A stretch of 64,000 bases of DNA, taken from NCBI GenBank assembly GCA_021234155.1, contig JAJEKV010000058.1:6086600-6150599 (forward strand), read 5' to 3'. Positions 1 through 64,000 of this stretch are shown piece after piece; within the stretch, counting starts at the first letter, position 1, and each line of letters starts with the position of its first letter. The position numbers and the translations under genes are program-made. The notes beneath the pieces were generated by a model. That model was not told the origin of the DNA and ran no database searches. It worked only from the letters and a program-made list of their open reading frames with translations. The DNA comes from Isoetes taiwanensis. Its lineage: Eukaryota; Streptophyta; Lycopodiopsida; Isoetales; Isoetaceae.

Positions 1-874
1 CCATCTCATGTCATGGGAAGCATTTAGAACAAAGTTCTTGTTGTACAGATGGGACAGAGTAATCTGGAATCATATTGTTGCATTGTTGCCACAGGATTCT
101 GGTCCACAGATTGAGGTAGTCGTATGGGGTTGCCATCATCCAGCCAGGGCGGTTTGTGTCTTCTGTGTATAAATTGCTTTTGCATTCTGAAATCCTGCCT
201 CCATCGAATAGGTGGCATCTTCAGGTCCCTCAGCCACAATGGAAAAGTGTTTGGATATGGGTATGGGATAAGCTGCTTCATCCCAAGTAGTAGTTTTATG
301 GTGGCAAGTGATCCATAGATGCCTCAGAGTCAACAGGTTAGTCCATAAAATGGATAATCGGATCTCAGAGCTTTGTCCTTTATGCCAGCAAAGGGTTGAG
401 AGTATTGAGCATTGTTTTTTCTTGTGTGAGCGGCTTCAGCAGGCATGGTCTTGGTTGCTCACCCTATTTGGCACGTCTCGATCTAGCCAGCAAATTTTGC
501 TTGCTATCTATCCTGATGCTTGGCCCAAACTACGGAAACGAGCTTTTCATCTCGCAAGTGGCTGGCTTTTATGGTCAATCTGGAAGAGAGGGAGGTTGTT
601 TATCTTTAAGGGCGTAGATACTGCAGAAGAGATTGTTCTTCAGTGGGCGCAACATAAAATTGTTATGGCTTACAATTGTTCTTCTCTTGATCAAGAGAAG
701 AAAGTACTGATCTGGCATACTTACCTTCAGACTCATTCTTTTGCATAGGCAGGTGGTTGTGCTCAGTTGGATCGGTTTGTCCACTGGGGTTATAATCCTG
801 TCTTTGCATTTTATGTTGCTCTAGTTTTTAGTTGGTGAATAAAGCTTGTCGTCCTTCAAAAAAAAAAAAAAAAA
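1..874 (+). mobile_element. 3' portion of a LINE (L1-type) with poly(A) tail
   Basis: The stretch ends in a 17-base A run (858-874) after 'gtccttc', as LINE retrotransposons do. Upstream it encodes a reverse-transcriptase zinc-binding (zf-RVT) segment. Its 3' end resembles the LINE fragment ending at 59483 (shared 'tgtccttca' before the A run and the same zf-RVT wording), so both belong to one family. The 5' part lies outside the window, so completeness cannot be judged. Confidence 0.85.
308..748 (+). pseudogene. LINE ORF2 C-terminal zf-RVT segment
   Basis: A 146-codon open stretch carries the plant LINE zinc-binding signature CPLCQQ...ESIEHCFFLC, followed by a Trp-rich tail (WLLWSIWKRGR) seen at the C-terminus of plant LINE ORF2 proteins. 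This domain follows the reverse transcriptase and is thought to help bind the element's RNA. The preceding 300 bases look like the same ORF2 with frame breaks, so this is the tail of a dead copy and not an independent gene. A 3' untranslated segment and poly(A) follow at once. Confidence 0.75.
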
Positions 875-1950
875 TCTTAAATCGCTATCTTTATTGAACA
901 CATACTACTTTTATTTATTTCCAATCACTAAATAAATGCTTAAAAAATGTTTACATGATCACATATGCCACATATGTGTTACATATATGATCCACCTTGG
1001 TTTAAATAAATCCACATTGTGAAATGTAATGGTTTATTATTGTAGTTTATGATTTTTATTATTATGCTACATAACATTAACTATACAATCATTTGATTTC
1101 TATAAAATGTAATGGTTTGTGTTGAAGGCCCTAGGATCGAATTTTTTTTTTTTTAGTATAACGCAAACCATTACATTCCACCCCTTAAACCATTATATCT
1201 ACACTTTTAAATTAAATTCCCTCTTAGGTCCCCTTTAGTTTGGGTGCATATTCACACGGGAGATGATGTAAGGCAACGAGAGCTATTCCTTCACCCGCAA
1301 GAACGTATAATACATGTACGAAATCAAGACCATTTAGTACAATAATTCAAATCTTATAGTATTTTTCAAACCCCATTATACAATATACAAAAACTTGTAT
1401 AAGCATACCCCACAAACGAGGATCGTTATGTATGGTCAAAATTGAGGAATAACTTGGTAATATGCCCTTCCAACAGCTCTTGATGCCCGGAATCACCCCC
1501 GTGTGACCATATGTTGTGCTAGGTTTCCCGAAGAAGGTATAGACAAATCTATATTTGGTAGACATGAAGCACTTGGTTCGAGCATCTGGTCATAGACAGA
1601 AGATATGAGAGATTTGTACATCATCTATAAGCTTAAAGCTCCTATGGAATATGACAGATTAATATGCATGGCCAGGCTTCCTTGGACTACCTCTTTATTT
1701 GATACCAACTTCAACTAAATTGACATGGACGCTTCTGGCGTAAAATGCATTAGCAATGTAAGAAGTTTTGTTTAGTTTCCATGAACAATAGAACAAATCC
1801 TTTTGTACTTTGTTTACTTACATGGAAACCTCAAAGAAGGATGAGAGAACAAGCATTGAGCAAAGTTAGCCATTTTCCACGGTTATGGGATAAAACTATA
1901 TTTACTACTATATTTGCTCAGAAAGCACATAGTATTTGGAAGGCGGAGTC
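875..1950. other. AT-rich intergenic DNA, no gene recognised
   Basis: I see no coding signature on either strand. A phrase close to 'aaatgtaatggttt' occurs near 1024 and again near 1107, with a partial inverted form near 1160-1180 ('aaaccattacatt'), hinting at a small decayed fold-back element. The last few hundred bases should hold the promoter of the PLAT gene that follows, but no clear TATA box was found. Confidence 0.5.
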
Positions 1951-2423
1951 ATGGGGGTTAGAGTCTTTGTGATGTTTCTGATCTTGAAGCTGGCATCAGT
2001 CCAGGTTCCTAAAATTTTGCAGATGCTGAAATATTTGCAGGCGTTTAAATGTAATGTTTAAGTTTGCAGCTGTTTAAAGTTGGTTTAATTTTGCAGGGTT
2101 ACTGCGGTTACAAGATCAGCATCAAGACTGGAGAGCAAGGTACTGGCGGAAATGTGAGTGCCCTGTTTTATAACCGAAATGGCGTGGCAGTATATTTCAT
2201 AGGCCTCGACAATACTTTAAAAGATGACTTTGAGATCAACCATGTGGACACCTTCGATACGGAGGGAGTTTGCGTTACTGGGATTTGCAGATTAACTCTA
2301 CTTCATGACCAACCTGCGGGCTGGCTTGTCAGCTATGTGCAAATTAGCAAAGACGGTTTTTCTGCCATTCGTTTTAACTTAAATCGCTGGCACTACAACT
2401 CCAGTAGTGTCAACATGTGTTAG
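1951..2423 (+). CDS. Secreted PLAT/LH2-domain protein (ATS3/PLAT-plant-stress type)
   Basis: Proposed exons are 1951-2004 and 2097-2423, with a 92-bp GT-AG intron in phase 0, giving 126 residues. Exon 1 encodes an almost pure signal peptide (MGVRVFVMFLILKLASVQ). Exon 2 starts GYCGYKISIKTG and reads through a whole PLAT beta-sandwich: the YxIxIKTG strand, a glycine-rich turn (GTGGN), the ALFYNRNG strand, a D-x-F core, cysteines at GVCVTGIC, LTLLHD, and the closing GWLVSYVQIS strand. Plant PLAT proteins are small secreted or ER-linked stress proteins that bind lipid or protein partners. The length fits the family. A second acceptor at 2069 is also in frame and would add nine residues. The donor (gttcct) is weak, so the join is inferred. 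The gene stands alone, 1.4 kb upstream of the receptor kinase on the same strand. Confidence 0.72.
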
Positions 2424-3225
2424 CATTACTACAGCTCGTATTGCGAAAATTATTTTGCTTTGCAAAAACAAATTGAAAACAAGTTGCAAATTTGTGTCTT
2501 CATTTCGTTACACACTCATGAGCATACACTGTCTACCACATCTTCAAATATCTTAAATTTCTTCTTTTCTTTTCTTTAACAAGAACGAGAGATATTTTTC
2601 ATTACCAATTAGGAAAAAAATACAAGAAGATCCTAGACATGTTTAAAACCCAAAGGGAGAAAATGACCCTTTGTGCAAGACTACTTGTACATCTCATAAC
2701 TTTATTTGGTGTGACTCTAGCTAACCCATGAATTCTAGTTGCTTGTTATGTATAATTAGACTTATTCTCTATAAGTAATGTAAGAAGATATCATTGCCAG
2801 AATATTAAAGTCATTCAACTTGAAATTGTACTAGCAATGTAGGAATGTCACTCTTAGCATAGTGGTGGAATAGGATGTAATAAGCCTAATCACAACTGTT
2901 GCGGGAATAATGCTATTAAAAAAATTGAAATCTCTGTGTGGGGCCTTATTACACTGGAAGCCTTCATTAAGATTTGTCTTTCTTAAATATTATATTGGAT
3001 TATACATAGAATACCACATACGTGGTTGACATTCCCATTTTACACACTTGAGGAGATGCCTTAGGTTATCTTAGTAAAGTTACATATTTTGGGTGCATTA
3101 GCTTGCTTAACGCTTCCCTCATCTAGAAAATATCATATAGGTAATAAAAGAGAGAATAAACACTTGACATGCGAAAGTCTCCAAAATGATCGTGTTCCCT
3201 ATGTCTATCCTCACATCTCCGCACG
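2424..3225. other. Intergenic DNA between the PLAT gene and the receptor kinase
   Basis: AT-rich sequence with no open frame of interest. The first part is the likely 3' untranslated region of the PLAT gene, and the last part runs into the promoter of the kinase gene. Confidence 0.5.
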
Positions 3226-3233
3226 TATAAAAG
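3226..3233 (+). promoter_or_regulatory. TATA box of the ENODL-receptor kinase gene
   Basis: TATAAAAG directly follows an ACGT core (gcacg) and lies 153 bp upstream of the chosen start codon. Transcription would then begin near 3256-3262, leaving a leader of about 125-130 nt. The match to the plant TATA consensus and the spacing support it; there is no experimental evidence. Confidence 0.55.
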
Positions 3234-3385
3234 CCTCCAAAATAGATAGCCGCTATATAGAAACAGAAAAAAAATCATGAAGATAAGCTAAAACAAGGAG
3301 CTCAATTCATGGAACGTGCAGAAGGCCACTTTGTCATGTATTAATAAGGACTATTAAGTATGGGCACAACTCCATAAGGTTTATT

Positions 3386-5072
3386 ATGGCAAAAGTGCGA
3401 AGTATTGCCTTGTGCGCAATGATTCTTACAATACGATATGTATTTGCAGTAGACCACCATGTAGGTGGGAGTATGGGGTGGGCTAGTGGTGTCAATTACA
3501 TAGAATGGGTTGCTAATGAGACATTCGTTGTTGGAGACTCATTGAGTAAGTCTTGATTTTGTCCTTTACACTATTTTCCCCATCTCCTTTTTCTATTATT
3601 GCTATTTTATCTTTTTCTTTTTTTCCCTTTAAACTATCTATATTTGTATTGAGTTCTAAATCCTCGTATTTTTCTGTGCAACAGCTTTTGTATTTGATAA
3701 CAAACAGTACGACCTAGTTGAGGTCACAAAAAGTGGATATGAGGATTGTTATACTGATGCCACCACATACATAAGTGGTAACATGTCATTCATACTTGAA
3801 GAAGCGAAAATATATTACTACATCACCACTCTTGGGAACTTCTGCTCAACATCTCAGATGAAGCTAGCAGTCACTTCTGGTGCATTGCCATGTAAACCTA
3901 CATACATTTTCACACCATCTTCAACATCAAATACACCATCTTCAACATCAAACACATGTTCTTCTTCCACTACTATTATCCTAGCATCTATATGTGGTTT
4001 TATGCTTTTGATCCTTGTTATACTTCTAGCTTATGCCTGCATTAAATGTACGTCTAAAGAAAGGGAGGCAAATTGTTACGATTGGAATTCCAACTTTAAA
4101 TCAATAATTGTTAGGCCATTCAGCTATACTGAGCTCCATAATGCCACCAACGGATTTGACCAAGAAGAGCTTCTTGGGCAAGGTGGTTTTGGAAAGATTT
4201 ATAGAGGGCTATTGGCACATGATGAATCACATATTGCTGTCAAGGTCATGGGACAAGCTACTACACATGATAATCAACAATTCATTGCAGAAATTACGAC
4301 AATAGGACAAGTGAGGCACAAAAACTTGGTCAACTTGAGGGGTTGGTGTCGTGAGCGAGATAAATTAATCTTAGTATATGATTACATGCAAAATGGTAGC
4401 CTGGATCAATATCTATTTTCAGTGGACAAAGTCCTCCCATGGAATGACAGGTATAATATAGTGAAAGGCATAGCAGAGGGACTTGCATACTTGCATAGGG
4501 GATGTGCTCAAAACGTTGTGCACAGAGACATTAAGGCTGCAAATGTTCTTTTGGATTCTAAATTAGAGGCTCATTTAGGGGATTTTGGCTTGGCAAGATT
4601 CCTTGATGAAGCTAAAATACAACAAACCATGACTCATGTTGGCACTTGGGGATATATTGCTCCAGAATTAGCTATGTTTGGTAGAGCTACTGAAAAATCT
4701 GATGTCTTCAGCTTTGGAGTTCTATTACTCGAGGTGGCATGTGGAAGGCGTGCAATCGATGATTCTATGGCGATGGAGTCTGAAGAAAATAATTTTTTGG
4801 TCGAATGGGTTTGGAATGCTCAAGTACAGGGTAAATTGCTAGAAGTAGTTGATCCTAAGCTTACACCATACAAAAAAGAAGAGATTATATTAGTCTTGTC
4901 CTTAGGACTATTGTGCAGTCATCCAGATGCAGAACAAAGACCAACTTCTAGAAGGTGTTGCCTTATCTTAAATCAAGAAGTTCCACTACTAGAACTTCCA
5001 CATCATAAACCAAATATTAGATTGGGTTCAGTGCGCACACATGGCTTAAGACGTCTTGTAGTTCCAGTATAA
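3386..5072 (+). CDS. Receptor-like kinase with a phytocyanin/ENODL ectodomain
   Basis: Exons 3386-3545 and 3685-5072 join across a GTAAGT...CAG intron of 139 bp (split codon ACT), giving 515 residues. Residues 1-21 are a signal peptide (MAKVRSIALCAMILTIRYVFA). Residues about 26-117 are a phytocyanin fold: VGGSMGW, the VGDSLTFVF strand, VEVTKSGYEDC, GNMSFIL and MKLAV. The two disulfide cysteines (YEDC, GNFC) are kept, but the copper-ligand positions read Tyr, Thr and Asn/Phe, so it is the non-copper ENODL type. A Ser/Thr-rich linker (PSSTSNT twice) and a membrane helix (about 151-173) follow. The kinase (about 212-490) is complete: GQGGFG, IAVKV lysine, HRDIKAANV (RD type), DFG and APEL. The kinase half resembles L-type lectin receptor kinases (EVPLPELP-like tail). 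The start was chosen because it gives both signal peptide and domain. It probably senses a cell-wall or membrane ligand; the ligand is unknown. Confidence 0.88.
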
Positions 5073-6335
5073 TGTCTCTTAAAAATAGAATTGTTCTTAA
5101 AAAACAATAGTTCTATGATTTCGTTCAACTCAAATATCTTTTCATGTATTTCCGGACCACGTAAATAATTGGATGTAGTAGTATGATGTTAAAGTATTTG
5201 ATACTTGACATAATTTTATATGATTATCAATGATTGGGTGTAAATTCTATACTGGTGATCAAGAAAACAGGCTAGCACCTCAAGCACTTGCGTGGCCCAG
5301 CCAAAAAGTCATGCCCTAAATGCTTCTTGTCTATACTTTGTGCTCGACTATTTAGATTAATAATAACACCTCAGATACTCTCAAATCTTTGCATTTTGAT
5401 GACAAAAGAAAATTTTGTTGAGACACATTACATGGCCTTTACAGTGTCGGATTAGTTCCTCAAGAGAGTAAAATAATACTAGAGAGAAAAATAACAAAAG
5501 AAAAAGATTGCTCGTCTGTTCGAAAAGAAGAAACGGAATTGCAAGAATAGTATCAAGGTTGCTCTCAAAACTCTGATTAAAGAAGCTTGATCAATAATGT
5601 ACTAACCAATCCATGAATGAACACAAGACTACTCACAATAATGTAATATAAGAACGATCAATTAACAATCTAAAGAACAAAATCCACAATATACAAGATG
5701 CCATACATGATGGTATATAAAACATAATTTCTAACCCACACTTACAAAAAATTGACCAAGTTTGGAAGGGCATTCCACCCTCATCTGAGCTCATATTTAA
5801 TCAATTTTTAGAGAAAAGAAAAGCATGGATGTCTACTTTCAAATGCATATGAAATTACTAAAATCCGAATATTAAAACTCAAGATATTGAACTCTGAGTT
5901 TTGGCAAATTTTTGTGACATCAATTTCCAACCCACTGTAATAAAATATTAGCACCCCAACATTGAAGGCTATTTCTCACTCGCTGAAGCTCGGATTTGAG
6001 CAATATAGATTGCAAAAGGAAGGCCTCAGTTTCAAAGAGGAAAAACTAATCAGCACTCAGAAGTTGATATCTTGAGTTTTATAGATCTGTTTCTTGTGAT
6101 TTTAATTCGATTTGAAGGTGCACTCAGATATCCTTCTTATGAAATTAAAACTATTCAAGTCCGAGCTTGGAGGAGTTAGTAACGGCCCCTCAAATTTGGC
6201 TGATTTTCTGTTACTGTGAGTGGAAATTCATGTTACAAAATATACCAAAACTCGGAGTTTAATAATTTCAGTTTTACTATTGAATTTTCGTTTCTTTCAA
6301 ATGCATCTGAAAGTAATATAAGAAGGAAGGATACA
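5073..6335. other. Intergenic DNA, no gene recognised
   Basis: AT-rich and without coding signatures. The first 150 bp are probably the 3' untranslated region of the receptor kinase. Nothing recognisable was found up to the LINE target-site duplication at 6336. Confidence 0.5.
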
Positions 6336-6818
6336 ATATTATAGATGCATTGACACAAAAATAGATCAAATTCGAACATATGAGGAATCAAAGGGCGCCA
6401 TGGTGATGGCGGCAGTGGCGGTTTGTGGAATCCCTCATAACTTCTGCATCCGGACTCCGTTTTCAGCGATCTTTGGTTCGTTGGAAAGCTCTTTCAGTGA
6501 TCCTTCTTTTTGCACATATTTTTCTTTGGTTTTTGCTGTGTTTGGGGGCCGGATTTGATCCCCCTGTTGCGGCCCTTTGCTGTAAACCCTGAGCATGGTG
6601 ATGGCGGGTAATTCTGCACCGAGTTTGGGCCTGGAGAAGGCTGGGCCAGGGATTCGTGTCAGAGATGCTGCGAGAGGAAAGAAAGGAGGCAAGGATATAT
6701 CCAAAACCTGCGTCAGCTTGGCACTGGATCTTCAAGAGCCAATTCTTAGCCAGGATGTATCCAAGAGGGCAGGCGCGGTGGGATTCCCGTGAGCCGGCTT
6801 TTTGGGAATTCGGGTAGG

Positions 6819-7481
6819 ATGGAGAATAGAGAGGTGGTGCCCAGCTCAATGCCACCTTTGGAGTCTGTAACTTTGCCGTCCTTGGTTGGTGTGAATGGTA
6901 ATGTGCTGCCAGAGGACCCCTTTCAGATATCTGCAGCTTCCCCAGAGGTGGTGCCTCAACCGCCACGAGCCCCAACTCCTCATGCATGGAAAGGTAATGA
7001 CACTGTTGCCCGTCTTTCTAGGCCTAGGTTTTCTGATTGGATTAGGCAACCGTTGCAAGCAGAAAGTGCAGAGAAAAGTTCTAGGGTGACAGAGGCACTG
7101 CTTATCTTAGAGCAGAATAATAAGAAGGATTTGCAGCAAGTTTTTAAATCATTACCTCCTGTTGTAGAAATCAATCACCAGAAGCATGTGCAGTATACAG
7201 AGAATTTGGTTGCATCTTCGGTGTTAGGCCATTTCACTGGGGCCTTTTTGGATATGCAGAGGCTTGGGTACTGGCTACGGGCTCAGTTTAAAAGGCTGGG
7301 GTTGCCTCCATATGTGACCCTGAAGTCTCTGGGTAATAATTTTTTTCTTATTATGGTTGATTCTGAGGCCACGGTGGAGCAGTTGGTCTCGCATGGAGTG
7401 GCACGTATGGGAGGGGCCTATGTTTTGTTCGGCAAAGATTATGCTCCGTGTTTCTCTTCCGCTAGGCCTGCTGCAGCTTAG
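6819..7481 (+). pseudogene. LINE ORF1 (RNA-binding, DUF4283-like)
   Basis: The open frame from ATG 6819 encodes 220 residues. Its C-terminal half has the pattern of the plant LINE/retroelement DUF4283 domain: a start like SVLGHFTGAFLD, a W in GYWLRAQFKRLG, a core VTLKSLGNNFFLIMVDSE, and a closing GGAYVLFGKDYAPCF. The N-terminal part is Pro/Ser-rich. ORF1 proteins coat the LINE transcript. The usual CCHC zinc knuckle after DUF4283 is not visible because the frame stops at 7481, so this copy is probably truncated. A short frame at 7862-8104 may be a remnant of the missing C-terminal part. Confidence 0.65.
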
Positions 7482-8164
7482 AGTGCCATGTTGGCTTCAA
7501 ATCGGATCCGCCTCGAGATGATGGTGCCTCGAAGTTTCTAGTGGCCATGGCCAAAGGCACGGAACTCACATAAGCGCCTTCGATTGTGGGTGCACCACAG
7601 ATATGTGTAGGTATTCTAAAGCGATGAGATGGTACCTCGTAGTCTTGTGGTTAAAAGTGGTGATTTTTATTCTTTCTTCCAGTTGGACTTGCTCAATGGG
7701 GAGAGCTTTTGGCAATGTTTCCCTCGCTTAAGCAGCGGTTTCACCAAAGATAAACCTCACTTTCAGACCCAAGCAGCAGAGAGCAAATAGTGGTTGGCCC
7801 GCCTTCACCTTCTCGCACTTGTTCCTCCCCGTGTTGAAGGTCAGGGAGCAGTGGGCAGTCCGTGAGACACAACCCCAACCCTCCCTCGTATGGTGGATCC
7901 CGAGGTCCAGAGGAGACTTGCAATGCATTGAAGAGTTGCGGCAGAAAAAGGAAGGGTGGCAACAAGTTGTTTCTAGGAGGCGAGCTCGGTGAGAGCTCCT
8001 CAAGAGGGTCACTTAGCCCATCTCGCAGCCCACCCGCATGTGTCCCTCCTCAAGTGGATCGAATGGTGATTGATCGTAGTCCGAACTTTTCTTCCCTGGG
8101 CTGATAGTGTTGAGGCATGTGAGGCTTTACAAGGGGATCCCGACCCTTGGTGCACAACGACCCA

Positions 8165-10833
8165 CATGGATAAGAAAATTCTATCTTGGAATGTGAGAGG
8201 CATCAAATCCTCTCGAATAAGCGAAAGCACGCCTCGCCATGGTCGCGGAAGAATCTTAATCCGGATATCTTGTGTTTGCAGGAGCATAAATGTGCCGGGG
8301 TGATATTACCAATTTAATGAATATCTTGGGTAATCGATGCGTTATCGCTGCCGCTACAACGGGCAGGCGGGGGGGAGGTACTTTGATTTGTTGGAAAATG
8401 GGTGTACATGTAACCTTTTTCAGCCCACATAGCCGGGGCCAAGTGGGCGAAGATTAAATGGAAGGAGGGCCAGTCCGAAAGTGGGGCTTATCAATGTGTA
8501 TGCACCAATTGGGGCCACCCGAGAGAGGTTGCTTATGGGCACAATTGCGAAATAAGCTCCAATCCTTTGGGATGGGTTCTACATGGTTTGTCCCGGTGAC
8601 TTTAACATGGTGGAGCTCCCGGAGAGGACGTGCATGGTATTGGTTCAGATATTGTGCGGGGTTTTGAGCGTGACCAATGGCTTAGGTTTGTGCAGGAGTG
8701 GGGTTTGACAGAGCTTCCCGTGGATCGAATTTTACTTGGTGCAATAATTGGTCGGGGCATGGTAGGGCATACTCTAGGGCCGGATAGAGTTTATGGCACT
8801 CCAAATAGCTTGGATTATGCTCCAGCCTTCACTAGGGTGAATGTTACGCCACCTCGCCTCTGATCACACTCCCGGATCATTCACGCGGCTTCATGACCAC
8901 CGCCCTCTCAGACGGTTTTTAAGCTTAACACAAGCTTTCTTCGGATCCGAGTTCATACCGTTGTAAGCTAATTTGGCAACAGCAGATATTCGGTCGATAG
9001 CGGAATGAGTGCAATGGTTACAAAGATTGGCTAGGGTAAAACAGCTTAAAAAGAATGGGGCGGCAAAAGGCTTTGGCTCAGCGTCGCAGGTTGGATGCCT
9101 TATATGCGGAACTGGAGTCTCTTAGAGGGCGGGTCTCTGATGGCTTGCGTGAGCAGCAGGTGCTTCGTCAGATCGAGGTTGAGGAGGAGGCCAAGGTGTC
9201 GCAGGCCAGGGTCAAAGCAGGTTTGACGTGGCTGAAGCAGTCTGACACTTGCTCTAAAGTCTTTTTCCGAGCAGCCCGCCAGAAGAAGTATGCAGCAGCC
9301 ATGGCGGACATAGTTACACCCCAGGGAGTGTTGTTGCAGCAACCAGATGCTATCAAGGCCTTTGTAGCAGCGCACTATGAAACATTTTTCAAGGAGAGCC
9401 CGCTTCCCTCACAGAGTGTTTTTCAAGAGCTGGTGCTGGCCAAGGTATCGCCAAGAATCTCAGCCCTTCAAAGACAGAGCTTAGAGGAGCCGTTGACAGG
9501 GCAGGAGTTGGGGGATGCATGCCGCCTGTTGGCTCGGAATAAGTGTCCTGGATTAGATGGAATACCAGTGGAGTTTTTTCAGAAGTACTGGGAATGGGTG
9601 GGGGACTCGGTGGTGCAGGTGTATGTGGATCTTTTGGGGAATAACTCGATGCATCCTCTGCTGAATACAGGTTGTATTTCACTTATACCCAAGTGTAAGC
9701 ATCCTAAAACCATCAATGACTGGAGGCCTATTACTCTGTTGTCTGTAGTGTATAAAATCATTGCTAAGGCTTTGGCTGAGAGGCTTAAGCCAGTACTAGT
9801 TCACGCCATTAGTGCGGAAGCGATGCGGTTTTATACCACGGAACATTCTTCATAATGTGGTCTGCTTTTGAGGGAGTGCATTGGGCTCGTGGGATGAGGC
9901 AGCCCCTTGTTTTTCTTAAAATTTGGATTTTGCCAAGGCTTATGACGGTGTTAGGCGGCAGTTCTTGGCGATATGATCGTGCCTTTGGGTGCGGACCTAG
10001 TTTCGGGAAACGGTTATGAAGCTGCACGGTGCGCTAGGGCTTACAGTGTGGTGTCGGGGTGAGACCTCTTCAATCTTCTCGTGGGCGAGGCATTGGCGGG
10101 GATGTCCGCTGGCCCCCTTCCCATTCACTATAGTGGCGTAAGCTCTCTCGCAGCTTTTTCGGTGGCGATTCTTGTCGACAATGTGGTGCAAGGTCTCCGC
10201 GATGGATGATGGGTCGCAACAGTTTTGCAATCAATTTCGCGGATGATACATTCCTCTTTCTTCATGCAGATGAGTCCAATCTCCGGCAGCCCAAGAATAT
10301 TTTGGATGCCTTTTCTTTAGCTTCCAGGGTGCTTGCTTAACGGTGTCGGCGTTCTCGGCCATGTGGGTACCGGAGGAACCTCCTCCCGTGGTTGAGTCGG
10401 TTTCCACGGCTCTTACACCGCCACACACAGCTGCCAAGCTGTTAGGCATATCATTTGGCTTGGACATTAATGCTAGGGCAATTTGGGCGGAGACATTACA
10501 GAATCTTAAGCAGCATCTGAACTGGTGGAGGGGAAGTAAACTCACCATGGCTGGTAGGATTCTGATAGCCAAGTCAGTGCTCTGTAGCACTCATGTTTAC
10601 GCAGCCTCCTGCATCCTTGCGCCAGAAAGTGTGGTGAAGGAGTTGGATGACACCATTCGCAATTTTGTTTGGGGAGGAAATGAGGAGGGGGCTACAGTGA
10701 AGGTCGCATGGTGGAAGTGTGTGCGTCCCAGAAAAGCGGGGGGCTTAGGTATGCTTGATGTGTCCTTGCACACGAAGGTTCTGGTGTCGAAATTCATCTG
10801 GCAGTTGTTGCAGGAGCAACAATCCCCAGGATT
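8165..10833 (+). pseudogene. LINE ORF2, endonuclease plus reverse transcriptase (broken)
   Basis: The endonuclease start is recognisable at 8165 (MDKKILSWNVRGIKS, the apurinic-endonuclease-like opening), followed by several frame breaks to about 8870. The longest open part, 9055-9855, carries the linker and first reverse-transcriptase blocks (RNKCPGLDGIPVEFFQKYW; WRPITLLSVVYKIIAKALAERL). The palm region with the catalytic YADD lies in the scrambled stretch 9856-10340 and cannot be read in one frame. From 10343 the thumb returns (GRILIAKSVL, IRNFVWGG, PRKAGGLGMLD). The frame runs to SPG at 10832, where the CACTA element begins. Many small indels show long decay. Confidence 0.85.
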
Positions 10834-10854
10834 CACTACAACAGTTTAGGGTGT

Positions 10855-11400
10855 TTTTCGTCGAGTATAACGTCAATAAAAGTGACGCTATGTGTATTCT
10901 CAAAGCCCCTCTAATTGTCACATTGTTGACGCTAAACGTGCCATACTTTGATGTCGCATGGGCGTCAACTTTTGCGTCAAGAATTGCGTCACGGCTACTT
11001 AACGCAAAAATGACATAATGACTACATTAGTGGCAATTGCATGGCATGTTTCCGTCGAGCTTATATCCAAGTTACTCAATAATTGCGTCATATTTCTACC
11101 ATATTAGTCTTCACACAATGAGTACATTTGTGGCAATTGTATGGCATGTTTGTGTCAAGCTTAAATCCGTGTTATCCACTAATTGCGTCATATTTCTATC
11201 ATATCAGTCTCGACACAATGATTATATTTGTGGCAATTGCATGGCAAGTTTTTGTCGAGCTTATATCCAAGTTCTTCGATATTTGTGTCATATTTTTTAT
11301 CATATTAGTCTCGGCTATGCAACAAATTTGTTACACCATATTGGCATCCCTATTTTGCATAGGTTGACATCCTTTGCGTCATATTTGTAACTCGCTTATA
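10855..11400 (+). repeat. 5' subterminal repeats of the CACTA element
   Basis: Just inside the left end, a unit of about 100 bp is repeated nearly three times, starting near 11031, 11131 and 11232. Each copy has 'gtggcaattg', 'atggca', 'gcgtcatattt' or 'gtgtcatattt', and 'catattagtct'-like words. Short GCGTCA/GACGC words are dense from 10860 on. En/Spm elements carry subterminal motif clusters that their TNPA protein binds, and these are the natural candidates here. Open frames through this stretch are a by-product of the repeats. Confidence 0.75.
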
Positions 11401-11978
11401 ACATGTTTTATATATTCTTGTTATGCAATTATAATATGCATGATTTATTTTTACAACACGATTGTGACCTTTAGTTATATCGTTATAAGAAACTAGTTCC
11501 ATTTTTGTAATATTTGAGTGACAAAATTGTGTCAATTGTAAGTTATTTTTGTGGCATGTACATGTCAATTTTATGAGCACGTATGATAAATTGTCGAATT
11601 TGTGTCCAAATTACAAGTTGTCTTTGTGGCAATTCTACCTTAGATTTTTGTCACTTTTATCTTTTCATCCATCAATAGTTTTTTTATCTTGGACAAATCT
11701 ATATTTTAGATGCTTTTGTATTCATGTATGCAAAATTGTTTCCATTCAAGTCTATGGTTGCATCATGAGTATGAACGATGGAAGAAAAAGTGAAAAGAAG
11801 GTAATTGCACCAAGACTGATCACATCTTTGCAAGAAACAAAATTACAAAATAAAGAACATAGCTTTAATTGAAATGAAAGATCATTATGCATTTAGAGTA
11901 CTTTAACATTAAAAAGTTATTTGTGAAAATAAATCTAAAAGTTTGAGTTTAACAATCACTTTCTATCGTGCATTTTTT

Positions 11979-14900
11979 TCATTCCAGATTATCGTCCTCA
12001 GTAGGAGACGGACCTTTATCATTGGGCTCATTGCGTTCTTCGTCTTCAGTAACCTGCTCCAAAAAAGAGAACAAGAACTTAGTCAATTTTCAAATTGAGT
12101 TATTTTGCCATGCAAAAAAGAACTAAAACAGAATAAGAACACCACTTTAATCAATAGCCACATCACTGTCCTGTTTAGATATAGCAGTAGAACAAATCTA
12201 ATGGGACCATATTAATGCATATGTTTGTAGAAAAAACTACAAACATCATGGGCTGCTTACCACAACCAACAACCAAGAGATTTGATAAAATGGTATGTGG
12301 CTGGTGCCTTCTAATTTAAAGAACTGGGTATTTGGGGACACTTTGTGCCAATTTCGTAAAATAATGGGCATTTTGACAATTACATATCAATACAAGGCCA
12401 CTATTTAAAATCCCCCTTAAAAATAAGAGTACTAACCTCCTCAAAATCAAGGTAAATTGGTTGTTGTTGCTGCTTCAAGTTTCCTTTATCCTCTTGTTTT
12501 ATCTTTTTCTTGAACACAATACCAGGGCTGGGTTTCTTCACGTAATCACTGGCTTTATGCTGCAACATATGATATCATAAACAAGAACTTTGTGAGAATT
12601 GAGAAGGTTCTAATTATTAAGCTTGAAATAGATTATTTATGTCAATAAGCAGTTCAGTACAAAGGGTAAAACTATTTCAGATTAGAGCTTGCAGCCGCAG
12701 CAGTGAAGGATCAGAACAGAAACCCAAATGCCGGATATATGTTCATGTTACAACCAAAATCATGATGTAATCATATGTCAAGTTGCTTCAGCTGAGAAAA
12801 GGCAATGTATATCAGAAAACAAGGGAGTCTATATTATAGCTAGCTATAAGTCATAGTCTAGAGTGCAGCAGCCCTGTTATAATCTAAAACAGAAATGCAG
12901 ATCAAAAACATATTTAAGTTTTAACCTTATAATCATCTCTCTGCATATATCAGCAACATATCCCACAGCCCAATCTGAATCTAGAGCAAAGACCTAATCT
13001 GAATCGCCATGAGCATCTTAAATTTTGGAAGCACGTTAAGTGGAATTCCTGATCTGGTATGATCAGACTGAAATTAACATAAGCAGGCTGATGTGAAGCA
13101 GTGTGTGAAATATGATTTCTGCACCATGGAGAAACCTAGAACACGCTAGAAGATCAACATAAGCTACTGGGCATGGTGGTCTGATGTTTTTCCATAAATC
13201 TAACATTCACAAACTTTGCAGAAGATTGACTGAATCACCCATCAGGGTTTTGAAAATAGTTATAAATTTTCCAACAATGAAATAATAACTCAAATGCATA
13301 CCTTGGAAACTTCATAACCTTTCGCAATCATTTTCTTTTTCCATACTGTGTATCCACCATCATCTTTTATTTTGCGTACTAGATCATCAATTGGAAAGGT
13401 TCCCCAATCATTGAACTAGAACATAAAGAAAGTAATCAAAGTACATCCAAAGAGAAAAGGATTTGCAGATAACCATTTCATATTTAATGGGGAAAAGCAT
13501 TTTCATAAAAATATAGAAAAAAGCATAGAACTTACAAACTTGGATCTGATAGACATATCCCCGCCAGATCCAGTGCGTTGCCTCGTGACGCGCCTTGCAG
13601 CTGCATCCTTTTGCTTTTGATAGACACGACCGCATTGTTCGACAAACCTATCCCATATTTGTTTGCTCACTTTCAAGGGGCAACAGTCTTTGCCAGCTCG
13701 CACCTTGCGCTGCAAGTTGTCTCTGTATGAATCTTTTTGTTAAACACTTAACCTAAAGACTATAATTGTAAGTACAGGCAGGCTAAAAGTTATCCTGAGA
13801 ATTGCATCAAAGACGAATTCAGCACAGAAGCAGAGTCAAGAGTTAAAAGAAGAAATTAGATCAGCTGCTACTGAGAAGGTTTACAACTATTTACAACTAT
13901 TTACCCGCATGGTGAAGGAAGGTTTCTCACCAAATTCTCTAACCTATATTGCTGTACTAAAAGCCATCAACTCCTCCTTAGAACAGCTTTCGAAGTTGAG
14001 CTATCATTAGTTGGCAAATTGAGACATTTAGAGGAGAAGAGACAAAGTCATTAACAGGAAACAGGCAAGTAGATGGTTATTGTGAAAAGCAAGTTTTACA
14101 ACTATTTACCCGCATGGTGAAGGAAGGTTTCTCACCAAATGCTCTAACCTATATTGCTGTACTGAAAGCCTGCAGCTGTTTAGGGTCTTTGATTGTATGG
14201 CCACAAGAGACTTAGTGACATGGAATATGCTGCCAGCAGGATATGCCAACCATGGAAACACCAAGCGTGTCTTTAATCTATTTGCCTCACAAGGAGATTA
14301 ACGAGATTATCAATGCATAAAGGAAAATATTTACAGCAGGTTGGAGAAGCTAGGAAGAATCCAATAAATGGGCAGTTTACAAAAATGGTCATGTCATTAT
14401 CCTCAAGCATTGAGATACATCAGTGGGCTAAACTATGTAAAAAATAGAAAGGAAAAAAAAGAAACTAAACATCTTAAAAGTAATTACCTGTAATGCCTCC
14501 ATCTCTTAGCTAGTAACTTGTTGAGCTCAAATTCATTTAAGCCTTGCCCGAAATTTTCAATGATATACCTTATGGCTCTTTCTCGATGTCGAGGTTTCAC
14601 TTGCCTCCAAGTTTTATCAACCTCATGACAATACGCCTTCATTGCATTCGTGGCTTGCTCGATAAATTCCTTTCCCGCATCATCAAGAAATGGCATACCT
14701 TTGTAGAAATACACCTGTTTAAGTGCCAATGCATTAGAAACCCTGACACTTCTTTTAATTGGATCTCCTAGAGCAATTTGAAAGACACTTAATTTGTACA
14801 CGGCACGCATGCAGTTGAAACAAAGAGAAGATCAGTAGAATATTCTGTAGCTGCTTACTATTTTGCCTAAATGATCAGTAGACAGATGTACATCAAATAG

Positions 14901-17265
14901 CACGGTCAAATAGCATTCCTTGAAAACTTCTATCTTTTATCAAGTTTACAATTGCATTTTGAAAAGTTCAATCCAAGGTCATGATCTTCAAATTACTTGA
15001 TCTGACAATCCGATAGTCTAGCTTGTTTCTTTTATGAAATGTACTCAATTATATGTACTCATCTGTTGTCAGCAGAAACACGGCTGGTACTATTCTGTGG
15101 TGGAATAGAGGTTATGAGACGTCTATGAATGAGCATGCCCAATACGGATCTTCGCAGAAGTGGAGAATGAGCGAGCAGAAAGAGATTAGACAAGTATAAA
15201 TGTGCTCTTTGGATAAAGTGCGAAGCACCACAAGAACTTTGAGATGTAATTCCTCCAACTCAGTTCGTGATGATCCTTCATAAAACAAAGCATTGCTGCA
15301 ATTATAGAAATGAGCCTATGCTGATGAGAGCCAATGCCTAATATCAGTAATATTCTTCTCAAATTCACAAATTAGGCCTCTTTCAATCATCACAGAAGCA
15401 AAGCTCATATGGTCCATGCATTCCACAGTAGCACTAAGCTTGTCTTGGCTGCTTCAAGAAGTTAAATCTGCAGTACAAGAAAGTACGGAGCAAATACAGC
15501 TGTTACAAAATTGAAATAGATTAAGGACACCCTGCTGGCTGAACAGGGGCAGGGGCTTAGAGGACAGAAGGGGACAGCGGACACCCTGCTGGCTGACCTT
15601 TTCTTTGAATACAATGAAAATAAGACAAAAAGAGAAGCTATTACCTCTGACTTGGATAGTTTTTTAAATTGAACGTTATATGACAGATTGACCTCTTCTG
15701 GATAATCTTGATCCTGCTTGGACTCATTCTCGCCTTCATCAGAAGAATGAGCAGACTTAGAATCGGAGTCACTTTCCTCCTCCTCAGATGATGAGCCACT
15801 CAAAATGACATGTCTTTTGCAGACGACTGGATCTTTCTTCTTATTTGCTCGCTTCCCTTGCCTTGATGACTCTCCTGCCCCTGACATGCCTTCTGAAATG
15901 CTGCTCCTCCTACGTGCTTTTAGGAGTTTCAAACTATAAAATAACAAAAAAAGATTAATGAGCATTGAGAAAAAGCCACTGTATGACAAGCAGATAAAAG
16001 CTGAAAAGAGCATGCATTATTAAATAGTTAATGCTTCATCCATTAACAAGTATGCAATATTGCTCAAGCTTGTCATGTCTTATCTAGTCCAACTGTAAGA
16101 GGGCCTAACAGGGATGATTAAGATTATGGTACAACAGTTTCCTCTGTGCTTAGCCATTCCAGATTATATTTCCAACTCCTTGGGCAAAAGAACTAAATTG
16201 AATGATACACAATGCTTATGATCGTACACACGCACACACAGGTGCTAGCTTTAGTAGCTTGTGCTCCTTCTTTCTCCAGTTCTAAGTAACATATCTTCAA
16301 AGAAAACGGGAAGTATAAATTAGTGTCTATGACCTCCCAAGTTCTTGGACAGACACAGAAATACCAGCAGTGGCTTAAACAGATGATATCTTCAATGTCA
16401 TGCACTTGCAAGAGTAAGCACAATCTGGGATTTTCTGCTTGTTCCCATCTCAAGAAGCACTCACTCTTCGCACCTTGAGTCTAAGTCTAGAAACAAAACA
16501 GCACAAGCAGATGGATCCAATCTTGTTAACTCAAAACCATTTCTTTTATTCCGTGTATACAACTCCAATGCCAATGCTACATACTGCATTTCTGCCTTGG
16601 GGAAGTAGCAATTAAGAGATCCCATTCTCACATTCTGAACTTAAACTCTTCTAGTTCTGAAGTGAAAATGGCTCTAAAAATTGGATATATGCATGGCATT
16701 TCATTGTACTACTCTCAATAGATTAATCGAATTATCCTTTATATTTTCTCTTACTATACCATTGTAGATCATTGCAAACCATCCTCTTCACTCTCAATCT
16801 GATGTTGATGCAGCATAATGTTCCATAGCTGCGCTATATGATCATATTCTGTAGTAATTTATGCATGTAAGCATCATGCATACCTATCAGAAAGTAATAT
16901 AAAACGTTCAGAAAGATAACTGCAAATGCACCTAAGTGAGAACTCACCTGTCAACTGAATTGTCTCGTCCTTGTTCTTCACAGTTTCTAGGTTCCTTTTG
17001 CTTTATTTCAAGGCTTCTTCTTACTCGTTTCTCCATTTCATCAAAGAAATCTTGATATATTTCAGCAGGCATATTACCAAAGAAATTGGCCATTCGTTCT
17101 TCTCTAGCATGTTCGTCACTGTCATCCCCAGCCCGACTGCCAGAAGCATGGGCTTTGCCCTTTCCTTTGTCTTGTCGACCAGCCACTGAAACAATGATAA
17201 CAAGAGCTTAAAATGGAAACTTTCCCACACAATTAATCGTACTCTAGGTGCAGTAGAAACTTACT
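11979..17265 (-). CDS. CACTA accessory transposase (Transposase_24 / TNPA-like), multi-exon
   Basis: On the minus strand I can splice 17185-16948, 15933-15645, about 14767-14488, 13722-13536, 13415-13302, 12559-12437 and 12053-11979, ending at TGA. The last four junctions and the first coding junction agree in phase. The joint into 14767 does not, so one small exon between 15645 and 14770 is missing. The start ATG is itself split: A at 17265, TG at 17185-17184, around a 79-bp intron (GTAAGT...TTTCAG). The N-terminus is basic and acidic (MAGRQDKGKGK; GSSSEEEESDSDS). The core (FELNKLLAKRWRHYRDNLQR ... KVSKQIWDRFVEQC) matches the plant Ptta/En/Spm Transposase_24 pattern. Such proteins bind the subterminal repeats and help excision. 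It is divergent from the SET/transposase genes. Confidence 0.75.
13885..14301 (+). pseudogene. Captured PPR (PLS-type) gene fragments inside a CACTA intron
   Basis: In the intron between exons 14488 and 13722 of the minus-strand gene, the plus strand twice encodes the same PPR piece: LFTRMVKEGFSPNSLTYIAV near 13900-13960 and LFTRMVKEGFSPNALTYIAV near 14105-14160. After the second copy another frame reads VFDCMATRDLVTWNMLPAGY then NHGNTKRVFNLFASQGD, a classic PLS-class repeat. PPR proteins bind organellar RNA; these pieces are far too short and broken to work. They run opposite to the host transcript and differ slightly from each other, so they were captured and then partly duplicated within the element. 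Confidence 0.75.
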
Positions 17266-18057
17266 GGATTCGAAGCAAGCTAAGGCGCTAGAATGGCCGG
17301 CACAGCACGAGAGGGAGGAGGTCCAATCTGAGACTGAACGAATTTTGGCACCAGGTATTTCTTTGCTAATCTTGGCAATCCATTTTTCTTTCGGTGGTTA
17401 ATAGATTCGGTAGAGAAATTGTTTCCCTCCATCAGCATAGTCGGTGGATCATTCGGTGGTATATGGTATGGTCTTTGAATGGGCTACAAAACCTTACTGC
17501 AAAATATAAACCCTAAACCTTTATAATACAAAATATGTTCGAACCATTGAATATGCACGAACCATTGGAATTTTGTGTCTTTTATAAAGTTAACATTGCT
17601 AGGGTCTTCATAAAAAAATCATTTTTCGAGGGATTTACTATTAGGGTTAAGAAGATAACTTGTCCTTGTCCATTCTAATGTTAAACCAATATCATAATTT
17701 CTTGTATTTCTAATTCCTTGTTGCATGTTGGCATTCATGCATTTCCATTGACTATGCTCGAAATGGGAATCTTGTGTTTTTTATAAAGTTAACTCTAAAC
17801 ATTGCTAGGGTCTTCTTAAAAAAACATTTTTGAGGGATTTACTAATAGGGTTAAAAAGATAAACTTGACCTTGTCCATTCTAGTCTTTGTTAAATCCCAT
17901 GTTAAACGAATAGCATTAATTTCTTACATTTCTAATTTCTTGTTGTATGTTGGCATGCATGCATTTTCATTGGTCATGTTGCTAGGCTTATATAGCATAT
18001 TGCACATTTTTAGCACATTCATGTTTTTGTTGGGGTTTTGGCAGTTATTTTCTCACT
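17266..18057. promoter_or_regulatory. Divergent promoter region with a tandem duplication of about 200 bp
   Basis: This interval separates the starts of the minus-strand TNPA-like gene and the plus-strand SET gene. It holds two imperfect direct copies, about 17571-17765 and 17770-17985. Both contain 'tttataaagttaa', 'cattgctagggtcttc', 'gagggatttacta', 'ttgtccattcta' and 'tgttggcat'. Each copy has its own TATA-like 'tttataaag'. A shared bidirectional promoter is inferred from the layout. Start sites cannot be placed from the sequence. Confidence 0.55.
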
Positions 18058-19410
18058 ATGGACGATAGTGGCTCCAGCAACACTAGTAGTGGAAATGCTT
18101 ATTTACCAGGCCGTGCATCCGCGTCCTCATCTTCATCATCGTCCTCGTCCTCGTCCGTTCCATCGCCCCACCGAAGACACAGAAAAAGACCTAGAAATGA
18201 CCCCGTTGAGGCATTGTACCTCAATCGTGAAAGTTGTTGGTGCAATACATGTCGTGGTAGTGCTACGCGTTCTTATCATGTTCGACAAGAACATGAGGCA
18301 AGATATGGCATGTGGCGAAACAGGCCACAACAAAGTGACGAAGAATTTCGGCTCGAGCAGCAAGCCAGCGAGGTATGCTACCAATACCCTCTCAGAAGAA
18401 AGGAAAAAGAAAGATAAACATGTGATCAATGTAACATATGATTAGATTTTGTTTAGTTGGCACATGCATTTGATTATTTCAATTCTTTGCAGTTCATTAT
18501 GTCAGGAAAAAATAGTGCACGAAAATTTATGATAGACGATGAAGAACCTAGATGTAGTTTTATCAACTCAGTAAAGAGAGCACAAAATTCTAGCATGGGG
18601 AACCTTCTTTCGCATGGCCATAGTCTCAGATCAAGTACACGTGTGTGCACTAGATCTAACACTGCAGCAATGCAAATCAAAACTCGATTTGCTACTATGG
18701 ATTTGGATCATGATAATGAGACTAGAAATGATCTTCTTATGTCAATGCCTAAAGCTTTGCTAGAAAAAATCGTGCCTTATAATCGTAAGATGCATGGATG
18801 TTTAGAAGGAAGCTTGCCCCCGATGTTACAAGAGTTTTATTACTGGGGCCGCAAGTACATGATAGCTCCATCTATTTTGAAACCCGATGCAGGAAGAAGC
18901 TTATATATAATGGAACCAGTCAATGTGCTTGAGACAAATAATTCTGTCACGTTGATGGCTTATGGAGGTCCTGCTTATGATTGGGGGACGTGGCACGAAT
19001 TGGCTTCATGGATGCCAAGCATGTCAACATATGGGATCGCATCAAACGCAGCATCATTGAGGGAGGCTGGGATTAAGTCTCGAGATGCCCGGATATATGT
19101 TGATGGGAGGCCACAATTGCATGGCAACGTTGCAGGATTGATTAACAGTTCTTGTGGCATTTATGGTGTGCTTCCTAATGCAGAATTTGTCGAAGTAGAT
19201 TGCATTGAACCGATTCCGCAATACATGGAGGGTCCTATAGTTGGAACCTATGTTGTTGTTTGTGCTACACGTAGCTTAAAACCTGGTGACGAGTTGTTAA
19301 TTCCTTATAATTGGAGGAGGCCTATTCCTCGTAGAGTTCAACGTCTTAGGAGGGGGGGTCCTGTTATGGTTCCTCGTGGAAGGCCTCATAAGAATAGAGA
19401 AAATGTGTAG
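18058..19410 (+). CDS. SET-domain protein carried by the CACTA element
   Basis: Exons 18058-18372 and 18493-19410 join in phase 0 (GAG|GTATGC ... TTTGCAG|TTC), giving 410 residues. The N-terminus has a poly-Ser run and a possible zinc-binding patch (CWCNTCRG...HVRQEH). The C-terminal half reads as a SET domain: AGRSLYIMEPVNV then MAYGG (SET-N), IYVDGRPQLHGNVAGLINSS (the N-x-A-x-x-IN core), a PNAEFVEV strand, and ATRSLKPGDELLIPYNW (matching the xxRxIxxGEELxxxY block). The usual NHS reads NSS, and the last catalytic Tyr aligns with IPY. After it comes a basic tail with an AT-hook-like RGRP. SET proteins usually methylate lysine. It sits 216 bp upstream of the transposase on the same strand and may share its transcript. 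Activity is unproven. Confidence 0.75.
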
Positions 19411-19626
19411 TTGGTAGTAGACTTTGGAAGTTGACTTCATTTCTCTTCAACATGTTGTCTGATGTGTTGAATTGATTATTTAACAACTTAATAGTGATTG
19501 TTTTATTCTTGCTTTAAATGGACGGAATGTTGTACACTAGTGGGTGGTGTTTTATAAGGTTTTGTGATCCTACTACCTTCATTGTATTATATAATAGCAC
19601 CTAACGTTAAATTGTAACTACAAATC

Positions 19627-22600
19627 ATGATGTTATATATTCAGTCCTCGGGTGACGAATCATTGAATGGAGAACCATCAACTTCAAACAATACTTTCAT
19701 TGGTGGGGACGTGATACATGAGACTATTACAAATTACTTTCCAGTTGGTCAACAACCAGAAGATGGTAATGGTGGAAATTGCGAGTCTGACAATGCATTC
19801 AGGGATAAGGCAGATTTTCTACACGATGAAGCTACAACCCCATTGTATCCAAATGCACGCGTGTCTCGTTTTGCGACATGTTTGCTTATTTTGAACCTTC
19901 AACATAAAGTTGGTTGGAGCAACAATAGTGTCTCTGAGCTTTTCAGGTACGTACATACAGCTTTCACAATTTGTGTTTTCTATGCACATGATTCCTAATA
20001 ACTACTAACATATGAAAATATTACTCTAGTCTACTAGGCAAAATACTACCCGACGGCCATTGTCTTCCAAAGTCAAGGAGAGAGGCAAGAGAGTTGTTTC
20101 GTTCACTGGGCCTAGAATATAATTGCATACATGCCTGCGTCAATGATTGCATATTATTTCGCAACAATTATGCGGGAGATCAAACATGTCCAAAATGTAA
20201 TGAGCCACGTTATGAGGAGGGTAGGAGGTCGAAGGTGGCAAGGAAAACATTGCGACATATGCCTATCATTCCTCGTTTACGTCATATGTTTCGATCTCCA
20301 TCCCTTGCCTCATTTATGGATTATCATGCAAAGAACCGTAGTACTGATGGAAAAATGAGGATGCCTGCAGATGGAGAGTCGTGGAAAAATATCGAAGAAA
20401 AATGGCCACAATTTAAATTGGAGTCTCGCAATATTAGACTTGGACTAGGACTCGATGGAATATGCCCCTGGGGATCTATGTCATCAAAACATAGTGTGTG
20501 GCCAATAGCTGTTGTGAACTATAATATTCCACCGTGGATGGCTACCAAACCTGGTCATATCATGTTGACGTTGATTGTTCCAGGTACTTATTTTACTTTT
20601 TACTCATAAGCTATTTATAGATATGAATTGAATGGAAATGATTTGACTTGAATTCAATGGAGAAGATGCAGTTGTTGAAGCTGTTCAAATCTATTTACCA
20701 ATAAACATGTATGCATTTTGTAGGAAAATATCAAGTTAAAAATATGGATGTCTATATGGAACCTTTGGTAGAGGAATTGGAATTGTTATGGAAGGGGATT
20801 CATATGTATGATATTTCAAGAGAGCCACATGATTTCACGTTACACGGTATGCTATGTTTCACTATTCATGACTATCCAGGCTTTTCTGTGGCATCTGGTA
20901 AGTTCTATTTACAAATGGCATGGTTTAGAAATCTTTGGATTGTTCAAAAATCATAGTAAAAATTTTGTTATTTGTAACACAACAGGTCTACAAACGAGTG
21001 GAGCATGTGGTTGTTCTTCATGTGGAACTAGCCTAACATCATATAGGTCCAGACATCTCAAGAAGCAAATATACTTTGGTCACAAGAAATATTTGCCTGA
21101 AGAGCATCATGCACGTGGACGTGAGGTGATGCCGCCACCAAAACGTTGGACAAGTAGGGATTGGTTGGATGCTTGGCAGAATGCAAACCCAGATTTGGAT
21201 TACTTGGCCAATGCCGGAGAAAGCAATACAAATCTCCCACCTGGAATGAAACGTTTATCTATATTTTATCGATTGGAGTACTGGGCAGACTTGGAAGTCG
21301 TGCATTTATTGGATCCCATGCATATATTCAAGAACATTGCACACTCTCTTTGGAGGCATCTAACTGGTGAATGGGAAACATTAGGAGCTAGAGAGGATCT
21401 TAAGGAAAGAGGAATAAGAAGAGATTTATGGCCAAATGAGAGGGCTGGCAGAGGAACCACATGGAAAAAGGGACCTTGGGTGTTAGAGAAACAACAACTT
21501 GCAACAGTGCATAAGAGAATACAAAAAAGTCGAACACCGACTGGATATGGTGCATCCCTAAGAAAAGCATTTACAAAAGATGGAGATCTTAGTGGGTTGA
21601 AAACACATGATTGGCACAAATTTCTTCAGGTAATTTATTCTTTACTTTTAATTATTGGAATTACATAGTTGCACGTATTGAACTATTGTTTGTTGTTATA
21701 GCATATTCTTCCATGCGTCATTGGAAACTATTTAACACCGGCAATAAGGAGTATCATATACCGATTAGGAAAATTCGTGAGATGGGTATCCTCAAAGGAA
21801 ATTGATGTCTCTGAGATTACAAAGATGGAGGAGGAAGCTATTTTACTTTTATGTGATATTGAAAAGGAGTTCCCTACTAGCTTCTTAGATCTACAAGTAT
21901 GATCCTTACGCCCATTTTTTTCCATGTTGACATGCATATATTTTGCTAACTAATGAGATGAGATGATGACATTGATGTAGGTGCACTTATTAATACACAT
22001 TCCAAATGAGATTAAATTAGCTGGACCTGCCCCTGCACGATGGATGTTCTTCCTCGAGCGTTATATGAAGGTGCTCAAAGGATTTGTACGCCAAATGGCT
22101 AAGCCAGAAGGGTGTATGGCCGAAGGTCATCTCATACAAGAAACTCTTTTCTTCTTGAATGATGTGACCATTGCATGCAATCCAGATGGCCTTAAAATGT
22201 GGGAGGAAAAGGAGGCGGATGAGATTATATCAGAAGTTTTACAAGGCAATGGTGTGGAGCAGAATCTGACTGATGAAATGTTTCGTTCTGTAAATGCCTT
22301 CATCATAAATAACACAACAACTTTGCAACCTTGGCGAGACATGTATGAACGTGCAAAGGAGGAAGCACAAAGGAATGGCTCACACAGACGTGGTTCAACA
22401 ATTGAACAAGGTGCTTTGGCAGACACCATGACCAATGATTGGTTATTAGCCCGTATGGATGAAGCAAAAGATAGTGGACAAGTCATTCCGGATGATGATT
22501 ACGAGATTGCTATTGGATGCAATAAAAAGGTATGAAATGAAAGTATTTATTTTCTTTCATCAAAAAATCATATATTGGAAAATATAATAAGTTTGGAAAA

Positions 22601-23524
22601 CTTGATTTTGCTAATTACACTTCTGTTATTTAGGCGCGATTTCATACATCTATGTGGGCTTACGGACAGCACTTTCGTATCAGTAATGTTGATAAACATA
22701 GAGTTACTTTTGACTCTGGAATCATGGCACACTTTGAGCAAAAGAGTCAAGCAAGCAGTAGGGATCGTAACCTTATTGATGGTGAATTATGCTATGTTGG
22801 AACCATATCCAATATCATTGAGTTAAACTATCGGACGTTTCACGTTAATGTCTTGAAAGCAAAGTGGTTCAGAGTTGTTTATAGAGGTCGTGGAAGAACA
22901 ATAAAAACACATGCTTCTGGATTTATGGAGATTGACTCCACAAAAGTGCTAGCAGATATGGATGAGCCATTTGTTTTTCCAAATCAAGTTGAGCAAGTCT
23001 TCTTTCATCCAGATCCTGACAATAATGATTGGTGGATCGTTATACATTCTCAACCTAGATCCCGTCGTGTGATTGGAAATCCTGCAATTGAAGACAACAT
23101 TGAGCCAATATCTGATGATGAAGATCGGCAACCGGAGCATATAGCAGAGGATTTCACACTAGCAATAGAAAGGGACGTTGATGTATCACACTTCGATACT
23201 ATCGAAGGCAATACTACACCTATATGGGATAATGAAGGTGCAAATGATTCATTACCTCAACCATCAGATATTAATGATGGTATAAATGAAGGAGATACTG
23301 ATTTTATTTTTCGACCTCCAATGATGAATTCTCCTCCACGAGATGAGGCTGGAAGCAGTGGGCAACTAAGTGACAATGGCATTAATGATGACTATATTGA
23401 AGACGAAGAAGTTCCAAGCATTGCTTCAGGTTTTAATTTGCGTACAAATTTGTACTTGCATTTGGATGATGATGAGTTGGACGATATTGAGCATGATATT
23501 GAAGACCACTTCAATGCTTTATGA
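19627..23524 (+). CDS. CACTA transposase (Transposase_21 / TNPD-like), seven exons
   Basis: Exons 19627-19946, 20030-20583, 20724-20897, 20986-21629, 21702-21896, 21981-22529 and 22634-23524 all have GT-AG borders and matching phases, giving 1108 residues. The domain order is that of plant En/Spm transposases: LYPNARVSRFATCLLILNL; LGLEYNCIHACVNDCILFRN with a CxxC pair (CPKCNEPRY); the catalytic core (LGLGLDGICPWG, VWPIAVVNYNIPPW, VYMEPLVEELELLW, FTIHDYPG); a CxC/CxxC cluster; LLDPMHIFKNI; then DUF4218 (HIPNEIKLAGPAPARWMFFL, AKPEGCMAEG) and DUF4216 near the C-terminus, with an acidic tail. It cuts and joins element ends. An acceptor-like 'tatattcag' at 19635-19643 suggests upstream exons may also splice in. 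No stop or frameshift was found. Confidence 0.92.
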
Positions 23525-23879
23525 TAATTATGTTGAATATTATGTAAAAGTCTGCTCTAAATTGCTTTTCTTGTAGTTTATTTAGTTGTATAATACCTAA
23601 GAATATATATGCATATGTGTATAATTTGGGAACTTGTAAATGATAGGCTAGGAATGCTCCCAAGTCGGAAGGTGTCCCTACTTGTCTTCTTGAACTGCCC
23701 TTTTAAGACGAGATGCTTTTCATTTTCCAAAGCTTCTGCAAGATCATTCGTAGAATGCACTAATAGTTTGTGATAAGGTGTGCATAGTATGGTGTGCATT
23801 GAGGTTGAAGTCAAGGTCTAATAGGGTATGCATAGTATGATATGTCAGTCTAATTGAATACTATAAAATGTTTATTTGC

Positions 23880-24440
23880 AATGTTGTTTTCCTCATACTA
23901 GCTAGTGGCACATTTGTGTCAGACTTAGCCCCTTTTGCGTCAAGATGTCTATGCATTTCTAATTCAAAATGTCACTATATTGACACTTCTTTGACGCAAT
24001 CATGATACGTAAGTGCCACAATATATAATAGAAAATTGATATAAAATTGCCGATATGTCTGACACTGTAAAATGACACAAACGTTTTACAAAAGGTGACA
24101 AGACGCTATCATAAAATGTGACACAAAAGCATTACAAAATTGACTCAAAACTTTAGAACTAGCGATGTTATAGTGGACATAAACTTATTGTTATTCTTGA
24201 CTTAAATTATGTCACAATCCTTTCACAATACATGATGTAATCATCATTACAAATGCTAACGAAAAATTAATAAAATTTTGACACAAATATGTGACAAAAA
24301 TGACGTTGTTGTTGACACAACTATACTGACACAAGTATTGACGCAATCAAATTAATTTGTGTCACTTTCAAGCTTCTGACACAAATCTGACGAACCTTAA
24401 AAGGTAGTGACGCAGGGCTTGACGCAAAAAGCCTATCCTC
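23880..24440 (-). repeat. 3' subterminal repeats of the CACTA element
   Basis: About 550 bp inside the right end are packed with short motifs: TGACACAA, GTGACA, TGACGCA and their complements occur every 20-40 bp (for example near 23990, 24060, 24110, 24300, 24350 and 24400-24425). They echo the GCGTCA words at the left end in inverted orientation. In En/Spm such arrays are the binding sites for the element's DNA-binding protein. Confidence 0.75.
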
Positions 24441-24451
24441 TTGTAGTGATT

Positions 24452-25434
24452 GGCTCTGTTGGCACAGTCGCTACGCCACTCTATTGTGTTTAGGAAGCCA
24501 GCAATTCCGGCTCAGTTGCCGTGGGCTCTGTTTGAGGATTTGCGGCCATTCCCTCATGCTTCGCCTTTTCTTAAAGGTCTCCTCAAGGCCTGGAAGGTGG
24601 TCAAGGTTCTCTTTTCATTGGACCCTAGCAGGTGTATGGTAGCCTCATCGCCCTTTCTTTGGGTACCCTTGGATTCTGCATCTCCCTTGGCTTCTTCCCT
24701 ACACCCAGGTACTCAGCGCCGATGGATTGCTGCAGGGGTAACATCCATCCGTGACTGGTATTGGGAGGGTCATCTGGCACCGTGGGAGTTTTTTAGGGAT
24801 CGATTTGGCCTTCGGCGCTGGGACATTCGGACTTGGGCCAGAATTGCGAATGCTATTCCATTGCAGTTGTCTTCTCAAGTCGATCGCGTTTGGAAGTCGC
24901 ATAGTGGACTTGATGCATCTCAGTTTGTAGCATCGGCTTATGGGCTTCTAGCGCCAGGGACACATTGCCGCCGGATAAGTGGTCACTTAAGCTTCCGGGG
25001 AGTAAGTGGCCCACCATGTGGAAGTGGGCGTGGAATACATTGCCTCCTCCTAAAATCCATTACCCTTCTATGGCGGATCTTGCACCGTAGCCTCGGGGTG
25101 AATGTCCGAATACACGGGTTCAAGCCTCGGTGCGGAAACATGCCCTCTATGTGGGAGGCACCGAGAGACCATTGAGCACTGCTTTGTCCTATGCACAGAG
25201 GTAGGGGCAGCTTGGTCCTGGGTGAGAGCCCTCTTTGGGTCTTCACTGTGTAGTCAGAAGCTTCTCATGGGAGTCTTTCCTAGCAGTTGGTCAGTAGCCA
25301 AGCAGCAGGTGTTCCATTTATGCAGAGCTTGGCTTCTGTGGTTGATTTGGAAAAGACGGAGAGCGAAGGTCTTCCAGAATGCAGTGCTTAGCCCTTTTCG
25401 GTTGGTTCCGATCTTGAGGCATAAGTTGTGGTAG
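24452..25434 (+). pseudogene. LINE ORF2 C-terminal part after the CACTA insertion
   Basis: This continues the ORF2 broken off at 10833. The frame from 24450 resumes with LALLAQSLRHSIVFRKP and runs 240 codons through WIAAGVTSIRDWYWEG and the segment ahead of the zinc-binding domain. A frameshift near 25100-25170 moves the zf-RVT domain to another frame (CPLCGRHRETIEHCFVLC, WLLWLIWKRRR, ending at 25434). The 3' untranslated segment and a 10-base A run end at 25601. Confidence 0.85.
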
Positions 25435-25617
25435 GCTTACCAAGTCTCAAGCTTGTCTGGCACAGTTAAGCGGGAAATTTGGTCGACATTCCTACAGATT
25501 GTGAATCATGATGGGCACTTCATTTCTTAGCACCACACTTATCATTGTACTTGATCACATTCTAGTGGTTTAATATATTCCTATATTCTTCAAAAAAAAA
25601 ATATATTATAGATGCAT

Positions 25618-26237
25618 AATACACTGAAATAATATTGAACTAGTCAAAAACCCATTTGATTACTTTGCATTGCAAATTATAGGATATGGTGTGGGTGGTG
25701 TTTTATAATATAAAATTGAAGTCGAAGTAGGGCATTAGATAGTACAGTCTTTGCAAAAAATTGACAATAATGGTTGACATTCACATGCTTAATCCACGTG
25801 AGAACTATTCAACTTTACAAACAAAAACAAGGTGCTGCGCACGGAGGGTTGCCCTCCGTGACTCGAGGGTGAAGTGGCTTAAATCATACTTCAAGGTCAT
25901 GATTCACAATCAATCAAAAATGCTACTTCAAAACAATACAATACTTGATTCTTGTTTTCAACAAGAATTTGACCCTTGATCCCTAAAATATTATTGTAGG
26001 TCTGGAAAGGGCCAATTCAAGCCTACGCAATTTACCTCTTGCAGATTGAACTCCTCCTTGTTTCTCTGATCAATAACTCAAATGCCTACAGCCTTTGGCA
26101 GCCCCAATGCCACATTATCATCTAATAATCTTATGTACAGGCTGCATCCTTATCCTTACAACTCCTCCTCAGCCTGTACCTACTTGTGCTTTACACTAGT
26201 TTAAATTCCGTCAACACCTTACTGAGCATATCTACTT
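25618..26237. other. Intergenic DNA with one perfect hairpin
   Basis: No gene is recognised. At 25840-25860 there is a perfect inverted repeat with 9-bp GC-rich arms (cacggaggg / ccctccgtg) around a 3-base loop. It stands out in otherwise AT-rich DNA. Confidence 0.5.
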
Positions 26238-26480
26238 GCTTTGATACCACTGTTAGTTCTCAGTAAATAGCCTAATCACAGTCATATCCCTCAAGAAATC
26301 ACACAGGATCTCCGTGGATATTAATATAATATATATCTATCTGTCCTAACCTTTAGCTTCCAGAATGACTTCCAAGAATAAGTGGTAGGCTCTACATTTT
26401 TTACACTTCTATAAGATTGCCTCAGTTTCTTCCAGCTAGGTGTCGACGACAAAAAGCGCAAACACTTACACCAAGTCAGA
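26238..26480 (-). mobile_element. Copia-type LTR remnant with primer-binding site
   Basis: On the minus strand an LTR-like end (...GAACTAACA) is followed by CAG and then TGGTATCAAAGC (26249-26238), the usual initiator-Met-tRNA primer-binding site of Ty1/copia elements. The LTR would lie to the right from 26251. Its outer border could not be found, and no gag is visible to the left, so this is a fragment or a non-autonomous element. The right limit given is approximate. Confidence 0.5.
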
Positions 26481-28186
26481 CCTCTAGTAAAAAAAAATAA
26501 AGCACATTGGGAAACCTTTGTAACAAAGGCCAGGCAAAAAAAGCATATACCAAGTTCTTAATGCACCAGATGCCCCTTGTCATGTGTAAGACTCTTGTAC
26601 AATTCAAAGTGGTGTGAGAGAGGTATCATCGAATGTTACATTAAACATGCAATTTTGCCTATGAAAATTTTAGTCAAATTTCAACAAGTTCAATGCTATT
26701 ATTACGTCCTAGACTTTGATGCACACAAAGAATGGATATGAATCTTGAGACACCACTAGACATTATAAACTATTATTTACAATTTTGGCGTTGATTCATT
26801 ATACAACTGTTTTGTTCGAATTAAAAAATAACACAAACATGCATTTTACATCTATATCAAACATAAGAGGTAGGAAAGTAACTTACATATAAAGAAATGC
26901 ATATTTACGTGATTTTACCGCATCAATCTTTGCGGTTTGAAGCAGCGGTATATGTTCCGAAAGACAAGCCACCGATCTTCTCAAAGACCATGGACTTACG
27001 CACTAAAACCTCAACCTGCAGAGGATAGTCACAGGCCATTAGCTCTAAGATGTTATCTATCACAGTAAATTGCAAAACAGCAAGGATAAGCGAATATACC
27101 TGATTACGCTTCTTTGGGATAATATGAATGAAACAAAGGATTTACGTAAGAAAACGCAATGCCAAATCTGATCCAAAGATAAATAAAAATAAGGGAAGTG
27201 CCTTGGGAAGCTCCAAATCTTGCATTATGCTTGCAAACACCGGGCGATTGTCCATGTTTGTATTGATATCCATTTCTACAAAAATACACAAAGGGCAAAG
27301 GGCAATTTTTGCCTTTTGCCTCATCATATCTACGTAATAGAAGTGGTATGGTATTTGATATTCAATAGAAAAAAAAGATTCAAGCTCATCATAGTTAAAT
27401 TATCTACATAATAGATGTAGCATGGTATTTGATATCAATAGGCTGGGGTTATCTAATTTATAAATCACAACTACAAATTAATAAATTAATAACTCGCATA
27501 GAATTTAAAGATTTGGCATTTTTTATCTTGTAACCAAGAGGAATTCAAAGGTTTGGCATTCAATGATTAGCCAAGAGGAATGTAAAAAATGCTTTGACCT
27601 TTGAAACATTTTACAAAGATCAATTAAACGTGAAACTTTATAGAAATTGACTAAACATGATTCTATTTAGAAAATATTGCCTAGATAATAACATCAAAGA
27701 TTTTCCTTAAGCCTCTCCTTAAGCCTCGAATACAAAAGTAGATCCAACATCATGAGAGGAATTATAGGAAATGATTATTATATGAAATAAATAAATGTAT
27801 AATAAAAATGCCACTGTTGTGTGCAAGCATAAATGCCTAGGCAACTTGCATTGCCTTCATTCTTATATATCTCGGGCTGGATCAAGAGATCCAAGCAAGA
27901 ATAGTGTGAAAAATTGGCCTGGCCATTCTTTACATACAAAATTTGGTTGGGTACTTATTGGGATCTACTTAAATATATAAATTTGTATCCTAAGAATGGT
28001 AACTTAAGCGTTGTCGGAATCGCCGCTTGACATAACAATGAGTTCCTGAAGTGCGCAAAGATCAACTTAGCATAATGATCTAAGGAAAAAAAAATCACTA
28101 AAATCAAAGCAGACCGAAATAAGCAGACTGAATAAAGAACAAAACTGGAACTTTTTCCTTCCTGCATAACAGTCCCAGAACTGACC
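26481..28186. other. Intergenic DNA, no gene recognised
   Basis: AT-rich, with no convincing coding region. A short exon-like stretch on the minus strand (about 27013-26930, read after a ctgcag acceptor) encodes about 30 residues ending in a stop, but I could not match it to a family or find supporting exons. Confidence 0.4.
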
Positions 28187-28893
28187 TTAACTTGGTATAG
28201 AAATTCCATCTCGATTTCTGATCACTTTAATTCCTAAGAATTTCTTCAACTCTCCTAGGTCTGTCATCTTAAATCTGGATTTGAGTAACTTCTTGCAAGT
28301 TTTCAAGCAATCCAAGTTATTAGAAAACATCACACACATAAAGTGCAATGAGACAAAAATGATCATGTTGCTTGAATACATATAAGTTCCCATCTACATT
28401 TAGCTTCATAAATCCCTGGTCTGTCAGATATTTATCCATGCATGTATACCATGTTCTAGGTGACTATTTTAGCCCATATACTGCTCTCTTTAACTTCCAT
28501 ATTTTATCTTTTTTTTTCTTCAAATCCCAAAGGTGGCTTCATGTAAATCTCTTCCTCTAACTCTGCATTTAAAAATGCAGTACTAACATCCATATGGTGA
28601 ACTTCCCAGTTTATTGAGTTTGCCAGTGCTAACATAATTCTTATGCTTGATAATTTTGGTGAATATGTGTCATTATAGTCAACTCCCTTTTGCTGTGTAA
28701 ATCCCTAAGCGACAAATCTAGCCTTGAATTTCTTAGATCCATCTGGAAGTTCTTTAATCTTAAAAATCCATTTGTTTCCCACAATATTTTTATCTTCGGG
28801 CCTGTTTACTATTTCAAATGTCTCAGTTCGTTTAAAAGCTGACATTTCTTCATTCATAGCATTTTGCCATTGTTTGCTATTTTTATCATTCAT
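28187..28893 (-). pseudogene. Copia reverse transcriptase fragments
   Basis: The segment at 28893-28705 has the opening of copia reverse transcriptase (W-x-x-AMNEEM; VGNKWIFKIKELPDGS; KARFVA). The intervening part is frame-broken. The segment at 28393-28187 reads LLKSRFKMTDLGELKKFLGI, a block just after the catalytic YVDD in intact elements. The YVDD itself could not be read in one frame. The remainder, including RNase H, is absent. Confidence 0.8.
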
Positions 28894-28908
28894 TGCTTCT
28901 TCATATGT

Positions 28909-29910
28909 CTATGGCACATCATTCTCCATTGCTGTCATCAAATGTGGAATCATTTCTTCTTCTATTGTCTCTAGTCTTTTGCTTTTTCCATCAGCCTCTC
29001 TTACATGCTCATCAACTTTAATTCCTTTATCTGCCAATTCTTTTTTAAGTCTTTCTGCCTCAGACATCCTTTTTCTTTGTTTACAAGCAATACTTCCTTC
29101 TTGTACTACCTCTTGGTTAAGGTTATTATCTTTCATGCTTCCTTGTGCCATTTTGTCTGAATCTCCATCATCATCACTGTCAAATTCAGAGTTATGATTT
29201 GTTCTCTCTATTTCATCTGTCTTATTCTTATTTTGTGTTTCCAGATCCTTGAAATCCTTATATAGCTGCTTTTCTGAGAATACAACATCTCTGCTTATCA
29301 CTATCTTCTTCTTGCTTGGGACATAAAATCTGTATGCTTTAGATTCCTCGTCATATCCAATCAAAAATGCAGTCAAAGCCCTGTCATCTAATTTACTTCT
29401 CAATTCTTCTGGAATGTGTACATATGCCAAGCAGCCATAGGATCTAAACCTTTCATATGTTGGCATTCTTTTGGTCCATAGCAGCTCTAGTATTTCTCCA
29501 TCTATACTTGCACTTGGAACCCTGTTTTATATGTAAATTGTAGTTTTCAATGCTTCTTCCCATAATACATTTGGCAATCCAGCATGCTTTAGCATAGCCC
29601 TAACTGCATTTAAACATGTTCGATTATTTCTCTCTGCTACCCCATTCTGCTGGGGAGAATACCTGCATGTTAATTGCCTCTTAATTCCCTTCTCGATGCA
29701 AAATGCTTTAAATTTCTTTGATATATACTCACCTCCCCTGTCTGACCTTAAACATTTCACTTTATAATCTGTTTCTCTTTCTACTTCATTCAAATATTTT
29801 TTAAATGCTTTCAAAGCCTCATATTTTTTTGCCAAACAGTAGCATTTAGCTTTTTCTAGTGTAATCATCTATAAAAGTGATGAAATACCTTTTTCCAGAA
29901 TAGCTTCTTA
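28909..29910 (-). pseudogene. Copia integrase core and C-terminal region (frame-broken)
   Basis: At 29868-29527 the integrase core is clear (LRSDRGGEYISKKF; GIKRQLTCRYSPQQNGVAER), holding the second catalytic Asp and the Glu of the DDE triad. The first part of the core (an FIDDY-type motif near 29880) lies in a neighbouring frame. The 29466-28909 frame carries the downstream copia segment (FRSYGCLAYVHIP; FLIGYDEESKAYRFY), then a charged linker rich in Asp and Glu. At least two frameshifts separate these pieces. Confidence 0.85.
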
Positions 29911-31570
29911 CATTGAGGGGGCCACATATGTCTGTATGTATCAGCTCCAATGGTGTTTCTGCCATTTGATCTTCTGCCAAAAGGAAGCCGAGTACTTTTT
30001 CCTATCATGCAACCCCTGCAAACAAAATTCTTTTGATCTTCATTTGCAGCACTAATATATCCAAGTGTGTTCAAGGCTTTCACATTGTTTATATTTGTAT
30101 GCCCTAACTCATGCCAAGTTTTATAGTTAGGAAGTGACACATTATTAACTGCTGGAACATTTTCAAAACCATCCAACTCAAAAAGATCTCCAACTCTTTT
30201 TCCCAAAAAACATGTTTTATTATCCTTCACAATTCTGCATACAAGCTTGTCAAATAGGACCTGATAATCAAGGTCAACTAATTGACTTACAGAGATTAAG
30301 TTTTTCACTATAGAGGACACACAAAGAACTTTCTCAATTTCCACTGGATTTCCTTGTAAATCAAACAATTTCAACATGCCTCCAGCCTTCACTTCTTTAA
30401 TTCTGCCATCTCCCAAACGTATATTCCTTGTCTTCTGCTCCTTATCACATCTTGTCAGCAAATCTGGAGATTCTATGATTGTTCTTTCAGCTCCCGAATC
30501 TACAATAAAAGATACTTTAGAATTTTGTGCTTTGCTCAAATAGTTAGAAAAAGTATTTGTTACCTCCTCTTCTGAATCTTCCTCCTCACATTCTACAACA
30601 GCAACATTTGTACTTGTTGCCTTGGCACCCCTGCCTCTTCCTTTATTTGCATTCCAATTATTTGATCTGCCCCTGCCCCTATCCCTGCCCCTGCTATTGT
30701 CCTTTGGGCTTGGGCATTTAGAAGCCACATGTCCTACTCCTCCACATGTATAACAAGTTCTAATATTTTGATCACTTCTCGGGCAATTATATTTTAAATG
30801 CCCTACTTTCCCACAACCAAAGCATGGACCAATTTGCCTACCTCTGTCATTATAGGCTTTTCCCTTTTTTACCAGATTCCTCCTCATCCTCATTGTCATT
30901 TTCAATCACAGATTTTTGCTCTATTTCAGTTCTTGCAATCTGCTCAGCCTCCTCCCTAGTTCTGGCCACAGTCCTTATTAGTGTAGCCAAGGTTTCAAAA
31001 TTAGCAAACATTTTAGAAATAGCCAAGATTTGATGACTTACAGACATTATTATCCCTGATGCTTCCAAATCTGCACAAAGGGAATCAAACTTATCGAACA
31101 TTGTGGTCAGGTCAGTTTTCTCATCAAATCTCATTTTTCTAATTTCCTTTTCCGAGACATCTATCTGTGAGGAGCATTTTGTCTGATATGTTTTGATCAA
31201 ATACCTCCATGCATCCCTAGGACTCAAGCTTAAGCATTATGCTTGGTGCAACTTTGCATATAATTATGGCCTTAGCCTGACATAATTTCAAGTCGTCACT
31301 TGTTCTATCACTACTGACACTCACCTCTTTGGATTTTGCAGCAAACTCTCCAGATTTTGCTGTTGAAGTTTCTCCTATGGCTGAGCTGCTAACTTCATCA
31401 TCAACACTAGTACTTAGTTCAATTATGTGCCATAATCCTTCAAATTGCGGGACCTCTTTAATTCTCTCTTTCCATATCTGAAAGCCTTCAACTCCCTGAA
31501 ATACTTCAACTGAGCTTAGAAGCGTAGCTCCAAAACGTATGGACATTGTTCTAGCTAGCTTTGATACCAC
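29865..31570 (-). pseudogene. Copia gag, protease and pre-integrase region (frame-broken)
   Basis: Gag starts near 31533 (MSIRFGATLLSS), continues through the 31227-30850 frame (a UBN2-type capsid pattern) and into 30905-29865. That last frame has two CCHC zinc knuckles (CFGCGKVGHLKYNC and CYTCGGVGHVASKC), an RG-rich basic patch, the aspartic protease motif FIVDSGAERTII, and the integrase HHCC zinc site (WHELGHTNI ... CRGC). Two CCHC knuckles in tandem are less common than one in plant copia gag. Frame breaks near 31220 and 30900 make it inactive. Confidence 0.85.
31558..31569 (-). promoter_or_regulatory. Primer-binding site of the copia element
   Basis: On the minus strand TGGTATCAAAGC complements the 3' end of initiator Met tRNA. 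It lies just inside the LTR end (...CTTTCA), as expected for the start of minus-strand DNA synthesis. Confidence 0.75.
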
Positions 31571-31682
31571 TGAAAGATTATTCTTGTCCTATCAACTTAT
31601 TAAAACACCCTAGTTACAATATCAATGTCACACACAGGTAAAAATATGGGCAAATACTAATCATAACAACAAGTCTCGATTT

Positions 31683-33226
31683 CAGATCATCATTTCGATC
31701 AAACTGTTAGTCTGTACACAATGAAATTGTGCTTATATACACTAGGGGATCACCGCATTCCGGCAACCCCATCATCTTACCCATTCATTGATCTGTTCGG
31801 TTACTAGATCAGTGCTTTTGTTTCCACCTGGCCGGGAACACTGTTCACCAAGCTAGGATTTAGGGCTTTCCATAAATATGATCAATATTTCGATGCTAAC
31901 CATTGAACCATTATCTTAACATAAAGATTCAATGAACATATCATCTCAATGGTTTTGAAACACATTAATATTCTCAACATCCCCACCGAAAACCATGCAG
32001 AAGTCCACGCCCCCACGTCAAAGAAGAGAGCCAGACAAGAGAAATGACCGCCTCCGGGAAGTTCGGCCTTAGATTAGCGGGATTCCAGGCATTAATGACG
32101 GCTTTGCAAAGATTCCCTTAAATCAAGCATATGATTCAGGAGTTGGTGACGGAGATCACAAAGGCTCTGCCATATGTCTATTCTGGGCCCGGGGCCATTG
32201 TACGTATATCAGTAGAGTTAGATCTCAAGTCTTAGCATTGTCTTGTTTCTCGTCTTCTCGTCTTAGCGAGATCTCATGTACTCTTTTTGATATTCAAGGA
32301 GCTGTCTTGGCATATAGTCTCTTTGCGTGACACATTAGAGTAGGGTATTAACCACCTAGTGGTTAACATTGTACACATGTTAGGTGTCAGTGGTGGCAGG
32401 CGACACTTAGATTTAGCTCGATGTAGGGCTCAGATCATCATTTCGATCAAACTGTTAGTCTGTACACAATGAAATTCTGCTTATATACACTAGGGGATCA
32501 CCGCATTCCGGCAACCCCATCATCTTACCCATTCATTGATCTGTTCGGTTACTCGATCAGTGCTTTTGTTTCCACCTGGTCGGGAACACTGTTCACCGAG
32601 CTAGGATTTAGGGCTTTCCATAAATATGATCAATATTTCGATGCTAACCATTGAACCATTGTCTTAACATAAATATTCAATGAACATATCATCTCAATAG
32701 TTTTGAAACACATTAATATTCTCTACATCCCCACCGAAAACCATGCAGAAGTTCACGCCCCCCGTCAAAGAAGAGCCAGACAAGACAAATGACCGCCTCC
32801 GGGAAGTTCGGCCTTAGATTAGCGGGATTCCAGGCATTAATGACGGCTTTGCAAAGATTCCCTTAAATCAAGCATATGATTCAGGAGTTGGTGACGGAGA
32901 TCACAAAGGCTCTGCCATATGTCTATTCTGGGCCCAGGGCCATTGTACTATATATATCAGTAGAGTTAGATCTCAAGTCTTAGCATTGTCTTGTTTCTCG
33001 TCTTCTCGTCTTAGCGAGATCTCATGTACTCTTTTTTATATTCAAGGAGTTGTATCTTGGCATATAGTCTCTTTGCTTTTCTGTTTCATTCTTTCTGTTC
33101 TAATTTCCTTGCAAAATCCCCCGTGACACATTAGAGTAGGGTGTTAACCACCAAGTGGTTAACATTGTACACATGTTAGGTGTCAGTGGTGGCAGACGAC
33201 ACTTAGATTTAGCTCGATGTAGGGCT
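31683..33226 (+). repeat. Tandem duplication of a 750-800 bp LTR-like unit
   Basis: Unit 1 (31683-32430) and unit 2 (32431-33226) both start cagatcatcatttcgatc and end gatgtagggct. They differ by scattered substitutions, and unit 2 has an extra block of about 50 bp near 33075-33123. Each unit contains a TATA-like cttatatacac, the phrase ctcatgtactcttttt, and a small hairpin (ttaaccac...gtggttaa). This looks like LTRs or a terminal-repeat element left in tandem by recombination, but no TG...CA ends could be fixed. Confidence 0.7.
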
Positions 33227-36167
<2,941 letters not shown>

Positions 36168-36372
36168 TCTGAATCTTCAAGGAGTATTGAGTATTGAGGA
36201 AATCTATGGAATCTTCAAAAAACCTTAGAGAATCTGAAGTGAATCTCAAGGAATCTTGCATAATCTTTCAATTTTCTTGAAATGGAAAGGAATCTTGAGA
36301 AAATCTAAAGGAATCTTAATAAAGACTTGATAGATTCTAAGGGAATCTTTAGAGAATTTCAAAGCTGATTCC
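36168..36372. repeat. Degenerate GAATCTT-rich repeat
   Basis: Roughly ten copies of (G)GAATCT(T) occur within 200 bp at irregular spacing of 10-30 bp (aaggaatcttgcat, aaggaatcttgaga, aaggaatcttaata and similar). It is most likely a decayed minisatellite. Confidence 0.6.
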
Positions 36373-36435
36373 TAAGGCATGAATGGACTAGATGGAGCAA
36401 GTCTTCTAGCCAAACATTGGGTTTTCTTTAACACC

Positions 36436-36550
36436 GGTTGCCTTTCATATTGGGCCTCTTTTGCACCATTATGCAAAGACATATTCAAGGTGGCCTTGGT
36501 TGCCTTTTACATTGGGCCTATTCTCAAAAAGACATATTCAAGGTGGCCTT
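36436..36550. repeat. Imperfect tandem duplication (62 and 53 bp units)
   Basis: ggttgcctttcatattgggcc ... aaagacatattcaaggtggcc recurs at once, with a short deletion in the second unit (36498-36550). Confidence 0.75.
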
Positions 36551-38854
36551 GACAAGCTGTGATATATTTCTTCTTGTATGTTTACAATAATTCTATACAA
36601 TCATGTTTGTTCCTTGCAATATTATATAATTATGTTTGATCCTTGCAATCTTTAAGTAGAACAAATGGTGTGCTATAGAATTTCCTCAAATGCCAACTAC
36701 ACTATCTCAGCAAGTGTTCTCTTCTATATGTAGCCAACATAAGTGGGTACTACTAACAGCCAACTACATACTTCTCTCTTCTATTATGTAGCTTCGGATA
36801 TGGTGCGAATAACAAAGAAAATACATATTCTTGTTTACGCCCGAAAAAAATGCTTGGAAGTGGATAGCTCTTTTTCCGCTTATTATATATGTATGATTTG
36901 TGACTTATGGGAAGGTGGAGCCTTTGGAAAAGGTACATCGAAAATGGTTTTAAGGAAAACATTCATGTTGCATAAGGCTCTGAAAGCTTTAAAAATGAGC
37001 TGCATCAATAAAAATGCTGTTGCCACACTCCAAAATCACACCATACCCCTCAAATTCATAATAGGCACCACTATGGAGTACATCCAAACTATTGACCCCG
37101 TCACTTTTCTCGCAAACGATCTTGAATAATCGCCTTTGGCCTCAAATTTCGAGACATCTCCATTAACTTCTTTAAACAATGTTACAATGATCAATGTCGT
37201 TAATCATGTTACCATAACCTTGATGAAAACAATTCCTGCCATTCAGCAGGCCCCAAAACGAATAATGACAGAGATGAAGCTATATGAACTGCTTGTGAAT
37301 CTCAAAGATCAAAAGTCTGCGGCCCGGCATTTTCATCGAACAACTAACACCATGCATGCAAAAGAATCGCATGTAGGAAAAGTATAAAAGCCGTCAATTT
37401 ACATATAATGAACTGTCATAATCAAATACTTTTGTAAGCACCTCCACTTTCCAAAACCTGGGTTTTTGCCCTGACACTATGCTAGCTTTATAATCCTTTC
37501 TAAGTCAATACACCTTTTCTTAAAATTTACAGGCCCATTAGGGCAAGGCAATGCACAGAACATCTAAAATATCTGACTTCCAGTAGCATGGTTTTCATCT
37601 GCCAAAGATCCCCTTTAGGCTTTTGTTAGCCAAATAGCGGTTTCTCTTGGAGATACTTTGCTATGTCCGAAAGGCCTTAGGACAACCGATAGCTCCTCAA
37701 GCCGTTGCTAAGATAGCAACTGGGCACATAGTTCTAGCAAGCCCTCCATCCTAAATGCACATACTAATACAATTGCTCTGTACATACCTCCTATTATTGT
37801 AAACAATCTCGCTGTGTACTCCTAAATGCACATACCATGAATTCATTATCCAAACAGAAAGCAAATAAAGAGAAACTATCATATACCTTTTTAAACCAAC
37901 TATGTAAAATATGGAGCAAAAAGAAAGAGCAAAAAGAGAGGCGGAGAAAGGAGACTCCGTGGATATTGCAGAGGAGACTGATGCAGACCATATTGTTGAT
38001 GGAATCGCCAATCTCACCTTCATCTTGGCTATGGCGTCATTCTACACCTAAATGCCTACATCTCACCTCAGGTTGGCTATGGCGTCAGAGTGCCGGAGCA
38101 GACCTCACGTCTTCTTGCTCAGAAACTCCATAGAAGCAGAAGTCGATGCAAATCCACCTTCGGCACAGATCTATTTTCCATCATCTGCATGCAAGTTCCC
38201 CTCCGTTTGTGTGTAGATTTAAGAATGAGGAATGGAATCGCCGGAGCATTGAATAGCTATGCTGTAGGGGAAGAGACGGGAGGAATTCCCCACAGAAAAA
38301 TCCAACGCACTTAATGTGAGCGAAAAAAGGAGACACACGTCGGTGCAAGATGGACCAAGGAATACGTGTCGCCAAAAATTGCATTTGGATTGCGGCGGAG
38401 AAAAAATAGAAGTGCAGAACAAAAAAAAAGAAAAATGTGAGACTCGATTATATATGTGTGGATACATGAGTTCCCCAAAGGTAGAGGTTTGGAAATGAGA
38501 AATAACCTCGCCTGCGTCTGATGTTGTGCCATGAATGACACTCATTGAATACATATGCTTATATTGAATTATGTGCTGAAGTACCAGGAGTGGAGTGAAC
38601 GTGATGGTACATAAATTCATACACAAGACACAGATATAAACAATTATTTTGGATGAAGGTGGCCTATGTCAAGAAGCCAACCAGTGCTCTATCTATAATT
38701 CTATTGTATTCAACCTCTCTAAATAAATAATTCTATTGTATTCAAAAAATTATGTGACGAAGGTGGCATATCTGAGAAGCCAACCTTTCAAACCATATAT
38801 AAAGCATTCACTTTTATTCTATTCTTCAAGATTCCTTGATGCTCCATTGCATGC
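36551..38854. other. Intergenic DNA with an unrecognised 128-codon ORF
   Basis: The open frame 36743-37129 (+) encodes a Lys- and Cys-containing protein with no domain I recognise, and a second one follows at 37136-37387. Composition is AT-rich and no splice signals support them, so I do not call genes. Near 38015-38090 the phrase ggctatggcgtca is duplicated. A segment near 38520-38570 resembles one near 60400-60450 (gccat(g/a)aatg(a/g)cact(c/t)attgaa). Confidence 0.35.
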
Positions 38855-38932
38855 GTGCCAAATGTCAAATTTTTTTTTCGGGGAACATTTTTGCAATTTT
38901 GCATTCTTGCATTTATTGAGGAGGAGCCACAG

Positions 38933-39210
38933 CCACGTGACTCCCCTTTCATCCTACTTTTGCTTCTTCCAAGCTCAGCTATGGCGCTCAAGTCCGACGG
39001 CCAGGCCTTGCTTGCTTATAAAAAGGGCATGTTCACCGATCCACGGGGGTCTTTTATTATATTGAATGAAGCAAATATAACCCCTGCGATGGAGCGGGGT
39101 TTTATGCTCTACAATAAGGGGAGGAATCAAACGAAACCAGAGTACGAGTTTGAGCTTGATCTGAGTAGCTTGCCATTCCACCGGATTTGTGTAGCTTGCC
39201 TTATTTGAAT
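38933..39210 (+). pseudogene. LRR receptor-kinase 5' fragment (signal peptide + LRRNT)
   Basis: The open frame encodes a leucine-rich signal peptide (FILLLLLPSSAMA) followed by LKSDGQALLAYKKGMFTDPR, the LRRNT_2 cap that opens plant leucine-rich-repeat receptor kinases, and later ELDLSSLPFHRI, the start of a first repeat. Between them the PCxWxGVxC motif is lost: a neighbouring frame shows a remnant (PCDGAGF), so there is a frameshift. No further repeats, membrane helix or kinase follow. It is a broken 5' piece of a surface receptor gene, placed next to pieces of other genes on the same strand. Confidence 0.7.
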
Positions 39211-39254
39211 CTCATAAATCTGCCGACGAAACCATCAGGGCGAAAAATCTGCGG

Positions 39255-39375
39255 CAACAAGCGCTGGCGGCCGCTATGGGAGCGGGTACAATGGCGGATG
39301 GAGATCTGGATCCGGAGGTTCTATAGCAGACCAAATAAGCGCCGGAGGTAGGCACATAAACCGGCGGAGTTCTTG
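39255..39375 (+). pseudogene. Glycine/arginine-rich coding fragment
   Basis: One frame reads SAGGRYGSGYNGGWRSGSGG, the style of the RGG tail of RNA-binding proteins or DEAD-box helicases. The stretch is GC-richer than its surroundings (for example gctggcggccgctatggg). It is too short to assign a parent gene. It lies between the LRR-kinase piece and the arogenate dehydratase piece. Confidence 0.4.
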
Positions 39376-39612
39376 TGTTGTTTTAACAAGCCAATGGGCA
39401 GCTTTATCTACCAAAAGAAACACAAATTACCACCACAAAAACGACTTCCAAGTACTCCTACCACTTCCACCACTCGAGCTAGCCATACTTTATCGAGAAA
39501 GAAGCGGTTTTGTTCGAGAATGAGACCATAACCATGAGTCTCGCAAAAGGATCGGTTGGGAAGCCATCACGCAATGTTTAGGGAGACTTTCAAAGATTTA
39601 GTCATGTTGCCT

Positions 39613-39798
39613 AAGCCCCTTTCTATTTCTGATCTGTCCAATCCGCCCGACCATGGATCTATTCTAAGGGTTGCATATCGGGGAGTTCTGGGAGCATATA
39701 GTGAAGCAAATGCGGGAGGAAGGGCCTATCAAAATGTGAAGCAATTCCTTGTGAGCGGTTTGAAGCGGACATTTCAAGCCGTGGAGTTGTGGATTGCG
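39613..39798 (+). pseudogene. Arogenate/prephenate dehydratase fragment (ADT/PDT)
   Basis: The frame shows PLSISDLSNPPDHGSILRVA, then YRGVLGAYSEA and FQAVELWIA, which match the start of the plant ADT catalytic domain (VAYQGVPGAYSEAAA ... FQAVELWIADRAVLP). ADT converts arogenate to phenylalanine in plastids. Between the two blocks the frame is wrong: another frame reads CEAIPCERFEA, exactly the family's segment there, so two compensating frameshifts are present. The downstream ENSLGGSIHRNYDLLL block is not intact. It is a non-functional fragment of a primary-metabolism gene. Confidence 0.85.
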
Positions 39799-39929
39799 AG
39801 AATAGGGCAATGTTCTTCCCGGATTTCATGGGTTCATGTTCAGGTGTGTCATAGTAGAGCTCTTCTTAGAGGGACTGCTCTTTTTGATTTGTCGCGGCTG
39901 CTTGCTTACAGGAGAGGTTAGGAGAGGTT

Positions 39930-41799
39930 AGTACGATCCACTGCCTTCTTTCAACAGGAGCAAGGACTAAATCCAATTCGACTTTGTTTCAAACCCGCCG
40001 CTTGATTCGAAAGCACAAATCGGGGATATGAACTAGGATTGGATGCAAAACCGGTTAGATCCATCGAATTTTGTAAATCTATCCGGGGTTAAGGCATTTC
40101 TCCGTTGCATCACGGTATGCTACAACAACAAAGGTCATCTAAATTTTTAAGTCCTAAAGCACACGGGATTAATTCATTTTTCTATTCTATTGTTTAGTGG
40201 TGTCTTTTATAACGACAAAGGCTTTTGACTACTTGGGGTTCTTGAGAAATAGGCAAAAAGAAAAAGTATCTTTGGCGGTCCTTTACGCAACCTTTTTCAA
40301 AATCCTATCCTGCAAGATTCCTCCAAGCCAAAACAAGCAAAGCCAAGAGAAGCTACGCCCCTGTCTTTGGTTTTTCTTGATCAACAAAGGCGGGCTTTGC
40401 CCACGGGTTAGTTTATTTGCCGGCATGATTTTCTTCAATCTAATCTATAAATGCGACCATGTATATAAGGATGCAAATGTGATTCCTGTTTTCTAATGAT
40501 ATTTCCTATGAGCTCCTACATTGTTACCGGTGTTACATACTTTGTTATCTTTGTATACCTTTTGCGACTAAGGCATCTTTGGTGTGTGTCGGATTAGTTA
40601 TCCAAAGATCACGGGTTGCATGCTATTGCTCACAAGCTCACATGCATAGTATAGTATGTCATGTTTGTAGCTTCAAAAATAGTGGTCTGAGCACTGAGCA
40701 CTGCTGGATTAGCCTTTACTTCTTGGTCCATTTCATAGAGAACTTTGTTCTATTTTCTGGAAACTCAGAATTTAAACACATGTTACTGACATCCTTTGAT
40801 CTAGCCTCAAAATGATAGTCCTTAAGATCTTGAGCATATATGTTCCAAAAGACCATTGCAAACGCCCGTTGCACTTTAGTTATGACAGTGTTTTCAATGT
40901 CCACAATATACGCTACCTGTGCAGTCCAGCATCATTAGGACTAATTTGCTAGCTAAATGTTGCTTGAGCTTCTCTTGCAATGTCCTCCTTTGAAATTGCA
41001 AAGAAACTCAAACTATTTTTATGAACTCCAAGGGACACGAATCTAGAGAACACTTTTGCTTTTGAAATGTCAATTAAATATTTGCATCAAGATCATGTAA
41101 CATTTACAAAGTTACATATGGATGGGTAGCTTCCTGCATAAGAAAGAGAAGCACATACATATATTGCAAGCCAACCTGCCAGAAAGTAGCAACTAAAGCT
41201 TGTGGTTCTAAAACTTTATACCAACTTCATCATTACTAAGCTTACGGTTCTAAAACTTTATACCAACTTCATCATTACTGATAGTCATAATTCTATAAGA
41301 CCCTAAAACAAACTCCTTTTCATCTATTGGTCTGTCATCTGCAAATGCTCGAATGCTGATGCAAAAGACAAAGATGACTTAATCCATATGCCAGACTCCA
41401 AGATTTGAGCAATGCTGATGACTAAAATAGCATTAATCATTGAAGTCCATGAAAAAAGAACAAAAAATAAAAAACTTTTCCTGGCATCAACAACTGCGTC
41501 TGAGAACCAACAATTCATCTCTGTCCTCTTAACTCGACTGCTCAATCATTTAATGCCTTTAATTTTTGGCCAATTCGGTATTCGATTCAATTTCTTTGCT
41601 TAGTGATGTAATGGACAACAGAACGGGGGAAGTCATTCTTGCTTCCCCCATGACCGACAGAATCAGGGAGCGCCAAGTGCATCATTAATTCTACTCGACT
41701 ACTCGTCTAGAGTCAGGGATGAGGGAGCACCAAATGAACCATTAATTCTACTCGTCTGGCCAAGTGAACCTTTAGAGGGGGTTGAAAAAGAGAAACGTT
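39930..41799. other. Intergenic DNA, no gene recognised
   Basis: The open frame 40197-40496 (+) has no recognisable domain. A direct repeat of about 40 bp (ggttctaaaactttatacc) occurs near 41200 and 41245. At 41625-41649 there is a hairpin with 8-bp arms (gggggaag/cttccccc). Near 41660-41755 the phrase 'attaattctactcg' is repeated in two similar blocks. Confidence 0.45.
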
Positions 41800-41821
41800 C
41801 GCGGCGGCCTTGGCCGCCGCG
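41800..41821. repeat. GC-rich palindrome, 10-bp arms
   Basis: The arm cgcggcggcc is followed by tt and then its exact complement ggccgccgcg. It is an all-GC island in AT-rich DNA, about 100 bp past the stop codon of the minus-strand kinase, so it could act as a transcription-end hairpin or be part of a small fold-back element. Confidence 0.75.
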
Positions 41822-41927
41822 ATAAGTTTCTTGTAAAAATAATTGTATTCAAAAAATATGTCACAGAGGTGACGTATGTACAAAAGAATTTTGCCTTTTC
41901 AGTGGCAAATTAACAAAGAATGTCCTT

Positions 41928-42903
41928 TCAGCAGGCAATTTCACAGGGCCTCACTGTTCTGATGAGCTTAGCAGGAACACCATATTTGAAGCATGGCCTC
42001 TTACGTTTTAAGCCCTGAGGCGCACTTCTACTAGCACTAGAATAATATTTGGCAACCCAGGGATGTGCCAAAATTTGCTGCACAGATATCCTTTCCTCCG
42101 GATCAGGCTGCAACATCGCCAAAACAAGGCTCTTTGCTTCTTCTGACACCAACCCAACTGGCCAATGCAAGTGTGAGGCAGCCAGATCCTCGCCATGAAG
42201 CAGTTCTTCGATGATTTCTGCAGTTTGTAGACTTGAGAAGTGATCATTCCCTGTAAGCGCCCCATACAGGATCAAACCCAGACCCCATATGTCTATCTCT
42301 GTGGAATAATATCCCTGCACAACCTCTGGAGCAGAAATATCTTAGTGTTCCGACTCTGGATGTAAAACTGGGAGCCGAACCTGTAAAACGAGCCGATAGG
42401 CCGAAATCCGAAACCCTAACATCATAGGGTTTTGCTGCTGAGGTCACAAGAACGTTTCCCGGCTTCAGATCCCGGTGGATAATGCCCTTGTGATGAAGAT
42501 CCTGTATAGCTAGAGCAAGATTTCGAATAAGAAGAGCAGCTTCCTTTTCACATAGCCTGCCTTTCTTCACGATTACATCAAGCAAGCTACATTCGCATAA
42601 TTCCATGATCAAGTGCCAGAATCCCTCGTCTTTGATTACTTCGTGTATATGCACTATGCTAGGGCTGCTGGCTAACTTCTGCATGATCTCTACTTCCTTG
42701 ATCGGCTCTGTGTCTCCTACCCAGATGATTTTGCAAGCAAACTCTTTCTTACCTTCTGTTTTACTTCTGCAGCGAAAAACCGTAGCTTGGCCACCGCTGC
42801 CGATTTCCTTAAGCAGATCATAGCTCTTCAAAAGATTGGGAAATAAAGCAGAATAGTAGTAGTTGAGAATTTCTTCGTCTGTCTCCTCCGTCTTCGTCTC
42901 CAT
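41928..42903 (-). pseudogene. Ser/Thr protein kinase (CAMK/CDPK-like) with one frameshift
   Basis: From ATG 42903 (METKTEETDEE) the first frame carries the glycine loop (IGSGGQATVF), the ATP lysine (FACKII), the catalytic loop (IIHRDLKPGNVLV), DFGLS and SRVGTLRYF. The second frame resumes with APEVVQGYYSTEIDIWGLG and runs through the C-lobe (HPWVAKYY) to a basic tail (GLKRKRP) and stop at 41928. The break is a single extra base near 42333, just before APE. Restoring the frame would give about 325 residues, the size of a bare kinase like PEP-carboxylase kinases and related CAMK proteins. Everything else looks intact, so either a very recent pseudogene or a sequencing error. TATA box and leader are present. 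Confidence 0.8.
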
Positions 42904-42928
42904 ACTCAGAATTCTGTAATGCCAACAC

Positions 42929-42982
42929 AATGCAAATGCAAATGCAAATGCAAATGCAAATGCAAATGCAAATGCAAATGCA
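42929..42982 (-). repeat. (AATGCA)9 hexanucleotide repeat in the kinase leader
   Basis: Nine perfect copies lie between the TATA box (42996-42990) and the start codon (42903). On the coding strand it reads TGCATT repeated. The expected transcription start, about 30 bp past the TATA box, falls inside it. Confidence 0.95.
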
Positions 42983-42989
42983 GACGTTC

Positions 42990-42996
42990 TTTTATA
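42990..42996 (-). promoter_or_regulatory. TATA box of the minus-strand kinase
   Basis: On the minus strand the sequence is GGTATAAAAGAACG, about 90 bp upstream of the ATG. The position fits a short leader made largely of the hexamer repeat. Confidence 0.55.
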
Positions 42997-44049
42997 CCTT
43001 TGTATGACTCTGCACTTTCCATTCTAAAAATATCTCAGTTCTATTCCTGGTTTTCAGGAAAAGGCCACATCTAAATTAGGAAAAATCCCAGATATTTGTG
43101 TGCTGTCCGTCGGATGTTGGCACGATCCCAAAGCCAACTATGCCGCCCGTTGATGCACAAACACATTGACATGCTCGCAGAAATAGATATGCTTACCATA
43201 CATAAGGATATTTTCGGATTTGGCTCGTTTCTCTGTGGCATCCAAGGACTGGTATGAACAAATCTATTCAAATGCCTTTTGGGAAAGAAAACCCGCATGC
43301 AATTATGAAATACTCTGTTGTTTGAATAAATCCTTGGATGTTTCGTAGGTTTACCTTACTCTATTTACAGATCAGCAGTTCACTGGAATGATGACACTTA
43401 CTCTGTTTACAGATCAGCAGTTCGCTGAAATGATGCATCTCCAGCCTTGCATGGCCACGAACTATCTAGCCTTATCTAGCCATCAATATAACTATGAATT
43501 GGAGGCAGTCCAATATTTCCAGGTTGGTCTCAATTGCACCTTGATGCATAGTTTCATTTCTATATCGATGTTTGGTGCATAGTTTCATTTCATTTGGAGG
43601 CATGCCATGTGTAGAGATAGATAGTCTATGCTATAAAATGCGTGTTAAGTTACCAGTCTTATGCAATCACATGCAGGACAGTTCTTTATCATCGTGGCAT
43701 AAAATGTAAAGCTCCTCAGAGCTTTGAGTATATGGCTGTGGGACGACTGTTTCAACTGGTCAAATATGTAGATGAGTTATAACATGTCTAGAAGAGCAAG
43801 GCGTGCTGTGTCTACAGTCATGCAATTCAGTGCTATCATTATAGCAAACTGAAAAGTGCAGAACATTTTCCAAGTTGGATTTTCAAGGAGAACTGCTTCT
43901 CAGTCATTCTCCAATTGAATTCTCAGCCACGTACAAGTATTGTCCATATAAATGTTGCTTTCCTCCCTCCTTCATGCAGAAAAATAACATGTGTGAATTG
44001 GCCTGTTTATTCTATTAATTTGCCGGTTTGATATACCAAAAAAATGGAA
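42997..44049. other. Intergenic DNA, no gene recognised
   Basis: A phrase (tactctatttacagatcagcagttc / tactctgtttacagatcagcagttc) is duplicated near 43357 and 43400. No coding region is identified, although upstream exons of the capping-enzyme relic were looked for. Confidence 0.5.
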
Positions 44050-44933
44050 GGGATTTTGGGTTCTGCCAATGACGCGAAGGATTCTCGGTGGTCTTATTCA
44101 GAACTTCCCCATAAAGCTGATGGCGTGATTTCCCAGGTAAATGTAACTTGGATTATCAAAGGAAACATGTGAAGAGATCCATGTGCCTAGTGTAGGCCCT
44201 AAATATTATGATACAATGTCTTTTACTCATTCATCAATAATAAATTCCTAGGAAAATGGTTGCACTTAAAACAGAGCGTATTGTCCCTAGGGAGTTTGTG
44301 CAGGGCTTCATATATGGTTAATTCATTTTCGTTTCTTGTGCAGAGATGGGATGACCCATACATACCATATGGATACAATGGCCTCTTGAATTGGAAGTAT
44401 CCTCATATGAATTCTGCTGATTTCATTCTCAGGGTTTCTTCTATTCCCATCCAACATTTTGATAGCTATAGAGAGTCATCTTTGTGCTCTATCTATGCTC
44501 ATTTTGAAATGAATGCCAGCATGCTCCTTTAAGATGTCACTCATGTTTCTGATGCACTCCTCTTTATCCACAAGATGTCTCTTATGTTTCTGATGCACTC
44601 CTCTTTATCCACATCAATCTAATATCCCTTTTCCTCTTCTTACAGATAATACCGGAGTTGAGAGAACAGCGTCTTTGTTTGCTTGGCAAGACTGGCGAGC
44701 TAAAGTGTCTTGATGGTGCAAAGTTGACACTTTTCTGGTAGTTGTTTGTATGGAAAAATCTTTTTGGTTTTCTGTCCATTGAGTTTTTGTTATGCTTGGC
44801 AGAGAACAGAAGTTCAAAAGCACTAGAGAGCAAGGTAGTTGAATGCTCTTTGAACATAATCAAGAATAGTTGGGAGTTTATGAGAGTGCCGAACGATAAG
44901 AAGCATCCAAATACATGGACTACATATAGAAAG
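44050..44933 (+). pseudogene. mRNA capping enzyme (guanylyltransferase) gene relic, four exon remnants
   Basis: Exon remnants at about 44050-44136, 44344-44433, about 44646-44730 and 44803-44933 have plausible splice borders. They read, in order, GFWVLPMTRRILGGLIQ then (other frame) LPHKADGVISQ; RWDDPYIPYGYNGLLNWKY, PHMNSADFILRV; and KVVECSLNIIKNSWEFMRV, PNDKKHPNTWTTYRK. These align with the C-terminal part of the nucleotidyltransferase domain and the OB fold of plant capping enzymes (…ADGLIFQGWDDPYVPRTHEGLLKWKY…NSVDF…). The enzyme adds the 5' cap to mRNA. The first exon is frameshifted, upstream catalytic exons (KxDG) are missing and the third exon is poorly conserved, so it is a relic. Its last exon is also the left edge of the segment repeated at 57861 and 60537. 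Confidence 0.75.
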
Positions 44934-47283
44934 GTAACTTGCATTTTCTTGTTATACAGTTTGTATGGACAATTGCAATGTAACTTGGAACCCAAATGTA
45001 ACTTGAGAGACCTTTGTTTCCTCATATCAGTATGTAAACGATCGTATGTTGTTCTAAGCTGGAACTTTTAATCCTTAGGTAGCATAATCCAATCCTGCCA
45101 AAACTTTATGCATTCCGAGAATCATATATTTTGAAAGCATATTTGGCTTTATTCTGGCAGATAGATCATAAGTTGTTATTGCTCCAGATATCATAGCATT
45201 ATCTTAAAATAACATGCATTACACCAAACACATGCTCTTCTTAAGGTACATGACAGCCAAATATGTCCCTAGGAATGTGGCTTGTTGGGCCTTCAAGACC
45301 AAGCTTGGAGGTCTTAAGTATAGTGCATAAACCATATTCTGCGCATTTTAACCATATTGGATTTTCTATTTTTAAGGTTCAGGCTCATTTGACTTTGTGC
45401 TTGCAAAACCTAGAAATATAAAGGCCTTGCATGCTATTAAGACGGCTGTCTTTGTTGAAAATTAGAATCCAAGGAAATGTTCAAAGTACATCGCATACAG
45501 CTGACTATGGTAAGCCTGCACTATGTAACAGCATAGAATGTGCAGCCATGCCCCACATGTTGTGTCTATCATATACATTGAAAATACAAATAACGTATAT
45601 ATAATTTTCACGTAAAGTAGTCAACACATGAACAGTATACGTAATGATTATATATACTGTTTAAAAGGCTTTGCTTGACATGTCAAATGGATATTCCTTC
45701 ACAAATCCTGGTTGATTGAGATATAACCTTATAAATGACCACCTGTTATTTCATCATGTTTATGTTGCAAGCCATGGCATCTGCTATTTCTTTGTAGCTT
45801 TGAGCAAATGAGCTACGCACATAGTGAAATTTATAGGCATGATTGTATATGATTAAATCTACACCTTAAGATGAACTACACAATATATGGATATGGGATA
45901 CCTTTGAGGATATTTTCACCATATAATACGTAAAAGTACTATCCTATCTATAATATAGTGGAGAGAAACAAACTGAAGTGCTATTGCTATGGCCACATTG
46001 AAGATATATGTGAGATTTTATTTGTACGATTGGATCGGTGTCACTTGGCTATTATGTATTATGGTATTCATCAGATCCATCCTTCCCAATTTTCGGAGCT
46101 TTGGATATGAGATCTCAGCCTTCCTCTCAAGGATAGCAGTGTGCCTAATTAGGTTGTTCCAGTATAAAGATTTATTTTTTAGTTCAAGATCTTGCTCTGG
46201 ATTTTAAATGACTCCACATTTTTGTTTGTCCATGACCAGATTCTTGCCATCGGAGTCCCTCCTCTAAGTTTCATTGCATTTTATGTATTTAAAAGGCAAA
46301 TTCTTGACTTACGTCAGGGTGCACTTGTACAACAACATAACTAGCAAAGTTTGGTTTTTATAAAATTGTGTGTAACTTAAAACTTGTTAAAATGGTTAGA
46401 CCCTCCCATTTCCAGACTTACTTTCTGGTTTGATATATATGCTGGCCCTTGAAAACCACTCGACCCTACTATACATATAAGAGTAACATCCTATTGACCC
46501 TACTATACATATAAGAGTAACATCCTATTTAGAAGATCTATAGTCGACCCTTTGGTTTAATGCATCTTGATTATCTCATTTCCTAATGTCTCATGCTAAG
46601 CCTAGACTAGAATCCCCCACATCTTTTAGTTTAACTCCATGACTGCAAAGGACAAAGATATTATAGGTCACAATGTATAAACACATGAGGGGTTTGCTTG
46701 TGTCAGATGCTATTGCTACTTTTGAGATGTCGTATACTTGGTTTTTATGTATAAAAAAAGGTAGATTTCTAAATGAGACTCCATTTTGATTTTTATCTAT
46801 AAAATGCAATCTACTGTCCTATTTAGAAGATCTATAGTCACCAACCGGTTTTAATGCATCTTGAGTATCTCATTTCCTAATGTCTCATGCTAAGCCTAGA
46901 CTAGAATCCCCACATCTTTTAGTTTAACTCCATGGACCTAAAGGACAAAAGATATTATAGGTCACAATGTATAAACACATGAGGGGTTTGCTTGTGTCAG
47001 ATGCTATTGCTACTTTTGAGATGTCGTATACTTGGTTTTTATGTATAAAAAAAGGTAGATTTCTAAATGAGACTCCATTTTGATTTTTATCTATAAAATG
47101 CAATCTACTGCATTGATGCCATTTATATGACTATTTGTTATTTATTCTACATCCGAACAAATGGATATTCAAATAAGAGGCGAACGTGCTTTTAGAGGAT
47201 TGTTGCATGTGAACTTTAAGCCTTTAAAGCTTTGATTCATTTAGAAGTAGCTTTTTGAATTCCTAGCTTATGACTAGACCGTC
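44891..47283 (+). repeat. Segmental repeat, copy A (capping-enzyme tail and 3' flank)
   Basis: From gaacgataagaagcatcc inside the last capping-enzyme exon, this 2.4-kb stretch matches 60537-62525 almost throughout, and its first 660 bp also match 57861-58520. By eye the identity is high (well above 90 percent). It holds a private 294-bp tandem duplication (46523-47110). The match stops at cttatgactagac, shortly before the LINE inserted at 47330. No coding potential was found beyond the exon tail. Confidence 0.9.
46523..47110. repeat. 294-bp tandem duplication private to copy A
   Basis: Units 46523-46816 and 46817-47110 both run from tcctatttagaagatc to tgcaatctactg, with a few substitutions. 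Copy C (near 62060-62352) has the unit once, so the doubling arose after the segmental duplication or was lost in C. Confidence 0.9.
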
Positions 47284-47986
47284 TCGACTAGGAATGACCT
47301 TTTCTTCAAAGATGTAAATGATCTTCTAGCAGATAGGGGAAGAGAACTATGGAGCGCCAATTTTCTTGGAAAGTTTGTCCTTTTCTGGAAAATTCTGTTG
47401 AGCCCTGTTTCTTGGTGGTTTTTTGAAATTTCTGCCCCATTCGACCCCAATTTCTCTTAGATCTCTGCTAGCCTTGTAGGGGCTAGCAATTCAAGCTTGA
47501 ATCCATATGATTCCTCTGCAATTTACCTACATATGGATACAAAAATCTTTGTAATCCTTCAAGACAAAGGCAGATTAACGTGTGGTTACTTGAACGGATC
47601 TGTTACTAAACTCTGGCAATCTCTGATTACAAGGGAATACTTCCCAGAGGAGAATTTTCAACCTGAGTATACATTTGTTCCAAGTTGTGAAGAATTTGAG
47701 GCGAAAATTGTTCAATCTTGGTTGGAAGAATTCATAGGAAACAAGAATTGAAGCAAATTGGCAATATTTCGAAAGTGAATTGTGGGCGGATACAAAGTTA
47801 ACAGATTAGATTGTATCTTTGAGAAGGATTGGGGCAATGAGGATTGCTTTTCTGATCTCTTAGTGATTGTGTTGATTTTGAACCCGTAAGCTTTTCCCGC
47901 GTTATCTTACGCCATTTACGTGAATCATCCTTCTTCCCCCTTTTAATTTTCTTTCCGCGCTTTTGTTGATTTCCCCCGCCTTTACA

Positions 47987-49990
47987 ATGGAAAATTTAGC
48001 CAATTTTAACCCTAAATTCCCTGCTTTTCTCCACGAATTAGCTCAACTTCAAGACTCGAAGCGGCTCTCCTTGCTTCATCGGTTAAGACTCTTCCAAGAA
48101 AATCCAAAAAAGTCGATTTTTGGAGATTTTGCTAACCTTCGTCTCCCGTCAGATCATGAATCCCTTTAACTCATGAGGTGCCAATATGGGACAATCTTTC
48201 GGGATCCGGATCGCCACGGTCGGTTACCGACTCTGCACCCTTCCACTCAAATTCCTTTACCTTATGGAGTTCCTAAGCCATAAGAAAGATCCTTTTCGGA
48301 CAAAACCCCTGGATGTTTTTGCTCATTGAACTTCCAAGCTGCAGAGGGAAATAGGCAACCTTTATATCATGGTATATCTTTAAATCTTCCCTCGTGCATG
48401 GAAAAATGTTGATTCTTAAAGATATCTTCTTTGTTCTTGTCAAAGTTAACAAATGTGGGATAAATGGGGAAATTATGGACTTTTGCCAAAATCTTCAAAA
48501 AAGGAGTCCTCATCAAGGCAATGTCTTGGCTAAATTATCCCTTCATTATGGTGGAGTGTGAAAATAAAAAGAACGACAAACTTTTTCCTCAACAAGGTCC
48601 TCCTGGTTTTGAAAATTTCCAAATCTCTTTCCTCAAATGGAATCCCAGATTAGATACCACATCTCTTGACTCCTTGTGTATTGCTTCCACTACCCTCCAC
48701 GGCCTGAATCCAATTTATTGGAATGAAGATTGTTTCAGGAAATTATTTAACTCTATTGGCACCTACATCTCCACCTGAATATTCTCCCACGATAGGCCTC
48801 CTAGAGCTTTCATCCAGCTTTGACTTCTCCAAAGACATCCCAACCGATATCCCTTTCCTTGATGCTTTTGGGCAAAAGTCAACATTATCACTAAGATGGT
48901 CAGGTTTGCCTTCATATTGTCAGTTATGCCAGAACAGGCATTTCTGGTATGAGAATTGTAGGGTAAATTCCAAGAAACAGACTGATGGGACAATTATGAA
49001 CACAATTCTTTTAAAGGAATTAGAAAAAGATGGCGGAGATATAGTTACAGAGGAGCCAATAGCAAAAAAAGCGCCAATCCTCAAGGTGTGATGGAAACAA
49101 ATATGGAAACATTGCCGAAATGCTACAAAGGCCAACAATGAATTTGCTTGGAAAGGGTCAATGGATCTCAAAAGAGAATCCAAAAAAAAGATTAGAGAAA
49201 GAAAATATTAAAAATAGCCGGGTGTTATATTCTCGATCGACCTTCAAAGAAAAAGCGACTTTTAACAGTACACAAAAAAAGTCAGAGAAATTAAGGTCAT
49301 ACAAAAGTATGGGGATTACTCGTAAAGGAAAAGCTTCAATTGGTCAATCAATTAGTCAATCAGCAAAAGTCAACGTAAGACTTGCACTCTACTCTAGACA
49401 AAATTATTCAAGATGCTAAAGCTTTGAATAATTCTAGATTATCTACATCTTTGTTCCAAAAAAAGAATAGTAAGGGTGATTCATTAATTAGGGAAAGCCA
49501 TATTACCAAGTCTTATCCATTGGACAACCAAATAATATTGGAAAAGGAGAGCTTTGAGAAGGTGATCTCTGATTCTCAAAAGGTAGAAAAGGTTACAGTG
49601 CAGAAATCTCCGAATCTTCCCAATAAAAGTTCAGCACCTGAAATGGTCAATGACTCGGTCAAAAGTGGAAAACAGGATACACCAAATTGTCTTGACTTGG
49701 AAAATAAGGTCCTCTGCTCCAATAAATTTCAGGTACTTGTAAACTTAAATACTAACCTTGATGATCAGATTTTGGATTCTGGAAATATGGTGACCCATCC
49801 TTCTGCATCAGATAATCCATATGTTGATCCTCCTTCTCATCCTCCCTCTCATCCTTCATGCTCAAGTCCTAAGGTCCAACTTGAACCCCTAATTGACTTT
49901 GGAAACAGCCCCACTCATGTGAGTCAAAAATGTTGCTCCATCTCTTGGATATTGAGAAACAAATGGCGCTTCTTCAAGAAGGATTGGTAA
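47987..49990 (+). pseudogene. LINE ORF1 (DUF4283 and zinc knuckle), frame-broken
   Basis: The start MENLANFNPKFPAFLHELAQ at 47987 runs to a stop at 48169. The 48464-48778 frame holds a DUF4283-like block (W-x-F-x-KIF...AMSWLNYPFIMVE). The 48723-49091 frame holds SLRWSGLPSYCQLCQNRHFW with a final ENC, a CCHC knuckle that is one residue short between the second Cys and the His. The long low-complexity frame 49382-49990 (Ser, Lys, Pro-rich) is the usual variable C-terminal part. ORF1 coats LINE RNA. At least three frame breaks make it inactive. Confidence 0.65.
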
Positions 49991-50583
49991 ACATAAATTC
50001 AGTCAAGGTGCCTCTCGAGATGAAAATACAAAAAGGTTAGAATTCTCTCCGTGATTGCTCGATGAAATATTGATGGTCCTAGATACTCGAGCGAGAACAT
50101 AATCAAATAGAATGTGAATCACCTTCAAGTATTAGTCCCGAGATTTGCACCAATGGTCGAAATTCAACTATGGCAGCTCATCTTTCCGTGCAAAGTACCC
50201 TTCCAAAATTCCTCTAAGATAAATTTATTTGATAATTCTATAAATAGAATGTTTGAGTTTATTCCTGGGGGCATCCGATAGTGAGGATGAGTTAGTTTTG
50301 GATAGTAACAAGGAAAATGTGGGAAAAAAAAAGTCGGGGAGATGATGAGCTATTGAGAGATACCTTTTGAAGCCAAAGGCTAAAGCTATGGTTAACTTAA
50401 TGGACTCTAACACTCCCCGCCAACAACACCGGGAGTAAGAAATCTAAGCAAGGCAAAAAAAGGGGAAAAAAAGAGAAACATTTGATCCTTCCTATCTTGT
50501 TTCTTATTTCTTTCCTAATGAAGATAGTTAGTTGAATCGAGAGGTATTAAGGGTCCTTTAAAAGGAGGAGAGCTATCTCCCAA

Positions 50584-53500
50584 TTGAGACAATATAATGC
50601 ACATTATCTTGCTTTGCAAGAGTTGAAGCTCCCTAAATTTGAGGCCTCCAATCTGGGAGATTGGATCTACCTGTGGTCTTCTTCAATTTGGATTGAAGCT
50701 AATGGTACTAGGGGGGCTTGGCTATTATTTGGAAAAAAATCTGCAGCACATCTCTTCTTGCAATAGTGTTTCAAAAAATGTGGCAGTCAGACCTTTTCCT
50801 TGAATAATTCCACCATTGGAGTCATAAATGTTTATGCCTCTACTTGTCCTAAGGAGAGAGAGAAACTTTGGCCTACAATCAATTCTTGGATTTCAAACAA
50901 CTCCAACATTGATTGGATCCTTGCCGGTGATTTTAACAATACTCCTACTTGGGACATGAAGCTTGGGAATAAAATTAATATGTCTATATCTCGAGAGAAC
51001 CTTGTTGGAATAAACTTTTAGCTGATTCATCCATGATTCACATTCCATCCTCTACCTCCATTTATTCTTGGTCTAATAAGCGTAAAGGAAGGGACAGAGT
51101 TTACCGTGCTTTAGACAGATTTTATATCTCTAACCCTCACTTTCGGATCTCTGACAATTGTTATGTATCAAGTGATGATGGAACATCTATCTCGACCACC
51201 AACCCCAATTTCTTTGTACCAAGCATCCGCTAAGTTCCCCAAGGGACATAAACATTCCTTTCAAACTCAACCGCTCTCTTCCACAATGTTTCTTTTCGCC
51301 AGGAGTTTGCTGATTTCTATTCTTCTATTGACTCAGTCTTTTTCAAATTCTTCTATGAAGAACTTTTATCATAAAATCAAAAAGGCTAAAGACTGGATCA
51401 AATCCTGGGCCAAAGATAAGCATAAAGCAAAAATTCAGGAAAAAGAGAGACTTCTGAGCAAAATGAAAGAAATTAGATCCTTGCTTCAAATTGATCCATA
51501 TAACCACAATCTTCATGTTGGAGAAGAAATTGTTGAGAATCTGATTAAAAATATAGAAGAAAGGGATGCCAGGTTCTCTGCAATTAAATGCAAAATTAAA
51601 TACAATAGTGAGATTGATCAGGGCTGCTCAAAATTTTTCTTTAGAGTGGCTAAGTGCAGGCTCCTAAAAAATTCCATCAATCAGGTTATTAACAATTATG
51701 GTACTTCTCTCAGTTCTATTCCTGATATTAAAAATTTCTTCTTTGAGAACTACTCCTCTCTGTTCAAAAAAAGTGATCTTTCTGCTACTGAAGTTGTGGA
51801 CAAAGATAAGTTCATTAGCAATCTAGACACAATCTTACCTTATCCAATTGATAATATGGATATTTCCCTTACTGCTACTCCCAATGAAGATGAGATATAT
51901 AAAACCTTGCTGAGTTTTTCCAAAGATAAGTCCCCTGGCCCAGATGGTTTTCCCCCAGAATTTTATATACAATTTTGGGATATTATGAAAAGAGATGTCA
52001 TCAGTCTTGTGCATGGATTTTGGAATTCCAATCATCTTCATCCCTCAATTTCTGCTGGTTTTATAACTCTAGTGCCTAAGGTTGACAACCCGAGCTCTTT
52101 CTCTGAATGGAGACCAATTTCTCTGACAAATTCATCTTACAAGCTATGTGCTAAAATTATTGCAAAGAGAATTCAATCTTATCTCCAAAAAAATATCAGT
52201 GTCAATCAAACTGCCTTTCTGCCTAATAGATTCATTCTGGATAATTACATCAGTGCCATGGAAGGCTTACACTTGAATGTAATTTCAAATCAATCTTGCA
52301 TCCTGTTGAAGTTGGATTTTAAAAGAGCATTTGATACAGTGAGCTGGGACTTTATTGACCTTGCTTTAAAAAAGATGGGCTTTCAGGCAAAGCTTATCTC
52401 TCTTATACATGGATTAAATTCTATGTCTAATTCTGCTGTGTTGATAAATGGTTCTCCCTCAAATTTCTTCCCTTTAGCTAAAGGTGTCAGACAGGGTTGC
52501 CCCCTAGCTCCCTATCTCTTTCTCATTGTTGCTGAAATGCTGACAAGGAGTGTGCTTCATTTGCAAAATTCGGGAGTTTTAGCTGGTCTGAAACTCCCAA
52601 ATAATTTGGATTCCCTCACAATATCTCAATATGCAGATGATACATTTGCTTTCCTGGACTCTAATACCAGAAATGTCAATACTTTCTTGGATCTTAGCAA
52701 AGAGTTCTCAGCTGCCTCTGGGGTCCATCTTAATTTGGATAAAAGTAAGATTATTGGAGATATTATCCAGCCTTCAATATGTGGCATATCTGTGCTCAAT
52801 ACCAATCAAGCCTCTAATCTCTTAGGCATGCCACTTTCTCTCAATCACAATTTAAAAGGTCTGTGGGATCCAATTCTACAAAGGATAAAGAGGAAGCTGA
52901 ATAATTATAGAAACTGTCTCTCTTTTGCAGGAAGGACAATTATTGCAAATTCTGTCCTAGCTTCTTCTCATGTCTATTTCTCCTCTGCCCTTGTTGCCCC
53001 TAAAGCAATTTATTCTGAGTTGGAGAAAGTAATCCGAAATTTCATCTGGAATGGGTCTCATCTCGTAAACTGGAACTCAATCTCTAGACCTAAAAATTTG
53101 GGAGGTCTGGGATGTAAAAATCTCCATTTACAGGCTTGTTCTCTGGCAGGTAAATATATATGGAGAACACTTATGGGGAATAATTCTCCTGCCTCCATTT
53201 TCATTGCTCATTGGCTGAATATTTCCTATCCTTCTGGTCATCCTTCTATTAAGCATTCACTCCCTGAATCTGCCTTTATTAATATTCATCCTGCTCCAAA
53301 TACTTCTCCTTTGATGAGGAATATGATTATGGCCTGGAATAAAATCCACCCTGAGCTAAAGAGAGATGATCTCCAAGATGCTACTATGAACACTAGCCTA
53401 TTTTGGTCACCTATTTTCTCTGATCCTCATTTAAAAGTTATGGCTATCAAGCATCCAAAAATTTATAGCAGATGGGCCACTAAAGGGATCACTACTATCA

Positions 53501-54330
53501 AGGATCTTTATAGAAATAATAATTCCTTTATTTCTTGGACTGCTTTAAAATCCGTGCTCAGAGGGACTTCCACTGATAAGAAAATGTATGTCTACTTTAA
53601 GACTATCCTAGCTACTTTCAATAATTTCAATGACTTCAATAGCTCGACTGGTTGCACTATAAATGGGAAGTTAGTCTATAAGGTAAAGGAAATTTACTCT
53701 TTGATAAATGTTGCTGATGCTCCTCTAAAAGCTATGATGAAATGGTCTTTGGATCATCCCCAAGTCCTTTCTCTTTTCAAAAATGTTTGGAACTCCTACT
53801 GCACTCCAAAAATCAGATTCTTTGTTTGGTTAATTGCACAAAAGAGCCTCACAAATTTGGTTTCTTTGTCTAGGAGAATTAATGTATCTACTGTCTGTCA
53901 CTCTGGCTGTTTTCAGAATGAGACTTTAGAGCATATCTTTCTTTGTCCCAAACTTAGACCTTTCTAGATTTGGTTCATTGATAAAACTGGCCATTACCTT
54001 AAAAAAAGGAACTTTGATGACATTATTGACTTCGTGCAACAAGGTGATATCTTTGCTAATACTCTTGTCCATACTGCCTTATGGAACATTTGGAAGTCTA
54101 GAAATAGAATCCTTTATGCCTCTAAACCTCTTTCTACTTTCTGGATTAAAATGCATTTCCAGTTAGATATTGAAGCTATTGCCACATGTCACAAGAGGAA
54201 AGCTGGAGATAAATACAACACTTGTTGGAATGTGATAGGGCTTTTCAGGGGCCACTTTGACTTATTTGTTTCCAACCTCAATGTTATTGATTCTAATGCT
54301 CCATACTCTGATTGTGACAGATTATCTTAA
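50584..54330 (+). pseudogene. LINE ORF2: endonuclease, reverse transcriptase, zf-RVT
   Basis: Endonuclease motifs lie in three frames: LALQELKLP (50605), GVINVYAS and ILAGDFNNTP (50818-50950), and SIYSWSNKRKGRDRVYRALDR (51058-51120). The frame from 51163 then stays open to 53967. It has KSPGPDGFPPEFY, LLKLDFKRAFDTVSWDF, GVRQGCPLAPYLF, the catalytic QYADDTFAF, LNLDKSKI and the thumb. It ends in the zinc-binding region (NVSTVCHSGCF...ETLEHIFLCP). After a stop at 53967 the typical tail continues (TALWNIWKSRNR) to 54330. The reverse transcriptase itself looks intact; the endonuclease is broken in at least two places. Confidence 0.9.
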
Positions 54331-54814
54331 GTTTCTTAAAGGAGAAGGATCCACAAAACTGAATACAGATATTGACAGCTATGAATTATCTCTGCACCAA
54401 AATCAGGGAGCTGGGAAAGAACTAACACTGAAGCAGCTATGTGACATGACAGATGAATTTTTACAGGAGGTAGAGAGATCTAAGCAAAAGGAAGCAGTAT
54501 GGGCAGCAATATACACCAGGGAACTCATGCAAATGCATATTCTGTTCCATTTTCTTGCTAATTCCCACTTTGCCATGACAGAAGAGCAGTTGAGTAGGTA
54601 TAGAGAAATGTATTACAGTCACAAGCTTCTGACAGATTTACATGGTACTTTACTGTTACTCATGGGGAAGGAAAGTCTGAATATGCTATTAGTACAGAAT
54701 GACTGTGGCAGAAATACTTACTCTATGGGTTCGATAGCAGAATTCTATCAGCACTACAATGAGTGGTTTGACAACAACCCTAACAGCCAAGACCAATCCT
54801 CTTTACTATTCTAA
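54257..54814 (+). CDS. Unrecognised extra ORF downstream of LINE ORF2
   Basis: An open frame of up to 185 codons overlaps the end of ORF2 in another frame and runs on for about 490 bp beyond it. The distinctive part starts around DYLKFLKGEGSTKLNTD. It is rich in helix-forming and charged residues (LTLKQLCDMTDEFLQEVERS; KEAVWAAIYTRELMQMHILF; LSRYREMYYSHKLLTDLHG). I recognise no domain; in particular it lacks the RNase H motifs that some plant LINEs carry here. It ends 370 bp before the poly(A). It may be a C-terminal extension of ORF2 reached by frameshift, a third ORF, or a captured host exon. Confidence 0.5.
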   Translation: MTYLFPTSMLLILMLHTLIVTDYLKFLKGEGSTKLNTDIDSYELSLHQNQGAGKELTLKQLCDMTDEFLQEVERSKQKEAVWAAIYTRELMQMHILFHFLANSHFAMTEEQLSRYREMYYSHKLLTDLHGTLLLLMGKESLNMLLVQNDCGRNTYSMGSIAEFYQHYNEWFDNNPNSQDQSSLLF

Positions 54815-55206
54815 ACCCTTCCCATGCCTGCCAATCATGTTCATGATCCCTATTTCCAGAATTCATTTTTGAAGATCATGTTTGGTATTTTTGTTTACAT
54901 TTACAGGAAATTTGAAGACTCTATTTTGAGGTGCTCAACACAGATAGCTGACTTCTTGCTGCTCTGAAATATTTAACTCTCTTTTGAGATTCTGCTGATA
55001 CTTGATATTACTACTGTTGGTACCATAGATATTAGCTGGATTCTATCACTAATTGTTTTTGTTCTCTCTGATGCTCAACTCTTGTGAGTATCAAATTTTC
55101 ACCTTTGTCATGCTATCTTCAAGCTTGACAATTGGTTTGTATGGCTTTATCTAATTAATGAAAAAATCAACCCTTACTCTCAAAAAAAAAAAAAAAAATC
55201 TTCTAG

Positions 55207-55458
55207 GGCACACTTGCCTATTAGACGTTCTTTGTTGATGAATTTATCGTATATACCATCTCAGATTTCTATCGTCTTGAGGATAGTTTCGGCCAAATAT
55301 AAAGCTTTGACTTAGAGAAATAGATTCATAGAGATGATTTAGATAATCACATACTTATGTTTCAACTTGCGTTGGCAGCCTTCTGATTTGCATGCAGATA
55401 TGTCATCATGACCAAGATGTGTACATCAAGCGCTTGAATGCTAACACCACTTGTTATG
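55207..55458. other. Flank between LINE and repeat D
   Basis: DNA between the LINE end and the start of the match with copy C. It is absent from copy C, where cttatgactagac joins gaacattgtgaagc almost directly, so it was deleted there or gained here. Confidence 0.5.
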
Positions 55459-56440
55459 GACATTGTGAAGCACTTTTGTTTTCTCGAGATTATCATTTCC
55501 TGAGGTGCTTAGGAGAGAAGCTATTCGCTAGGTGTTTGGCTATAATACGAGAGCTTTAAATTGTGGTAAATTGGGGGATATGAGGACTGGCGGCACTCAA
55601 AGTCATATTGTCCTCTAACCCAATGCTCATTGTGACAAATCCGGGGATATGTCTTTTTTTCAAGTTATGCAAGCGGGGTAAAAGTTTTTTATTTTTTAAG
55701 TAGCATACCGAGTTCTTGCATTTAGTATTTCTTCTTTCTTCCACGTGCATGCATTCTTGCATGTGATATTAACTTAGTCTCAGATGCTAGCAATTATCAT
55801 CAGGCACCATAGTAGAGTTCTTATACCTTTGTGCACAAAGATGAAACTCATTGATGTTAAATGGAGAAACATTGAAAAGCTTGAATGATTGAATGGTTAG
55901 CATATCTTAAAATAGCACTTGGCATATATAAACGTGGTATTGTGACTATGAAGACTCATATAAATTTTAACATGCATCATTTCATAACAAATAGTACATA
56001 CTCTACTTTTGAAGGACTAAAACACAACTTCTTCTCCTATTTGTATCCTCTTAAACATACGCAACCTTCTTTTAAGTATCCAAAATAGCACCAACACAAT
56101 CAAGCAACTTAATCCAGAAATTGTCATATAGTTTCTAAAGGCTATAAATTAAATTTCAAAACACATTGGCTACTTATTGAGGCACTAACTCAACTCAAAA
56201 GGTGACATCCCTACATATTCAAGCGACTTCCCATACTAGCTCTTTTTAAAATCCTCTACCAATCATCCCCATATAAACCCAAACACCCCCTCTCCCGGTC
56301 ATTGTCACTCTTAAGTTGCTGGTAAATTCCAAGTATTAACCACCCTCCCCGAGCACACACACAACGACAACATCGTTAGTTAACATAATGCATAATAGCA
56401 CTTGCCACGAAAATTGTGACTAGCCAACATGCCATGGTTA
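55459..56440 (+). repeat. Segmental repeat, right part of copy A (matches 62533-63450)
   Basis: From acattgtgaagca onward this matches copy C with scattered substitutions and short indels (for example 'ggtgtttggctataat', 'tgaaggact(a/g)aaacacaac', 'gcgacttcccatac'). No gene is recognised; short open frames here are shared by both copies but show no known domain. Confidence 0.85.
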
Positions 56441-57658
56441 ATCGCCTAATCCTCATAATCGCCTAATCCTGGCCATTGAACCAAGGCATATAACAGAGAA
56501 TATGCCAAACCCTCAAGCTATGGCCGTCCATCCCAAAATAGGATGGGGTGAAACCCCATTTTCCACGTCATCCAAAGGTGAGCTAGAACATATTCCAACG
56601 AAGTCAACCAAGTACATACTCAGTCAGTAATGAAGAACAAGCAAAGAGGCACTCCAAACAGATTTAGCAAAGTCCATTGCTGCTGTGCAGCATAATTCAG
56701 TAGAAGTTTGATACTTGCAAACAGATTAACAAGAGGAGGTCTTCAGTGCATGGCCGAGCTGCATGCTCTCCACAACACAGGCACAATGCACTTAACAATG
56801 GCATTCAAACATGTACATACAGAGTATTTGACACCAACTATACATGCATTGTTCACAGATTAAAGGACCCAGTAGCGCTGCAGCACCCAGCAGCATAGCG
56901 CCCACAGCATATCATGAATCTACTTCACAAGGACAGCCACACAGCAGTTATCTGCCAACATACTGCAGCTTCAGCAAAACAATTGGGGATTTGAACCCCC
57001 TGCCAAGAGACGGCAGTGCCAATGCCCTGCCATGAAAAGCTTCTTACAAGAACAAAATAAAACCTACTACTGTGCTAAACTAGAACTACTGTGGAAAACT
57101 AAAATAAAACCTACTACTAGAAATACTGTGGTAAACTAAAATAAAACCTACTACTGTGCCATGAAACAATGCAAAAAATGATGGGGTTTCTTATGTGACC
57201 CTGCTCACACTCCTCTTGCAAATCCTGAAATCGTCACTCTGCAAAAAAAAAACACAAACTGTTGGGCATCCTCAACGCTTTCTACATGCTGGAACGACTC
57301 CGCTAGAACAACTCCGCCAGCAAGAAAAATTAGCCTTAGGAGGCAAACTCTGTTTCTTAGACCTAGCTGCCCTTTTCAGCATCTTACCTCGATTCCAATA
57401 CCACTTGCAGGCCCGGGACCAGAAGAGAAGATGTCTCCACAAGGTAAAAACAGCAACACAAACACAGAAGTTGCAGATGAAGGCAAACTCAGAGCAAGTA
57501 CACGAACACGGCTACCACGATACAAAAGACAGGACACTGCAAACAACAAATTCCAAAGCGGCACTCACCTCGCACTGGACTCCACCTCCAGATCGGAAGT
57601 CGCTCCACCTCTGCCCCATCGCCTCCACGCGCCCAAACCCCAACAGTAAACAGCCCAG
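56441..57658. other. Non-duplicated DNA with a 202-codon open frame of unknown nature
   Basis: The frame 57195-57803 (+) is open but has no recognised domain, is rich in Lys, Thr, Pro and Ser, and its last third lies in a repeated unit, so I do not call a gene. Near 57060-57165 the phrase 'aaaacctactact' occurs three times. Confidence 0.4.
56975..57036 (-). repeat. Possible tRNA-derived SINE head
   Basis: On the minus strand GGTTCAAATCC (56997-56987) matches the tRNA B box (GGTTCGANTCC), and TGGCAGGGCATTGG about 25 bp before it resembles an A box. The surrounding stems do not form a proper cloverleaf, so it is not a functional tRNA. A SINE tail was not identified. Confidence 0.25.
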
Positions 57659-58729
57659 TTCTGAAAATGTAGACCCTCGACCTTGCAAATCCCACATCTC
57701 AATTTCCAACGTCAGCAAAATACCCTCTAAGCATACGAATACACCATTTAACCATCGAAAACCTTATGTAATATCCACCCCAACCAACAATTGCCCAACA
57801 TAATTGAACCCAAGTAACTCAATAAATCAGTAAAATGGTAAATTCTAAATATATTATTGCGAACGATAAAAAGCATCCAAATGCATGGACTACATATAGA
57901 AAGGTAACTTGCATTTTCTTGTTATATAGTTTGTATGGACAATTGCAATTATGTTATATACTTGGAACCCAAATGTAACTTGAGAGACCTTTGCTTCCTC
58001 ATATCAGTATGTAAACGATCGTATGTTATTCTAAGCTGGAACTTTTAATCCTTAGGTAGCATAATCCAATCCTGCCAAAACTTTATGCATTCCTAGAATC
58101 ATACGTTTTGAAAGCATATTTGGCTTTATAATCATAAGCTGTTATTGCTTTCTAGATATCATAGCATTATCTTAAAATAACATGAATTACACCAAACACA
58201 TGCTCTTCTTAAGGTACATGGCAGCCAAATATGTCCCTAGAAATGTGGCTTGTTGGGCCTTCAAGACCAAGCTTGGAGGTCCTAAGTATAGTGCATAAAC
58301 CATATTCTGCGCATTTTAACCATATTGGATTTTCTATTTTTAAGGTTCAGGCTCATTTGACTTTGTGCTTGCAAAATGTAGAAATATAAAGGCCTTGCAT
58401 GCTATTAAGACGGCTGTCTTTGTTGAAAATTAGAATCCAAGGAAATGTTCAAAGTACATCGCATACGGCTGACTATGGTAAGCCTGCACTCTGTAACAAC
58501 ATAGAATGTGCAGCCATGCCACGTTCTAAAAATGTAAACTCTCGACCTTGCAAATCCCACATCTCAATTTCCAACGTCAGCAAAATACCCTCTAAGCATA
58601 CGAATACACCATTTAACCATCGAAAACCTTATGTAATATCCACCCCAACCAACAATTGCCCAACATAATTGAACCCAAGTAACTCAATAAATCAGTAAAA
58701 TGGTAAATTCTAAATATATTATTGCGAAT
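57659..58729 (+). repeat. Direct repeats flanking a capping-enzyme segment (copy B)
   Basis: A unit of about 200 bp (starting ...aaaatgtagaccctcgacc, ending attattgcgaa) occurs at about 57659-57862 and again at 58522-58729. Between them lies 57861-58520, which matches the capping-enzyme tail segment at 44891-45552 and 60537-61115. The last 68 bp of the unit also stand at 60470-60540 before copy C, and about 25 bp at 63466-63490. The unit encodes no known protein. The arrangement is a tandem duplication or a direct-repeat-bounded insertion. Confidence 0.8.
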
Positions 58730-58867
58730 ACAAGTCTTAAAGGAAATCCCCCATGTGCCATCTCACGGTAGGTGTGTAATTGTATTATTGCTTTTGTTTT
58801 GCATCGTGGATGTCTATTAAGATATTACTTAGGTAGATGTGCTTAATTCACGTCATTATAGTAGCTA

Positions 58868-59483
58868 CCGATGAGCTACTTCATCCTAAAGTGGCAGTTC
58901 TTTAGTGGCAGATTCTTCATAGATGTCTTTGGGTTAATGTGCTTGTCCACAAGTTTCATCCTAGAATACCAGATCAGTGTCCAATATACAAGCGTGAATC
59001 TGAGACCATTGAGCATTGCTTTTTTTATGTGTGACCACCTCAGATAGGTATGGGATTGGTTCTTCTCTCTTTTTCAAGTTTCACTAACAAGTTAACAAGA
59101 GCTCTTGGCAATTTGCCCAAGCACTCTTGGGAGTTACAAAGCCCGGACTTTTCATCTTCTGGCCAGGATGGTTGCTTTGGACTATCTGGAAAAAAACGAA
59201 GATTGGTAATCTTCAAAGGTTTGGATATTGTGGCAGATAACCGTGTTCTCCAGGAAATGCAAAGTCACATTGCTAAGTTGTATCATTGTCCTTCACTTGC
59301 CCCTCGTAGAGGCGATTGATCTTTGAGGAGCATTTGGATGTACGCTCTTATGCTTAGGTAGGTTGCTTCACTCGGTGGGTCTCTGCTTATCCACTGAGAT
59401 TTTATTCCTGTCTCTGCACTTATACTTGTATTTGACTCTTGATTAAACAAAGTCTGATGTCCTTCAACAAAAAAAAAAAAAAA
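58868..59483 (+). mobile_element. 5'-truncated LINE insertion with TSD
   Basis: The fragment encodes a decayed zf-RVT segment (SETIEHCFF after a C-P remnant), then a 3' region like that of the LINE at 1-874, and ends in a 16-base run of A (59468-59483 region). It is flanked by tatagtagcta (ends at 58866) and catagtagcta (59485-59495). Copy C has this sequence uninterrupted near 63594-63604 (tcatagtagctat), which shows the pre-insertion site directly. Confidence 0.85.
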
Positions 59484-59938
59484 TCATAGTAGCTATCGAA
59501 CTTGCGCCTACTCTCGTTTGGACCACCCCACCATCGATGATTTATTTTGCTTCATTTTGTTCGCTAGATGCGTTCCAAGTCATCTGATCAATTCAAAGTT
59601 GGTTGATTGAAACATTAAAATATAACAAGTGTGCCAAACCCAGACTATAACAATGAAGGATAGATTTGCTGGTCGCGTGTTTCCCATGCTAGCATCGAGG
59701 TTGGACCCATATTTGGTCCCAATAATCCTCTTATGAATGCTGGAATTAAATAAACAACTTACCCTAAATGTACAACTTACCTCAAGAATTGTTTGAGATC
59801 AATCTATTGTGTGTCTCTTTCCGCCTATTTGATGCTTACGTAACTGGCACAAAAGAACATACCGTTGCTCCATTATGTATTGGAAGAGGACTTGAACACC
59901 AGATCCAAATTCTTGCATTATTGAACTTTTGGCCCAAC
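59484..59938 (+). repeat. Segmental repeat, right part of copy B (matches 63600-64000)
   Basis: From ttgcttcattttgttcgctag to gaacttttggcc the two stretches match with few differences. The window ends inside copy C, so the full unit is longer than seen. Short frames here carry no known domain. Confidence 0.85.
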
Positions 59939-60469
59939 CATTCTAGTTCTTGCAGATAAAGAGATCTATATTTTAACACCTATCACCTAGAGAATTTAAT
60001 TTTTGCTACATATATTGAAGGATGTTGTAGGATCTATAAAGGATGCTAGCCTAATCCCAAATGCAACTGAACATGAACATACATGTCCTAAGCTACAACT
60101 TAAATGTCATTGCTCATTCTAACATTGTCCAAACATTCAGATATAATTAGCTGAGTCTCCAAGAGCTCAAAAAATTGAGAGAATATCTGGCTAGAGAGAA
60201 TAACACTTGGACTTCAGCATCTTGGATCTTAATCTTGCTCAACTAAAAGTTGATGCCAGCTATTTTTCTAGCTCATGTACCTTCTATTATCATTACAGGC
60301 TCACTATAAAGAGCGTTTCATGGATGAGCATGTGGACGTAGTTGTTAAGATACACATAGATTTCTCCACTTTATATTCAATTACTCCATGTCCAAAGTTT
60401 GTGCCATAAATGGCACTTATTGAAATACATATGCTTTACATAGAAATACATATGCTTGAAATACATATG
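59939..60469. other. Spacer between copies B and C
   Basis: No gene is recognised. Near 60425-60470 the word gaaatacatatgc is repeated three times. Confidence 0.45.
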
Positions 60470-63400
60470 CCCAACATAATTGAACCCAAGTAACTCAATA
60501 AATCAGTAAAATGGTAAATTCTAAATATATTATTGCGAACGATAAAAAGCATCCAAATGCATGGACTACATATAGAAAGGTAACTTGCATTTTCTTGTTA
60601 TATGTAAACGATCGTATGTTATTCTAAGCTGGAACTTTTAATCCTTAGGTAGCATAATCCAATCCTGCCAAAACTTTATGCATTCCTAGAATCATACGTT
60701 TTGAAAGCATATTTGGCTTTATAATCATAAGCTGTTATTGCTTTCTAGATATCATAGCATTATCTTAAAATAACATGAATTACACCAAACACATGCTCTT
60801 CTTAAGGTACATGGCAGCCAAATATGTCCCTAGAAATGTGGCTTGTTGGGCCTTCAAGACCAAGCTTGGAGGTCCTAAGTATAGTGCATAAACCATATTC
60901 TGCGCATTTTAACAATATTGGATTTACTATTTTTAAGGTTCAGGCTCATTTGACTTTGTGCTTGCAAAATGTAGAAATATAAAGGCCTTGCATGCTATTA
61001 AGACGTCTGTCTTTGTTGAAAATTAGAATCCAAGGAAATGTTCAAAGTACATCGCATACAGCTGACTATGGTAAGCCTGCACTCTGTAACAACATAGAAT
61101 GTGCAGCCATGCCCCACATGTTGTGTCTATCATATACATTGAAAATACAAATAACGTATATATAATTTTCAAGTGAAGTAGTCAACACATGAAGAGTATA
61201 CGTAATGATTATATATACTGTTTAAAAGGCTTTGCTTGACATGCAAATGGATATTCCTTCACAAATCCTGGTTGATTGAGATATAACCTTATAAATGACC
61301 ACCTTTTATTTCATCATGTTTATGTTGCAAGCAATGGCATCTGCCATTTCTTTGTAGCTTTGAGCAAATGAGCTAAGCACATAGTGAAATTGTAATTTAT
61401 AGGCATAATTGTATATGATTAAATCTACACCTTAAGATGAACTACACATTATATGGATATGGGATACCTTTGAGGATATCTTCACCATATAATACATAAA
61501 AGTACTATCCTATCTATAATACAGTGGAGAGAAACAAACTGAAGTGCTATTGCTATGGCCACATTGAAGATATATGTGAGATTTTATTTGTACGATTGGA
61601 TTGGTGTCACTTGGCTATTATGTATTATGGTATTCATCAGATCCATCCTTCCCAATTTTCGGAGCTTTGGATACAAGATTCTCAGCCTTCCTCTCAAGGA
61701 TAGCGATGTGCCTAATTAGGTTGTTCCTGTATAAAGATTTATTTTTTAGTTCAAGATCTTGCTCTGGATTTTAAATGACTCCATATTTTTGTTTGTCCAT
61801 GACCAGATTCTTGCCATCAGAGTCCCTCCTCTAAGTTTTGTTGCATTTTATGTATCTAAAAGGCAAATTCTCGACTTACGTCAGAGTGCACTTGTACAAC
61901 AACATAACCAACAAAGTTTGGTTTTGATTTAACACGTGTGTAACTTAAAAGTTGTTAAAATGGTTAGACCCTCCCATTTCCAGACTTACTTTCTGGTTTG
62001 ATATATATATGCTGGCCCTTGAAAACCCCTCGACCCTACTATACATATAAGAGTAACATCCTATTTAGAAGATCTATAATCAGCCACTGGTTTAATGCAT
62101 CTTCAGTATCTCATTTCCTAATGTCTCATGCTAAGCCTAGACTAGATCATGGTTAGTTGTGCACATCTTTTAGTTTAACTCCATAACTGCAAAGGACAAA
62201 GATATTATAGGTCACAATGTATAATCACATGAGGGGTTTGCTTGTGTCAGTTGCTATTGCTACTTTTGAGATGTCGTACTTGGTTTTTATGTATAAAGAA
62301 AAGGTAGATATCTAAATGAGACTGCATTTTGGTTTTTATCTATAAAGTGCAATCTAATCGAGGCTTGTTTATGTCTTAGTCTGCATTGACGCACATCCGA
62401 ACAAATGGATATTCAAATAAGAGGCGAACCTGCCTTTAGAGGATTGTGGCATGTGAACTTTGAGCCTTTAAAGCTTTGATTCATTTAGAAGTAGCATTTT
62501 AAATTCCTAGCTTATGACTAGACTGTCGAAGAACATTGTGAAGCAATTTTGTTTTGTTGAGATTATCATTTCCTGAGGTGCTTAGGAGAGAAGCTATTTG
62601 CTGGGTGTTTGGCTATAATATGAGAGCTTTAAATTGTGGTAAATTGGGGGATATGAGGACTGGCAGCACCAAAGTCATATTGTCCTCTAACCCAATGTTC
62701 ATTGTGACAAATCCAGGGATATGTCTTTTCGGTTATGCTAGCAAGTAAAAAGTTTTTATTTTTTTAATTAGCATACTGAGTTCTTGCATTTAGTATTTCT
62801 TCTTTCTTCCATCTGCATGCATTCTTTCATGTGATATTAACTTAGTCTCATATGCTAGCAATTATCATCAGGCACCATAGTAGAGTTCTTATACCTTTGT
62901 GCACAGCATGAAACTCATTGATGTTAAATGGAGAAACATTGAAAAGCTTGAAAAAATGATTGAATGGTTAGCATATTTTAAAATAGCACTTGGCATAAAC
63001 GTGGTATTGTGACTATGATGACTCATATAAATTTTAACATGCATCATTTCGTAACAATTAGTACATACTCTACTTTTGAAGGACTGAAACACAACTTCTT
63101 CTCCTATTGTGTCCTCTTAAACATATGCAACCTTCTTTTAAGTATCCAAACTAGCACCAACACAATCAAGCAACTCAATCGAGAAATTGTCATATAGTTT
63201 CTAAAGGCTATAAATTAAATTTCAAAACACATTGGCTACTTATTGAGGGACTAACTCAACTCAAAAGGTGACATCCCTAGATATTCAAGCGACTTCCCAT
63301 ACTAGGCTCTTTTTAAAATCCTCTACCAATCTCGTCCCCATATACCCCCAACACCCTTACAACGACAACATCGTAGGACGTACACGAAATGGTTGAATAG

Positions 63401-64000
63401 TTAACATATGTACAATAGCACTTCCCACAAAAATTGTGACTAGCCAACTCCCCACATAAAGCCACAGAATTCTAAATATATTACTGCGAATACAAGTCTT
63501 AAAGGAAATCCCCCATGTGCCATCTCACCACCGTGTGCGATCATGGATGTCTATTAAGATATTACTTAGGTAGATGTGCTTAATTCATGTCTTCATAGTA
63601 GCTATTTGCTTCATTTTGTTCGCTAGATGCATTCCAAGTCATCTAATCAATTCAAGGTTTGTTGACTGAAACATTAAAACATAACAACTATGCCAAACCC
63701 AGACTGTAACAGTGAAGGATAGATTTGCTGGTCGCTCGTTTCCCATGCTAGCATCGAGGTTGGACCCGTATTTGGTCCCAATAATCCTCTCATGAATGCT
63801 AGAATTAAATAAACAACTTACTCTAAATGTACAACTTACCTCAAGAATTGTTTGAGATCAATTATTGTGTGCCTCTTTCCGCCTATTTGATGCTTACATA
63901 ACTGGCACAAAAGAACATACCGTTGCTCCATTATGTATTGGAAGAGGACTTGAATACCAGATCCAAATTCTTGCAGACATGCATTATTGAACTTTTGGCC
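60470..64000 (+). repeat. Segmental repeat, copy C (runs past the window end)
   Basis: It begins with the last part of the 200-bp unit (cccaacataattgaaccc), then matches A (60537-62525 versus 44891-47283), D (62533-63450 versus 55459-56440) and the right part of B (63484-64000 versus 58722-59938 without its LINE). It lacks both LINE insertions and the 294-bp tandem doubling, so it is the best guide to the ancestral order. No functional gene is recognised inside. Confidence 0.88.

Follow-up and report, generated by a model that had tools for sequence, protein, structure and literature searches.

Phytocyanins are known mostly as GPI-anchored wall proteins whose jobs are unclear; some of them work beside receptor kinases, and ENODL14/15 pair with FERONIA, according to the account given in PMC6726743. 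Kinase-type chimeric AGPs and phytocyanin-like AGPs have been counted as distinct groups (PMC5266747). Receptor kinases with a plastocyanin-like ectodomain are on record in one of the sources consulted, with 12 'Plastocyanin-like-RLK' counted among 40,418 sequences from 80 plant species (RLPredictiOme, PMC9603095, Table 1), and the same source lists SNC4 (GDPDL-RLK), of another small class with an unusual extracellular domain on a receptor kinase. The string 'cyanin' is absent from the main text of a fern receptor survey (PMC12512272), and no functional study of phytocyanin-type receptor kinases was found in the literature searched, which left most subscription journals outside.

Here we describe a gene of this design at 3386..5072 on the plus strand of a 64,000-nucleotide stretch of Isoetes taiwanensis DNA (hereafter, the window). 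Like the Plastocyanin-like-RLK as described in PMC9603095, it joins a plastocyanin-like ectodomain to a kinase; in that source the class is known by its count, so that the window family is compared with it by description only. The design is rare but already recorded. The original prediction did not know it as a common receptor-kinase class; the 12 sequences of PMC9603095 precede it. With the phytocyanins (uclacyanin, stellacyanin, plantacyanin, ENODL), the window protein shares the domain, the disulphide cysteines and the phase-1 intron, but it has no GPI-anchor end, carries a kinase, and has three copper ligands replaced. ENODLs are likewise without copper ligands, but the pattern in the window protein is unlike that of the ENODL-like sequences of the same genome and, instead of receiving a GPI anchor, its chain continues through a helix into the kinase. 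The L-type lectin receptor kinases (LecRKs) resemble it in the other half: the closest PDB kinase is an L-lectin kinase and legume-lectin loci are among the close genomic kinase relatives, whereas the window ectodomain is a phytocyanin, with no match to Lectin_legB, the legume lectin domain, at E up to 0.001. SNC4 likewise has an unusual extracellular domain on a receptor kinase, but its ectodomain is a different one.

Structure of the receptor kinase gene

The gene comprises two exons. Exon 1 (3386..3545) encodes residues 1-53 and one base of codon 54, including a predicted signal peptide (3386..3448, residues about 1-21; an N-terminal hydrophobic stretch recognized by hydropathy and sequence reading) and the start of the phytocyanin domain. 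The intron (3546..3684; 139 nt, 53% T, GTAAGT...CAACAG) is in phase 1, and exon 2 (3685..5072, stop included) is a single open frame that encodes the remaining phytocyanin domain, a linker, a membrane helix and the kinase. The spliced product (3386-3545 joined to 3685-5072) is 515 aa long and starts at the ATG at 3386, the first Met of the exon-1 open stretch. When four GT/AG joins were tried from this ATG, only 3545/3685 kept the frame open. Exon 1 by itself has no Pfam match, whereas exon 2 by itself carries, in the same open frame, a Cu_bind_like match of 23.2 bits (profile positions 25-82; cut-off 20.8) and Pkinase, and its 461 open codons would arise by chance with a probability of about 8e-13 under a first-order model of the window. 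The fusion therefore does not depend on the splice, since the kinase and part of the phytocyanin domain share one frame within exon 2; exon 1 adds the missing first part of the domain and raises the Cu_bind_like score from 23.2 to 49.3 bits, which supports the 3545/3685 join. The two-exon frame and the fusion that had been read from the DNA thus stand, and an annotation artefact caused by a false splice was ruled out, the fusion being present already within exon 2.

In the spliced protein, Cu_bind_like spans residues 32-109 (E 5e-13, 49.3 bits against a cut-off of 20.8), and the second part of the domain, encoded at 3685..3878, extends to about residue 118 as judged from Pfam, PDB matches and alignment. 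The best sequence matches of the ectodomain in the PDB are mavicyanin (E 2.8e-11), umecyanin (4.3e-10) and cucumber stellacyanin (5.7e-9), so that the assignment to the cupredoxin family holds at the sequence level. When restricted to the portion encoded by exon 2, the domain matches PDB sequences weakly (best E 0.51), and an AlphaFold2 model made from exon 2 alone, without an alignment, has a mean pLDDT of 35.6, too low to inform on the fold, the sole block above 70 lying in the membrane helix. The domain is followed by a Ser/Thr-rich linker (3879..3971) containing a 21-nt tandem repeat (3911-3956, TPSSTSN twice), by a transmembrane helix predicted from hydropathy (3972..4040, residues about 150-172), and by an RD-type Ser/Thr kinase domain that is lectin-receptor-kinase-like by Pfam, PDB, motifs and genome search (4158..4958; PK_Tyr_Ser-Thr, E 3.5e-49). 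The G-loop, Lys, Glu, HRD, DFG and APE motifs are all present. The best PDB match of the kinase is 6cth, annotated as 'Concanavalin A-like lectin protein kinase' (1.1e-80, 274 bits), the only L-lectin kinase among the PDB matches listed, followed by BAK1 (4.7e-60, 206 bits). Hydropathy, Pfam and motif reading thus recover the signal peptide, linker, helix and complete RD kinase of the original prediction, and its comparison of the kinase half with lectin receptor kinases is borne out by the rank of 6cth ahead of BAK1.

The position of the intron links the receptor gene to ordinary phytocyanins. Unfused phytocyanin genes of the same genome break at the same codon, in phase 1, in 7/7 cases where both ends were read (some of these are near-copies, and L025 was counted after allowing one codon of read-through), and the position is the same in 4/4 genes for which the donor only was read. 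The phase-1 intron is also present at three of the related receptor loci described below (L061, L069 and L071). The splice models of unfused phytocyanins used in the alignment below assume the phase-1 position by rule; intron conservation is drawn from the separately read loci. In ten plants treated in PMC4499708, most phytocyanins are reported to have a conserved phase-1 intron within the domain. Judged by position and phase, the receptor intron is this conserved phytocyanin intron.

Elsewhere in the window, a second, distant protein kinase gene extends over two overlapping ORFs on the minus strand (41928-43023), a split that may reflect an intron or a frame break. Transposon parts are found at 20016-23524 (Transposase_21 and DUF4216, CACTA-like), 28909-30905 (Copia-like Gag/Pol) and 51115-53967 (LINE-like reverse transcriptase ORF, 950 aa), and an ORF at 18457-19410, close to the CACTA-like element, matches the SET domain (E 7e-6). 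No Rfam match exceeded the gathering score. A search of viral contigs yielded one stretch that matched a pattern and no relative, and a separate contig search yielded one bacterial kinase match (L001).

Copper site and affinities of the ectodomain

Type-1 copper sites require the His, Cys and His ligands, which ENODLs are without; the second His is the solvent-exposed ligand and forms the electron exit route of cupredoxins. We aligned the window ectodomain with 20 unfused phytocyanin models (16 distinct) of the same genome, obtained from 23 splice models after removal of three (that of the window gene, L022 and a spurious one at L034); they come from 19 of the 38 fetched loci, the other 19 having given none under the model rule. 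Both disulphide cysteines of the window ectodomain (Cys75 and Cys107) are present, the ligands are replaced by other residues (His62 by Tyr, Cys101 by Thr, His106 by Phe), and the axial Met112 column is kept. The statement that the copper ligands are lacking is therefore accurate for three of the four, the exception being the axial Met.

Six receptor-type ectodomains were compared, five attached to a kinase and one (L070) to a helix only. The second copper His is absent in all six (F, L, L, D, K, Y; in L071, the column hinges on a nearby two-residue gap in the alignment) and present in 20/20 unfused models, whereas the axial Met is kept in 6/6 and the Cys ligand in 5/6 receptor-type ectodomains. 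A label shuffle, set before the last two rows joined, gave 9e-5 for four losses falling on those four of 24 rows; the rows are related, so the number of independent loss events is smaller. Loss of the second His would end redox work.

In a tree of the phytocyanin models of this genome, the window ectodomain is sister to L061 plus L070 at 100/99. A group of 12 rows supported at 99/98 unites the receptor-type ectodomains with the unfused L024, L025 (two), L026, L034 and L035, all of which retain His, Cys and His. L013, L014, L016 and L017, in which Asp replaces the first His and, in L013 and L014, Ser also replaces the Cys, are placed elsewhere; we call these four ENODL-like by their ligand pattern alone, in a tree that contains no named ENODL. 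Because the window ectodomain groups with ligand-bearing phytocyanins, away from the Asp rows, its loss of copper ligands looks independent of the ENODL kind. The 'ENODL-type' label originally attached to it has accordingly been dropped, and an origin of the ENODL type is rejected on present evidence. Among the unfused phytocyanins closest to the receptor ectodomains are some of the genes that form a local cluster of unfused phytocyanins at C1026:14652000-14736500.

Related loci and ectodomain exchange

Searches of the genome listed 122 matches to the kinase, window included, and 71 matches to the ectodomain at E up to 1. Besides the window gene, six loci pair a phytocyanin match with a neighbouring kinase match, and one more is reduced to a weak remnant. 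The phytocyanin match has E 1.5e-21 in C1089 (L061/L062), E 1.2e-21 in C941, E 2e-7 in C241 and E 1.4e-5 in C1057 at 1.62 Mb (L071); in C974 (L069), the two exons match at E 0.0014 and 0.18, and in C1055 (L060/L063), exon 1 matches at E 0.099 and exon 2 exceeds the Pfam cut-off. The remnant is in C223 (L048; tblastn E 0.012). In L071, of which the first part was fetched, the ectodomain and kinase lie in one stop-free open frame of 515 aa, and this locus looks intact. Five of the seven loci are broken: L061 has a frame shift late in the kinase, L060 a stop early in the kinase C-lobe, L069 a kinase without the N-lobe, C941 two stops in the kinase match, and L048 stops in the ectodomain. In C241, both matches are free of stops; C941 and C241 were judged by coordinates only. 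The family may be decaying, and some of the breaks could be assembly errors. L070 (C1034) consists of a phytocyanin and a helix and ends there, with no adjoining match in the kinase list. No kinase was found by tblastn (E 0.01) in the fetched neighbourhoods of 41 Cu_bind_like matches (E up to 0.001), a list from which diverged receptor copies, such as the window gene itself, are absent and which hence provides no receptor count. A one-off fusion is ruled out by the six further loci and the remnant.

A coding stretch with a PLAT/ATS3 domain (2055..2423, plus strand) is located about 1 kb upstream of the receptor gene. A PLAT/ATS3 stretch with 47% identity (E 6e-35) also lies upstream of L061, the closest relative (about 759-1184 on its minus strand), so this stretch is perhaps part of a duplicated block rather than of the receptor; it is absent at the other fetched loci compared, whose flanks are short.

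Compared up to the frame break of L061, the window gene and L061 are 55.3% identical over 416 codons (dN 0.355, dS 2.0, dN/dS 0.177). The ectodomains are 61.5% identical (96 codons, dN/dS 0.21, dS 1.45) and the kinases 61.8% identical (241 codons, dN/dS 0.094, dS 2.9); with dS at 1.5-2.9, near saturation, these dN/dS values are rough. A whole-paranome peak at Ks 1.8, attributed in PMC8566536 to an ancient genome duplication in I. taiwanensis, is not far from this dS of about 2, although dS is unreliable at such a level.

The kinase lineage carries ectodomains of several kinds. We looked upstream of 17 of the 122 kinase relatives, chosen by high identity and, beyond the first eight, mostly because their open frames were short, so that the share of each type among them is no census; 14 of the 17 could be assigned a type, and L050, L055 and L058 were left unassigned. 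Phytocyanins are found at L061 and L060 (Pfam), at L069 and L071 (reading and alignment), and as the remnant at L048. Legume lectin domains are located upstream at L054 and L057 (Pfam) and L052 (reading), the lectin stretch of L057 being in a different frame from the kinase; L049 has a bulb lectin with PAN (Pfam). The Stress-antifung/DUF26 type is represented by L056 (Pfam on the first unit, E 1.7e-8), with frames separate from that of the kinase, and, by resemblance, L051 and L053. The hevein type occurs at L059 (1801 bases; with L067) as two Chitin_bind_1 stretches (Pfam, E 4.8e-24) and, by reading, at L068:841-2501, where the second hevein unit is in frame with the kinase. By reading, L056 has three near-identical tandem units upstream of the kinase, and the hevein-type receptor kinases L059/L067 and L068 have a Ser-Pro linker. 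Five ectodomain types on one kinase lineage make ectodomain exchange well supported, as the original prediction had suggested for the window gene, and PMC10834447 describes domain swapping as RLKs arose, those of the L-lectin type among them.

The trees bear on whether the receptors had one origin or several. Grouping of the six receptor-type ectodomains as one clade is not rejected (p-AU 0.17; 0.053 with three rows and 0.065 with four), but the free trees do not group them. For the kinases of the window gene, L061, L060 and the remnant L048, a single clade is rejected (p-AU 9e-5). A sister pairing of the window and L061 kinases is doubtful (p-AU 0.022), though their ectodomains are sisters at 100/99; when two PDB rows were included, the kinase tree did not settle where the window kinase belongs. 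Because the L061 kinase row has 241 residues only, this conflict is treated as suggestive. Its simplest reading is a swap of ectodomain or kinase following duplication, with gene conversion, or a model error on the 241-residue row, as other possibilities.

Possible function and alternative explanations

Considering the sequence evidence as a whole, we regard it as likely that the gene is real and one of a small family, and jointly, that it encodes an ordinary single-pass receptor kinase with a copper-free, binding ectodomain. That the gene is expressed, how its product lies in the membrane, that the ectodomain binds a ligand in place of doing redox chemistry, and how the signal passes downstream are what we infer. 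The phytocyanin-fold domain, with most of the copper site gone, probably no longer transfers electrons, and would bind a ligand or partner at the cell wall, such as a wall glycan, an AGP or another receptor. Binding would bring the RD kinases together, leading to trans-phosphorylation and LecRK-like signalling. The pairing of ENODL14/15 with FERONIA indicates that a phytocyanin fold can serve receptor signalling.

That pairing, as described in PMC6726743, also speaks for a variant in which the ectodomain binds no soluble ligand itself and instead links the kinase to a partner, either GPI-anchored or a second receptor kinase; given that the window ectodomain falls outside the ENODL-like group of this genome, we consider such a co-receptor role rather unlikely. 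We see somewhat less reason to believe in a chance fusion that is now being lost, in which a phytocyanin gene came to stand before a LecRK-type kinase and the frame is open by luck, with no receptor function. The breaks in 5/7 related loci and the large size of the kinase family, with its several ectodomains, are what one would expect from such accidents, but the window gene is open across 515 codons, L071 is open throughout, the window gene and L061 have the PLAT neighbour in common, and the ectodomain and the kinase are conserved to nearly the same extent against L061 (see above), with dN/dS well below 1. It appears highly improbable that the ectodomain still handles copper or redox chemistry and that the receptor acts as a sensor of copper or reactive oxygen in the apoplast: the retention of the axial-column Met in every receptor-type ectodomain, and of the Cys in all but one, would fit such a sensor, but the window protein is devoid of His62, Cys101 and His106, and the second His is missing throughout the receptor type.

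The preferred reading, that of a copper-free binding receptor, admits a broader and more tentative extension. The LecRK-type lineage might be a hub of ectodomain exchange that captured phytocyanins more than once, with the captured domains losing the second His and becoming a class of copper-free ligand-sensor receptors; we consider this possible, but doubtful. A receptor with a covalently attached phytocyanin domain would allow the binding partners of a copper-free phytocyanin to be sought directly, and the I. taiwanensis genome, with phytocyanin, legume-lectin, bulb-lectin, DUF26-type and hevein ectodomains on one kinase lineage, may serve as a compact case of the origin of new receptors.
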